64,000 nucleotides of DNA from Acanthamoeba sp. SK_2022b (lineage: Eukaryota > Discosea > Longamoebia > Acanthamoebidae): assembly GCA_027943245.1 (NCBI GenBank), contig JANDJZ010000013.1, positions 1 to 64,000 on the forward strand, in the 5' to 3' direction. Both the position numbers and the translations under genes were made by a program. The number at the start of each line of letters is the position of its first letter. Within the stretch, counting starts at the first letter, position 1. Positions 1 through 64,000 of this stretch are shown one piece after another. The notes under the pieces were generated by a model. That model did no database searches. It saw only the letters and a list, made by a program, of their open reading frames with translations, and was not told the DNA's origin.

Positions 1-63
1 CTAACCTAACCCTAACCCTAACCCTAACCCTAACCTAACCCTAACCTAACCCTAACCCTAACC

Positions 64-117
<54 letters not shown>

Positions 118-316
118 CCCTAACCCTAACCCTAACCCTAACCCTAACCCTAACCCTAACCCTAACCCTAACCCTAACCCTAACCCTAACCCTAACCCTA
201 ACCCTAACCCTAACCCTAACCCTAACCCTAACCCTAACCTAACCCTAACCCTAACCCTAACCCTAACCCTAACCCTAACCCTAACCCTAACCCTAACCCT
301 AACCCTAACCCTAACC

Positions 317-349
<33 letters not shown>
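1..349. repeat. Telomeric repeat array (CCCTAA)n
   Basis: Tandem CCCTAA units, with occasional CCTAA and CCCTAAA variants, run from the first base to about position 349. The C-rich strand reads 5' to 3' from the end, so the complementary TTAGGG strand points outward as at a true left telomere. The variant units are more frequent near both ends of the array. This marks the window as a chromosome or scaffold terminus. Confidence 0.97.
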
Positions 350-404
350 GACTTTATTCTCTCTCTCTCTCTCTATTCATTTTTTTGTTGTTGGTTTTAT
401 CTTT

Positions 405-1190
405 GGGGCTGGCAGGCAAGTTCTTTACCAAGGAAGCGGGCCTGGCCTTTTTCTCCTGGCTGGTCAAGCAATGGGGCAAGCACATGGGGCTGTTCCTCAA
501 GGTGCTGAGTGTGGATGAGATCAAGGCTCTGCCAGTCAAGTCTTAAAGGGTGAGGAGGCTGAAGGAGATGGGAATGCAAAGGATTCTGATGGGGATGATG
601 CTCTACCTTGGTGGGGGACTCAGGAAACAGGTCTTTGTGAACCTCTATGCAGATCACCTGCAATGGGATGCAGAGGAGATGGTGATGCAGGTGGGTGATG
701 AAAAGGTGACTTGCCTCAACACCACTCACCTGCCCCTCCTGACTCAGCTGTTTACCTATATAGAGTTCTTCAAACAGAGAGTGAGGCCCCACCTCTGCAT
801 AGATCCTGCTGATCCCCCTCTGGCTCTGTGGCTCAACTCAGTTGGCAACCCCATCACAACTGGAGCATTTGCTATCTAATTCAAAATCCTCATCAAAGAC
901 TTTAACCCTGAGCTCACCACCTCAGCCCTTGACTTCAGGAGGATGGTCATCACCAATCTCTTTGCAGGTTCTCTCTCTCTCACACACAGGCAAAAAAAAA
1001 CAACAACAACAACAAAAAAACTAATAGACAACAACAACAACAACAAACACAGAGAGGATTCCCCTGGCGGAAGGTGAGACCATAGAGCACCTCCACAACA
1101 GGTTCAGTGATTACCTGGGAGTCTCTGTCAAGGTCATGAAGACTGTCTATAACCAGTTTGTGTGGTTCTTAACACCCCCCCCACACACAC
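405..1190 (+). pseudogene. Decayed tyrosine-recombinase-like gene (Crypton-like)
   Basis: Broken plus-strand coding sequence resembling a tyrosine recombinase. A segment around 580-680 contains GGLRKQ followed by a short beta-like stretch, like the first catalytic Arg box. Around 830-965 an LNSVGNPIT segment is followed by LTTSALDFRRM, like the second Arg box. Around 1075-1165 DYLGVSVKVM precedes a Tyr in VYNQF, the position expected for the nucleophile. A TAA at 877-879 interrupts the frame between the boxes, and a CA-rich stretch at about 1180 breaks it again. The order Arg, Arg, Tyr is seen in the sequence. The family assignment is from memory of the fold and is tentative. The copy is unlikely to be functional unless the stops lie in introns. 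Confidence 0.45.
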
Positions 1191-1289
1191 ACACACACAC
1201 ATACTAGATTGTTTGTCAAACTAACAGCAAAGTGTGCACTGGGTGGGGGGGGGGAAGAGACATGATCTCCACAAAAAACACAAGGGTAC

Positions 1290-1773
1290 TCTTCACCTGG
1301 CCAACTCTGCCAAGGTAGCAGCAGGTGACCATGAAACCATGTCTGAGATGGAAAAGAAGATGCTTGGTGCCATCACCTCTGAGGGAAAAGTCCAGAGAGT
1401 CAATGTGGAAAAGAGGAAGGCTAGAGAAACTGCTGATGATGCAGAGTGGGAAAGCTTGTCTGGCCACAAAAGAAAGAGTGCCAGGCTGCTTGAGGAGGAA
1501 GAGGAAGAAGAGGAAGAAGCAGAAGAGGAAGAGAAAGAAGCAGAAGATGAAGAAGAAGAAGAAGAAGAGATGAACTCTGACAACAACCACAACTTCAGCA
1601 ACAACGAGAAAGAGGATCAAGCAGAAGTGATTCAAGACATGAGGATGGCAAGCTCAAGGTCTGGGTCAAGTGGGAAGGCTACCCCACTGAGTTCAACACC
1701 TGGGAGGACTTTGACCAGATGGGGAATGCCCTGGAATGTGTGGAGGAATTCCTCAAGCCCAACCTTGAGGTAA
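1290..1773 (+). pseudogene. Acidic-tract and chromodomain reading frame, probably part of the same subtelomeric element
   Basis: An open stretch encodes a charged region with a run of about 30 Glu-rich residues at 1490-1570. It is followed, after a change of frame near 1632, by a chromodomain-like segment at about 1636-1770 (KVWVKWEGYP, NTWED, then a helical end with EEFLK). The aromatic KWEGYP and NTWE blocks are hallmarks of chromodomains, which some integrases and transposases use for targeting. Joining the acidic region to the chromodomain needs a one- or two-base shift or an unseen splice. The copy is therefore either degraded or misread here. It follows the recombinase-like relic on the same strand. 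Confidence 0.4.
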
Positions 1774-2054
1774 TTCTCTTGGGTCAAAAAGAATGATAAT
1801 AGACCTCCAACTCCATTTTTTTTCTTCTTCTTCCTATCATCCATCTCTCAAGTCTTATTAGGGCTGGTCATCTTAGTCTTAGAACAATTATCACTTTGTA
1901 GCCTTGCATGTATAGAGAAAAATCTGGAAAAATATGCTTTTCAACATGCAACTGCCAGGTGAGATCTAGTCACATTCACAACTATCAAAATCAAACAAAG
2001 TGGCTTAAATCAGCCCTTCCTCTCTTGCCAGCACAGCACTAACACCACTCTCTT

Positions 2055-3092
2055 CACAGCCACATTCCCTCAAGGTGAGGTCTCTAGTGGGCAACCAGAT
2101 GGACACCATCCTGCAGCTTGCAGAGGAGTGTCTCATTGGCCTGATCAGGGATGAGGATGTGGCTTGCTGGACAGCGCACATCAACATGATTGAGCTTCTC
2201 CACCTGTGCTCCTACACAGAGGAGGACCTGGTCTGCCTTGAGCAGATGATTTGGAGCTGGAAGAGGCAGTTCTACAAACTGCACAAGGATGTTGTGGACG
2301 TTGTCATTGGCAAGGACCAAGTCCAGGTTCAGAAGCCCCTCTCCTTCATCTTCCAGATCCTAAGATCAGCTGTATCTACTTGTGTGCATGCCATCAAACA
2401 GGGTACCTTCCAGTGCATGTGAGTGTTGCAGTGGATGTCACCCTCCTTTTTCCAACCAGGACAACTCTCCAGTGCCCACACAGGTCAGAGGTTGGGTTGA
2501 CCAAGCTGTGTTTGAACACATTGGCAAGGCCAAGTACATTGGTACAAGGCTGCACGCTCACCCACTTGGAGTTTGTTGGGGGTGGCAAAAGTGGGTGGTG
2601 TGGATGGAGGTTGACACCCTCTGCAGTCTCCCAAGACAGGTGGATGGCCTTGCATGTTTCAAGGTGCACGCCCTGCACCACCTACCCCTTAGGTGGAATG
2701 ACTGGACCATTGTGCACATCCTGCTGATCTTTGATCACCCCAACCACAAGGGCATCATCATCTACAACCATTGGGTTCACTGGGCCTATGAGGATCACTG
2801 GTCTTCAGCTCATGCACAGTCACTTCTCCAACACCAGCTCAAGGACCCCAACAGACAGCAGTGGACTGGTTCTATGGATGATGGCAAAGAAGAGGCAGAC
2901 TTGAGCAGCCTAGAGGAAGAAGAGGTGGACTTGAGTGGCACAACAAACCCTGACAATGGCCACTGGGACTATGGGGACTGTGACATTGCGACCAGGATGA
3001 CAACAGCGACCCAGACAACAACAACAATGACAGGGATGATGGCTACCCAGATGATGGCAATGTGGAGTGGGTCAATGCAGAGGCCAATGTGA
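2055..3092 (+). pseudogene. KDZ-type transposase-like fragment with acidic C-terminal tail
   Basis: Positions 2075-2370 encode a helical segment with CWTAHINMIELL and YTEEDLVCLEQMIWSWK. This is similar in spacing to the C-terminal helical part of KDZ/CACTA-like transposases, which place a conserved Trp helix before a long EEDL helix. After an interruption near 2420, a second frame at about 2490-2940 encodes a Trp-rich domain and then an Asp/Glu/Asn-rich tail. Two frames are used and no complete DDE domain is visible, so this is at best a remnant. The similarity is by eye and weak. An unrelated subtelomeric gene with introns is the alternative. Confidence 0.3.
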
Positions 3093-3378
3093 GATGGACA
3101 TGTAGGCCAAAAGTAGGGAAAGGAGAGCAGAGGAGCAGGGCTGGTAGTGTGTATTCAACACTAATTTATTGATAACAATAAACAAACACCATCACCAAAA
3201 CCACACTATCTGTTCACTTGCAAGCGTAGGGTTGGCATGGAAAAATGGACTGAAAACCACAGCCATACCTACACCTCACCATCACCTCCCAGAGCATCAG
3301 TTTGGCATGGTTTTTCGCCTTACCAGTCCCACAGTGTGTTGCTGTTTGAGTCTCACTTTGTTACTTTGTTGATGCAGG

Positions 3379-3840
3379 TGTCAAGCTGTTTCAACAAAAC
3401 AAAGAAGGCTTCCATGCTCATATGCACACATTTATTGACCACGTCATGGACCAAGACCATGGAGGGTGCTGTCATGCGCCCCACCCACAAAAACCCATTC
3501 CTGCTCTTGATGCTGAGCAACACCCAGAGGCAGTGGACACCCTACACACTTTCATCAACAGCTACCTTGATGACTGTGACTGTGCTTCCTCCACAGATTC
3601 AACATGATCCAGAACAAGTCACTGAATGGAAGTTTCTGCAAGTGACCTTGGTATATATGAACAAATTGAAGGTACCCACTTCATGTGTTTTATTTGTAGA
3701 ATTACTAACCAAGACGTTGTTTTACAGAACCAACTGCTCTCCTTGCCTTGTATCTTCATGCTGGAATGAAAGTTCCAGAATGCACTTGCATCCAGCTTTG
3801 CACAAGGTGTGAAGCTTGTGCCCAGTGCAAGTTGACAGCT
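3379..3840 (+). pseudogene. Diverged 3' remnant of a Mutator-like transposase, related to the intact copy at 33.1-36.0 kb
   Basis: After a splice-acceptor-like TTGATGCAG, the frame beginning GVKLFQQNKEGFHAHM continues through a Cys/His segment to TFINSYLDDC. The minus-strand element at 33-36 kb has GVKQHAKQEKAFCGHM and QLINGYLDDC in the same order and spacing. Shared positions include GVK, K-E-x-F, HM, FI-H, H-x-GC, EA-x-D-x-L and IN-YLDDC. The following motif reads NKSLNG where the other copy has ESFNG, so a conserved Glu is replaced by Lys and the frame shifts nearby. A further exon-like stretch at about 3728-3840 may continue it. No 5' half of the transposase is visible upstream, so the copy is truncated. 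Confidence 0.6.
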
Positions 3841-4059
3841 TACATAGCAGCTCAAGCAAACAGCAATCAAGAATACTGGTACCACTGTTTACTTAAACTT
3901 TGCAGCTCTCCATTGTGACCAGTTTCACCACAAGGTTGTGTACAAACCAGTGACTGAAGAACAAGGCAAAAAGTCAAGGACAAACTACCATGTCAGAATG
4001 TATGTTGTTTCTTTGTGTCACTATGTGGCATCTATTGATTCATGTGTTTGCAGTAAAGG

Positions 4060-4956
4060 TTTGGGGCCTCAAGACCTATTGTTGTGAGAAGCAGCTCCCT
4101 GTTAGCAGAACGAAGGCACTACTTTTGACACACGTGCAGAGCCACATCAAGCGCACCACAGATGGTGACCCACCACACACACCAGACCCAGGCATGTTCA
4201 AGTTTGACTACCTCTTGTTTATGGACCCTAACTTGATTGCAGTGTCAGCAACCCTGACTCCTTCTGCTCCTTCCACTAGCAGCACTGCTTTGGCTGAACC
4301 AGCACCAATGGAACTGCTTTGGCAGAACTGGCACCAGCATGGCTGCCACCGCAATTACAAGTCACATGCTATTATGCTCCAGCACGTCCACTGTGCACAT
4401 CGCCCAGCCTCACCACCTTGAGCACCAACTCAACCACCAGCAGGCAGCGCACTGCCAACTGCACCAGGGCCAACACTGCAGCGTTTGCGCTGCTCCGTTG
4501 GGGGGTGCTTGAGGCACTTCAAGACACGTGAAACCTTACACAAGCATATCCACTCAGCGCACCCCAACCACACTGCTCCAGCCACGTCCAACTTGCTTCC
4601 ATCTTTGAACCAGTCACAGCCTGACTTGGCCGCTGCTCTACTTGCTCCCCCCTCCACTGCGTCTGTGCCAGGGGCTGTTGCCCCTTGCCGCTCCTCCGAG
4701 CACGCATCCGCCCACAGTGCAGTCACCATCACTCACACCCTGCATGACCTACGAGCAGCGGCTTCGCCAGGCAGAGCTGGCACTGCCACCACCATCAGCA
4801 AACCAACAAGTAGCCAAAAAACAAGCCACCCAACTCAGCCACCAAATCACGAGCCTCCACCAACAGCTTGACGCCCTCACGTTGACGTCAAGTGAGCAGG
4901 AACGTCAGCGTCTACATTGTGCGATCGCTGCTCTAAGCACTGCGCGCTTGGAATAA
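4060..4956 (+). CDS. Zinc-finger and coiled-coil protein of the subtelomeric element zone (incomplete model)
   Basis: Plus-strand frames encode a C2H2-like finger at about 4485-4560 (CSVGGC, then about 12 residues to H-x4-H in HKHIHSAH). A Cys/His-rich segment lies before it at about 4340-4400. A Pro/Ser/Ala-rich linker follows, ending in a Gln-rich coiled-coil tail (LHQQLDAL) with a TAA at 4954-4956. The finger and the tail lie in different frames, so an intron or frameshift separates them. The start is not resolved. It lies just downstream of the truncated transposase relic on the same strand, so it could be the C-terminal part of that element or an independent gene. Function unknown beyond likely nucleic-acid binding. 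Confidence 0.35.
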
Positions 4957-5330
4957 ACCTATTTCTGTTCATAATGGTTTTGGATAAATATATATTTAGA
5001 AAGTCACCAATAATCTCCACACAGGTATGTGGTCAAACCACCCTCTCGTTTTTGAGGGTGCTTTTCCTAAGGACAAAAATGGCAGATCTCCGTGGGCGGC
5101 TACGAATTTTTCCGATCTCTGCTCGACGCTACTTGCAACACCTCGTTTCCTTTTAAGAAAGGAACTAGGACGAAAAAGGGCACCAACTCCTCCTGTGGGG
5201 ACCAATGGCCACCGACCACAGGTTACACCTAGTCCTAGGACTCCGAAAGGAGCACGGTTTGTTGTGCAGACTGACAGAGACTGTCTCACTGCGCTGGGCT
5301 TATATTCCCTTTCCCCTCACCACAACAGCC
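4957..5330. other. Boundary between subtelomeric element zone and host genes; no gene seen
   Basis: AT-rich sequence with a TATATATTT run near 4987 gives way to GC-richer sequence. No supported reading frame is present. The last 100 bases should hold the carbonic anhydrase promoter; TATATTCC near 5301 is a possible TATA-like element 30 bases before the start codon. Confidence 0.4.
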
Positions 5331-6441
5331 ATGTCGTCTGTTCTCTTCTCTGTCTTCTTGCTTGTATGTGTGTCGCTGTCGGCCTGTTCGGCCGGGGCTG
5401 CCTGCCCAGTTCTGGGCCTCACTCGATACAGCCTACGCCGCTTGTGGATCAGGGGGACGCCAATCGCCTATCGATATCACCACTTCCTCCGCCGTAAATG
5501 CTCCCTTCCTGGCCGACTTGCTTTTCAGCTACTCCTCGTCGGTCAGTGGTGTTCTCCTCAACTCCGCAGAGAACATCAAGTTTACTCCCTCGGCTGCCGC
5601 CCCCCTGAACACTGTCAGGTTGGTGAACACCCACGGCCCCCTTTACCTCCTGAGAGTCTCCTCCCCCGGCTCATGAGGCTTTTACAGTGGGGGACCAGTG
5701 TTCAGCGACACTTTCAAGCTCCTCCAGTTCCACACTCACTCGCACAGTGAGCACACCTTGAATGGTAACCATGCCGAGCTGGAGCTTCACTTCGTTCACC
5801 AGCACAAGCCCGCCAGCGGTACCAACGGAACAGGCGAGCTTCTTGTTGTAGGCTTCCTCTTCAATGAGGGCTCTTCCGCGAACCCTTTCTTGGAGACCCT
5901 CATCAACTCCCTTAGCGCAGTTCAGTCGGTGAACACCAGCGTTACCACCACGCTCAACCCCAAATCTCTCCTCCCCGCCAAACCTTCTTATTATGTACGC
6001 CTAGCCTTCTCGTCCGTCCGCTTGCTACCGTGTCCCCCCCCCTCGTCTCTAACATGGGTTATCATGAACACCCAACCACCAACAGCACTACAGGGGCTCT
6101 TTGACCACACCTCCCTGTAGTGAGACAGTGACCTGGGTAGTCTTGTCGGACGTACTGTACGCCACTGCCGCGCAGATCCAACAGTTCACCAACCTTCACG
6201 AAGGAGACGCCCGACCGACGCAGCCGCTGAATGGCCGCAACGTCTACTACCACGAACATGGCAGCCAAATGTGCACTTCCGCTTCCACCACCACCACCAA
6301 CACGCAGACTGAGATCAACTTCAACTTCAAGGTAAAACCTCCTACCCCCCTATCTCTCTCTCTCTCTCTCTCACCCCTCAGCCTGCGTCTAACCGTTCTG
6401 TTCTATTCCTTCCCCCGCAGGGAATGATCCCCAGCCAGTGA
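5331..6441 (+). CDS. Alpha-class carbonic anhydrase, secreted
   Basis: Catalyses reversible CO2 hydration with zinc. The N-terminus from the ATG at 5331 is hydrophobic and signal-like. The family motif RQSPIDI lies near 5450. The zinc-site strand reads QFHTHSHSEHTLNG near 5723-5765, giving the first two His ligands, and ELHFVH near 5790 gives the third. GSLTTPPCSE near 6100 is the conserved alpha-CA loop. Proposed introns are 5364-5409 (46 bases), 5619-5687, 5995-6085 and 6332-6420. The second removes an in-frame TGA at 5674-5676 and the last leaves a six-residue end (GMIPSQ). The first intron is short; without it the signal peptide is longer but one base out of frame. It is the first clear host gene, about 5 kb from the telomere. 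Confidence 0.85.
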
Positions 6442-6667
6442 GCACTTTCTCAATCTTGGCTTGTAACCTACTTTTGGCGTTAAAGCTTGATTGTAGCCCT
6501 GGAGGGCGTGTCAACATCCAACCAAATGTATACACCACGATTGACCTTCGGCCATCAGCAGGGCAACAGAAGAGGAGAGCACAGTTAACTTACGGATTCA
6601 TATCGGAATAGTTTTATATTTGCTCCGTGTTGTGACAACATTGTCTCGGGAATGGGAAGAGGTGTTG

Positions 6668-9600
6668 TTAGGTGTCAGACTTGCGCGGGCTGTGGCCATC
6701 GAGGGTCTTGGTCTTACGCGGGCTCTTGGCGCGTGGGCTTTTCTTGGCTCTTAACAGAAAGCCCTTCAGCCCACGCCTGGGAGACACCTGCGGTGCTGAC
6801 TCCTCGGCTTCGGCCGCCTTCTCGCTCTGCTTGTCTTCGCCCAGGGTACTGGGTGTCGGTATCTCGATGGTGGGCAGGCTCATTCTGGCCAGCACGCCCA
6901 CAGCCCTTCAAGGTCAGTAACTATTATAACTATCATCGACACCAAGGGTTAGGCCTTGGTGACATCTCTTGCAAGAAGGCCTACTCATGGACAGGATTCC
7001 TACCGAACGGGCGAAGGGAGACGGAGCGGCTGAGGGTTGCCTGGCGGGGCTGGAACGGCGAGACGTATGCGCGTGTCCGTGAGTGTTGCGTTTCTTGAGC
7101 GTTGAGATCATGAGAGAAAAGAGAAGAGCAGGTGGTGGGCGGGGGAGTGGGTACTGAAGCCGCCGCCTCGCGCGAAGAGCGCGCCCTTAAGCTCTAGGGC
7201 CATGTCCGGGCTGCTCCTGATTCTGCCCGGCATCAGGTTGGGCCTGTTGGCCAGGGCTCGAGCTGGTTGCTGTTCCTCTCCGACATTCTCTGACTCGCTC
7301 ATCGCTCGGGGTGGCTCGACAACCTCTTTCGTTTGTGGTCCGACCTGCACATGAGAAGAGAGTCAATGGCCGTTCATTATGATGAGTAGAAGGGTTGGTT
7401 ATTTTGTTGGGTTGGGTTGGGTTGGGTTGGGTTGGGTTGGTTTGATTAAGCGAGAGGGAGAGGGAGGAGTACGGTAATGCCAAGTGCCTTAGCTCGTCGA
7501 GAACTGGTGGGTCGCTTGCGGTTGTGCATGCTCGCCGGCCTACCACTAGTCAAATGAGTGAGGGAGGTGCTCGGCGCTGACGCTGCCGAAAGCGCCATTG
7601 ACAGAAGGTTGCCCTGGGGCGGCTCCGCCGAAGGAGATTGGACTGTCGCTTCGCCCTGCTCCGATGAGATGACGCTTGTGACGGTGGCGGTGGCAGTGGC
7701 CGAGGCGATGATGTCCTCCTCCTCAGCGTCACCTTCATTAGAGCTCGCGACGCAAGCAGAGAGCTCCGCCTGGACCACTCGCGACTGTCCCTCCGCAGGC
7801 CCGGAGGTCTCAAGCGCACTCCGTGGCGATGCAAGTTCCCCACCGTTGCCTTTGGTCGACGAGGCTCCAGGTCGTGTCGACAAGGGCTGGGCCGACTCGA
7901 CGAGCGGTAAGGCGTCGTCGCCTGCATCTTTCTTCGGTTCTGGGTAGAGAACCATCTTCTCGTCCTCGTGGACTCTTTCTTGGCTACTGATCGTTTGCTC
8001 GCTTTCATTCTGGAGCAGCTTTGTCGACGCGTCTACTTCTTCGGCGACGCGGGTGTACTCCTCCCCGCTTGTGCTGCCATCCGCTGCAGCGGCCGGTGTC
8101 TCTGATGAAGACTCTGCGATCGCACTTAGTTCAGTGATAGCGTCTTCTGGGGCATCGAGGGGAGTGGAGCTGGTGGCCGGTTGTTGTTGTTGTTGTTGTT
8201 GTTCGCTATTTCGATGATGGTCCACGGTGTTGTCGGTCCCGCTGGCCGTCTCAACCTGACTTGGGCGAGGTTCTTCTTCGCCATCACCAAAGTCGGGCGG
8301 TTGTAGAGGAGCTTGTCGCAGGGATGAGGGTACCGAACCAGGCCACGCTTCGTCGAGCTGCTGAGGAGAGGCTGCGCTAGCAGTGGGAGATCGCGGCGTG
8401 ACGCAAGGAGATGGCAGGGGAGAGCTGCCCAAAGATAACGGCACGGGGACCACGGTGCTCCCCGCGCCAGTGGTAGTTTTGAACTCCTCCACCTGTTGCA
8501 GCAATAACAAACCCTTGGGATAAGCATCTAGGGGATGTTTGCGCGTGAGAAGAGGCGAAGGAGCGCGTACCGTGTCGACGGAAACATCACCTACGGCCTG
8601 TACCGCCAAGACCGTCAGAGGGAATGGGGTTGGGACTATCTCATCAACTCCGCGCTGCTGCTGCTGCTGCTGGGAAGGGGACAGGCGCGGTGAAGTCTCC
8701 CCAGTAGCGCGGGGCGAGGGAACGGGGCTCGTCTCTTGGGCGCTTCTCTCCCTGAGAGACTGGCATGCAGGCTGGGGTGGCGTCAGAGTGTGGGGCGACG
8801 CTTCGGTTGTCGTCGTAGGGCCGTTATCGCAGCCATGGTTTACCTGATCGTCTGATCTTCGCGGAGAGGGGGATTGTACGCGAGGAGAGGTTCGAGACGA
8901 GACGACCAGGTTAGCAATGCTAGCGTGGCACTCCAAACTCTGGGCGGGCGCCAGTTCGATCGATTCGACGGCGCATGAAGAGGAAGGAGCTGATACGACC
9001 ACAGCACCAGGTGAAGGATCTTCGGCACTCTCGAGGTGCGGCGGCGGCGGCGGCAGCGGCAGGCTTGGAGGCATACAAGGCGAGGGCGAGCGCGAGATTT
9101 CCCATGACTCCGGCCGCTCGTGGATCCAATCGGCGAGCGGTAGACGAGACAGAGTAGGAGGGTGCTGCTGCTGCTGCTGCTGCTGCTGCTGAGTGGTGAT
9201 GCGCGGGGATGATGGCGGCAGCGGCTGGTCACTGGTCCGTGAAGGGAGATACGACACAAACGCGGTCGAGTCAGGGAGAAGAGAGGTCGGTTCCGCCTCT
9301 TGAGAGTCGTCGTCCTTGCGTGGCTCTTGCGGCGACTTAGGCGAGGCCAAAGAACCGATGCCCTCCTCTGGATGAGGCACCAATGGTGGTGACACACTTG
9401 GCCCAGAGAGCTCACCTACAACACGACGAGGAGAAGCCGAGCGACTATGTGGAGGCGAGGAAGGAGGTGGGGCGGGTAGAGCGGCCTCGAGGGGGTAGTC
9501 ATCGCGCGGCAAAGGTAGAAGGGGAGGGAGACGTGGCGAAGGCCTTCGAGTTTCTGCGTCTGCTCGCGGTGAAGGGAAAGGAGGAGTAGAAGGAGCGGAT

Positions 9601-10865
9601 CGCGGCGGCGGCGGCGGCGGCAGCTGGTGCAATGGATTGTCGTCGTCTGGGAGTTGGCGGGACATCGGCGCGCGAGGAAAGGGCGGCGGAGGAGGCTGTG
9701 TCCTCGGTTCAGCCTCAATGACGGCGACGCCTCGAGAAAGCAGCTGCGTAACACCATCGTCACCACCAGGCGCCATCCGCGGCGAGGTCATAGGCGAGCG
9801 CTGCGGCGGCGTGGGAGGAAGCGAGTTTCTCTCGTAGTGGCAGGCTGAATGTACGGTCTCTATGACGTCAGTGGCGCCAAGAGGAGACTGAGGAAGCGAG
9901 TGGGGTGGTCCATGTCTTATAGCCAGCAGGCCTAGGTTGCCGCCGCCGTCGTTGTCGTCGTCGTCGTCGTCGTCGTCATTATTGAAGGCCCGTGTGGGTG
10001 GGAGAGGAGGCACAGCTGACAGGTCGCCGCAAGCCGACCCCGAAGGATCGTCCCTCGCTGGTGGCGTTGGTGGTCTTGGCTCGCGCCGAGGGGAAGAAGG
10101 AGGAATATGAGGAGGACGAGGTGGACGATGATGACTCGGCGGCGAACTGACAGTAGCGGTAACCAGCGGTCGCGGAAGCTCGTAGAGAAGAGGGGGCGGG
10201 GGCGGGGGCAAAGGAGCCCCCAGCGGTGCTGCCGCAGGCGGGGCCAGGAGAGCGGAAGAGGGCGTTGCCGCCTGCTCCTGCTGAGTGACCTTTTTGGTCG
10301 GGCTGGCTATTAAGCCAGGTGCGCCTCCTCCGCCCAGGGGCAGCGACGTTGGTTGCTTCTTAGTTGACGCACCGAAACCCGCAGGGAGTGGCGGCAGCGC
10401 AGGAACGGTGGGTGGAGGAAGCGGGGAAGAAGAGGAAAGGTTAGAAGTCGTGGCAGCAGCTGTTGTTGGCCTGTTGGTGAGAGAATGCTGCTGCTGCTGG
10501 TGGTGGTGGTGGTGGTGGTGGTGGTGGTGGTGCAGAGGTGGCGGAGAAGTAGGAGAGGGGACGACGTGTGACCCATTTTGGGCCAGAAACGAGGAAAGGT
10601 CTTTCTCGCGAACCCGGAAGAAGGCCTCGAGCTTCTGCTTGATGCCTTGCTTCTTTCTCGTCGACGACGTAATTGGTGCGGCCTCGGCTGCTGGTGTCGT
10701 TGTTGAGGACTTGGCGGCTGCCCCCGTTGGAGACACTGACACCGCGTTACCAACGTAGTGCGTTGTGGACGTGCCGAGAGAGGGCACATGACTACTTGCT
10801 GTCCCTCCTCCACCCCCTCCTCCCTTGTGCGAATCCTCTTTCTTGTTCTTCCTCCTCCCAAACAT
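6668..10865 (-). CDS. Large Pro/Ser/Gln-rich low-complexity protein, function unknown
   Basis: The first exon is a single open frame of over 1,100 codons starting at the ATG at 10863-10865 (MFGRRKNKK). It contains polyglycine, a run of about 11 His, polyglutamine tracts, an Asp run and dozens of SPR or SP-x-R motifs that look like proline-directed kinase sites. One helix near the start (IKQKLEAFFRVREKDL) vaguely recalls RPEL-type actin-binding motifs but is not convincing. A donor near 7477 joins an acceptor at 7345, giving an exon with the segment SRRAKALGIT/VGPQTK. The last exon, ending at 6668, is basic with repeated SPRK motifs; its join to the previous exon is out of phase by my reading, so one small exon or a different splice is missing. 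No catalytic domain is seen. A cytoskeletal or signalling scaffold is a guess. Confidence 0.6.
7406..7440. repeat. Interstitial (GTTGG)7 array
   Basis: Seven perfect tandem copies of GTTGG (equivalently GGGTT in register) lie within an intron of the Pro/Ser-rich gene. The unit resembles but does not equal the terminal TTAGGG repeat; it lacks the A and is five bases long. Confidence 0.85.
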
Positions 10866-11152
10866 GTTTTGATCAAAAGCAAGGAGTAGTAGCGCGCCAC
10901 GTTCGCTTGTGTTGCCGGCCACCAATTAATTTGTTGCCCAAATTAAGGGTTAGGGCCGAGTGTAAATGTGGAGCATGTCCTCACACTCGACCACCCCCAT
11001 TATCCTACGTACTTGGCAAATGGCACTATCTAGCACGCTTTGCTTCACGATGTACTTGAACTTGTTCACTGCTAGTTACTTTTAAGAAGGGCGGTGGCCA
11101 CCCCCAAGTAGAAAAAGTTGTCAAAAATGTTGGAAGTTACGAGGAGACATGT

Positions 11153-11318
11153 TCACTTGATCTTGAGAATGGGATTGTTCTCGAGGTCGCCCATGTCCTT
11201 CAGCACCTTGGCCACGTCAAATCGCAACTCGTGGAACTGCTCCACCGTCAGCTCAAACGTTCGAATCGAACCTTTGGAAAGGAGCAATCTCATGAAGTGA
11301 GCATCTGAAGCCTTAACA

Positions 11319-11370
<52 letters not shown>

Positions 11371-11635
11371 GTGCGAAGCAGCCAATTTGGCAAGGTGTTA
11401 GCGAGCACGCGAGGGGAGGAGTTCCCGCACCATCGCTCAGGGTGAGCTGGAAGAGGAGAGTGGGCTTGAGGACGCGGTTGAGGGCTGACGTGGAGATGGT
11501 TACGTCCACTCGCCAACGCAGGTCGCTCAGCGTGGGAAACTTCACTTCACCCTTCCTCCCACTGACTGCCGGTCCTGAGCCACTCCCGACCGCCACCGAT
11601 GCACGTTTGGGCGCCCCCGTGTATCCCAATGCCAT
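11153..11635 (-). CDS. COMMD5: COMM-domain protein, COMMD5-like
   Basis: COMMD proteins assemble into the Commander complex for endosomal recycling. The exon from the ATG at 11633-11635 encodes LRWRVDVTISTSAL and a strand ending LTLSDG. After an intron at 11272-11430 it continues with FELTVEQFHELRFDVAKVL. These blocks, especially WRVDV-ISTSA and EQFHELR, match the COMM domain and most closely COMMD5. The spliced protein is only about 107 residues, so the usual N-terminal helical domain is absent or lies in an unseen upstream exon. The intron holds a (CGCA)n microsatellite. It is divergent from the next gene at 11959. Confidence 0.75.
11317..11370. repeat. (CACG)n microsatellite
   Basis: About thirteen tandem tetranucleotide units lie inside the intron of the COMMD5-like gene. 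Confidence 0.9.
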
Positions 11636-11958
11636 CGACTGGGGCCTTGACTGTTACCCCCCCCACACACACATTAACAATTAAAAATACAATTAGAGGC
11701 CTGATTTGATGATTGTTTGGTTACTCGAGAGAAAAATTGATAGGGTGAGAGGCAAAATTTTAGGAACGGCGAGGGCACCTTTGCCACGTTCATTCTCTCT
11801 CTCTCTCTCTCTCGCCTTCTCTCCCCTGTTTGTTTAAACAAACCCCCAAGCTTTTCTGTGGCGGTTTCCGTTCGACACAAAAAACCCCACAAGAAATAAA
11901 CCTATTTCTTTGGGGGAGACGAGTCATTAATCAATTACTTCTAACTGAGAGCGACAAG
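11636..11958. promoter_or_regulatory. Divergent intergenic promoter region
   Basis: About 320 bases lie between the start codons of the COMMD5-like gene (-) and the mitochondrial gene (+). It contains AT-rich stretches and a (CT)n tract at about 11793-11813. No canonical TATA element is obvious and no gene is seen. Confidence 0.4.
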
Positions 11959-12676
11959 ATGTGGAGGGCACAGCAGGGTATGCGAGTTGCGACTGCTGTG
12001 GGAAGAAGCGGCCGAGTAACGGCCCCGTCTTCATTGGGACTCAGGCGCTCAGCCGGAGCTCTCCTGCCCCGCCGAGCCGGCGCGGAAACTGAACCCGAAT
12101 GGAAGCTCTACGAGGAGGATGACCCAAAGCTTTGGGAAAACTGGAAGGGCAAGGTAAGAATTAGTCCTTTGGAGACATTACCCGGTTGAGAGAGGGGGGT
12201 ACCATCTGATTAATTTTTCTTCTTCTTGTTCTCGCTCTTTGCTTGCTTGCCCACACGTGTTGTAGGCGCCCGGCGCACTGGCCGAACAGGTGGATATTGA
12301 TCCGAACGATTGGCATGCGATGACTCCCGACTACGACACATCGGTGTCAGTGCAGCACGCCCTCATTTGCCTGGGCACTGCTTTTGGAGTCCTTGCTGGC
12401 TTCTACTACTTCTGCCAGGCCGTTGCCCCTGAACCCGCCCTGGTACACACCCTCAAGCTAACACCTCTCTTGCGCGCACACCCGAACCACACCACCCACA
12501 CTTATTATTACTACTCTCGCTGTTGTCTCGTGCTGACGTGGTGGGTGGTGGGTGGTGGGTGTCGTCCGCCCTCTGGCGTCCACCTGAATCAGATTCCGCG
12601 CAATGACTGGCGTACGGTGCCGCCCAGCATCATGAAGGACCAACCCAACACTCCCTACACGCCTCGCCCAGAGTGA
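11959..12676 (+). CDS. Small mitochondrial inner-membrane protein, probably a complex I accessory subunit (NDUFB8/ASHI-like)
   Basis: Three exons, 11959-12153, 12266-12442 and 12593-12676, all join in frame to give about 151 residues. The N-terminus is Arg/Ala/Ser-rich and lacks acidic residues (MWRAQQGMRVATAVGRSGR), a typical mitochondrial presequence. The middle has one membrane span (about residues 86-110, ICLGTAFGVLAGFYYFCQAV). The C-terminus is short, with IPRND and PPSIM. Size, single span and the Pro-rich tail fit single-pass beta-subcomplex subunits of complex I, and NDUFB8 seems closest, though ESSS/NDUFB11 cannot be excluded. Gene structure is well supported; the exact subunit is not. 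Confidence 0.7.
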
Positions 12677-12925
12677 AGAAGCTCTCTGCACTCCGGAACT
12701 CTCGTGGGCCACCACCCGAACGTGCGACCGTTGGTTGAAATTGAGGTGGTCGTGTTGTGTGTGCAGGTGGGTGTTACACGTGTTGCGCACCTGTTGGGTG
12801 CTACATCTCCCAATACACACTGGCTGTGGGCTTCGATTACGAATTTATTTATTTATTTATTTTGTAATTGTGGCGCGCGCACACACACACACACACAAAA
12901 GAACCAAAAAGGGGCTGGATCTTGG

Positions 12926-14072
12926 TCATTGACGGACTTGAAAGTCGGCGTCGATGGACGAGCAGTTGGTGATGGCGAGAAGGAGCTTCTGCTTGAGGAC
13001 GTCGCGCGAAGCATAGGCCGGGAGCTTGAGGGTGAAGAAGCAGGTGGCCGATTGCGGCAGGGCGTCGGTGCTGCCGTGCAGGCGCGTCACGGTGAAGGCG
13101 TTGGCTGACTTGTGGGTCGACAGCCGCTCACGGCCAGACACGAAGCGGAGGAAGAGGGCGCGCTCCTTGGGCGAGAACTCAGCCACGGTTTCCCAGAGCA
13201 TGGCCACGGTGGGGTCGTCCTGGCGGAAGCCTTCGTAGCGCACGTGCTGCTTGAGAGCCTCGACGTTGATCTGAGGCTTGCCGCACACGAGCAGCTCGAG
13301 CTCCTCCCACGTGAAGAGGGAGAGGGCGTCGATGGGCACCATGGCCGCGAGACCCCTGCGCATGGCTGCCACCTGTGCCTTGCTTTCGACCAGCCGACGC
13401 TGGCGCACGAGGTTGACGTACTCGAGCCTGTTCTCGTAGGTCACGTCGATGTCCTTGCCGCCCTCCTTGAGCTCCACCTTGCTGCCGTCGCTCAGCACCG
13501 TGGTGAAGTTCTCGAAGATGATGAGGCTAAAGTTCTCGGCGTTGAGGTCGTAGGCCTCCGGATTCTGCAGCTGATCGAGACACTGTCCGCAGAACTGGTC
13601 GATGTCCTTCAGATCGTCCGTCGTGAGCGCCTGCCCCACTAGCGGCTTCCACACGGCCGACGGCAGGTCGAGCGGGAGCGGCGCCTTGGTGCGGATGGCA
13701 ATGCCCATTAGTTTGCCCACAAACTCGTACATGGCCAGCTGCAGCGACGACTGCGACGATGGTTTCGGGATGTCTGTAAAAGACCATACACAACCAGCGT
13801 TCACGTCAGCCCAAACCACAACTGTGGACGACCTGGTACATAGCCTTAAGGAAGGCAGACAGATGGTGGCGTACATTTGTCTCTGTTCTTGCCGATGCCC
13901 ACCTCTTCGAGGGCGAGCTGCGCGTTGGGACAGGGGATGAACAGTGGCAGCTGGTCCGACTGCAGCTCGGCGCACATGCTCGACAGACACTCGCGGTAGG
14001 GGCCGCCCGAGTCAGTGGCTCCCTCGCCCACCAGCCGAACCGTAAAGGCCTACACCCTCCCACCAACGACAG

Positions 14073-14128
<56 letters not shown>

Positions 14129-15397
14129 TCGGTATGTCACTGATATACGGCGGCCAGGGCAGGACAGCTGCGTACCTTGCCGGTGGAGCGGAGCTGAGCT
14201 GGATTGGCGGCGTGGAGCTGATGGAAGGCCTGAGCGAAGATGCCCCACTGGATGTCCTTGTCGTCCTCCCCGGCAAACGGATCCCCGCCCGGTGCAGACG
14301 CCCGGCTATCCTTCGCCTTTCTCTTCTCGGCCTCCTTATCAGCATCGGTGAACAGCAGTCTGTTGATGGTGATCGTCGTATTGCCCCGCGACATCATGGA
14401 CTTGTAGCAGGTCTGCAGAGTGTGTAGTGGCACACACGACGCACGGCGAGAGAGAGAGAGAGAGAGAGCCTCACTTAGTTCTCAGCTTCAATGGAAAAAG
14501 ATTGATTGCGCATTGCTAACGGGGAGAGCTGGAGACACGTGCCTTGAAGAACTTGGACTTGACCTTGGTGAAGATGAGAGAGCGAAGACGGGCGAGGTTG
14601 GCGGCGAGGGTGCCCCGCTGGTTTTCGGCACCGGCCAGATTGAGAAGTGGTAGAACCGACACGAGGGCCTCGTTGAAGCGGTCCAACATCAAGACGCGCA
14701 CCCGCATCTCCTCCTCGCTGATGTTGGCCAGCTTGGTGTACATCAACCTCTCGGCATCCTACCGGTGCGTTGGTTTTTGGTTGGGGGGTTTTGTATGTTT
14801 AGTCTCGCGCACTTGTGACACAAAGAGAGGGGAGAGAGGAGGGCCCACACGTACGGTTAAGCAGAGGCGGAAGGGCTGGAGGTCGTTGGGGGACACAGAG
14901 TGTTCTGAATGCAGCCGATTGACGTAGTCGGCCAGCTCCGCATCAATGGCGAGGCCGTCAGCCCCACCCACGAGCATTCCGCGAAGTCGTTCTATCTCGG
15001 CCTGAGCCTCAGGCGATGCCAGCCGTTTCCGCTTGTCGTCGCTGTTGTCATCACCGAACGTGGGCACGACATGGAAGGCGTAGCCCCAGACCGGTGGAGG
15101 GAGCGACTTCTTGGGTTTAGCTTCCTCCTCCGTCTCGTCGCCCGGGGTGCCGATTGAGGGCTGATCGCCTGCACTCTGCTGCTCTGTGGTCGGGGTGACC
15201 GGGTTCGGGGAGCTAAATGAGAACGCGCCGCCGGTGACGGGCGCCCCGAAGGTGGGCGGCGCGAAACTGAACGAGAGGGCCGTAGACGGCTGCACTTGCG
15301 CAGCGGACTCGTCGGAGCTCGGCATGGGCCGCACGTAGCGGTAGTAGACTGTATTGCCGTCAACGACGTACAGCCTGTTGCGTCGTGCAGTGTGGTG

Positions 15398-15460
<63 letters not shown>

Positions 15461-17324
15461 CGCGTCGATATATCAGCCAAGCAGGGAAGGCACCACAAAG
15501 AGGGGTGAAGCACGAACCAGGGCTTCTTGCCTTGGACTTGGCCGCCCACCTGACTGGGATCATCGCCGTTGGGCTCGTAAAAGAGCAGCTTGTTGGCAGT
15601 GGGCAACTCGCAACGAGAATCCAGGACCACCGTTAGCTCGGTCGCCCCAGGGATGTGCACCTTTCGCAGCTCGCTCCCGTCCGGCAGGGTCTGGACTGCC
15701 TCCGATCCTTCGAGACCAGCGCTCGTTGGCTGCCTCTCCTTGGCCGGATCCTGGGTCGGATGGCTCTCGCTTTCTCTGTTGGAGCATCTAATGCATCAGG
15801 GAGGGCCACGAACATGGTGCATACGCAGGCGCGCGCCACCGCAATCTCGTACCGGCACTGCGCAAAGGCTGTCTGGAGCGCGGCCGCGCGGAGGAGAGAC
15901 GTGGGAGGGCGGCTGTAGGGTTCGAGCCACCACTCCGACATCGACTGCAGGCGCACCAGAGTGGCGAACCACTCCTCGTCGTCGTACTCGCCCTTATCAG
16001 CTGCGTCGGTACTGCTGGCATCACTTGCGAAGTAGTCCCACTTCGAGCGGCGCAGCACCGCCATGAGCTCAACGAGGGTCGAGAAGTAGCGCTTCTTCTC
16101 CTCGACGCTGGGATCGGACGACTGGAAATTGCCGTCGAGTTCTGAGTGCAGGCTGTGCATGGTGGCCGACAGCCAATCCGTTGTTTCGCGGTTGGGGCGA
16201 GCCCGAGCTGTGGCAGCAGCAGCAGCAAAAGAGAGGCAGGCAGGCAGGCAGGCAGACATTAGCCAAAGGAAAGCCCTTGCTGGGTTCTGTCGAGCACGCG
16301 CGAGGGGGGCGGGGGAGTGGCGCGTACCCAATGCTTCGGCGGACGCTCCCAGGGAGTGGATGCAGTCGGTGATCAGAGCCATCATGAAGCGAATCAGGCG
16401 TATGCGCATGGGGGGTGTCACGTCAGCGGTCGTCTTGATGTGGTTTGCAAGGTGCTCGAACACCAACGGCGTGTACTTCTCTTTGATGCTCGGCGCACAA
16501 TCGGCATACACTGCAACGTGACACGTGGAGAGTATTACGTATATGCAAGGGTCAGCCGACGAACACACGAATGCAAAATACAGGGGGAGATCACGCCGCG
16601 CCATGGCGGTTGTGGCGCGTTACCCAATGTAACGAGCCAGCTGGCAAAGTTGAAGTCGGGGGTGCCCGGCTGAGAGAGGGCGGGTTTGACAAGCCAGAAG
16701 CCAGAGGTGATGCAGTAGTCGAGCAGGCTTTGAGCTAAACTGGTGTCCGCCGTGGCGCTGGCCTCCGTCTTGATCCGCGTGGCGATCTCGGTGGAGACCA
16801 CCTTGAGCACGGCGTTCCGACCCGGCTTTTGGGAGGTGGGCATCGCACCAAAGGCCGCCAGAGGACTCTTACCTGCCGGCAATGTTGATAAAGATCAAGA
16901 AAGCGGTTGGCTACACACGCTCCCCCCCCCCGATTCGCAATAGGCCATGAACGGAGGGGAGGAGGGTAAGGGTTACCGGTTCCCGCGGGAGGAGGGTCAT
17001 CGTCGGAGGGAGTCGATCCAGTGAGGTACTCGGCGGCGACGTACTTGAGGAAGGCGAGCAGCGAGTGGTAGCCCATGTTCTCAAAGGAGAAGCGCATGGT
17101 CTCGGGCCAGTGAGCGAGGAGAGAGAGCAGGGCCTGGCCGGCGTACTTGCGCAACAGTGCGGTTTCGGTGTCGATGAGCTGCACCTGGGTCTGGATCAAC
17201 TTCTGCTTGCGTGCGTGCGGCCACGGGTCGTGCACGGCCTTCACAGGCCGTCGCAGGAAGCGCTGGGGGTACCACCACTCCTGCCACACACCTTTCTCCG
17301 AATCATAGAACTCCAGCAAGGCCT

Positions 17325-17383
<59 letters not shown>

Positions 17384-20300
17384 CAAGCAGGCAGGCGATG
17401 CCCCACGTGATGTGACATATATATATATATATATAAAGTGGCGGTCAGGTGTTGTGCATGTTTTCGTGCTGCGTGCGTATATCGGTGGAACGTACAGTGC
17501 TGTTGGCGGTGTTGAGATCCTTGACGCGGCCGCACTGTCCGATTGTCTTGTCCATGGCTGCATTCCAATCCTTTCGCTGCAACAGGAAGGCGGTGTCCTT
17601 GAACACCTTGTACCACATGCCCACTTGGATGTCCTCTGCGGCGTTGCGCCCGCGCGCAGGGGCCACGACGCCTCGGTTCTTTATCGTGACGGTCTTGCGC
17701 GGCTGGCCGGCCGTCTGTTCGCTGAAGGAGAAGGCCAAGCCGCCAAACGAAGGGATAGGCGCCATTGACGAGGCATTCGCTCCCTCAGGATTGATGGTGA
17801 GCATGACGGGTGCCGGAGTAGTTGACGCAGCTGCTGCCGACGTGTCTGCCTGTGTTGCGACACCAGACTGACTTGACGCCGTCGACGATACCTCTGCTGG
17901 AGAGACCGTCGTAATAGGCATCGTTGTCTCGGTCTCCGATGATGATGATGATGATGAGGATGATGATGATGGCGCAGCTTCGGTGGCTTCGACCGTCGTC
18001 GCCAACGGCACCGCGGGAGCTGATTCTGCCTCCGAAGCTCTAGGTGCAGATGAGTCCGCAGCCTCTGCGGAGGCTGCCGCCGGCTCCAGCGCCGCCGCGT
18101 TCTCTTCCTTGCTGGCTTCGTCATTGGGGCCAGTCTTGGCTTCCTCGGAATCAGCCGTGCTCGTAGCCGTGTCTACCGCTGTGGCTGCGCTGGTGCCTGC
18201 TGGCGCTGGTGTTGTCGCGGAGAGAGACGGCTCCTTGTCGACTTGGTCGAGGGCGAAGCGATCGATGACAACCTCGTGGGCGAGAGACGTGGACTCGAAG
18301 TTGCGCTTGACGTGCTTGGCCATGTAGGCGTACAGCCCGAAGGAGAATGGCTGCTGACCAAAGTTGGCCGTGATCTTCGCCCCGTTGCTGCGGTGGAGGA
18401 TCACCGGATAGAGATCCAATCTCTGCTAAAAATATTGAGTTAATAACAGCAGCAGCAGCAGCAGCAGCAACCAGTGGTACACACAAGATGAGCGTGTGTG
18501 AGGGGCATCGTCAGTGTTTGTTGAGAGACATCGGGATCTAACCTGGTCAGCATCGAGCGTGAATGCGTCGTGGAGAAGAGTGCCGTTGTGAGTGAAGAAG
18601 ATGGTCGCCTGGTCGCGATTCCACCCGCAACCAATGATGTCGCCAGAGCCGAAGGAGTAGCCGTAGGTGGCACTTGTAGTGCCCGGTGCGCACTTGACGC
18701 CGTCGCCGCGGTAGGTGTACGCCGTGGTGAAGTCACACTCCACCTTGGATGGATCCACAAGGCAACTCGCCGTGCTGCTGCTGCTGCTCGTCTGGCGAAC
18801 CGGACTGAAACCGACTTCGACAGCACTGCAAAAGAATAAATTAAAAGAATGTATAAATAAGGGTCTCAGTTAACCGGAGAGTCCAGCAGCACCACAGCAA
18901 CAACTGAGTGGAGGTGTGGCACAAGTGAACGTACGAGCCGCCGCAGCCGGAGAGGAGGACCTCGAAGTAAAACAAGGGCACGATGCGAGGGACGGGGACG
19001 TCGGCACAGGCCGAGCTGATCGAAGCCGTGCGGAGCCCGCTGTCGATGACAACCCGATGGTCGAGAAGCTGGTGGGGGTCCTCGCTGCCGCCGAGGTGCA
19101 TGTCCCTCAGCTGTAAGGCGTTCCAGGCAGTGGGCAAGATGATAGGCACGTTGCAGTAGGGCGAGAAGGGGACAGTGTCGTTCCACGCGGTATGCGCAAT
19201 GCTGTGAAGTCGCTCCCTCAGCACGTCGCTCAATTCCTCGGTGCGGTTCACCAGGCTTACATCGGCGTTCTTCAGCGTCAAGTCCAATATCGCGCCAAGG
19301 CCGCCTTGTTCCACATGGGGCCCCATGTGCACTCGTGTCAATTAAGCTGTCAAGGGGGACGGGGGCGAGGAGGAGGAGGAGGAGGAGGAGGAGGTGATGG
19401 AATGCATAGTACCCTTCTCAACAAAGAGCGAGACAATAGACGGCTGGGTGAGGAGCGAGGCGAGAGCGATGACGCTGCACGACTTCATCTGTGCGTAGAT
19501 GGCGTCCCACGAACGGAGCTTCGTCTCGTCCAGCTGAGGTTCGGGGAGCTTGGTCTGCAGGAAGAAGATGCACACCGCCAGCAGATCGGAGCACTGGGTC
19601 GAGAAGAACGACGGCTCCAGCACCTCCTCGGGCACGGCACGCAGCATCTCGAAGGACTCCACGGCGTGAGTGGTCCTCTTGGGACAGTCCGCGTAGACGA
19701 CCTTGGCCTTACGGAACTGCGAGTCCAGGTCGATGATCACGCCCTGGCGGTACGTGAGCCCGGTCGATGGGGCGCCAGAGGTGGCGGTGTCCTGCTTGAT
19801 CGACGTCACCTCCACGGAGCCACCAACTCGCAGAGGCTCCGGGAAACCGCCTGAAGAACAACATGTCAAGCCGTTGTGTCAGACGATGGAGCGTTCAGGA
19901 GGTGGAAGGAGGGGGTGATACGATATCGTACCAATGATGGCCAGAGAGGCCAGGTCGCGCCAGGCGCGCTTCAAGAGGTGGGCCTCCTTCGGCTCGTGGC
20001 GGAGAAGGGCGGGAGCGTCAAGAGCGCTGCGAATGACCAGCTCGCGTAGCTTGTCACGCCACATGGACGACGTATTGAGAAGATGGCGCAGAAGCGCGAT
20101 CACCTCCGAAGCGAGGGCCATGGCCACGCGGGCGTCTGCTTGCTTCTCGAGGCCATCTTCTGGCCTCCACGGCGCCGACTTGTGCGCCCAGCCCGGCGTC
20201 GATGGCGTGGCAGCCGCGCCGGTCAACGACGGGGATGCAGCGCCGGTTCCGAACGAGAAGCCAGAGCCGGGCTCGCTGCTGCCGGTCGCCTTAGCCGCTG

Positions 20301-23300
20301 GCGAGGATGCGAAGCTGAAGGAGAACGTGGGCCAGCTCGTCGCCGCGCCGAACGATGAGCTCGCGGCAGCGTTGGTTGCCAAGCCCAAAGACGGCGGCGG
20401 CGAAGAGCCCAGCGAACTACCGAACGCGAGAGTAGCCGACGACGGTGTGTTGCTGTTGCTGTTGCTGTTGCTGCCGCTGCCGCTGCCGCTGAAAGGTGTT
20501 GCTTCGAGCATCGTAGCAGCTGAGGAACCCGCAGCCGGGGCGGCCGGCGCGATTCCAAAGCTGGCAGTCGGCGGTGTCCCGAATAAGCCCGTGGTTGTTG
20601 TGGAAGTGGCGGCTGGCGACGATAGCGCGGGCGAGGACCCCAACGACCCCGCTGGAGTAGGCGGCGAGGCGAGAGCGCCAAACGGAGTACTCATAGAAGG
20701 CGACAGCGAAGACGACGACGACGACGACGACGACCCGAACGTTGCTGCCGGTGGCGAGCCAGAGCCTAAAGCCAAGGAGGAAGCGAAGGATCCGAACGAC
20801 GATTGGGACGGGGTCAGGCTGGCTCCGAACGGTGAGGCAAGAGGAGAGCCGGTCGTGGCGGTCGCCGGCGTCCCGAAGAGCGATGCGCCAGGAGTAATGC
20901 TACCAATCGCAGCGGTGGCGAGGGCGCGCTTCGCACGACGAGGCGAGCGCGAGCCCCGGATCGGGCCTCCTCCCGGGCTGAGCTCGTCGAGCGCGGACAT
21001 CAGGTCCACTGCCGACGAGGCGCTCGCTGGTGAAGCAGGATCAGCGGTCGTCGTCGAGATGGGGCTCGCGGCCGTTGCGGCAGCGCCATCTTTGGCGGGC
21101 GACATGGCGGCCTGTGCGACTGCTGCCCCACCGAAGCTGACGCGCAGCTTGGAGGGCGTATCCGGCGCGGCACCCTTGGGCTCTGGTGGGTTTGTGGCAG
21201 GGACGAGCACGTCGGGATGGTGGCGCGAGATGTAGGCAAAGGCAGAGGCCAGGGTCTGAGCCGAGTCAACTGAGGTGACGGGGCACACATTGCAGAGCGC
21301 GGCGCCGATCGCGTTGAAGAAGAACGACAGGATGCCCTCGTCAGCCGTGCCTACGGCTGCCGACCGCAGCTGCTGGAACGGGTCTGTTGCAAGGTTGTTT
21401 TCCGCGGCCGTCGTCGATGACGGATAGGTGTCCTCGATGATGAGACGCCACAGGTAGTCCAGTCGCTCCGGCCGCACGAGGGGCAGAACGTCGCGCAGAA
21501 GGCGAAGGGCGATTCGCTGGATGCGCGGAGTGCCCACGAGCACCAGCGAGAGCACGGTCTGCATGTTGTGGCTGTTCTCGGCGATGTAGCGCAGCACGGC
21601 GACAGAGTGTGTGAGCGGGTGGAGCAGCTTGATCATCTTGAGGCACCGCCTCTCCACGTGGTCGAATTCCTTCCAGCGGTCCAGCGGGATGACGTGCGAC
21701 GGCCAGCTCGTGCCGGGGCGAGAGCTTGGCTGAGCGAACGGGTCGGGCACGACCGCTGGGCCCGCCTGTGACGATAGCGCCTGCGCCCCGGCTGCTGCTG
21801 AGGGTTGAGATCGGAATACGCGGAGGCTCGTACTGAGCTCGTTGAAGATGAGCTCCATCATGCGCTTCTGGAGCTCACCCAGCGCGGGCAGTTTGCCGCT
21901 ATCATCAGAGCTCTGATCGACTGACTTCTGCAGCCCTTTCGCAGAGGAGGAGCCCCCCTTGATGGCTGCCACACGCTCAATGAGGGCGGCGCGGTCACCG
22001 GTGTCCTCCGCATCGCTCTTCCTAACCCGGGTAGCCACGCAGTGGAGCGTGAGCAGGCTGAAGGCCAGCCACGCGGCCTTGGTCACCTCCTTCTTGTCGG
22101 CCAGCTCGGAGTTGAGGCTGAACGACGCCAGGGCGAACCCGCCCTCTGGAGACCGCGACTCGGCCTCCTGCGAAGAGCCGAGGGCGGTCTCCTCGCAGAT
22201 GAGCTTCTTGAGCGTGGGCAGGATGCCCACCTTCTGCACGAACCCGTAGTCCTCCTCGCGGAACCCGAGCGTCCACAGCTGAATGAGGAGCACCCGCACG
22301 ATCGGCTGGATATCTTTGGAGCGCAGAAGGGCCGCCAGCTGCGTGTAGAGAGCTTGGAAGGTCCGCACCAGCTCCTCGCGGGTACCGTTCTGGCATGCCT
22401 GCGCCTGGTGCATGTAGTGATAGCTCTCAAGCGTAGTCACGTCGGAGAGGCCGCCGCCGCCGCCGCCGCCTGACGTAGCGGTGCTACCTCCAGGCTTGAG
22501 CCCTCGCAGGAGCGCGAGCAGGAGATCGTACTGCACCGAGCGCAGACTGACCTGCGTCAGGAGGTCGTTCATCGTGCGCAGGCCCTCGATGCGGCCCTGC
22601 GCTCTCTCCTCACGGCGGCGCATGCCCTTGAGCAGGCCCGATGGCTCCAGCTTGTCGTCCATGACGAAGGCCACGATCGCATCCGAGATCATCGAGTCCT
22701 GCGTGGGATCGATGGCGTTGGCCGACTCGGCCTCCTTGCTCCGATCGCGGAACAGCTTCCACATCTTGAACGACTCCTGCACGCGCCTCTGGTTTTCGTT
22801 GGTGTCCTTGCGCTCCAGTAGCCGTCGCCGTCTCTCCGTGGGTGATGCGATCAGGTCGACACCAAGCACGGTGTCCTCGGTCACGCTGTCGCCGCGCGGC
22901 CTGCTTCGTTTGAGGGTGCCCGTGGATCGCGCACGCAGGATGCGGGGTGTGTTGCCCGCCGTGCTCTCAATGCTCGACGTGAGCGCCTTCCGCTCGGCGG
23001 CGGCGGCGGCGGCGGCGCCCTTCTTCACCAGTGTGGACGAGGTGGAGCGCGAGAGGCGATCGCGTTCATCAGGTTGCTCCGCCTGCTGCTCGCTTGTTTT
23101 CGCTTCAGGGACGCGCACGGTCAACAGGAATTGGATCTTCTTCAGCACTGGCCCGCACACCTGCTCGTACACCGCGCTCGTGCTGCACACCACAGAGAAC
23201 ATGTGTCAGCGTACGTAGACATAGGAGAAGCAGGCGGGAGAGGGAGCTTATGTATACCTGATTTCGGCGTCGCCTTCCTTCTGAGCGAGCCTGTGCTTGT

Positions 23301-26300
23301 GCTGTTGTTGCACCAGCCACGAACGCACTTCATAGGCGACTTCCCACACCATCTGCAGCGAGGGCGGGAGGGGTGCCTTGTCCGCGACCTCGAGGGCCGA
23401 CGGATTGTTGGTGAGCCAAAGAGCAAAGGTCATGGCCTCGTTGACCAGCTGGTTGTGCTTGAGCAACACAGCCACCGCGGCACGCTCGACCTTGGCCACT
23501 GTGACATTGCACAATCCCAACGCGTCAGCACACGTATACAATACAATCATAACATCGAAGATTGAGCAGGCGAGCGGAGAACTCCGGTTTTACCGGTTTC
23601 GCCACCAAGGGCAGCCAGCGGCTTTTTGGCGGTGATGTGGCGATGCATGTAGGTGGCAAGAACAACGGCCTCGCTCTCAACGCCCTCGGAGGGCAAGGCG
23701 ATGAGTTCATCGAGGAACTCCTTCCGGCGCAACTCGAGACCGGTCGGCACCGCATCGATGCCACCGCTCAGCAGCTTGGAGTCAAGCCACTTGTGAAGCT
23801 GGCTCTCGTCATCGGTGGCCGCGGCACCCTGCACCAGAGTGGTGATGCTTTGCCCGATGAGGTTTGCCAGGGCCTTCTCAAGGTCCAACGCCCAGTGGAG
23901 GCTTGACATGGCACGTAAAGCAAAGTCTCCCCTGTTCGTGGTGGCAACACACACACACACACACAACACAACACAAGGTGGAATGGTCAGCGGTGGTGTT
24001 GTTCTTGACTCGTTGGCCTTCAACACACAAGCTTGAAGGTGCCATTGCCGGAGGCGCACCCGGTGTTGAGTTGCTTCTGTGTCAACACAGAGAACACGGC
24101 ATTCTCGCTCCGCGTGGTCTGCGGCAGCAGGGAGCCCAGCTTGTCCACGCGCTGGATGAGAGGAACCAGCTCGGGGAGCAGGCTCGACACGAACTCGGCG
24201 TTGCCCGCACGCCCGCACAGCGAGGTGATGAGCGTCGGCAGCAGGGTGCCCACGAACGATGACTTGATCAGGTCGTGGGGCGTTGCGCGATGATCGACAC
24301 TGGTGGAAGACGGCGAGGTGCCGGCATCGAGCTCCTTGGCCGCCTCCGCCACCAACGACAAGCTGGCAGCGAAGATGGACGGCACCTCGGGGGAAAAGGC
24401 ACCGATTGCCGTTGGGGCATCGGTCGCTGTCGCCGCCGCCGGGGGCGGGCTCTGCTGTTGAGCAGCCAGCTGTTCGAAGAGCGGCCCGCTCAGGGTACGC
24501 GTAGCCACGCCCAGCACCACGCGAGCGTATTGGAATACGAGCTTGCTGAAGAATTGCGCCATCGCTGTCTTCCTCTGCACGCGCTGCTCATCCTTGGTGG
24601 TGGTGGTGGTGGGAGGCACACGCCGAGGCAGGGCGGCCTGCGCATCGGCCCAAGCGGCGAGGCCGAGGAGGCTCTTCTGCAGGAAGGCGAGCTGACGCAG
24701 CGGCAGGGAGACACTCTCGTATCTGAAGAGGAAACTGGTGGGTAGGGTGACGCCGTGGCGGAGCGAAGTCTGCAGCTCTAACTCGATCGCCCGCGCGAGC
24801 AGCTTGACCATCTTCTCCACCTTCCGTGCGAGCGCAGCCGTCGCGGCCTCAGAGGGCGGAATCTTCTCCACTTGGTCCTCTTCCTTCTCCACCGCTGCGT
24901 CGGGCTCGTTCTGTTCGCCTTCCGCCTTGGTCTCCGCAGGCTTCACCCGCCGGGTCGGCTTTAGTTCCTCGAGCAGCCAGAGCGGAATAACGTGGTGTTT
25001 CATTAAGGCAGTGCCCAACAGGTGCCACAGCATGTCCCTGCCATTGTTCTCCTCCGTCCTGGGGAGCGGGAGGGTGAGTGAACGGCCAAGGGGGCTGCTG
25101 AACAAAACACCCTCGGAAACAGCAGCGGCGTAGTACCTGGAAGGGGCGACTGCTGCGCCTGCAGCGTTGGGTGATGAGGCAGCGCGCTCGACCAGAGCGA
25201 CGTGGTCCTTGAGAAGGCTGTAGAAGAGGGATATCTGCTCCGTGCGCGTGGGGAAGAACAGGGCGAGCCCCTTGACTAGCACTGTACCGCTCTCCTGCTG
25301 CACAAGGCGCAGCAGGTTGAAAAGCCTCTGCTGGTCGCCATGGTCCGATGCCGACGACCCTTGGACTGCTTCTGACTGACCCATGTTGACAAAGCGCAAA
25401 AGGGAGGCCTTGATGCGGGCGAATAGCTCCTCATCTGCGAATGCACCGTACAATTGCATGAGTGCCCATTGAACGAGAATCGGAGGAGGAGGAGGAGGGA
25501 CCACAAGTACTTGTGTCGGTTATGGTGTGCTTGGTGATGGAAGTGGCTTGTGCCACACAACGGGCCAACAGGCGCAGGCAGTGAAGCAACAAGTTGGTGT
25601 TGACCAGAACCTCCTTCGTGGTGAGGGCCGCGGAGGCTTCCCTAGCTTTCCCTCCCTCTGTTCCAGCTGGTAAAACGAACATCGTATTACAACATAATAT
25701 ATATATATATATAGAAAAAGAGAGGAGAGAATGAGTCACTGGTTGGCAAGAAGAAAACCGCGGTTCAAGCGAGCATACCAGGCACATCGTAGGCGAAGAC
25801 CACACGGCCAAAGTGATCGATAATGGACGCTAGATTCTTGAGGGTCTTCCCGGTGGCCTTGAACCGCGACTCCCCGGGAGCACTGTCCGAGTCGTCCGAA
25901 AGTATCGTGGTCCCCTCTGAGAAATGGATTGTCCATGAGTGCAGGGAGGGAGAAGAGACCGCACGGACAATCCGAGACCAAGATGGGGCGCGGTACCTTC
26001 GTTGCGCATCAGCACTACGAGACGAGAGAGAACACACAGCGCGGCCTTGCGCGAGCTAATTTCGGGAATGACAGCCGACTCCTCCTCCGGCTGACTGCGG
26101 TCTTTCTCGCTTTCCGTATTGGCCTCGTCTTGCTGGTCGGTAGCGGTAGCGTTTGTTGACTGCTCCGCCGTTTCCGCGGCGGGAGCGGAGGCCTTGCCCT
26201 CCTCCTCCTTAGTTAGGACAGGCAGCAGCCCGCTCAGTCCTTCGGGGACCGTCAGTAGGTCGTCGCTCGCAAAGCCTAGATCAAAATAAAAAGATAAGTA

Positions 26301-27091
26301 AGAGGATTTTTTTAAATAAAAATAAAAAAATAAAAAACAAGAATGAAAAAAAATAATCTATAAAAATATTAAAAAAAAACCAAAAAGCAACAAGAAAAAG
26401 AAAAAAAACGAATTCCCGCAGGAGACTGCGAAAGTCACGGCATTAGTGGTCGGGGTTGCCCCGTGAACGCACCAAGGCGGATACCCGGCAGCCGATCTGT
26501 GACGAAGTCGTGTACGTGTGACCCGTCCTGACACCACCACAAGACCACAACACACGCATGAGGCAACCGCCGTTAAACGGGTCACACGTATCTCGTTATT
26601 GAGGTACGGCGGTACGGCGCTTTGTACCTCGAGAGAGAAGACGCGGCACAGTGTGTTCTTGGGGCCGGGAGCAGCGACGATGACATGCGTGCCGTCGGTG
26701 AGGAAATGGGCCTCGGCCAGGAGCTTCTTTGTCAGCGTAAATGGCGGAGCTGATGGAATGGTTGGGTGAGATAAGTGTGTTCAGCGGGAGAACAATGAAA
26801 CAATGAAACAAGCACTAAGTGTCGGCATGTGGTACCCTCTTCGCCGGGCTTATAGTGGGCGTAGCGCAGCTCTTCGAAGGACAAATGGGCGTACTCAGGC
26901 ATCGCAGTGATACAATAGCTGACAGAGCCCGGCCAATCCGGCTACATTGCGGCGGTGACAGGCACAGGTCAGAGAACATCATAAATATAAATATAAATGA
27001 TGAAGTGGCACCTGGGGAACGGGTGTAAAATTGGTTGTGGTGGGTATCTCACTAAAGCGATTCACCACCCTCGCGCCCGCTGCGAGAAACA

Positions 27092-27156
<65 letters not shown>

Positions 27157-28002
27157 CAAGTCTGTTCGAAACGGATATGCAACGAGTGCGAGATTGGGGA
27201 AAGGGAGGCAAGTCGGGGAAGTACTGGTAGGGCTCTTGAGCGCAATCGAGCGGACGTGGGGGAAACCCTGCTGGCTGGGATCAAAAACATGCACGATGTA
27301 CTTGTCCTCGGCTTCTCTTCGCGCCTTCTCGAGAGAGTTGGCAGTTGGCCGTGGTGTGATGCTCAAAGATACAGGCGGGGCGGTGACTGCAGTCACAAAT
27401 TGATATGTGAGTTGAACACAACCACAAGCACAAAATTGAAGAAATATATATATATAGAAAATAGAAATAGGAGGATAACCTGGCGGGTGCTGGAGGGTGG
27501 CGGGAACAGCAGGCTGCTGTTCAGGCCGAGCAGTGCGGCACATGTTGCAGGCTGACGCCGTTGCGGTATTGACGAATGTGCACGTCCCGCACGTCCATTC
27601 ACCAGGGGCCAGCACGGGCTGCGCTGAAGGAGCGCCTGGGGCCGAAGACGAACCAAAGGGCGATGGAGAAGTGGCTTCAAGGGCGGACGGTGGGGGTGTG
27701 TTCCCAACGTTGGGAATCTGTAGAAGTCGCGCGCTGGAGCCGAAGCCAGTTTGCGGGAGGGAGGGGTCAAGGCTTGCCAGAAGTTCCGCGGGCGCCCCGG
27801 CCGGACGATCAGAGAGGCGCCTGACGATGAGTGTCCTGTCCTCCAGAGGAAAGCCATGCAGAGCCGAGCACACGGTATCGACAACATCCGAATTTCTGTA
27901 CATGACTACAGCATATCCGGCAAGACCATCTGCAACAGGAGGGGGAAGGTGAGGGGTAAACAGCCAACGAAGTTCCTGCCTGAAGTAACCCCAGAAGAAG
28001 GA

Positions 28003-28068
<66 letters not shown>

Positions 28069-29740
28069 CTCCCTCGCGGGGCAGTGTCAGCGAACGCACA
28101 TCGCCAAAAGGCACGAGCAGCTCGCGCACTCGCTCTTCGTCGTAGTTACGGGGAATGTCGCCCATGTAGATGCGGTGATCCACCACGACAGGCCGCGCCG
28201 GCGGAGCAACGTTCTCCTCATGCTCTGCGCGAGGACTGGTGGCAGGCTCGGCCACTGTGGTGGCCGCGGTCTCTGGCTCGGACCTCTGCTCCGGAGGAAG
28301 GAACGCGGGTGGTTGCAATGGCCCTGCGGACTCCGACGAGCCAGTCGTAGCAAAGCTGAATCCAGATGCAGACTCGGACGCGATCGTTTGGGGCTCGGGC
28401 AGAATGGCGGTCGCCTCGGGCTCAACGACTGACGGCTGCTGCATGGCCTCCAGGACCTCGTCGAACGGTTGCTCGGCCTCGGCCTCACTTCCGGCAGCGG
28501 CAGAAGCAGCCTTGGTGGGGTCACTCTCGGCGTGTTGAGGAAGCAAGGGGAGCTTAGTGAGGAGGTAGAGGTAGCGGCCGTCGGAAAAGATGGGCGAGCG
28601 GTAGGCAGTGCCGTCAGCCAGGGGCCTCTTCTCCTTGAGGAACAGACCTTCGGGATCGTCCATCTCGATCAACTCGCGCACTTGTTGGTTGACTGCCGTG
28701 GTGGTCTTGTTGTTCGACTCATGGTTGTCCTGCGGAGGCTTTGAGGGGCTCTGTTCCTTGTTGGGGTCTGTCAGGGGCTCGGTTGCCTGAACCTGGCCCT
28801 CTTGGCTCTTGGCGGACAGAGATGTCTTATCCTGCTCGGTGTCGTCCGGTTTGTCGCCGGACGAATCCGAGTCTGGTTCCTGCAGTTTCCGTTTGGCCAC
28901 CGGCTCAAGCAGCTGCAAAGGCGGTTCAGTGGCCGACTTGGCCGAGCAGACATGAGCCAGTTCCTTAAGGAGATGGTTGCGTGAGAAAATATTCCAAAGT
29001 GGTGAGCAACAAACCACCACCTATTGCTGATAAATTAAATCACTTTTGCTCTGTAAAGTGGTGCGTTGGCCCTGTAGGTACCTGCAGCGTCTCAGCGTCG
29101 ATGACGATGAACGACGCCAGGCCGATGCGCGATGACCGGTAGAAGAGCTTGTTGCCGAAGATGGCAAGCCAGCCCTTCTCTCGCGTGCGGTACGAGGGAT
29201 TGCTAGCGTAGATGTGGTTCACGACGGTGCCGTAGTGTCCGGTGCCCAGCTTTAGCAGGCCGTGCCTGCCGTGTACGTACACGTAGCCGTCCTTCTGCAC
29301 GAACGTCGAGTCACGCCGGAACGTGGCCGTCTCGAAGGTGCTCCAGGCCATTGCTGACAACAAAAAAAGAGTTGCGGCGCGCGTTAGCCGCACTGCATAG
29401 ACCGTGCGTTTGTACTAACAACGAATATTCAAAATAAATTGAGAATACTAATAATAATAATTCGATGAAGGAGGAGTTACCGACGTGACGGTCGTTGACT
29501 CGCAGGTCAGACCACGACCGAAGGAAAGGTACGATGTTCAGGTTGAAACACTGAGCTGGCGCCAGCAGCGCCTTTTGGTCGGTCGCAGAAGGCAGCACAA
29601 ACAAGCGGACGAGGGCAACAATGTCCTCCAGTGAGTCACGCGACAGAACGTGACAAGCGAGAACCATTGCAGCCTGGAGTTGTAACCAAGTAAGAAGCGG
29701 AACACGGCCGTCAGCAAACAAGAATAATAATAATAATATA

Positions 29741-29783
<43 letters not shown>

Positions 29784-32014
29784 GTTGTCTAGTTGTAGAA
29801 TGAATGGGGCATCGCCGACACCGAGGGGAATGGAAGGCGAGCGAGGCACCTGGTTTCGAATTCTCAACGTGAGGTCGTCGCCGGCCTCAGGGTGCACGGC
29901 AGCCAGCTGCCAGAGCCAGGATTCGAGAGGCTCTACCCACGACTTGGGCTCCGCAGCCAGCGGTCCAACGTCGTCGCCGTAACGTTTCGCCAGTAATTCG
30001 AGCACTTGGAGGCACGCGTCGCCCCGCAGCACGCGAATGAGAGGCAAGCAGACCTGATTGGCCAGCATCACGATGAAGTCGGCGTCGACCACCGATGTCT
30101 CGCCCTGCAGCGAATTGGCAGCCACCTGATACGCCAGCTGCCAACGGGATAGATTAGCCACCACAATCAAATGATCAAATGGTGATGAGCGGTGGCAACG
30201 CGCAGCAGAAAATGATGAGTCATCGTCTTAGATATAGATATATACCATTAAGCCAGAGATCTGTCCGAGAGCGGCGGCAGCGACAGCGAACTTGGAATCG
30301 TGCGCGTCGGCCTGGGCGGCAAGCGTCTCGAGCCCTCCCCACGAGGTCTCGAAGTCAGCGAGCCAGCGCTTGTTACGCGGGCTCAACTCCTCTCGCTTGG
30401 CCTTGTCTCTCAGCAAGTCCAGAAAATTCGAGAGCGTGAGGTCGACGTTGGACGTGTCGAGGAGGGAGCGTATGAGAAGGTTGAATATGCGTGTGCACAC
30501 GGTCAGCATGAATGGAACCGCCGAGGGTGAGTTGATGGGCTTCGTCGGTGGCTGCTCGTCGTTGATTTCGCGGGCCTTCATGACCTTTTTCCACTTAGCA
30601 TTGGCCTGTCCCCCCCCCCGACACGTTCATGATGAGGAAGACCGTCAACACAACACAACACAACCAACCAAGCCGGCTTGTTGGAGATCTGAACCTGTTG
30701 GCGCATCCGGCGCTGAGAGGTGAGGGCGGCGTTGGCGCGCAGAAGCACACGAAGACGACGCTGGACCAACTGATCAAACGGCGTCGATTTGGCGGTCATG
30801 CTACTCAGGGCGTGCATGGCCGCGCCCGCAAGCATGGCGACGTCGTCGGCGCTAGGCTCGAACAGGCCCTCCTGCTTCCTCCGTTCTTTCAGCGCCGCCT
30901 GGCTGGCCTTGTCCTCTTCCGCGACAGGAGCCACCGTGCTGTCACCAGTGCCAGTGGCTGCCGTGGGCGTCGCGGAAGAACCGAGGCCGAAAAGAGAAGA
31001 CGAGGAGGAGGAAGAAGAAGAAGAAGAAGCAGACGAGTTGAAGGGGTGGAGGTCGAGCAGGTCGGCCAGGCCCGAGGAGGCGAAGCCTTGCTGGGAGGGT
31101 CCGCCCTGCACGACCGCGCCAGACGAAGTGACAGCGGTTGGGCTGCGCGTCTGCACGGCCATGATGTGGAGCCCGCGCTCGCTTACGCGCAGCCAGAGGT
31201 CGTCCTCTACCCGCTCCAAGCGGGAGCGAAGAGTAGCGGCCCGGTCCGGCATGGCGAAGCCGCCCCATCCGACGGAGCGCGGCGCCTGCTCGACCCAGCG
31301 CAGCGCTTCCACCACGTTGGCGAGCCGTTCGCGCACCTTGGCGTCTTCCGTCTCGTTGCTCCGCGCGGCTGCTGTCATGACCGCTTCGGCCGCGTCCAGC
31401 AGGCCCTGCGCCGACGTGGGCGGCTGCACCGTCGACGACGACGACGACGACGACGCTCCACTGCCTCCTCCGGATGAAGAAAAAGGAGAGACCACGGGAA
31501 CGGGCACGGGAGAGGGGCTGCTGGTGACGCTGCTGCTGCTGCTGCTGCTTCCAAAGCCAAAGCCACCTCGAGTGGCGGTGCTGCTGCTGCTGCCGAAGCC
31601 GAAGCCGCCTCTAGTGGGTGCGGTGGCGCCGCTGCTCCCCCCAAAGCTGAAGCCTCCTCGGATGGCGCTGCCGCTGCTCCCGAAGCCGAAGCCGCCCCGA
31701 GCGGGTGTGGTGGTGGCGCCGCTGGTGGCGCTGCTGCTTCCAAAGCCAAAGCCACCTCGAGTGGCGGTGCTGGCGCTGCCAAAGCCACCCCCGAAGGAGG
31801 ACCCAAAGCCCCCCCGTCCTCCGAAGGAGGGTTGAGGGGATGATGATGAGGATGATGATGATGATGATGCCTGGCCAAAGATCGAGCCACCACGGCCACC
31901 CCCGAAGTTGAACGAAGGAGCGCTTTGCTGTTGTTGCTGCTGAGGTTGCTGTGGGGGTGCCCCCCCAAATCCTCCTCTGCCGCCTCCTCTGCCGAAGCCC
32001 CCTGAGCCAAACAT
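12926..32014 (-). CDS. Giant HECT-domain E3 ubiquitin ligase, HECTD4-like, with FG repeats, RRM, RanBP2 zinc finger and SPRY
   Basis: About 30 exons and roughly 5,000 codons from the ATG at 32012-32014 to the TGA at 12926-12928. In protein order: an N-terminal FG-rich region (31400-32014, repeated GGFGFGSSS); helical blocks (29.5-30.6 kb); a TFETATFRRD strand region (29.0-29.4 kb); an RRM split by an intron (RIYMGDIPRN near 28160, GYAVVMYRN near 27910); a RanBP2 zinc finger (WTCGTCTFVN, CNMCRTARPE near 27550); PEYAHLSFEELRYAHY near 26880; long helical exons 19.9-25.5 kb with a second FG block (20.2-20.9 kb); a SPRY domain (17.5-19.0 kb); and a HECT domain (12.9-14.0 kb) whose catalytic Cys is in LPQSATCFF near 13050. 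I checked several joins, for example 30690 to 30590, 30243 to 30140 and the RRM intron, and all keep frame. The backbone matches HECTD4; the FG, RRM and zinc finger are additions. A junction near 26960-27230 was not resolved, so a split into two genes remains possible. Confidence 0.75.
14074..14126. repeat. (CA)n microsatellite in an intron of the HECT gene
   Basis: About 26 CA dinucleotides, uninterrupted, lie between two HECT-domain exons. Confidence 0.95.
15401..15459. repeat. (TG)n microsatellite in an intron of the HECT gene
   Basis: About 29 TG dinucleotides lie between coding exons of the giant gene. Confidence 0.95.
17326..17396. repeat. (GGCA)n microsatellite in an intron of the HECT gene
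   Basis: About 17 GGCA units with one interruption (GCAAGCAG) lie between SPRY-side and downstream exons. A short (AT)n tract follows at about 17418-17435. Confidence 0.95.
27093..27154. repeat. (CA)n microsatellite in an intron of the HECT gene
   Basis: About 31 CA units lie in the intron zone where the exon join of the giant gene could not be resolved. Confidence 0.95.
28004..28066. repeat. (TG)n microsatellite in the intron that splits the RRM
   Basis: About 31 TG units lie between the two exons that encode the halves of the RRM of the giant gene. Confidence 0.95.
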
Positions 32015-32342
32015 GGTGGTCAGCTGCGCAGAGACAACTTGTACTCGGAGTAGGTCACTGCCGCTTGTTGGTTTTGCGGGTTCGGCGCAGGATTTGCGCT
32101 TCCTCCTGCGCACACCGGGTTGATTGGCAAAGAAGACGGCGACGAAGAGAAGAATGAAGGCAATTAAACGAATTGCCAAAATAATTCATAATTGTTTTCC
32201 CTGCAGACTGAATTGATTTCTTCAAAGTATTTGGCCAACATCATCATTATTATAATTATTGGGGGTTCGCTGCGGCCTGAGTTTTGGCTTTGGTTTTATT
32301 TGTGTTCTGTGTGTGTGTCACGCGTGTCTCTGGGAGGCGCCA
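32015..32342. other. Intergenic region upstream of the HECT gene; no gene seen
   Basis: About 330 bases between the start of the giant gene and the 3' end of the hemerythrin gene, both on the minus strand. It includes an ATAATTATTATAATTATT stretch near 32245. It should hold the giant gene's promoter, but no motif is convincing. Confidence 0.4.
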
Positions 32343-32971
32343 TCACTGGCCAGAGACCGCGGAGCGGGCGGCATCGTAGGCGCGGTCGAGCGGCGCTGCG
32401 GCGAGGCCGGCAACCATACCCTTGATTCCCTCCTTGGGCATATTGGGGTGCGGGTGCGTGGGCATCAGGGGCCTGTTGCTCTCCATCTTGTTGCCTAACT
32501 CCATCAGCTCGTTGGAGTCGATGTACTGCCGCAGTAGGGGCAGCAGCTGGCCTTCCTCGTGCTGGATGTGGGCGTAGAGGTCCAGGATCATAGTGTTCAT
32601 CTTGGCGTCGTACTTGGCCTGGTCATCCTTCACGTTCATGCTCAGCAGCTCATCGAGCATGCGCTCCACCTTGAAGTGGTCCTCGTAGGCGTCGTGGGCC
32701 AGATTCTTGCCCTCCGGTACGCGATCTCGCAGCACCGGATAGACGAGCGTTTCCTCCAGGGACGAGTGCACGCACAACTCCTTAATGAGCGTGTGAGCCA
32801 GCTCCTGCTTCTTGCTCACATCGTTGCTGCTCATGTACTGACTAGAGGTGGTGGGCCCCACGCCACGTTGAGACAACGCGTGAGTGAGTGAAACCAAAAA
32901 CAAAAACAACAAAAAACTTAAAAAAAAAACATGTGGCACCAGCCAGTCCGCACACCTGTAGAGACCCTTAA

Positions 32972-33031
32972 GGACGCGGTATGGGCAAAAAAAAGAGAAC
33001 CGCAGGGTCGTGGGCACCCATCACGATTTGA
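32972..33031. repeat. Left terminal inverted repeat of the TTAA element
   Basis: Sixty bases beginning GGACGCGG that pair with the right terminal repeat with one mismatch, near base 28 of the repeat. It includes an A8 tract and a GGGTCGTGGGCACCCATC core. Confidence 0.95.
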
Positions 33032-33121
33032 GCTATGCAGCATAAAAAATGGGACAGAGCAAAAGTTTGAACAATGTGAATTGTTTATTGCCCCACCGCT
33101 CGGGTTGCGTCATCACGAGGG

Positions 33122-36034
33122 TCAGGTAGCCTCATCAGCATCCACGAGGGGCGGTAGGGGGGGTACCAACTCGTTGTCTTCGCTCTCCACCCGTCGTCGT
33201 TTTGGTGGCTGGGCGTCAGTAGCTGCTGTTGCTGTTGACTGGCTCGGTGGTGCGTTGGGGCATGGTTGGCTCCTTTTACGAGGGGTCGCACGAGCGTGTG
33301 GATCCAGCAATCTGGTGACGAGCTCCTCTTTGCGCCCACTCACCATGATCCCACGCTCCCGGCATTTATCCTTGAGTTCCTTTACAGTGAGGCACACGAG
33401 TTGTCCCTGCCGTGGATCTTGAGCCGCGGCTTCCCTTGTGGCCGTTTCCTTTGTGGTTTTGGCCTTAGGTTAGGTAGCTGTCCACCCAAGACACGCCAAG
33501 CAAGACAAAGAATGAGTCGTACCACAGAAGGACCACCCTTCACGTGGTCTTGGACTTGTTTGAGCCAGACGTCACGACGACCAGGAGACATAGGCTTGAG
33601 GTTGTGCACGCCCATATAAGCTTTCAAGTGGTACACAAGCACTAACATGAAAGTTAGTAGTGAAGCTCAAGGTGTTATTGTGCATGGAAATGTACATTCT
33701 CCTACTCGGTGGCTACACACACACTGGGCAACCCAGGCTGCTTGTTCTTCAGGGCTTTCTTGATAAAAGACCTTCTTTTGTCTTTGTGCACAGTCTCGGC
33801 GCCTGGCTAGAAAGGAAGCTTAGTGGATACATGTACACATGGAGGGTGGTCTCAAAAGAGTTCAATACCTGTTTCAGCAATAGCTCTGCGTTTGAGTTCT
33901 TGGCGTCTGAGCCGAACTCGTGCTGTGCGGTGGCGGTTGTCTCGTTTTTTACGCGCGGCCAAAATCTTGAGCCACCGTGCGCGCTCAGAGCAGGAGATGT
34001 CAAGGCCAACATGTTGAAAGAGGTCAATCAAGGCTGAGCTCTCTTTGCCTAACACAAACGATAAGATATGAGAATAAAGTAGGACCACCAATGAGCACAT
34101 ACCTTCATTCCATTCCAGGATGCCCATGTCAAACAATGCAGCATACATGATTGTCCAATTTCATTCCTTGTTGACCCTCTTCCTTGCTGTTCCATTGAAG
34201 GACTCAATCTGGATGGTGCTGTGACCATGGATGTACCGTTGGCAGTCATCCAGATAGCCATTGATAAGCTGTTGCAGTTGATCAAGGGCTTCCTTATCTT
34301 GGACAGGATCAGCGCGGACAGTAACCTTTCCAGGTGGGTGTGTACACCCTAACATAGTTAGGAGAGTGTTTGGTTAGTATTTTGGAGTGTTTTGTACAGA
34401 TCGTTTGGGTTTGGTGCTTACCTTGATGGGATACATCGGTAATATGTGGGATGAATGCTTTCATGTGCCCACAAAAAGCTTTTTCTTGTTTGGCATGCTG
34501 TTTCACTCCTGTCATCACACTCACATATTCAGCATGAGCTCAACTTCACATATATGTGGGAAAAACGTACCTAGCAAAAAATGTGCCTTCAAAGGTTGGG
34601 CAAGCTCTGCCACCTTGGGGTGAACTGTTGCCAGAACAGCTATATTCTTAAGCAAGCTTTTGGCATAGTGGTTGGGGTCTCGGTTGATGGCTACTGAACG
34701 GCCAAAGTGTTTGGTCACCAAAGATCCAATTGTAGCATCACCATCAGCTGTTACAGAAGAGAGTGATACGCCACAATCCTGCGGCCAAAAATCTACAATG
34801 AGACGAGGCATAAAAAACAACAAGGAAAGAAGGGGAGCACCTTCAGATGAAGAAGAACCTGTTCAGAGGCATCCCCTTCAGCAGTACTTGATGTTCCCTT
34901 ATAAGTACGCAAAGGGTGTTGAGGAGCTGATGATGCTGTGTCTTTTAGCAAATGTTGACGTGCAACAATTCCCCCTGAACCTGCATCATTTTGACATCAA
35001 TATTGACCACCTTTTTATCTGTGGGGGAAAGTACCAGCATAAACGTCTTGAACAAGGGTAGTGGTTTCGTTGGCGTGCCAGGTACGACTCGAATAGGTTG
35101 TGTCGATGGCCACGTCTTTTGACGTGCGGCAACTTAAAATTTTCATTTGCTGCCAACAAGACAAGTCAGTTGCCGCACAAACTGCAGGCACCAGCTAAGA
35201 AGGTCTGGTTAGTGATGAGCCATTGATACAACAAGAGGCAAACGTACAAGGTCTTTCATCAGCTGGGCGTAGCAAGAGCGGGAAATTGGTGGTGCGCCAC
35301 CAGCAAGCCCCCACACTGATTCGAGGCGCTCATAGCCCAAGCCGTTCAGCCCCCAGGCAAGCACCAGTCGAGTAGGAGCATCACGGCGGTGGTAGTTGGT
35401 CTTTGTCCGAGTAGTTGATTCAAACTGATAGGAGAACGTGCAGTACTCCATTTCACAACACACGCTCACAATAAAACCCCCATTCTCTGTCTTCCACCGC
35501 TCACAAAAGAGGTTGGTAAGATGACATTCTGGACACGCCAGGACCGCCACTAATGAGCACAGTTGATCTGCCTCAAGGAGCGCCCATCGGTAGGGAGCCT
35601 TGTCACGAGTCCCTACCAATTTATGGTCAGTCATCGTCCAAATGAGGGCAAGGTTCTTTTGCACCTGATCGGGTCTGGCGTGACGGTGACAAACTCCGGC
35701 TACGTTGCCGGGTACGCCGGTCCTTTCTTCGATGCTCCTCCTGTTGTCTTTGTTGTTCTTCTGCTTCTTGCCTCTTCTCTTCTTGTCTGAGCTTGGCTAA
35801 CTTCCTCTCTTTCTCCTGGGCCCGCTCCAACTGCCGTCGTTTGTTCCTGCGTTCTTGTTTTTTTTGCTTGAGTTCAATGGGGTCCACGACTTTGAATCGC
35901 CTCAACTTCGCTTCTTCAGCCATCGTCACACAGATCCAGCAGCCTCTCTGTCTTTTGTCCGCAAAGCGTTGGGCGTTTGCCTTGTGCAAGTCCTTCGTGG
36001 AAGAGTTTTTGACTCCGAAAAACGTATTGGACAT
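33122..36034 (-). pseudogene. Mutator-like DDE transposase with C-terminal SAP domain, one in-frame TGA
   Basis: The ATG at 36032-36034 begins a basic coiled-coil N-terminus. Hand-spliced exons are 36034-35665, 35549-35248, 35194-35035, 34980-34841, 34778-34571, 34508-34422, 34348-34103, then 34048 onward to the TGA/TAG region ending at 33122. In order: a Cys-rich domain (ACPECHLTNLF, then EMEYCTF, LAWGLNGLGYERLESVWG) like the N-terminal part of PF20700-type Mutator transposases; first Asp in VAIDTTYSSRTWHANE; second Asp in TADGDAT followed by DPNH, matching the D-x2-H signature of MULE-type enzymes; conserved ESFNG; and a SAP DNA-binding domain near 33390 (TVKELKDKCRERGIMVSGRK). All joins keep frame except for a TGA at 34161-34163, just after ESFNG. 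That codon makes this copy probably defective. Confidence 0.82.
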
Positions 36035-36077
36035 TCTTGCAATATCACGCCGGCCAACACCATTTTAACTGCATAAT

Positions 36078-36137
36078 TCAAATCGTGATGGGTGCCCACG
36101 ACCCTGCGTTTCTCTTTTTTTTGCCCATACCGCGTCC
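36078..36137. repeat. Right terminal inverted repeat of the TTAA element
   Basis: Inverted partner of the left repeat, ending ACCGCGTCC immediately before the flanking TTAA at 36138-36141. Confidence 0.95.
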
Positions 36138-36190
36138 TTAACCTTCTCGTGGTCCTTGATGATGAGGTCAATGCAGCTCTTGGAGGTCAT

Positions 36191-36546
36191 GATGTGCGTG
36201 GGTACGGGGGTTTTGGTGCAAGCGAGTGGTGGTGCGCAGAGAGTGTGTGGTTTGAATGTAGATGGAAGGGGTGGTGGTGAGTTTTATTTGGGACACCAAG
36301 GAGGTGATCTCAAAGCCACCGACATTTGGCAGATCGAAGCGAGGAGAATCCCTCCCCGTCTCGCCTGAGCGCTTCCGGCTTGTCTGCATTGGTACGATCG
36401 CGACCCATGGGAGCACACCGACCTTACCGCCCCTGGAACCCATAAACCACCCACGCATTCCGCGGGTGGGCACCAAACCGCCGTCATTGTCCGTGCTGCC
36501 CCAAAAACTCGTGGCCACAACAAAAATTCTGGCACTGTTTGTTGAC
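36191..36546. other. Intergenic region between hemerythrin start and M20 gene end
   Basis: About 350 bases, presumably the hemerythrin promoter. No reading frame is supported on either strand. Confidence 0.4.
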
Positions 36547-38642
36547 TCAGTTGTCGGCCACGGGCTCAAGACCACACCAATCGGCCATAAACACGGCAAG
36601 GGTCTTCATGACTTCCTTCACGCTCTCCAAGCTCACCGACTCATCGATGCTGCACGCGCGCGCGCGCGCTACGCGTCAGTCACGCGGTGGCTGAGCGAGG
36701 GGGTACAGGGGGAGGCGAAGGAACCCGTGGATGTTGGTGGCCTCGGGTCCGTAGCAGGTTGCTGGGATGCCGTAGTAGAGCTCGAAGAAGCGGACGTCGG
36801 TGGTGCACGTCACGGGGCTATACACCGGCTCCTTCCCGCTCACCGCCTTGTGCGCTTGGCCCAACCTCTGCATCATGTCACGCTATCACATTGACCCCAC
36901 CAACCAAAATAACCGACCAACGACAAAATGAAGGTTGAGACCGCAGTGTGGGAGGGGAAGGAGAGGGAGGGGGGAGGGAGAGGGGTACAGTGGGATCCAT
37001 GAGGCAGCCCTCGGCCTGGAATCCGGTCCAGGTGAGAGTGTAGTGAATATCCTTGGCCTGAGCGGCCGCGGCGACAGCATCTTCGACCTCCTTGCGCGCC
37101 ACCTCGAGCTTCTTGCCTGGGAACAGGCCCACACGAGCCTCGAACTTACACTCTGCTCGCAGCAGGGAAAGCCACTATCAGTCAAGGCCCTTGCCATCTG
37201 AATTGTGCCGACCGGGTCGGGTCTAAACAAACGCAGCGCTGGGCCTCGCGGCCATACCCGTGGGAACGCTCGACGCCCACTCACCGCCGTGGATGACGCC
37301 CTGAGAGTGGAGTGGGCCCGGAATGGTTGGAGAAGAGCTCATCAGACGAGAAGTCGTTGGGAGGAGGGGAGGCGACGAGTCAAGAGGTGGCCGCACGAGG
37401 TTGAAGTTGATGGGATGCTTGTTGGAGTCGTAGGGCTTGGACTGCGGGCATGCCTTGCGCTCCTCGTCGCTGTTCCACTTCTCCTCCACCTTTCTCAGGG
37501 CGTCGTAGAGGTAGTAGGCCGCCTCGATGCCGTTGATGCCCGCGCTGTAATACACGCCACATTTATGATTAAATAAACAATAGCTGCACTTTTTGTGTTC
37601 CACGTCGCGTGGAGAGGGCACCTCGTGTTGAGGACGTGGGCAGGACGACCACGCACAGAGATCTGCAGCCACATCACTCCCAGCTGCGCCGTCAGGATCG
37701 TGCCGGCGAACGGCTCTGGAATGATCGCCGCGTCGGCCTTGTAGCCCCTGTCCTCCTCCCCCAGCAACCACGGCGCAGCGTCAGTTTCTCGGCTCAGTCA
37801 AACAGAGGATCCAAGAGAGGAGAGCGCACCGGGCGCAACAGGCAAGGGCGCCGTTGCCGGTAATTTCCTCTTCAACGACAGCCTGCATGATCACCTCCGC
37901 AGCTGGCACGAAACCCAGCGAGCGCAGGGCCTACACACGTACCCCCGGCCAGCAACGCCCCCCCCCCCCAATGCCCACCCAGAGTCTCTCCCGTCAGACA
38001 CTGCGGCCAAGGCAAAGCAAAAGCAAAGAGGAAAGGGCAGGGCATACGCAGAAGGCCATGTAGTAGGCAATGATGCCGGCCTTCATGTCGCCGGAACCCC
38101 GACCGTACAGACGGCCGTCCTCCACGCGCACCTTGAACGGACCGCCCGTCCACATGTCGGCCGGCCCCGTCGGCACCACGTCCAGGTGTCCGTTAAGGAT
38201 CAGGCTCTTCCCTGTGGAGTACGCGTACACCATTTTGTGATAATGATTATTATTATTATTATTATTACTGTTTAAATTATTTTTTTTTAACCAATGAAAA
38301 TAGAGCCAACTTGGCGATTTTTAATTGAATTAATAAATGCAGGGGTGGTGCACCTTGGGGCGGGAGGCGGGGGCAGTGGACGCCGACGACGCACTCCTTG
38401 CCCTCGTAGGACCAGTCGACAGGCGAGAAGCCGGGGAGTGTCCGCAGGTCGTCGAGCACCACCGGGAAGCGGTCGGTGACCAGGCCGGCCTCCTTGAAGC
38501 GCGCCTCCATGAAGGCAACCGCGGCGGTCTCGCGGTTGAGGGTGCTGTCAATGGCCACCAGCTCGGAGAGCATCGCCACCGCCTCATCGAACACCTTCTC
38601 CACGGCTCCTACAATTTCCTCCTTGCTCGGCCTCGTCGCCAT
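36547..38642 (-). CDS. M20-family metallopeptidase (ArgE/DapE/ACY1-like amidohydrolase)
   Basis: Multi-exon gene from the ATG at 38640-38642 to the TGA at 36547-36549. Order of motifs: SELVAIDSTLNRE; LNGHLDVVPTG with the first metal His and the Asp that positions it; LYGRGSGDMKAG with the bridging Asp; VVEEEITGNGA with the catalytic Glu pair; a lid domain (LGVMWLQISVRGRPAH); then TCTTDVRFFELYYGIPATC and a His in IHGF before SIDESVSLESVKEVM at the end. These are the canonical di-zinc M20 motifs. Acetylornithine deacetylase or a related N-acyl-amino-acid deacylase is the likely activity; substrate cannot be read from sequence. A distinct paralogue lies at 55.6-57.6 kb. Confidence 0.85.
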
Positions 38643-39043
38643 CTCTGCTTCGAGCTTCTCCGCGTGTTGGATAAAAGAAGAGAAACAAAATTGTCTTTTT
38701 TTTTTTCGTTATTATTCCAAACCACGCAAGCCGTGGCAAACGCAAGTTTTTGGCAGCAAGCTGATTGGGTCTGTATGAATTCTAGCCAGTAGCAAATCAT
38801 ACACCAAAGTGCGCAAAGTGTGGTTTAGGAATAACACATAACCCCCAAAAAAACTTGGAGAGGTGTTTCTTCTTGGCCGTCCGTGTTTTTAGTTTGCAAC
38901 ATGTCGTCCAGCAGGGCGAAGGAGGCGGAGGTCCTCTGCAACCGAGGAGAGGAAAGTGACAAAATTGGGATCCTGCTGGGGTTTTTTGGTGAGTCGTGGG
39001 CTGGCCAAGGGTCTTCTTTTCCTCCGGTAACGCGTTGTTGTGC
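38643..39043. other. Intergenic region; no gene seen
   Basis: About 400 bases between the M20 start and the end of the ankyrin-UVRAG gene, both minus strand. It contains a T10-11 tract near 38697. No supported coding sequence is present; a short plus-strand frame at 38900-39116 lacks conservation cues. Confidence 0.4.
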
Positions 39044-42000
39044 TCAGCCGTTGGAAATGGATCGCCGTCTTGGTCGCGTGAGAGGCGTGTGGCTGTGCGC
39101 GGTGGCATTCGGCTGAGTGCTGTTGTTTACCGACACCTTACGCGGGCGCCCGAGTGACGCGCTCGGTGTCCCTGGCGCTGCCGATCTGTGGCAAATGTTA
39201 GTAACGAAGACCAGACACGCGGTGCGGCGGCAGCAGGGACTGAGACAAGGGAAGGGTAGGTGTGCATATGCGTACCGTAGAGATGGGGAAGGCTTGCGAG
39301 GAGACCCAGTAGACACGGTTGGCGGTGGGCCGTTGAAGGTGCTTCGTGGGTTGGCCTTGCCGCGCGAGAGCAAGTTTTGCAGGTTGGGCAGCGTCGCTCG
39401 CAGCGTCAGCACGTCCCAGCCTTGCGAGTTGAGAAGCTGTGAAAGGTGGGGGATTGGGGGGGAGGCTGCGGTGAGCATAGGGCAGAAAAAGAGTGAATAC
39501 GGCTGGGGGTGATTGCTGGGGGGGGGCCAACCTGTTCCAGGTTCTTGTTGAGCAGGAAAACGCCGATGTCAAAGCTCTTTTTGTCGACGCCGCGAGAGTA
39601 GAGGGGGTACTTACTGTTGCGCGCATTGGGGGGGGGGTTGAAGGTTAGACGAGGGCCGCGCGCGGAAGCAAGGCTCTTAGGAGTAACTGGGGAGGATTGT
39701 ATACGTGAAGATTCCGTTGGAGATCTCGTCCCATATGGCAGATCGTGAGCACATGGGGAGAATGGGATAGCGCAGGGGTACCTGCACAGAGACAACAGCC
39801 CACTCGTTGGATGAACGGCCCATGGGGAGAGGGGAGGAGTGGGTGGAAGGGCATCGTACATCAAGATACTTGGACGCGATGAAGAGGACGTGACAGACCG
39901 ACCCAAGCGCCGTGGCGATCTCCTCTTCTTCGTATCCGAAGAACGAGTCCGCGTTGGGCAACTTGGCGTTGTTCACACTCAAGCAGCGCTCACCGGCCGC
40001 GCCTGAGGAGCGAACGCTTAGTCACGCGGTCTCTCTACTCCCAATTGCCGCACGCAAAGAGAGAGAGAGAGAGAGAGGTTGACTTACTTGATACGGGTTG
40101 GATGGGGTAGATCTCCACGATCTCTGTCATGAGGCGCCATCTACGCTTCTCGAGCGCGGCTCGGAGGGCAGACAGCAGTTGCCTTCAAGAAATAAATGAA
40201 GAAAATGTTAAGCAAGCAACTTGAGCCGTACGGGTGACACTCAAGAGGATATTTTTATATATATATATATATATATAATAAAAAAACTGCGGGAGATACG
40301 GGAGGGGAGAGTCCAGGTGTACCTGTCCACGTCAAGGATGTTGAGCTCCTCGTTGAGCTTCTGTTTGCATGCTAGGAAAGCGATCTGCGCCTTGGACAGA
40401 GTCCGTGCCCGAGGGATGAGCAGCTTCCGCGACTCGCACACGTCTTCGATTTCTCTCTGCTGCTTCTGTTGTCGCGCTTCGACCTCTTTCCGCATGTGGT
40501 TCACGTGAATCCGCAAAATGTCCCTCTTCTGTGCCTGTGCACAGGTAAGGAGGACACATTCGTGCGCACGAGTGGTCAACACTCCGAGGTGACCGCAAGA
40601 GGCCACAGGACACGCGTATCGCGTACAAGTTCCAAGTATTTCGTGTGTTGCGTTCGCCGTTGCTCTATCACCTTGGCATGGCTGGCGGCCTGCTGGATCT
40701 GGAATTCGAGCTCTCGCTTGATTCGCAGCAACCTTCAAGGGATGAGTGAGACCGGTGAGGGTCTGGGCCAACCAACAGAGTTCACCAAACCCGAGGGCCA
40801 TCGCCCGCAACGGGAAAGGAGGAGAGGCAGGAGTACTGCATGAATTCGTTGTGGGCAGCCGTTCGTCCCGCTTTCCGGTTGTCGGGTGAGGGTTGTACAT
40901 CGAGCAGTGCCAGTTGATTGGCCGTTCGCTGCGAAGAAGAAGAAGAAGAAGACGACGACGACGACGACGACGAATTAATCTAGTCAATGAACCATTGCGG
41001 CATGCATGCGTGGCGCGTACCATCACGGCGACAGTTTCTTCGCGTAGGTATAAGCCATCGCCCATCTCAAACACCAATGAATTAGTTGGGAACAGGCCCA
41101 GCTCTTCCACCTGACGAAGGGTAGCGGCTGCGTTAGCGCTGACACCCACGGGAGGTGCTGCATTGCGTGCACGCGTGGTTAAGTACGTTTGTGCCGACAT
41201 AGCCGAGTCGGTTGAGGTCCATGATGGACTGGAAGATGAGCTTGTGCTTGTCCTTGACTCTACAGTTCCACACCCGCACCACAAAAATTACACACTCCCC
41301 CGGTGACGACTCCATCTCCTGGAACTCAGACGTGTTCAGTCCTCGCCACATGGGGTTCTGCAGCGGCGGGGAACATCACGCGTGTGAGTGATAGGTGCGG
41401 GAGTTGCCTCTGGCCAGAGGCTATGCGCGACCAAGAGGGGGGCGGGGTACCAGCGAGTCCGACACGACCTCAGACGTGTAAAACGGTTTGCTGTCCTCTG
41501 GAAGGAGACATGGCAGTGCAGCAATGGTCAGGTCAGCTGTTCTGAACTTGAAATTGCAGAAGAGAGAGAGAGAGAGAGAGAGGAGAGCCACACCTTTCTC
41601 GTGGAGAGTCAAATATACATCCATGAGGCCGTTAGGTTCCGCTTCACTGAGACTTCGTCCATAAATGAAGTTGATATGGCGTAGGCGTCGCTGTGAGTGG
41701 GGGGGCACACAGTTGTCAGCGTAAAAACTATAATCAAACCGGATTGGGGGGGAAGCGTGTAGCCAGATACCTGACGCGGCAAAATGCCTCGTGGTCCGAT
41801 GAGCAGCGATTTGTTGGAGGGAATGAATGGCGGGTCTTCTGGCAAGAGCGACTTCTTCTTGGACGGCTTCTCTAAATGACCTGGTCGACGACAGCATCAC
41901 GCCGCGAACGATGAGCTGACCATTCGCTTCATGTTAAAGAGAGAGAGAGAGAGAGAGAGATGGCTGTGGTGTGTACTGTCGATAATGGCCACCAAATGGG

Positions 42001-43056
42001 TGTGGCCTGCAGCAATGGCAGCGTCCTTACACGTGCCATAGTCACCGCGGATATTTGGATCGGCGCCAGCCGCCAGCAGGGCGGTGACGATATCCTCTCG
42101 GCCAACGCGGGCTGCGAAGTGTAAGCTCGTCTCTCCAGCCCTGCACATTAGCGATATTATTACAGCCGCGCGGATGGAGAGGATCAGAGAGGGTTGCGGA
42201 AGGCCAGTGTCCAGTGCGCTTGAAAATGAGATGATGCACACTTGGTGGTGATGTTGACTTCAGCGTGGTGCTCGAGGAGGAAGTCGACACTCTGCTTCTT
42301 GCCACGGAAGCTGGCCTGGATGAGGGGTGACTCGCCGTGCTTGTTTTGCGAGTCAATGTCAGCTCCCTTGTTGAGCAGCAGCGTCAGGACCTCGGTGAAC
42401 AGCTCGACCTCGTCCGTCGAGTGCCGCACAAGGTAGTGCAGCGCCGACGTGCCTGCGTCTGTGAGGGCCATCGCGTCGGCACCAGCCTGCAGCAATATCT
42501 TGCAGGCCTCGTAATCGCCAGCATTAGCGGCACTGCAGCCGAGATTGGTTGGGCGACGCGGAAAAAGAGGTAACAACACCATGGTGGGGGTCAGAAGTCG
42601 CCTTGAAATCAATTGGGAAATAAATAAAAAGGAGGCCTGTTGCTATTGATTAATAGAATGATGGTGTCAATCAATTAATCGCGAAGGATTGTTTTTATAA
42701 TATTATTATTATTACTATTATTATTATTACTACTATTATTTAGCTGTTGTTTTTTGTGTACGAAACGAAATTGAGCTGTACCTGTGGAGGGGCGTCCAGC
42801 AGCTCTTGTCGGCGATGGAGGGATCAGCCCCATGCTGGAGGAGAAGCTCTACGAGCTCCTTGCTGCCTCCGCTGGCGGCAATGTGAAGGGGCGTATATCC
42901 GAAATTGTCGAAGGAATTGATGTGTGTCCTCGTCGCCTCCTTTGAAAGCAGCTCGGCCACGACGCTGCGTCTGTTGGCTCTCACCGCCTCATGAAGAAAG
43001 TTCGCGGAAGGGGGAGGCGCCTGGGTCGTCTCCTTGTCCCTCGTCTTTCTCAACAT
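39044..43056 (-). CDS. UVRAG: Ankyrin-repeat and UVRAG/VPS38 fusion protein
   Basis: UVRAG is the VPS38 subunit of PI3-kinase complex II, acting in autophagosome maturation and endosomal traffic. From the ATG at 43054-43056 the first exons encode ankyrin repeats: FGYTPLHIAASGGSKELVEL, ALHYLV, GESPLIQAS and AGETSLHFAARVGREDIV. The last ankyrin exon ends HLVAIID in phase 1 at about 41969. A downstream acceptor near 41885 joins it to HLEKPSKKKSLLPEDPPF in the right phase. UVRAG blocks follow: RRLRHINFIYGRS; a C2 domain (KPFYTSEVVSDSL/NPMWRG, ECVIFVVRVW); a coiled coil near 40350-40540; and the C-terminal domain (PLRYPI, GSRSAIWDEI-like, KYPLYSRG, DIGVFLLNKNLEQ, TLRATLPNLQNLL). The stop is at 39044-39046 after a basic tail. 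The fusion rests on one splice join; the UVRAG half alone is certain. Confidence 0.78.
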
Positions 43057-43422
43057 CACGTGATCCTTTGGCCACCTCTGAGGGAAACTTAGCCCTGCGC
43101 GTGCTTTGTTTCAGCTGTGCCCCACCGGCGAAGCGCTTTTTCGCCTTTCGCCTCACGGCATCCCACCGCAGCGAAACGGGCGAATCTCCTACTTTCGCTC
43201 CCACACCCACCCACCCACACACACACACACACTGACGCGCCACCCCCCTTTGGGGAGTGAAACGAGTAGTAGGTGACGACCACCACAGGGACAAACTTTT
43301 TCACACCACAGTGCACGGTGCATGGCACCGCCGGCGGCCGCCCCAGAGAATGCATGCACCAGAGAGAGAGAGCGAGCAATGGTGACCAGAAGCTACGGAC
43401 GTGAGGCCACGTCGCACTTCAT
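43057..43422. other. Short region between ankyrin-UVRAG start and the thioredoxin-fold gene
   Basis: Mostly the promoter side of the ankyrin-UVRAG gene. A minus-strand frame at about 43085-43210 looks coding-like (SPVSLRWDAVRRKAKKRF) and could be an upstream exon of that gene. I could not connect it. A short CA run lies at about 43213-43232. Confidence 0.35.
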
Positions 43423-43804
43423 TCACAGCAAACGCTCCTTGAGGGCGGCGCAGGATGCAGCGCCACACACAAAGTTGCCAGTCTTGGAGTTGACGAAGAA
43501 CGGTACTCCCCTGCACTTGCCCTGCGCCGCCTCTTGGTACCGCTGGTAGTTGGCCCTGTTCGACCAAACCTCCAGTCGCTGCATGTTGCGTCCCTCCGGT
43601 ATGGCCCTGCACCACACACGCACAACGTACGGGTGTTGTCAGTTAGCGGTTGTTTTCAGCTGCTTGTTTGGGGGGGGCGCACTGTTGGAGGCACTCAACT
43701 TCAGGCAGAACGCGCTGAGTGTAGGGGCACGACTCGCCGTAGAAAAAGAGGAGGTCCTCTGCGACTGAACTGCCCATGTGAGTGGGCAACTCTCTTTCCG
43801 CCAT
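43423..43804 (-). CDS. Small thioredoxin/glutaredoxin-fold protein
   Basis: Two exons (43804-43683 and 43606-43423) join in frame to give about 100 residues. The N-terminal half has FFYGESCPYTQRVLPEVE, with a CPYT active-site motif after the first strand, typical of glutaredoxin-like proteins. The second half has GVPFFVNSKTGNFVCGAASC, with the cis-Pro preceded by Val. The CPYT pair suggests disulfide or glutathione redox activity. No targeting signal is evident, so it is probably cytosolic. Confidence 0.75.
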
Positions 43805-44286
43805 GTTGTGGAGAAGTCTCTGCGGCAAATTAAAAGAAAAAAATCGAGTTATTTTTTAATATTTTATTTGCCCGGCGTGTGCCTTGTGACCAAGCAACAC
43901 AACATGTTTGTGAGAATAATGATGAAAAATAAATAAAACACTGGCCGGCAGAGCATGCAGCATGGTAATCTGTAATGGAAAGGAGAGAGGAGAAGGGGAT
44001 GTGCAATTAGGGAACAAATGAGCATGCTTGTCACCCCTGTAGTAGAGGGCCCAACCTGGGTGCACACAGCTGTGATGGGATGTGTACAGTCAACAACACC
44101 AACAACACCCTCTAAAGGAGCTGCTTAGTCACCAGTGTGTTGGAAGGGAGATCGAGGCACAAGAACAACATCGCCAGCCATCCTGTTCTGTTGGTGTTTT
44201 TGCATGACGGACCAGAGGAAGGCGGAGTCGTTTTTTTTTTTTTTCTTGGAGCAGGCAGCTATCTGCTGCTCTCCAGTTCAGCAAGA
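43805..44286. other. Intergenic region; no gene seen
   Basis: About 480 bases between the thioredoxin-fold gene start and the TTC38 gene end. AT-rich near 43850-43950, with a T12 tract near 44230. No supported coding sequence. Confidence 0.4.
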
Positions 44287-46159
44287 TTATGATTGGGTGC
44301 CTGTGAACTTGTGGCGGACCTCGAAGTCATCGTTCCGAGCGTAGGGAGCGATGAGCAATCGGTCGATCATACGGCGGGTGAGAGGCGACGAATGGCCCTT
44401 GGCCTCGCTGCGCTGGAAGAGGAGCACGTCCAGCAGCCGTCTCCTGCTGTCGCCTTCCAGAGGCTGGGCCTGGCCCAGCGACGCGAGGAAGAGTTGCGCG
44501 AACAGATCCCGTTGTGCGTTGCTTCCGCCAATGCCGACAAACGACCTCACGAGAGGGACGGTCTCAGGGTCGGTAACCAGCGGCAGCAAGAGCGAGGTGG
44601 CCTTCTCGTAGTCCTGGTCCCGATAGGCGGCGAACGCTCTGCACAGAGGCTCGCCCACGTCGGCGGACACCTTCCTGTTGCCGATTTTGGCCTGCTGTTC
44701 GTTCCCTCCTCGGGCGTACTCGTCGAGAGAGCTCACCAAGCGGGTGTAGCCATCCTTGTCTTCCGCTCCGAGCAGGGCCATGGCCAAGTGCACGTCGTTA
44801 TACGCCTGACAAGTTTACCCATGATCTCGTGAGCGCATAGGGCAAGAGAAAGAACCAGCGGCCCCTCCGCGGGAGGGCGGTCAGTACCAGGACGTGGTCG
44901 TGTTGGTGGTCCGCGAAGAGCTGCACCACCTGCTTCCAGCGATCACCAACCGACCCACCTATAGATGTACACGGTGGACCATGCATATGAGATAGGCTGT
45001 GGCGGAGGGGGGTAAAAGCATGGATGCACAACACACCGTCGAGTTCGATCCTCTGCAAGAGGGAGGCGGCGTCGACGAGATCGAGCATAGCGCCAGAGGC
45101 TTTCATCATAGGAGCGATGTGGTTGTCGAAGACGTCCAGAGCTTGCACGTGTTTTCCCTGTTCGACGAAATGGAGCGTCATGTGCCACCACAAATGGCAG
45201 GCCAGTCCTGTGCACCACTGTGTGTTGCGAGCATCGACATTAGAACGCGCCAGGCATCGCCCTCCCCTGGGTCATGAGAACCGCGGGCTGTTTTTCCTGA
45301 TGAGGTTACCTTCCAGTTGGCCATCTCCTTGGTGAGGAAGTTGATGCCTTCTTCCTGTCTGCCTTGCATCTCATGAACGTGCGCGAGCGCGTGGATGGAC
45401 CACGTGTCCCTGGGGTTCACCGCCAAAGCCGACTTGGCCCTCCTCTCCGCTTGTTCATACCTACACGACAGGGAATGGCGAACAGGTGTGAGTGGCCGCT
45501 AACATGAAGAAAAAGCAAGAAGCAAGAAGAACCAAGGAAGAGAGGATTCTAGTTGCAGTCATCTGAACAGTATTCATCACGTACATAAAGTTCTCTTCTA
45601 GACTGAACGCCGACATGCCCAGGAGGTAGCCAAACAGGTGCTCTTCGCTGGCCTTCTCCCACTCGCCCAGCACGCGGTCGATAGAAGCCTTCATCTCGGT
45701 AGCCTTGCCCTAAGGGGCAGCTGGGTGAGACACTAGCGTCTTTGCACGGGCCGAAGAGGAATAAACAGAAGGAGCAGGAGTGTACGAGGAAGAAGTAAGC
45801 GTCGTGTGCGAACTTGACCGCCATTTCGTCACGAGGGTGGCGTGTGAGAATGTCCTCCCACACGCTCACGGCCTCGCTCATCGACTCCTTGGTCACCCAC
45901 TTGTCCAAGGCATCCACGTGCGCCTTCTCCACGTCCGATGTCCCTTTGAGAGTGGCTGCCTGTGTACACCACACCGCTGCTGGTCAGTAGTCGCACTGCT
46001 AACACACACACACACACACACCCTCTCTCTCTCTCTCTGACGACCCCGCCACCCGGCGAACCTTGCGCGCCGCGTTGAGCGGTTCTTGAACGTGCGCTGA
46101 GGAGTAAGGGAGTCCTGTGCTGAACAGGGCCAGCCCGGCCCTCATCACGTGGCCCAGCA
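44287..46159 (-). CDS. TTC38: Tetratricopeptide repeat protein 38 (TTC38) family, 5' end incomplete
   Basis: Multi-exon minus-strand gene. Recognisable family blocks in order: VLGHVMRAGLALFSTG near 46130; HVDALDKWV and RHPRDEMAVKFAHDAYFF near 45800-45930; EKASEEHLFGYLLGMSAF near 45640; NPRDTWSIHALAHVHEMQGR near 45390; MWWHMTLHFVEQGKHVQAL with DNHIAPMMKASGAMLDLVD near 45080-45190; and a C-terminal helical domain with VPLVRSFVGIGGSNAQRDLF. The order and the His-rich DTW-HALAHVHEM block are diagnostic of TTC38 proteins. Their biochemical role is poorly known. The exon at 46159 begins at a splice acceptor, so at least one 5' exon lies further upstream and was not identified. Confidence 0.8.
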
Positions 46160-46670
46160 CTGCCCATAACAACAACAACAACAACAACACAGGTCAACCC
46201 AGCAGCGTCAGTGAAGCGGGAGTGTTACTGGGGGAAGGAGAAGAGAGGGAGAGTGAAAACCGAGGGTGGGTTCTTCTTGCACGGCTTGGTCAGCAGACTG
46301 CAAGGGATTACCGTAAATGCCCACGTGCTGGATTAAAGGAGATTGATATTGGTGAAATGGAACGAAGACAGTCACTACGGGTAGTTACCTCAACTATTGA
46401 GGAATCGAGGAGGTGACGAGCAATGGGGCTACCCCTGGTTGCTGTACCCGCCGACCACGTCTTTAACCTTCGGCTTAGTGGGCTATTTGTTGGATGATTC
46501 CACGACGACCTGACTCCCCAACACACGGCTCTGGCCAGCCGCATCTTCCTTTTACGCTTTCCCAAACCTGGTCCGTTTTCCCTTTGTTTCTTCCCCCCCC
46601 CCCCCAAACGCACACGCGAGCCAAGTTCGCTCTTTGTTTTTCTCTACTCCAAAGTTCAGAACAAACAGCC
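46160..46670. promoter_or_regulatory. Region between TTC38 and the SAP-like gene
   Basis: About 510 bases between two divergent genes, with an (AAC)n tract at 46167-46188 and C11 near 46596. It probably contains the missing 5' exon of TTC38 and a bidirectional promoter. Neither could be delimited. Confidence 0.35.
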
Positions 46671-47306
46671 ATGGAAGTTGCCCAGTTGGACGAGGTTTAC
46701 CGATGTGGATTCATAGGTGAGGCCGAATACCTGCGGAGACGCTTGCAGCTGCTCCGGGTTAGCGGCGCCAAGGAAGAAGCACCTGCCGTCACCACCCTCC
46801 AGCACCACGACCCAGGGACGACGATACTAACCACCACCAGCTCCACAGCAGCAGCAGCAGTGCCCGAGAGAAGTAGCCCCAGACCAAGAGCAGGTTGGGC
46901 GGCAGCGTTGGTAGTGGTGCTCGACGAGCAGGCCGAACAGGAGCTTCTCGCCGCAGGGCTGCGGGCGAAGGAGTGGGGCCATCCCGCACCCACGCAGCTA
47001 TACGCAGCCTTGCCAACACCTTCGTGGCGGAAGCTGCCTGATGAAAAGGACATGGTGGGGTCCTTCGATTACAAGTCCGACTACGATGACGATGACGACG
47101 AAGACGAAGACGAAGACGAAGACGAAGACACGGATGACGAAGCCTATGCACAGAGACATGCACCCTATGAGCGCGGTGAGGTGGCGGCGGGTCTGTTGGA
47201 AATGTCTGTGGCGGAACTACGAGAGAGCTTGCGACACCAAGGGCTCACTCAAAGCGGCGTCAAGTCCAGCCTGGCTATTCGACTTGCGCAGTCGTTGGTG
47301 CCCTGA
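46671..47306 (+). CDS. Small acidic protein with SAP-like C-terminal helix pair
   Basis: An intron-less frame of 211 codons from the ATG at 46671. The N-terminus has EVYRCGFIGEAEYLRRRLQL. The centre is Ala/Thr/Pro-rich, followed by an Asp/Glu run of about 20 residues. The C-terminus has MSVAELRESLRHQGLTQSGV followed by a basic helix, the pattern of a SAP DNA/RNA-binding motif. The function is unknown; chromatin or RNA association is plausible from the SAP-like helices and acidic tract. A single-exon gene is unusual among the intron-rich neighbours. Confidence 0.65.
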   Translation: MEVAQLDEVYRCGFIGEAEYLRRRLQLLRVSGAKEEAPAVTTLQHHDPGTTILTTTSSTAAAAVPERSSPRPRAGWAAALVVVLDEQAEQELLAAGLRAKEWGHPAPTQLYAALPTPSWRKLPDEKDMVGSFDYKSDYDDDDDEDEDEDEDEDTDDEAYAQRHAPYERGEVAAGLLEMSVAELRESLRHQGLTQSGVKSSLAIRLAQSLVP

Positions 47307-48610
47307 GCCAACGTCGTTGTGCACACAGCACCACCCACGATGCCCTTCATTGGGCCTGCTGCGTTCATGCGCAGCCTGGGCGAGGAGCGAGCCTAGGGCC
47401 CTGTGCTGGAGTTGCTTGTGAACTCTTTTCTCTTCTGTTTTTACTTCTGTGCGCTTCTGATGCGCTCTTTGAATGCACAATCCTCCTTGACCGTGAGGAG
47501 ACTCCTTGACACAAGCCAACTGCTCCAGCCCAGTTGACTTGGACAGGTAGATTCACAAGCACGCTTGTGGGCCCATAACTAGTTGGAAGAGAAAAGATGA
47601 TGTATTACGGTAGCCAGGGTGATGCACTCGCAGAGAGAGGGTGTGGTGCCAATCTCAAGCTCATGGATGCTCTTGAGATTAGCCTTGATTCAAGATCTCA
47701 CTCTTTACTGGGGTAGAGCTGGTGTGGATCTGATCTTGGCAGAAGAGGACATAGTTTCCAGCAGGAAACTACAATTTCTTGGCACAAACAGCACATTTGC
47801 ACCTTTTCATCATTCAACAGGATGGGGGATTGATGGTGTTGGGCCCAAGGATTTTGCAATGATTAATAAGGACAACTGAAAGCTTGATCCAATAGTCTTG
47901 GTGAAGTGCATGTAAGATCTCCATATATGTTCAGCTGACCAATATAGGCTTGCACTCATTGGGCAGTAGGACAGATTTCCTTAATGAAACCAAGTCACTG
48001 CCTCTTCTTCATAAACACCAAGTTTGATGTTTCTTGCACAGGGCCAGTTAGGTCTTGAGCCACTGGATCTGCTCTGGTGCATCCTCACATTAGTGCTGGG
48101 AGAAGAGGAAGCAGAGCATGGCTGCATAAGAGCAATGGGATGTGGTGATGGGCACAGTGATCTGGGAAGGCTGGAGATGGCATTGGTGCAGGGTGGAAGA
48201 GTAGGAGAGGTTGTGCCAAAGGAAAGGTTGTGTTTGGCTTGAGCAAGATGTTATGGGGAAGAGATGATAATGATGATGTCTCCCCTTCATTGTGAATGCA
48301 ATAACACTTCGCTGCATCCTTAATTAAGGTCAAGGTTGCCAGGTACAGGTAGATGGTAACCTATGTCCGTGATATCTCACCTAAGAGAGTAGGAATGAAC
48401 CTGATGTGTTGGAACAAGTTCAATAAACTTGAAGCACACCGGAACCAATCAAAAAGCGGTTTGGCAAGCCAAGGAGATCTCTCCAATAGGCTCACACTTG
48501 GCACCTACCTTCTTCAGAGAATGGCCTACATACAGCTTTCGTGCAAGCCATTCTCTTTTCTGCGCCCCATTTTTTGTTGCGAGTACAGCTTCACAGAAGC
48601 GCAACCAGAA
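47307..48610. other. AT-richer gene-free island, possible mobile-element remnant
   Basis: About 1.3 kb with visibly lower GC than its flanks from about 47550 to 48600, similar in texture to the subtelomeric element zone. Short frames on both strands have no recognisable motif and many stops. No inverted repeats or target duplication were found by eye. Confidence 0.4.
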
Positions 48611-51602
48611 ATGGACGTAAGCGGTAAGGCTAGCCCCCTCTGCTTAAGTCTGTAGACCACTCATGGAGTGTACTGGTGCTGTCAGGCCTTGTGGTTTCCC
48701 GTGTATTATTAAATATTAACCAAATTTGTATTGTGTGTGTTCAATACAGCTGGAGCTCAGGATATCGGCAACTTTGATGTTGTGCTCTCGAATGGCCAAC
48801 TTCCTTCTGAGTCCACCATCACTCACGAAGGTAACGTCACCCCTTGGAGGCCTTATGTTTGACGTACCGGTCAGTTGTTTTTGGGTTTTTCTTTATTCAA
48901 CGCCTCTGAGGTTTTGTCTCGCGCACAGGGATGTTCAACGAGCACTACTTCGCAGTAGGCAGTGAAGAAGAGAAGCCCTTCTCGTGCCAATGGTTCTCCG
49001 CTGTGTCTCCCGACCCTCTCAGGTGTGCGCTTGATACCATCATGTCGTACCATTACCCAACCGCGGCTTGTGTGTGGTGTCTGTGGTGTAAGTGGTAAGG
49101 CAGAGCACTGGGTCGGGTGTGGCTTGCGCGGACGGCTCGACGGCGAGGGCATCCGTAGATATGGACGCCCGCGCCTCAACCTCGCACTCATTCTCGACAT
49201 CTCCGGTTCCATGGGGTGTAACTTCCGTGGGGGTGCCTACCACTCACTCACTCTTCTCTCTCTCTCTCCTGGTGGTCTAATGCGTGGGCGATACAGACGG
49301 CTCGAAAAGCATGCTGGAGGTGGCCAAGGACTGCGTGGTGACGCTGATAGACCACCTCACGCCTGACGATTCATTCGGCCTGGTGGCCTTTGACGACGTG
49401 CACACCTACGCTTCGCTCGCTGAACCCCGCACCAGACTCACATTGGCATGTTGGGAACCGGGGGGAGGGGTGGCGGTGGTGTGGTGGGCCGTCGACGTGA
49501 AGAGACTGGAGGTGGTGCAGGAGATGATGCCCATGAAGGACCTCAACGTTGGCACCTTCAAGGAGAAGCTCTTCGGGTTGAAGCCCCGCGGAGGCACCGA
49601 TATGGAAAAGGGCATCAACGGCGGCGCGCATCTCTTCACGGCCCTCCCCGAGGAAGCGCTCGCTGGCAAGCAGAACCGCATGATGTTCTTTACCGATGCC
49701 AAGGTACAGCGCGCCATGCCGGATGGAGGTTGACTCTCTCTCTCTCTCTCTCTCACGCTCACTCTCTCTCTCTCTCTCTCTCTTCGTGTCATGCATGTGC
49801 GTATACAGCCCAACGCCGGAGCCACGTCCTCGCAGTCGCTTCTGGGCATTTGCAAGACCAATGCCGAGACTCGCAAGATTTACACCTCGTTCTTCGGCCT
49901 CGGGGTCGACTTTGGCGTCGAGGTGCGTGTCGGCGCCATTGCTTGAGTCTTCCTCCTACCTCGGCTGCCAATTGACTGAGCGAACTTGCCTCCCTCCATC
50001 TTTCTTGTCCTCTTCTACATTTGCCATCAGCTGGTGGAGGCCATCAGCCACATTCCGGCCTGCAACTACTTCACGGTCCAGTCACCCAAGGAGTTCAAGC
50101 AGCTAATGGGCCGGGTATGGATTCCAGACCCATCGGCTTCATGAGTCACGTCCAAGTCTCACCGATAAGGAGGTTCTTGTCCATAACAGGACTTTGACTA
50201 CATCGTTACGCCTTCATGCTTTAACGTCCAAGTCAAGATTGCGTCAGAGTCAAACATCGAAGCGGAGAGGTAGGCACGACACGTGTCTCCATCTTGTGCA
50301 GCGCTCGGCCTTATATCATTGAATCGCAGGGTCTACGGCTCTCCCGGCCATGAGATACCCAAGCAGGGAGTCGTACGATCTGTCGGCCGTCTCACTCTCT
50401 CTCTCTCTCTCTTCTCCCTCCTAACCTCATTATTATCGCAAAAAGCGTCACCAGTCATCTGGCGTTGACAATGCTGATGTGTGGTGTGCAGTTGCTGGAA
50501 ATTTTGAGCACGTTCCCTTCGCCTAAGGAAAACGACGAACTGACCAAGGGCGGCATCGTGCTCATCAAGCTTAGGAAACCACAGCAAACAGAGGGCGAGG
50601 CCGCGCTCAAGGTGGTGGTGTCCTATGACGATGCCCACGGCAATCACTACACCGACAATAACACCATCCCCGTCAACTGGGGGTCCACCAGCCCGCAAGG
50701 CATGTACTCCGGTTCTGCCATACGCAAAGCCATCGTACTCGCCAGGTATATGCCACACACAAAAGCGCCAACTCTTACCCTCATGCGTTCACTCACGCAT
50801 TTCTCTCACACATCAACAATTTGTTTTGCACGCAAGGTTTGTTAACTTGATGAGATGGTGGATCCGGGACACGGTGAGCAACAAGGCGGACGCCGACTTG
50901 GCGTCGGTGTCCCAAGCGACAGGAGTGCCTGTGCCGCCGGTGGACCCACTCGAGTCTGGCTGGCACGCTCTCGAGGTGTCGACGCACTACAAGGCCATGT
51001 TCGCTCAGTTCCTCGACCACTACGAGCGCGAGCTTGAGGCGCTGGCCGACGCCGAGGGCGGCGAGACTGACGACCATCAGCACCTGGCGGAGCACACGCA
51101 AAAGCTGCTGGGCCTTGTCACTCACGTGACGGCCAAGGAGATCAGCGAAAAGATGTGCGAGATGCTGTCCGACAGTGAGGTCGAGAACGGCAGCGTGGAC
51201 GGTCAGGAGCTGCGCAGGCGCGTCGAACAGGGTTTGGGCAACAGCACCCGCACCGTCGACCTGGCAGCACAGCAAAACGTATTCAACCAAGAGGTCAAGA
51301 GGCGCATCAAGGATGTCCTCATACGCAAGCTGACCGCGGCTGTGGCGGCCGAAGGCGCGGTACGGACTCCTTACATCACCTCGGAACAGAGACCACGGCG
51401 CTGCGCTGTGCCTACCTAACCGAACAGCGACAACATGAAACAGGAAACGCTGAGGGCGAATGAAAGTAAGCGGGAGGCGCTCGTGTCTAGCGTTGCAGAA
51501 ATCGCGCTCTCGCGCAAGGACAGCGCAAGGGATGAGGACTGGAAGAAGATCGCTCGCAACGAGCTGAGGACACTGCTCGCTTGCAAGCAGTCTTGGTGCT
51601 GA
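48611..51602 (+). CDS. VWA-domain protein with MIDAS motif
   Basis: About a dozen exons. A 13-base first exon (48611-48623) joins an acceptor at 48750 to give MDVSAGAQDIGNFDVVLSNG. GMFNEHYFAVGSEEEKPFSC follows. The VWA domain begins near 49165 with RLNLALILDISGSMG, the DxSxS metal-binding motif, continues with MLEVAKDCVVTLIDHL and DDSFGLVAFDD, and includes GLKPRGGTDMEKGI with the MIDAS Thr. Later exons give SIYTSFFGLG-like strands, CNYFTVQSPKEF and a long helical C-terminus rich in Glu and Lys. Proteins of this type are abundant in amoebae; their ligand is unknown. The last intron is out of phase in my reading, so the stop may be at 51417-51419 instead of 51600-51602. Confidence 0.7.
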
Positions 51603-51761
51603 GCGAGGCAGCCGCCAGGGATCCCGTGGCCTTTGATTGATTGGGCTGCTACCACGCGCCGCACGCCAACACCCAAGCGCACACCCTGTGAGCACAGAGG
51701 TTAACGTGAATACAAAAGAATGAGGGGCGGAAGGTAAAAGCTCGATTACCGACAATGGAAA

Positions 51762-52718
51762 TCACGGCCGTGGTGATGGGTCAGTAAAGTTAATCACAGC
51801 GAAGTGGGTGCGGGTAGGAGTAAATTGGAGAACCATCTCCCGGTAGACGTCGTCGTTTGCAAAGTCCTCCCCACAACAGTCGAGCCAGTACTCATCAATG
51901 AAGGCACGCACAAGGTCGGCCTCAATCGCCTCCGTCCGCGAGTCGGCCGTCGGTTGGTACACGCCCAGCCACAGCCCCTTAAACGCTTCCTTCCCTTCCG
52001 CTAGGGGTGGCTGAAAGAATTCCACCACCACACGGCGGAATCCGAGCTGGTGTGTGGGTGCCATCGTGAAGGTCAAACAACCTAAAGAACGAAGACGGGA
52101 GAGATGACTACGTAAAAGTAAAGTGAAAAAAACCACCTGGTGCATGATGCGTATGCGAACGTGAGGTGAGATGACGTCGGTCTCGGCGTCCACCTTTTCC
52201 GGTGAGTGCGTCTCCTGATCATGTTGTGATAGGGATGAGTGTGTGTGACCACCTTCAAACGGAGGAGGCTACGGTACGAGGAAGATGGCGCGCAGGGGCA
52301 TCCCATGGCGCTGTAGGGCGTCACGATGCATGAGCCGCGCTGCCTCGCCAAGGAGCCGTTGGGCGAGGCCTTGACCGCGATGTTCCGGCGACACCACGAC
52401 GTAGGATACGAAGCCACACTTGGACCTCAAGTAGTATTCAAACACCAACCCGCCGCCCACCTTTCTATTATTATTATTGTCCTCTCCTTCCTTTGTGTCC
52501 GACGAATCGTCGCCAGTGCTAGCAGCAAGAAGAATGTGAAAGATGGACTTCGGGTAGTGCTCAGGAAGGCTGTCGCGCCAGACGTCGAGTTCGTCTAGTT
52601 CTTCCGGTGGAAAAGAAGGCACCATGAGCTTATCGTAGAAGAGCTGCAGCAAACTGGCGTGTGCGCACGTGTCGTCTCGCACATCTACCACCTCCCACTT
52701 TGTTACGTGCTCCTCCAT
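51762..52718 (-). CDS. GNAT-family N-acetyltransferase
   Basis: Transfers an acetyl group from acetyl-CoA to an unidentified amine. The ATG at 52716-52718 begins MEEHVTKWEVVDVRDD. Motif A of the GNAT fold is VSYVVVSPEHRGQGLAQRLL, with the R/Q-x-x-G-x-G/A pyrophosphate loop near 52370. The second exon ends RIRIMHQ at about 52140 and the third begins LGFRRVVVEFFQPPL at about 52050, in phase 0. That join skips a false in-frame continuation through the intron. The C-terminal part (GLWLGVYQPTADSRTEAI, then FIDEYWLDCCG) is longer than in minimal GNATs and may set substrate choice. Confidence 0.8.
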
Positions 52719-52871
52719 CTTCTTAGCAACAACAAGACAATGTTTATTATTCGCACAACTCCAAAACAAATAGAATAAATAACGCAATCACGTTTTGCTA
52801 AAATCGCGGAAAGGCTCGAAATCTGGCCAGCTGTAATTGCTTACATCCAGGGGCCGAAGAGGGGGCTGCGC

Positions 52872-53060
52872 CTAGAGGGGGTTTGTGTGCATGGCGGTAA
52901 AGTCCAGGGGAGCGGGAGCGCCAGTCTTGCTGATGTGGGCGGCAGTTGTCATGATGACACAGACCGAGGCAAAGGCGCAAAACTTCCACAGTGCCTCCTC
53001 CATGTACTCGATGTCCTCCTCCTCTGTTCGGAACTTCTTGATGATTGCTCGAAACAACAT
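52872..53060 (-). CDS. Small single-span membrane protein, unknown
   Basis: A 62-codon single-exon frame from the ATG at 53058-53060. Residues about 1-20 are charged (RAIIKKFRTEEEDIEYMEE), residues about 25-43 form a hydrophobic span (FCAFASVCVIMTTAAHI), and a short hydrophilic tail follows. The size and topology resemble small respiratory-complex subunits, but no family is recognised. It is a gene candidate on composition and clean boundaries only. Confidence 0.45.
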   Translation of the reverse strand: MLFRAIIKKFRTEEEDIEYMEEALWKFCAFASVCVIMTTAAHISKTGAPAPLDFTAMHTNPL

Positions 53061-53206
53061 GAGCTCTGCTCCGCTCTTTTTGTTGTGTGGTGTGTGTGTT
53101 CTGTCTCTTTTTCCTTCTGTTTCTTGCTGGAGGCGGGCCCGAGCAGCTCGGAAACGACGTTTTTTACAGACAAGGGTACATGAGGGTCAAACACGCACGA
53201 GTCGTG

Positions 53207-55230
53207 CTATACAGCAACGCCAGAGAGTCGGCTCATGAAAGAGCGCGGGCTCGCGCTCACGGCGGGCTGCGCATCACTCACAGCTCGCCGGCTCTTCCGG
53301 AGCTCCTTCTGGTGCTCCCTCTCGCGGTCCCTCTCTCGCTCGCGCTCCTTGCGTTCAGCCTTCTCCCGCTGCTTCTCGTCCTTGCGTCGCTCCTTCTCGT
53401 TCTTGCGTTGCAGGGCCTCGGTGACCACCTCCTCGCCCAGGCTTACCCCTGCTTCCGCCGCCACGTACCCGCCCGAGATGCTGAGCCCGCTAAGGCCGCG
53501 GTAGCTGCGGCAGGACTTGGACGTGCGCAGCTCCTTAGAGACCGTCTTGTGCCGCGTCTGCGCCGGCGATCCGGCCTTGTTGATTCTGCTCCCGCCGCAC
53601 TCCTCCCCGTCGCCTCTGATGATACAAGAGCAGGATGAGGACTGGGGAGGAGATGGGGTGGGGAGAGGTAGAGGGGCCTTCCGTACTGAAGCTGTACAAC
53701 GGCAACTGCTGGGTGGGAATCGGACTGCGTGTATCCGACTGGGTCTGTCTCGCCGGAGCTGGACTCGCCTGGCTCGTTAGCGTAGAAGCCTTCGAGTGAG
53801 CCTCGGTTGCGGTCCGTGAGCGAGCGCGATCTGGAGAGCAAGATTCCTCGCCGTCGCTTGTCCAGACCTCCCGAGAGCTGACGCTTTATCCGATCGAAGC
53901 TCGATGATGTACCCATGTCGGCTTGCGAGGCGGAATCGCCAGAAGGTGAAGGCGGTGTTTCACCGAACATGACCTCGGTCTTAGCCTTAGCCTTAGCCTT
54001 ATTGAGCTCCAGTTTCAGTTTGAAGGCGTCGTTACGGTTGCCAACAGAGTTACTCCTCTTCTTGTCCTCCACTGGCGTCTGGAGCTCGTTCAACGTACTG
54101 GTGCTGGGTGGCACGGTGACAGTGTTGCTGCGGCTGCGGCTGCGGCTTCCATCTCCGAGCCGAGATGGCGGCTCGACCTCGGCCTTCTCTCGCGTGCGCT
54201 TTCGCCATTCACCCTTCTTGTCGCCGTCTGTGCTGCGTCTCTCCCGCTTCGCCTTGTCCCGGCTGAGGATCAGGCTCCCTCCCTCCCGCACCCAGCTCAG
54301 ATAGCGGAACGACGTAGCGGGGGACGGTAACGGCGAGGTAGGGGTGGATGAGGTTGGGGTGGTCACAGGAGAGGTGGCAGTGGGGGACGAGGGCGAGGTG
54401 GGCGATGTCGCGTCTCTCGGGCTGATGTGACCGCCGTTAGCAATGTTGAGACTCCAGCGCCGCTGGAACTCGAGCTTGAAGGCAGCTGCTGGAAGTAGCG
54501 TGGCGGGGTTGTTGTCCAGTGACTCGGTCGACAAGACCTTCCCCTCTTCACTGTCGCTGCTCTCATCGCTTTCCTCGTCGTCCACGAATGCCAACGGCCC
54601 CTTCTGGCAGCATGCAGGTGCCACCACGGTTATAGTGATCTCGCCATCGCTCCATTCGTTGGCATTGTTCTCGTCGCTGTTTGGTACCGGAAGAGATCGC
54701 GGCTTGAGGGACTGCTGCCCACGCACAGGCTCGCGCATCAGCGAGCCGCCGTCCATCAACCTGTAGGTGGGCGAGGGGACACCCATTCGCTGGTCCGCGA
54801 GAGCCCCTTCGCTCTTTCGTCGCCGGCGCGCCTTGAGAAGATCGCTCACGGCTTGTGGTCGCACTCCGTCGTCGTTGGACATCTCACTTCGCTTCTCTTC
54901 CTCACACCGTGCTGCGCGTGCAGCGTTCTCTTGCCGTTGCCTCTTGCGGGCCTCCTTTTTTTCAGCGCGAGCCTTGACCTTGAGAGCCCGCTGAGCCTCT
55001 TTCTCCAGGCGGCGCGCAATACGCTGGATGCCCACCTCTGACGCCATCCATCGCTCCCGTTCTCGCTCTTCATTTACATCCTTCACCCAGAAGTTGCCCA
55101 TAAAGGCTGAATCCAGCCAATCGTGGTCGTCCTCTGAGTCTGATGAGGAAGATGATGACGACGAGTGGAAGAAATAGTCCTCCTCTTCTACCACCATCTC
55201 CAACGACAGCCCTGTTCTTTTGCGGTCCAT
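53207..55230 (-). CDS. Ser-rich, charged low-complexity protein, unknown
   Basis: A first exon of more than 500 codons begins at the ATG at 55228-55230 (MDRKRTGLSLEMVVEEEDYFF). It holds a poly-Ser stretch, a Lys/Arg/Glu-rich helix (about 54870-55060), many SP and TSP repeats near 54360 and several RSRSRS or SRSLT motifs that suggest kinase-regulated phosphorylation. An intron near 53620-53690 leads to a second exon ending in a long KERERERDREREHQKEL-type helix and the stop at 53207. No domain is recognised. The RS motifs might point to RNA processing, but that is a guess. Confidence 0.6.
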
Positions 55231-55641
55231 CACTTCCTGCTGGCCCGCCGCCCCCTTGTCTGCTCTGAGAGAGGTAGATTACTTGGATGATGGTGATGGT
55301 GGTTGGTGGTGGACCCTCTTTGAAAAACGACGTACCTTTTGCGGATGCGTCGCCAGGAAGAGACGAGGAGCGATGAAGACCCGTGTACCACTGGTGCACC
55401 AGGTAACGACTTGCACTGTGGTGTGGACCGTTGCACTAAAGGGCCATTTTTTTGCTCCCGCTTTGCGAAGGGACACGCACGAGAAGGCGCTACAATGCCG
55501 GACTTTCACGCCTGTCGGTATTGGGCCTGGGCCTTTATCCAGAAAGGGCCCCTGCAACGCCGATCTGTGCGATCGGGCCTTGAAACGACCCGACGCCGAT
55601 GTACCTTCGGAAGTACATGGAAAGGAGAGGCGAGGGGGAGA
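55231..55641. other. Intergenic region; no gene seen
   Basis: About 410 bases between the Ser-rich gene start and the end of the second M20 gene. Plus-strand open frames here are continuous with frames antisense to coding sequence and lack homology cues. Confidence 0.4.
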
Positions 55642-56933
55642 TTACTGGGGTTGCGCTGCCGCGGCCCGAGTGTCTACCAAATCGATGATGCGGACGAGCA
55701 CCTTGAAACCTTTCACGAAGCTCGACAGCAGGGCAAACTCGTTGTCGGCGTGGTAGGCTTCCTCGTCGCCGTAGCCTACGGTCTACACGCCGGATTGTTA
55801 CCGTGTAGCCACGTGCCGCGAGTTAACGAGGTCGCGTGGATATGCGTACCTGCACATCGAAGCCACCTGCCTGGAGGTCCGCCACCAGCGGCAGCGTTCC
55901 TACACCACATACATTGCACACATAAAAGAAGGTCCTGCAGAGGGGGGGAGGGTGGTGCGGGTACCGGTGTCGGCGAGAGGCTTGACCTCGCCGATGATCT
56001 CTTGGGTGGCCTGGGCGAGGGACTTAAAGCCGAGGCTGTCCAGGTGGCAGGCGATGCCCTGCACGGGATCACACAGCCACTTCCACTCGAAGACGGCAGG
56101 CTCCTCCTCGCCCTCCCGCTTCTTAAGTACGTAGCGGGCGTCGGGTCCCCGGTGGGCCATCTGGTGGAGTGACTCGAACCGCTCCTCGCGCAACTGAGCC
56201 ACAGCGTCGTCTACCACCTTGATGGCGTCCTTGATGTTGTAGAACGGGATCAACCGAATGTCGCCTTTAACCGTACACTCGCCCGGAATCTGATTGATGC
56301 CGCTCTCCGGCACCGCGATCTGCGTGGGCTTGAGCGACGACGAGCACGGAAAGCCGTACTCACTCTCCCTCTCGTGTGGAGGGAACCGCTCGTAGAATCT
56401 TGACCCCCGCCACACGCGCGTGAGCACCGAAGCCACGGCGGAGGGGGATGAAGGTGGCGGAAGTACTTCTTCTGAACCTGAATGATGAGGTCGCTGGCCA
56501 TCTCCAGGGCGTTGACGCCCTTGTTGGGGAAGCCGCTGTGGCAGAGCTTGCCCTTGACCTTCAGCTCCCACTGGCAGAGGCCGCCTATCGTCACACCGCA
56601 ACGAGTCACACGGATACAGCGTAATAAGCACCATGTGACGAACCAAGGGGATAAGCGGGCTCAACAAACCGCTGCCAATGTTGGGCTGCGCGTCGGCGCA
56701 GTCGAGCCAGATGAGAGGGCCGTTCTTCATGACGTCGAGCTCGCCGTGCTTCATCAGCTCATCGACACCAATGGGCAGGCGGCCGCCTGACTCCTCGTCG
56801 ACAATCAGTACGCCGAACACGCTCACGCTCAGCTCGGGCTTCTTTTCAGCCAACTATTCGACGTGATACGCCAATCAATCACCGCGAGTGGCGAGTGAGC
56901 ACGCACGCACGTACGCAACGCATACACGCACAC

Positions 56934-57000
<67 letters not shown>

Positions 57001-57624
57001 AGCACAGAGATGGCCAAGAGCTTGGCACCTGCTTGAAGAGATCGGTGAGAAGCGCACAGTGGCCCAAGCAATCAGTGGTGCCACGGCCGTAGAGCTTGTC
57101 TCCCTCCACAGTGAGCTTGAATGGGTCGCGCTCCCAGTGTTCCGGGTTGGCAAATACCACGTCGAGGTGCGACCCCACGAAGGCCACCGACGACACGTCC
57201 TTGGCCGCTGCAGGCTTCGTTGCGGGGTACTCGATGATGATGTTGCCTCCTGCGCACAGCCAACACACAAACGGTCAGCACGTCAGCAGGCACGCCGAGT
57301 TCATGCCTGTCGCCTTCTGCGGTGGTGGTCGGGGAGCACACGGTTCTCGGTGTAGTGGACATGCTTAATGCGCAAAACGCCTCCGTTCTCGACTCGATAG
57401 GGCTCGAGAGCGCTCAGCACATGTGGTGCCTACCTGCTCTGTCCTCCTGCGGGATCAAGTCCGGAGGGCTGGGCCGTAGTGCGCTATCAAAATGTATTGA
57501 ATTTTGAAAATTCATTAACGCAACTTGGTACGTACCGGTTCTGGAGGTGGTAGGCTTCACCAACGAGGTGCCGCAACAACTCGACGAAGAAGGTAGGATC
57601 GAGCTCCAGCTGTGCAGTAGCCAT
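55642..57624 (-). CDS. M20-family peptidase, acetylornithine deacetylase-like
   Basis: Multi-exon gene from the ATG at 57622-57624 (MATAQLELDPTFFVELLRHL) to the TAA at 55642-55644. Motifs: FVGSHLDVVFAN with the first zinc ligand; LYGRGTTDCLGH with the bridging Asp; GVLIVDEESGGRLP with the catalytic Glu; a dimerisation domain (WELKVKGKLCHSGFPNKGVN) with the conserved His-Ser-Gly; INQIPGECTVKGDIRLIP; and GYGDEEAYHADNEFA with the C-terminal His ligand. This set and the HADNE end fit ArgE-type acetylornithine deacetylases more closely than the first M20 gene does. An intron contains a CACATA hexanucleotide array. Confidence 0.85.
56927..57000. repeat. (ACACAT)n hexanucleotide array in an intron of the second M20 gene
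   Basis: About twelve ACACAT units in tandem between the exons ending near 57030 and starting near 56855. Confidence 0.92.
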
Positions 57625-57728
57625 CTCTTCTTCGTGCCCGGAAAACAATTAGAAAATCATTAAGATAGAGAGAGAGAGAGGAGAGAAAAAAATAAAATTG
57701 CTCGCGACCCAACATAGACGTCCACTGG

Positions 57729-60535
57729 ATGGAGCACAACCCCACGGCACGGTGCTGCCTGTGCGCAAACGCAGCACCCGCTGTTCTCAAACGGAGCGTG
57801 GTTCGTGTTTAAAAAGCGTTACCCTTATGAAACGGTGGGGTTGATGACACCACCGCTTGTTTCACTCTCTCTCTCTCTGCCACATACCAGGTGTCCCCAT
57901 TCTTTGGCGCTGCGCTGCGACTACATAGCGAGCAGGAGAAAAGTGGCGATGCTTCGTGTGAAAATAAAGGCGAGCAGTTCGATGTGTGCGCAGAGTGCGA
58001 TGTGGTGTGCAGCGCTCACCAAAGTAAGCTCGAGGCACGAATGGCGCAGGCATTCGCCGACGCGGCAGCGGTCGAGCGCGCCAGCGAGGACAAGCAGGCG
58101 GCCAATGCTCGCAAGCAGCGATGGAAGCGAATACGCAGTGCTGCTGGTGCTCTGAAGAAGCACCCCCACGCGATTCCGCCCAAGCAGGCCGAGGAGTACC
58201 GGTTACTTCTTCGGTCCCGCTTCGGAACTGATGATGTCAACGACCCGCACACGCAGTGGCTTTGGTACACCTCCACATGTACCTTTGAACACAAGCATTA
58301 CAGAGTGTCACGCCACAACCTTATTCGCGCCCCTGGTCTCTTCTTTCATCTACGCCGCAGCTCGTTCGATGCAGAGATCGACGGCAACGAGGTCCATCGC
58401 GTGGTGGCACAGCTGTCGGCTCGGGAGAGGCAGGAGTTTGTTGATATCTGGAAGGCTCATTGGTATCAGCTGTTCAAGACCCTGGGTGCCGCCGTTCCGC
58501 GTGGCTGGCACTCGCACTCCGTGCCCATTCAGGAGCTGCTCAAGCGGAGGTGCGCGTGCTTGCGCTGTTAGAGCCCCATGTGTGTTGGTGCTGAGGCTCT
58601 GACGCATTACATATCCCTCAGGGAGAGCAAGGCGTGCTTCCAGCCGGTGCTAGGCATGCCCACCCCGGTCTACCGTTTTGACCAGAGGGCCGCGCAATGG
58701 AAGGAGGCCCAGCGCATAGATATCACCGCCCAGGCGGTGCAGATGAACCGATTGGTGGTGGTGAGCTTCAACGTCCTGTTTGACCTCTACCACGGCCTCA
58801 CGGATCTCATTCACACGCACAAGCGCACGCCCTACGCGCTCGACATGCTGCGCGAGCTGGACGCAGACATCATCGGACTGCAGGTGAGTATCCGAGCTTA
58901 GCCTTTCTTTGACCAATTGTCGCTCGCCTCTGGATGCTCATCCTGCCCTTCCATTCGTAACACAGGAAGTGACTCCTCCATTCCTTAATTACATGCTGGA
59001 GCAGGAATGGGTCCAGGAGCACTACTACATCTCTGAGAACGACTCTGCGCTGACCAAGTCAAAGGCAACGAAAAAGTACTACGCCGTCTATCGCTCGTCT
59101 CTGCATTTCCACGGATGCTGAATGCTACGATCTCTCCCTCCCTCCCTCCTTCCCTTCTGTTGCAGAGACCTGCAAAGCACAGTCTACCCGTCCGGCCAGT
59201 TGCTGCTATCGAAGCTGCCCTACCAGGCCAGCGTCTACGCCTTCTCTAACTACAAGCGTCTCGTGTGCGGGGAGTTCCTCATCAACGGGCGACACCTCTG
59301 CGTGCCGGTAATCCATCTCACTAGGTCCGTTGCCCACCCTGGACCCACCGCTGGTGGGTTTTGCTCAACGTTTCACCGAACGTGCAGTGAGAAGGCGGAG
59401 GGCGCGGGTGGCAGAAGAGCCGATCAGCTCAACACCATTGTGCGGGCGATGCGCGGAGAAGAGAGTGGCAACGCAAGTTTTGACTCCATAGTCATGGGCG
59501 ACTTCAACTTTTCCGATGACAAGGCGGAGAGCCAACTCATACCCGATGACTTTGTCGATGCCTGGCTTGCCCTCCACCCAGGTGAGAAGCTTTTTTTTTT
59601 GGCCGCGGCCTCGCGTGCATCCTCGCCGAGCCTTGTTTCTTTGATTGATGCGAGTTCACGTTTGCCCAACGATCGCAGAGGACGAGGGCTTCACGTTCAA
59701 CCCAAACGCCAACTTGGCGGCGGCACTCACGAGCCAAAGCAAGGCATGCAGGAGGTTCGATAGAATACTCATTCGCAGTCCTGGGTACGACTCAGACTCA
59801 TCAACCTTTCTTTGTGGTCTAGAGCACAAAGAGCGCCTTCTTACCCCATGCCCCCCATCTTTCCTTTGTTGTCTCACATCAGCGAGGGCCCTGCTTGGCG
59901 TCCGGTGAGCATTGAGATGATAGGCACTGAGCCCATCGTGTGGAAAGAAAAGCGCAAGCCCAAAGGTAGGTGGCGACGTCTCTCCTGGACGGAAGGTGTC
60001 CACGCATTAAACTGAGCATTGCCGGGGAGATCTCCCGATCCATGAATCACGGCAGCTGAGGGAGCGGACACCGCGGATGAGTCGGCTCTCGGACCTCAGG
60101 AGACGGAGGACCTCATTGTCGCCTTTGCGTGTGACGACACCCGCGAGGTGCTCGAGTTTCCGCCCACGCTCAACAATTTCCAGCGGATGCTGGTCCACCG
60201 CATCGCTTCCAGGGTACGTCACATGGGCGGATCGCGCCACGGACCTTCTCTCCGGTCATCTCCTCTTTCTAAGGTTGCACATCGCTCCTTTTTGCACGTG
60301 GGCCGCGCAGATGGGCCTACAGCATTACAGCGCGGGAGAGGAGTCAAAGGGGACGCGCTGTGTGGTGGTGGCCAAGAAGAACGCTGCACGGGGGAAAGAT
60401 AACAAGGCAACGCCACGGGCCAGCGCGCCTCCTGGCGACGACAGTCCAACAGGCGTCCTTGAGGAGGAGCAGGAGTTCCGCATGCATCCGTCCGATCACT
60501 TTGGCCTGGTGTGCACCCTCTGCTTTGGCCCGTGA
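57729..60535 (+). CDS. EEP-family nuclease/phosphatase with N-terminal Zn-binding domain and inserted R3H domain
   Basis: The ATG at 57729 begins a 69-base exon (RCCLCANAAPAVLKRS), joined at 57891 in phase 0 to VSPFFGAALRLHSEQ and then CAECDVVCSAH, a B-box-like set of Cys/His pairs. A basic helix and a Trp-rich region (WLWYTSTCTFEHKHYRV) follow. The exonuclease-endonuclease-phosphatase fold begins at about 58755 with LVVVSFNVLFDLY, then IIGLQEVTPPFL with the metal-binding Glu, HLCVPVIHLT, IVMGDFNFSDD with the catalytic Asp-Asn, and ends FRMHPSDHFGL with the Asp-His pair near 60495. Between the last two motifs lies an R3H domain (FPPTLNNFQRMLVHRIASRM, HYSAGEESKG) near 60160-60360. The fold resembles CCR4/nocturnin- or TDP2-type enzymes; substrate unknown, but R3H binds single-stranded nucleic acid. 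Confidence 0.8.
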
Positions 60536-60743
60536 AGGACAGACGACTGGTCCGAGAATTCCTTTTCCTTGAGAATTTCTTTGTTGAATTTCTCGAACGG
60601 CCGCAGCAGAAGCGGGCCACAGAAGCGAACACCACAAGCTGCCTACCAGGCCTCCTCAAGACAAAAATATCCAACCAAGAGTCTTGTGTGCTGCCAGTAC
60701 TACTCGCATTTTGTGCATTAATTAATTTTGCCAGCCGATATAA

Positions 60744-63700
60744 ATGCAATCTTCGCCCTCGAGGGCGGGCGCGACCCCAGTGCCCCCACTATCGCTGGCT
60801 ACCGCTGGGTCGAAGCTCACTGCCAGCAACATCCAGAAACACAACGCCGCAACTGCTGCACCTGAATTGACCGACAGCGGTGCCAGCCCTACCCAGAACA
60901 AGACGGGTAAGGCTCCTTTAACCACAGCGAAACTTCTCTTGGCGCATTTATATTAAATCTTACTTCTTTCTTTGGGTAACGCATTTCTCATTTGTTTTTC
61001 AGAAATTAGAAACGAGTGACGAATAAAATTAAGTATTAATTACAAATAATAATTATTATTACACAACAGTGCTGCGCGTGCCGAAAGCCAAGGGTCCTGG
61101 CTGTAGGGACTGGACGCGTGACTTTGTGTCCAAGCGAACAGCTAAGAAGGACCTGCGCGAACGCCTCTTTGTCGTCCTGGTCAAGCGCATGGCGCAGGTA
61201 CGACGCTCCTCTGAGCATCTCGTCTCTGAAGACCGCGTCCCGCTCCACCCAGGCGCACGAAGCGGTGGCCAGGGGAATGGACTGACGTCTGACGGTCACC
61301 CTTGCTCCCCTAGCTGTCGATGGCCCGGCTGGTGCGGGAGGAGACGGGCATGCTCTCGGCCCTCCTGGGCCGGCGTCCGCCGCCCATCGACGTCAAGGGC
61401 GTCGGTGGGCCCGCCAGCAAGCCACTCCAGGAGAACCATGACAGCAAGTGCTACTGCGGGTGCGGTGTCCCCCTTTGCTGCTCTGCATCTGTACGCCGAG
61501 GCGAGGGGGTGTGGTGGCAGCTGATCAAGGCTTGTACGCGTGCATCAGTCGTTCCTTTGGGTTCTTCAATCAGCACAAGACGCGGTGCGCGCTGTGCCTC
61601 GACTGGTTCTGCGACGCGTGCGTCATGCCGCGCGTGCCGCTCCACCTCGTGAACAAGGTTGAGCGACCTCTGGGTTCGGCCACCGACGTACCGATGCTCA
61701 ACACCTGCGAAGAATGCACCCGCATCGCCTACGCCTACGTCAGGCATGGCTTCCCACCTCCTTCTCACTCGCCTTTGATGCAGACCGTTCGTTTGACTCC
61801 TTGGCGTGCCCATCATCTGCAGGAGTGTACGGTATAGAGCCATCCTGCTGGAGGGTCGCAGCCACCCGCTGCCGGCTGTGTACCATTTCATCATGGAGGA
61901 AGACCAGCGCATCGCGCACAGCATGTTCGGCTACGCCAAGATGGTAAACGACCTGCGCGCCATCGATGAACAGGAACGGGCCAGGAGGACCTCGCTCGAC
62001 TACACCTCGTCACCCGTGGTCCACAATTCTGTCCTTTCCGCCGCCTTCCAGGTTTTGCCCCTCCGCCTCACAAGAGCCCGACCACCTTCACTCTTGGCCG
62101 CTCTCTGCTAATTGGCCAACCTCCTCACCGATCGATCTCTCTCTCTCTCTCTCCCTCCCCCCCCCCGCCAATGTTTGGTCACGACAGGAAGCGCTGGAGG
62201 CGGGGCAGGAGATCGAGCAGCTCATGTACTCGATGACGGTTCGGATCGAGCAGCTCGGGAAGGGTATCCCCTACTCGGGCCCCGAATCGATGGTGGTCCA
62301 GCCGCCCTCGTTTCTGACGCAGAGCCCCGCCGAATCGCCGAGGTCGACGTCTTCCAATCCCTCTCCCCGCGCCTCCACGCTCGCCCTGCCGAGCGGGGGA
62401 CCCTATACACTTGCGTCGCGCTCGTCGTCTTCGTCGTCGCTCGACTCAGTCATCAACGTGCCCGTGGTGGAGCCGCCACCCAAGTCGGAGGCGCAGAGCG
62501 ATGCCCCGCTGTGGCATCCAACCACCGAGACCGACGTCGAGCTGCTTGGCAACGTCTCGACCACCCTTCGGGATCGCTTGGAGGAGCACCGACATTTCTA
62601 CGACGCTCTGCACATGGTAGGCATTACCTGATGTCTTCCTCGCTACCCAATGACACGACTGACCACGTGATCGTTACCGGGGGGGGGCAGCAAATGATGC
62701 TTCTGGAGTTGCGGCTGCTGCGCGAGGTGTACGTGACCGTGTTCCAGCTGTCCTACGAACTGCGCGAGCTGTTCAACATCAACGGACAGCACAACGAGGA
62801 GAGCACGGGCGTTAACGTCTACCTCCTGCTCATGCAGCTCCTCAAAGTCTGCAAGCAGGAGCTCAAGCAGCTCGTCAACAAGATCGAGGATGCCAACTGG
62901 TACGCGTCGATCACTTGCGCACGCACACAGGGACAATTTAACCGTGCCCCACTCACCCATCGCCCCTCCCCTCCGTCGGACAGGGCGCACTACGAAGAGG
63001 GAATTGCGGGGCTGGTGCGCAAGCGTTTGGACAGCAGGCGGCTGATCGACATCCCGCCGTTTGTTCTGCGGGAGCTCACTCACGACGCGCTCACCGTGCT
63101 CGTCGTCGCCAAATTCCTGGGGATCGTTCGCGTGGAGGTGCTCACCACCCCTCCCCTCTCCCACCTCTTCCCCACTAGCCCTTGCTCCTCCCCTTTGCTT
63201 ACCGTTCTTTCGGTGTCCTGCCCCCCCCCCAACTGCAGGAGAAGAAGCTGGAGCTGAGAACAGCAAAGAGCCGATTCGTGAACACGAAGAAGAACTTCCG
63301 GAGCCTGGAGACGATCGTCACCAACACGTGCCTCAAGCAGGACGAGAACGATCGCGCTCGAGAGAAGAGCAAGCACATCAGTCACCTCGACGAGAAGCTC
63401 AACAAGCAGCAGCAGCAGCAGCAGCCACACAAAGAACCGGCCAAGGCGTCCATGTTCCCGCCTTCATCTTCACACATCCAGCCGCAGCCGCAGCCCAAGC
63501 AGGCAGCGTCGCAGCCTCCACCACAACCGCAGCACGTCGCTCCAGTTGGTGCCGGCGTGCTGCCGCTGCTCGCCGAAACCACTACCACCACCACCGCGCA
63601 GAAGCAAAGGGACAGAGCTCTGTCGCTGGACGGGGGCAAGTCCAAGCAGAGCGCGACTGATACGGCCGGCAGCGACCGCGAGGACGGACCCGTGGCCCGA

Positions 63701-63841
63701 CTCGCCTACGACGGCCACGCGGCCAGCGGCCGGGAGAAGGCCAAGGAGGCCACGCCCTCCCCCTCCCCAACTACTAACGAAGCCAACGGCCACGGTGGTG
63801 GCATGCTCAGCGGCGTCATGCGCAAGGTGGGCATGGCCTAA
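60744..63841 (+). CDS. FYVE-like zinc-finger and coiled-coil protein
   Basis: Starts at the ATG at 60744 with a Ser/Ala-rich exon; the first intron is 60907-61069 and keeps frame (KT/VLRVPKAKG). A helical block is followed by a zinc-binding cluster near 61450-61720: CYCGCG, then FFNQHKTRCALCLDWFCDAC and later CEECTRIAY. The order of pairs is that of a FYVE or related treble clef, although the basic RR/KHHCR patch of phosphoinositide-binding FYVE domains is only partly kept (HKTRC). Long helices and a coiled coil follow (LRDRLEEHRHFYDALHM, LLLELRLLREVYV), then a Gln/Pro-rich tail to TAA at 63839-63841. A membrane-traffic role is likely by analogy; no family was assigned. Confidence 0.65.
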
Positions 63842-64000
63842 AGCAATTTTCATGTTCATTTTGCGTCCTCCTGGAGCGTGACAACGTTGGAGAACGTATG
63901 TACATCTTGAACACATCTATTACCCACACACTGCAACCGTCGTGTTTTCTTTTTCTTTTTTTTTTATAGGTTGTTTCTTTTTTTCCCTTTGGCTCATATT
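63842..64000. other. 3' flank of the FYVE-like gene, window end
   Basis: Downstream untranslated sequence with a T-rich tract at 63945-63985. No further gene begins within the window. Confidence 0.5.

Follow-up and report, generated by a model that had tools for sequence, protein, structure and literature searches.

A TTAA-flanked DNA transposon, probably of Kolobok type, within a hemerythrin-like gene of (probably) Acanthamoeba

MuDR/MULE transposons usually generate target duplications of 8-11 bp. In the window (the whole stretch of DNA that was analysed, 64,000 nucleotides long) an element with a MULE-like DDE transposase lies between two copies of TTAA, which raises the question of what kind of transposon it is. 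The sequence-only reading had suggested an undescribed combination. As far as the available part of the source goes, however, MULE-like motifs together with TTAA equal the published diagnosis of the Kolobok superfamily (PMC9587614), and we consider it very probable that this is a cut-and-paste DNA transposon of Kolobok type in a host that is probably Acanthamoeba; published characters, and not a tree, place it in Kolobok.

The element proper occupies 32972-36137 (3,166 bp) and is flanked by one TTAA on each side; the span of 32968-36141 originally proposed was thus confirmed, with both TTAAs counted in. The features of the insertion are as follows.

32968..32971, no strand: left TTAA copy, the 4-bp target duplication (exactly 4 bp duplicated; fit of the host Hemerythrin model)
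32972..33040, plus strand: left terminal inverted repeat, starting GGACGCGG (69 bp, 3 mismatches against the right repeat)
36069..36137, minus strand: right terminal inverted repeat (repeat search and comparison with the left repeat)
36138..36141, no strand: right TTAA copy (exactly 4 bp duplicated)
32346..32967, minus strand: part of the hemerythrin-like host gene beyond the insertion, containing one intron (Pfam; splice by eye)
36142..36190, minus strand: exon 1 of the host gene as far as the insertion (MTSKSCIDLIIKDHEK plus one further base; PF01814 Hemerythrin once joined)

The inverted-repeat ends are real: a repeat search found arms at 32961-33040 and 36069-36148 that are 93% complementary over 80 nt, and inside the TTAAs the repeats measure 69 bp and differ at three positions. 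The termini of the element are GG..CC. Elsewhere in the genome (44.9 Mb in 1,129 contigs), the matches listed include a single window-type end, at 88-91%, on contig C1091. One of the genes of this genome, for profilin, aligns to profilin II (PDB 1f2k/2acg) along 125 residues at E 1.3e-74; these are Acanthamoeba entries, which makes Acanthamoeba the probable host.

The element interrupts a coding exon of a minus-strand hemerythrin-like gene, and its ends had been considered fixed by restoration of the host reading frame. The frame alone is insufficient for this, since removing TTAACC preserves it too; indeed, three joins of the host gene (TTAA kept once, two codons fewer and two codons more) are all in frame. 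With the element removed and TTAA kept once, the host protein scores 55.9 bits against the Pfam Hemerythrin model, in an alignment that begins at residue 7. Dropping two codons (CC as the duplication and TTAA as part of the element) lowers this to 49.2 bits, with an alignment from residue 27 only, and adding two codons gives 51.6 bits from residue 8. Because the model scores highest with TTAA once, TTAA as the duplicated target is favoured, by a modest margin, and exactly 4 bp are then duplicated at the window element, as had been claimed. A search of the whole genome with seven joined flanks returned no empty site: 14 of the 15 matches were the flanks themselves, and the remaining one (86%, on C1110) lay in sequence beyond one element and did not span the junction. 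Searching the genome for a paralogue of the host gene gave one weak other match only, and no paralogous empty site.

The TTAA duplication recurs among relatives in the same genome. A 113-aa exon of the transposase matches at least 19 places, window included, that is, at least 18 further ones. We studied 20 related loci (18 other exon matches and two places found by DNA) and searched their flanks for inverted repeats without requiring TTAA. Long repeat pairs were found in six (L025, L030, L032, L033, L034 and L039), the exact ends of L030 being set with the pattern TTAAGGG, while the other 14 showed no long repeat pair around the match. Together with the window this gives seven elements with both ends, among 21 loci examined. 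All seven carry a TTAA duplication of exactly 4 bp and GG..CC ends, and duplications of 8-11 bp, which were looked for, were found in none of them. If TTAA is instead assigned to the element, no further duplication is left in six of the seven, and 2 bp are left in the window. Several of the other loci have single TTAAGGG... ends close to the match, found there by a search for that very pattern. When 16 loci were spliced-aligned, only L025 and L027 proved free of stops and frameshifts over almost the full length.

Two arrangements were seen alongside these elements. An 814-bp non-autonomous element, possibly MITE-like, lies between TTAAs at C477:67827-68648 (L046) without this transposase; its TTAA is not independent evidence, since it was found with the pattern TTAAGGGNNCAGTATGG. 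On C1110 (L030:6588-6610), a second element appears to begin (GGGAGCAGTCTGG) immediately after the right TTAA of the first, so that two abutting elements may share one TTAA there.

The motifs VAIDTTYS, DGD, DPNH and ESFNG, noticed before any search, all fall within one spliced minus-strand gene, whose main features are these.

33869..36034, minus strand: transposase gene, main spliced part (GT-AG joins read; introns of relatives)
36034-35665, 35612-35248, 35194-35035, 34980-34841, 34778-34571, 34508-34422, 34348-34103 and 34048-33869, minus strand: its exons
35102..35104, minus strand: first catalytic D, in VAIDTTYS (D in 10 of 11 rows, H in L029)
34737..34745, minus strand: DGD, with the second catalytic D (invariant in 7 of 7 rows)
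34668..34679, minus strand: DPNH, the C/DxxH motif (D, P and H identical in all seven rows)
34338..34446, minus strand: H-x5-H-x2-C-x-H finger, split by an intron, between DxxH and E (ligands invariant in 7 of 7)
34203..34205, minus strand: third catalytic E, in ESFNG (invariant in 7 of 7)
34161..34163, minus strand: in-frame stop of the window copy (a stop also in L041; a sense codon in L025, L027 and L032)

The reading as a DDE-type enzyme with DPNH was upheld by alignment A1, in which the DGD, DPxH and E columns are invariant in all seven rows (the window, five relatives and the database protein P0001, which is partial and without the first-D region). The first D was counted in a 12-row alignment, of which 11 rows have a letter at that column. 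In L027 the finger has x7 where the window has x5; with its HHCH ligands, it is predicted to bind zinc. The stop in L041 occupies the same codon position as that of the window.

The first exon of the window was placed by similarity to P0002, and its start codon is provisional. A spliced-alignment program returned the identical seven core introns for the window, from a query derived from the GT-AG joins read here, and relatives have GT-AG introns at corresponding places (L027 has seven of them, L025 and L034 have six each). A start of exon 2 at 35664 was rejected, because comparison with P0002 and the relatives places 35664-35613 in an intron; the window row accordingly opens with 17 residues that are non-coding. 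The row with these 17 residues was the one used in A1, in the hhalign profile and in the Pfam and protein-database searches.

According to Kojima and Bao 2022 (PMC9587614, in the part available to us), Kolobok elements make TTAA duplications and have 5'-RR..YY-3' ends, unlike piggyBac. A C/DxxH motif between the second D and E is common to Kolobok, hAT, P, MuDR and Dada, and almost all Kolobok lineages, Kolobok1 not among them, have a zinc finger between C/DxxH and E, whose third Cys is extremely conserved and which MuDR, P and hAT lack (PMC9587614). The window family shows every one of these characters: the 4-bp TTAA duplication in all seven elements, together with the score of the host model; RR..YY ends as GG..CC, again in seven of seven; and, in all seven aligned proteins, an invariant DPxH and E and an HHCH finger with invariant ligands, third Cys included. 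On account of these four characters we file the element under Kolobok, probably as a further branch rather than as a new kind. It also resembles Xenopus Kolobok and T2 MITEs in its TTAA flanks, its H2CH motif and its purine-rich ends (AG in the frog), as described in the part seen of PMC6004289.

In other respects the family departs from the superfamily as described there by Kojima and Bao (PMC9587614): its N-terminus is, by eye, charged and coiled-coil-like, its gene is spliced, its C-terminus is SAP-like or C2H2-like, and its host is amoebozoan, Amoebozoa being missing from the host list in the text available. A THAP domain, usual in frog Kolobok proteins next to the H2CH finger (PMC6004289, in part), was found neither in the N-terminal exon of the window (Pfam, E up to 1) nor in P0002, nor in the seven A1 members (Pfam, E up to 10), other N-termini having been read by eye only; in the accessible portion of PMC9587614, THAP is not given as a character of the superfamily. 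A literature search returned no paper with both Kolobok and Acanthamoeba, and broader terms gave none on this element. What is new is probably a lineage of Kolobok type that lacks THAP, has variable SAP-like or C2H2-like C-termini and lives in a host group absent from the published list.

The terminal parts of the protein vary more. The N-termini of the window, P0002 and the relatives are long, charged and coiled-coil-like, several with an RSRSxSP-like motif (by eye). Downstream of the core the window has the following.

33700..33806, minus strand: probable further exon (ARRRDCAQRQKKVFY..., 3' limit provisional; aligned in L025, L027, L032, L034, L037 and others)
33553..33630, minus strand: probable helix-extension-helix (HeH/SAP-like) motif HLKAYMGVHNLKPMSPGRRDVWLKQV (read by eye alongside the frames downstream in relatives)
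33305..33391, minus strand: canonical SAP near the C-terminus (PF02037, 39.2 bits, E 4.9e-10)

The C-terminal SAP domain reported earlier is thus present; against the rest of the genome this part gave three weak matches only (E 9e-5 to 1e-3). The probable HeH/SAP-like piece of the window has no Pfam match, nor does the helix-extension-helix of L025 and L041, and in two other relatives Pfam sees it weakly and below cut-off (HeH/LEM, E 4.9e-5, in L032; SAP, E 0.02, in L034). C2H2-like fingers lie downstream of the core in L032, L034 and L041, where the window has SAP, at E values of 3.2e-4, 3.7e-4 and 0.045, below the Pfam cut-off. The C-terminal DNA-binding domains may thus have been exchanged among members of the family.

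The enzyme had also been described as having a PF20700-like N-terminus. The relationship to PF20700 holds through the relatives, but the window protein itself reaches no transposase model in Pfam, and the similarity covers the core and not the N-terminus alone. The PF20700 cut-off of 26.5 bits is exceeded by L027 (36.4) and L032 (45.3), over profile positions 44-350 of 357, whereas the other five A1 proteins (the window, L025, L034, L037 and the partial P0001) have no Pfam transposase match; PF20700 is the sole transposase model among the Pfam matches of the seven members (E up to 10). With hhalign, the element family aligned to six PF20700 proteins at Prob 95.6 and E 1.2e-8 over 316 columns, with 15% identity, against a Prob of at most 0.37 for the decoys (one reversed and 20 column-shuffled). 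Both groups share the core order D, GTSxxxEG, D(x)D, DPxH, Cys/His cluster and E. In 5.8 billion proteins, with the best 7,998 candidates scored each time, a single-sequence search found two relatives and a profile search three, namely a PF20700 protein (E 1.6e-4) besides two close relatives, both partial. Viral contigs were scanned once for the element family and once for PF20700 proteins, with two short peptide patterns per scan, and none of the 16 and 44 pattern matches was confirmed; solved structures gave one match only (E 0.42), taken as chance. We found no literature source equating PF20700 with Kolobok, the Pfam label being 'Mutator-like'. Three open PF20700 genes of another group lie in the same genome (C645:15855-16823, C364:15136-15873 and C191:80818-81654), and no convincing pair of inverted repeats was found around the one on C645 (searched over 14500-21999).

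That Pfam label, and a DDE core with the DxxH that is common to MuDR (PMC3706591, in the part available), would suit a genuine Mutator (MuDR) lineage in which TTAA targeting arose separately from Kolobok. We regard this as quite improbable: the 4-bp TTAA, the RR..YY ends and the DxxH-to-E finger are all on the Kolobok side, MuDR is finger-free in that interval according to the available text of PMC9587614, and none of the seven elements has the longer duplication, 4-10 bp being given for the group of superfamilies as a whole in what was accessible of PMC3706591. An independent superfamily next to Kolobok, within the hAT/P/MuDR/Kolobok/Dada group, seems very improbable to us, as every testable Kolobok character of PMC9587614 is present and Kolobok itself comprises many diverse lineages in that account (seen in part), even if the handful of database relatives, the lack of THAP and the unusual N- and C-termini speak for it. 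A piggyBac or Sola3 element would explain the TTAA duplication and is otherwise hardly credible, given RR..YY ends, which PMC9587614 contrasts with piggyBac in the part seen, and the lack of any piggyBac model among matches of the seven members at E up to 10, a range in which HMMER filters drop most weak matches.

In a bolder version, which we think unlikely, the amoebozoan group is a separate, deeply branching lineage, either basal to Kolobok or next to it, in which the TTAA machinery is retained while the DNA-binding part at the C-terminus is exchanged (SAP-like, extra SAP or C2H2-like). Were it true, it would suggest that many PF20700 'Mutator' proteins are Kolobok relatives, and TTAA targeting would have a single origin within this section of the MULE-like group. 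The plain Kolobok placement that we prefer would extend a TTAA-targeting superfamily to Amoebozoa, would connect Kolobok characters with a family that Pfam calls 'Mutator', and would provide divergent, clean-ended elements for the study of TTAA targeting outside piggyBac; superfamily definitions are not overturned.

What the sequence shows is an element between two TTAAs that ends in GG..CC, has long inverted repeats, encodes its DDE transposase in one spliced gene and has divergent relatives whose ends are the same. From the clean duplications and from what is known of the family, the DDE core probably inserts the element into TTAA by cut and paste. In such a scheme the Cys-rich N-terminal region of the transposase and its C-terminal SAP-like or C2H2-like parts would bind the inverted repeats, and the RNase-H-fold core (D, D, E) would cut at the GG/CC ends, DxxH and the HHCH finger being structural. 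The cut ends would be joined to the target across a 4-bp stagger in TTAA, and gap filling by host repair would leave a TTAA on each side. The window copy alone is probably no longer autonomous, because it sits in a hemerythrin-like coding exon and a stop interrupts its transposase.

Some copies also differ mainly through CpG loss. Between L032 (C965) and L033 (C363), which are 97% identical, 94 of the 99 differences are transitions, and 82 oppose CpG to TpG or CpA; the latter class makes up 29 of 49 differences between L030 and L031, and 12 of 43 between L026 and L028. The ratio of observed to expected CpG is lower in the element than in its flanks for the window, L025, L030, L032, L033 and the C477 element, equal in L039 and higher in L034. 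The pattern is consistent with methylated CpG having decayed in some of the copies. Repeats in Acanthamoeba are reported to carry cytosine methylation, which on DNA transposons was not enriched overall, although some inserts were highly methylated (PMC12344493, in the part available). In the C1091 end (C1091:4451-4540), all five CpGs of the window end are lost.
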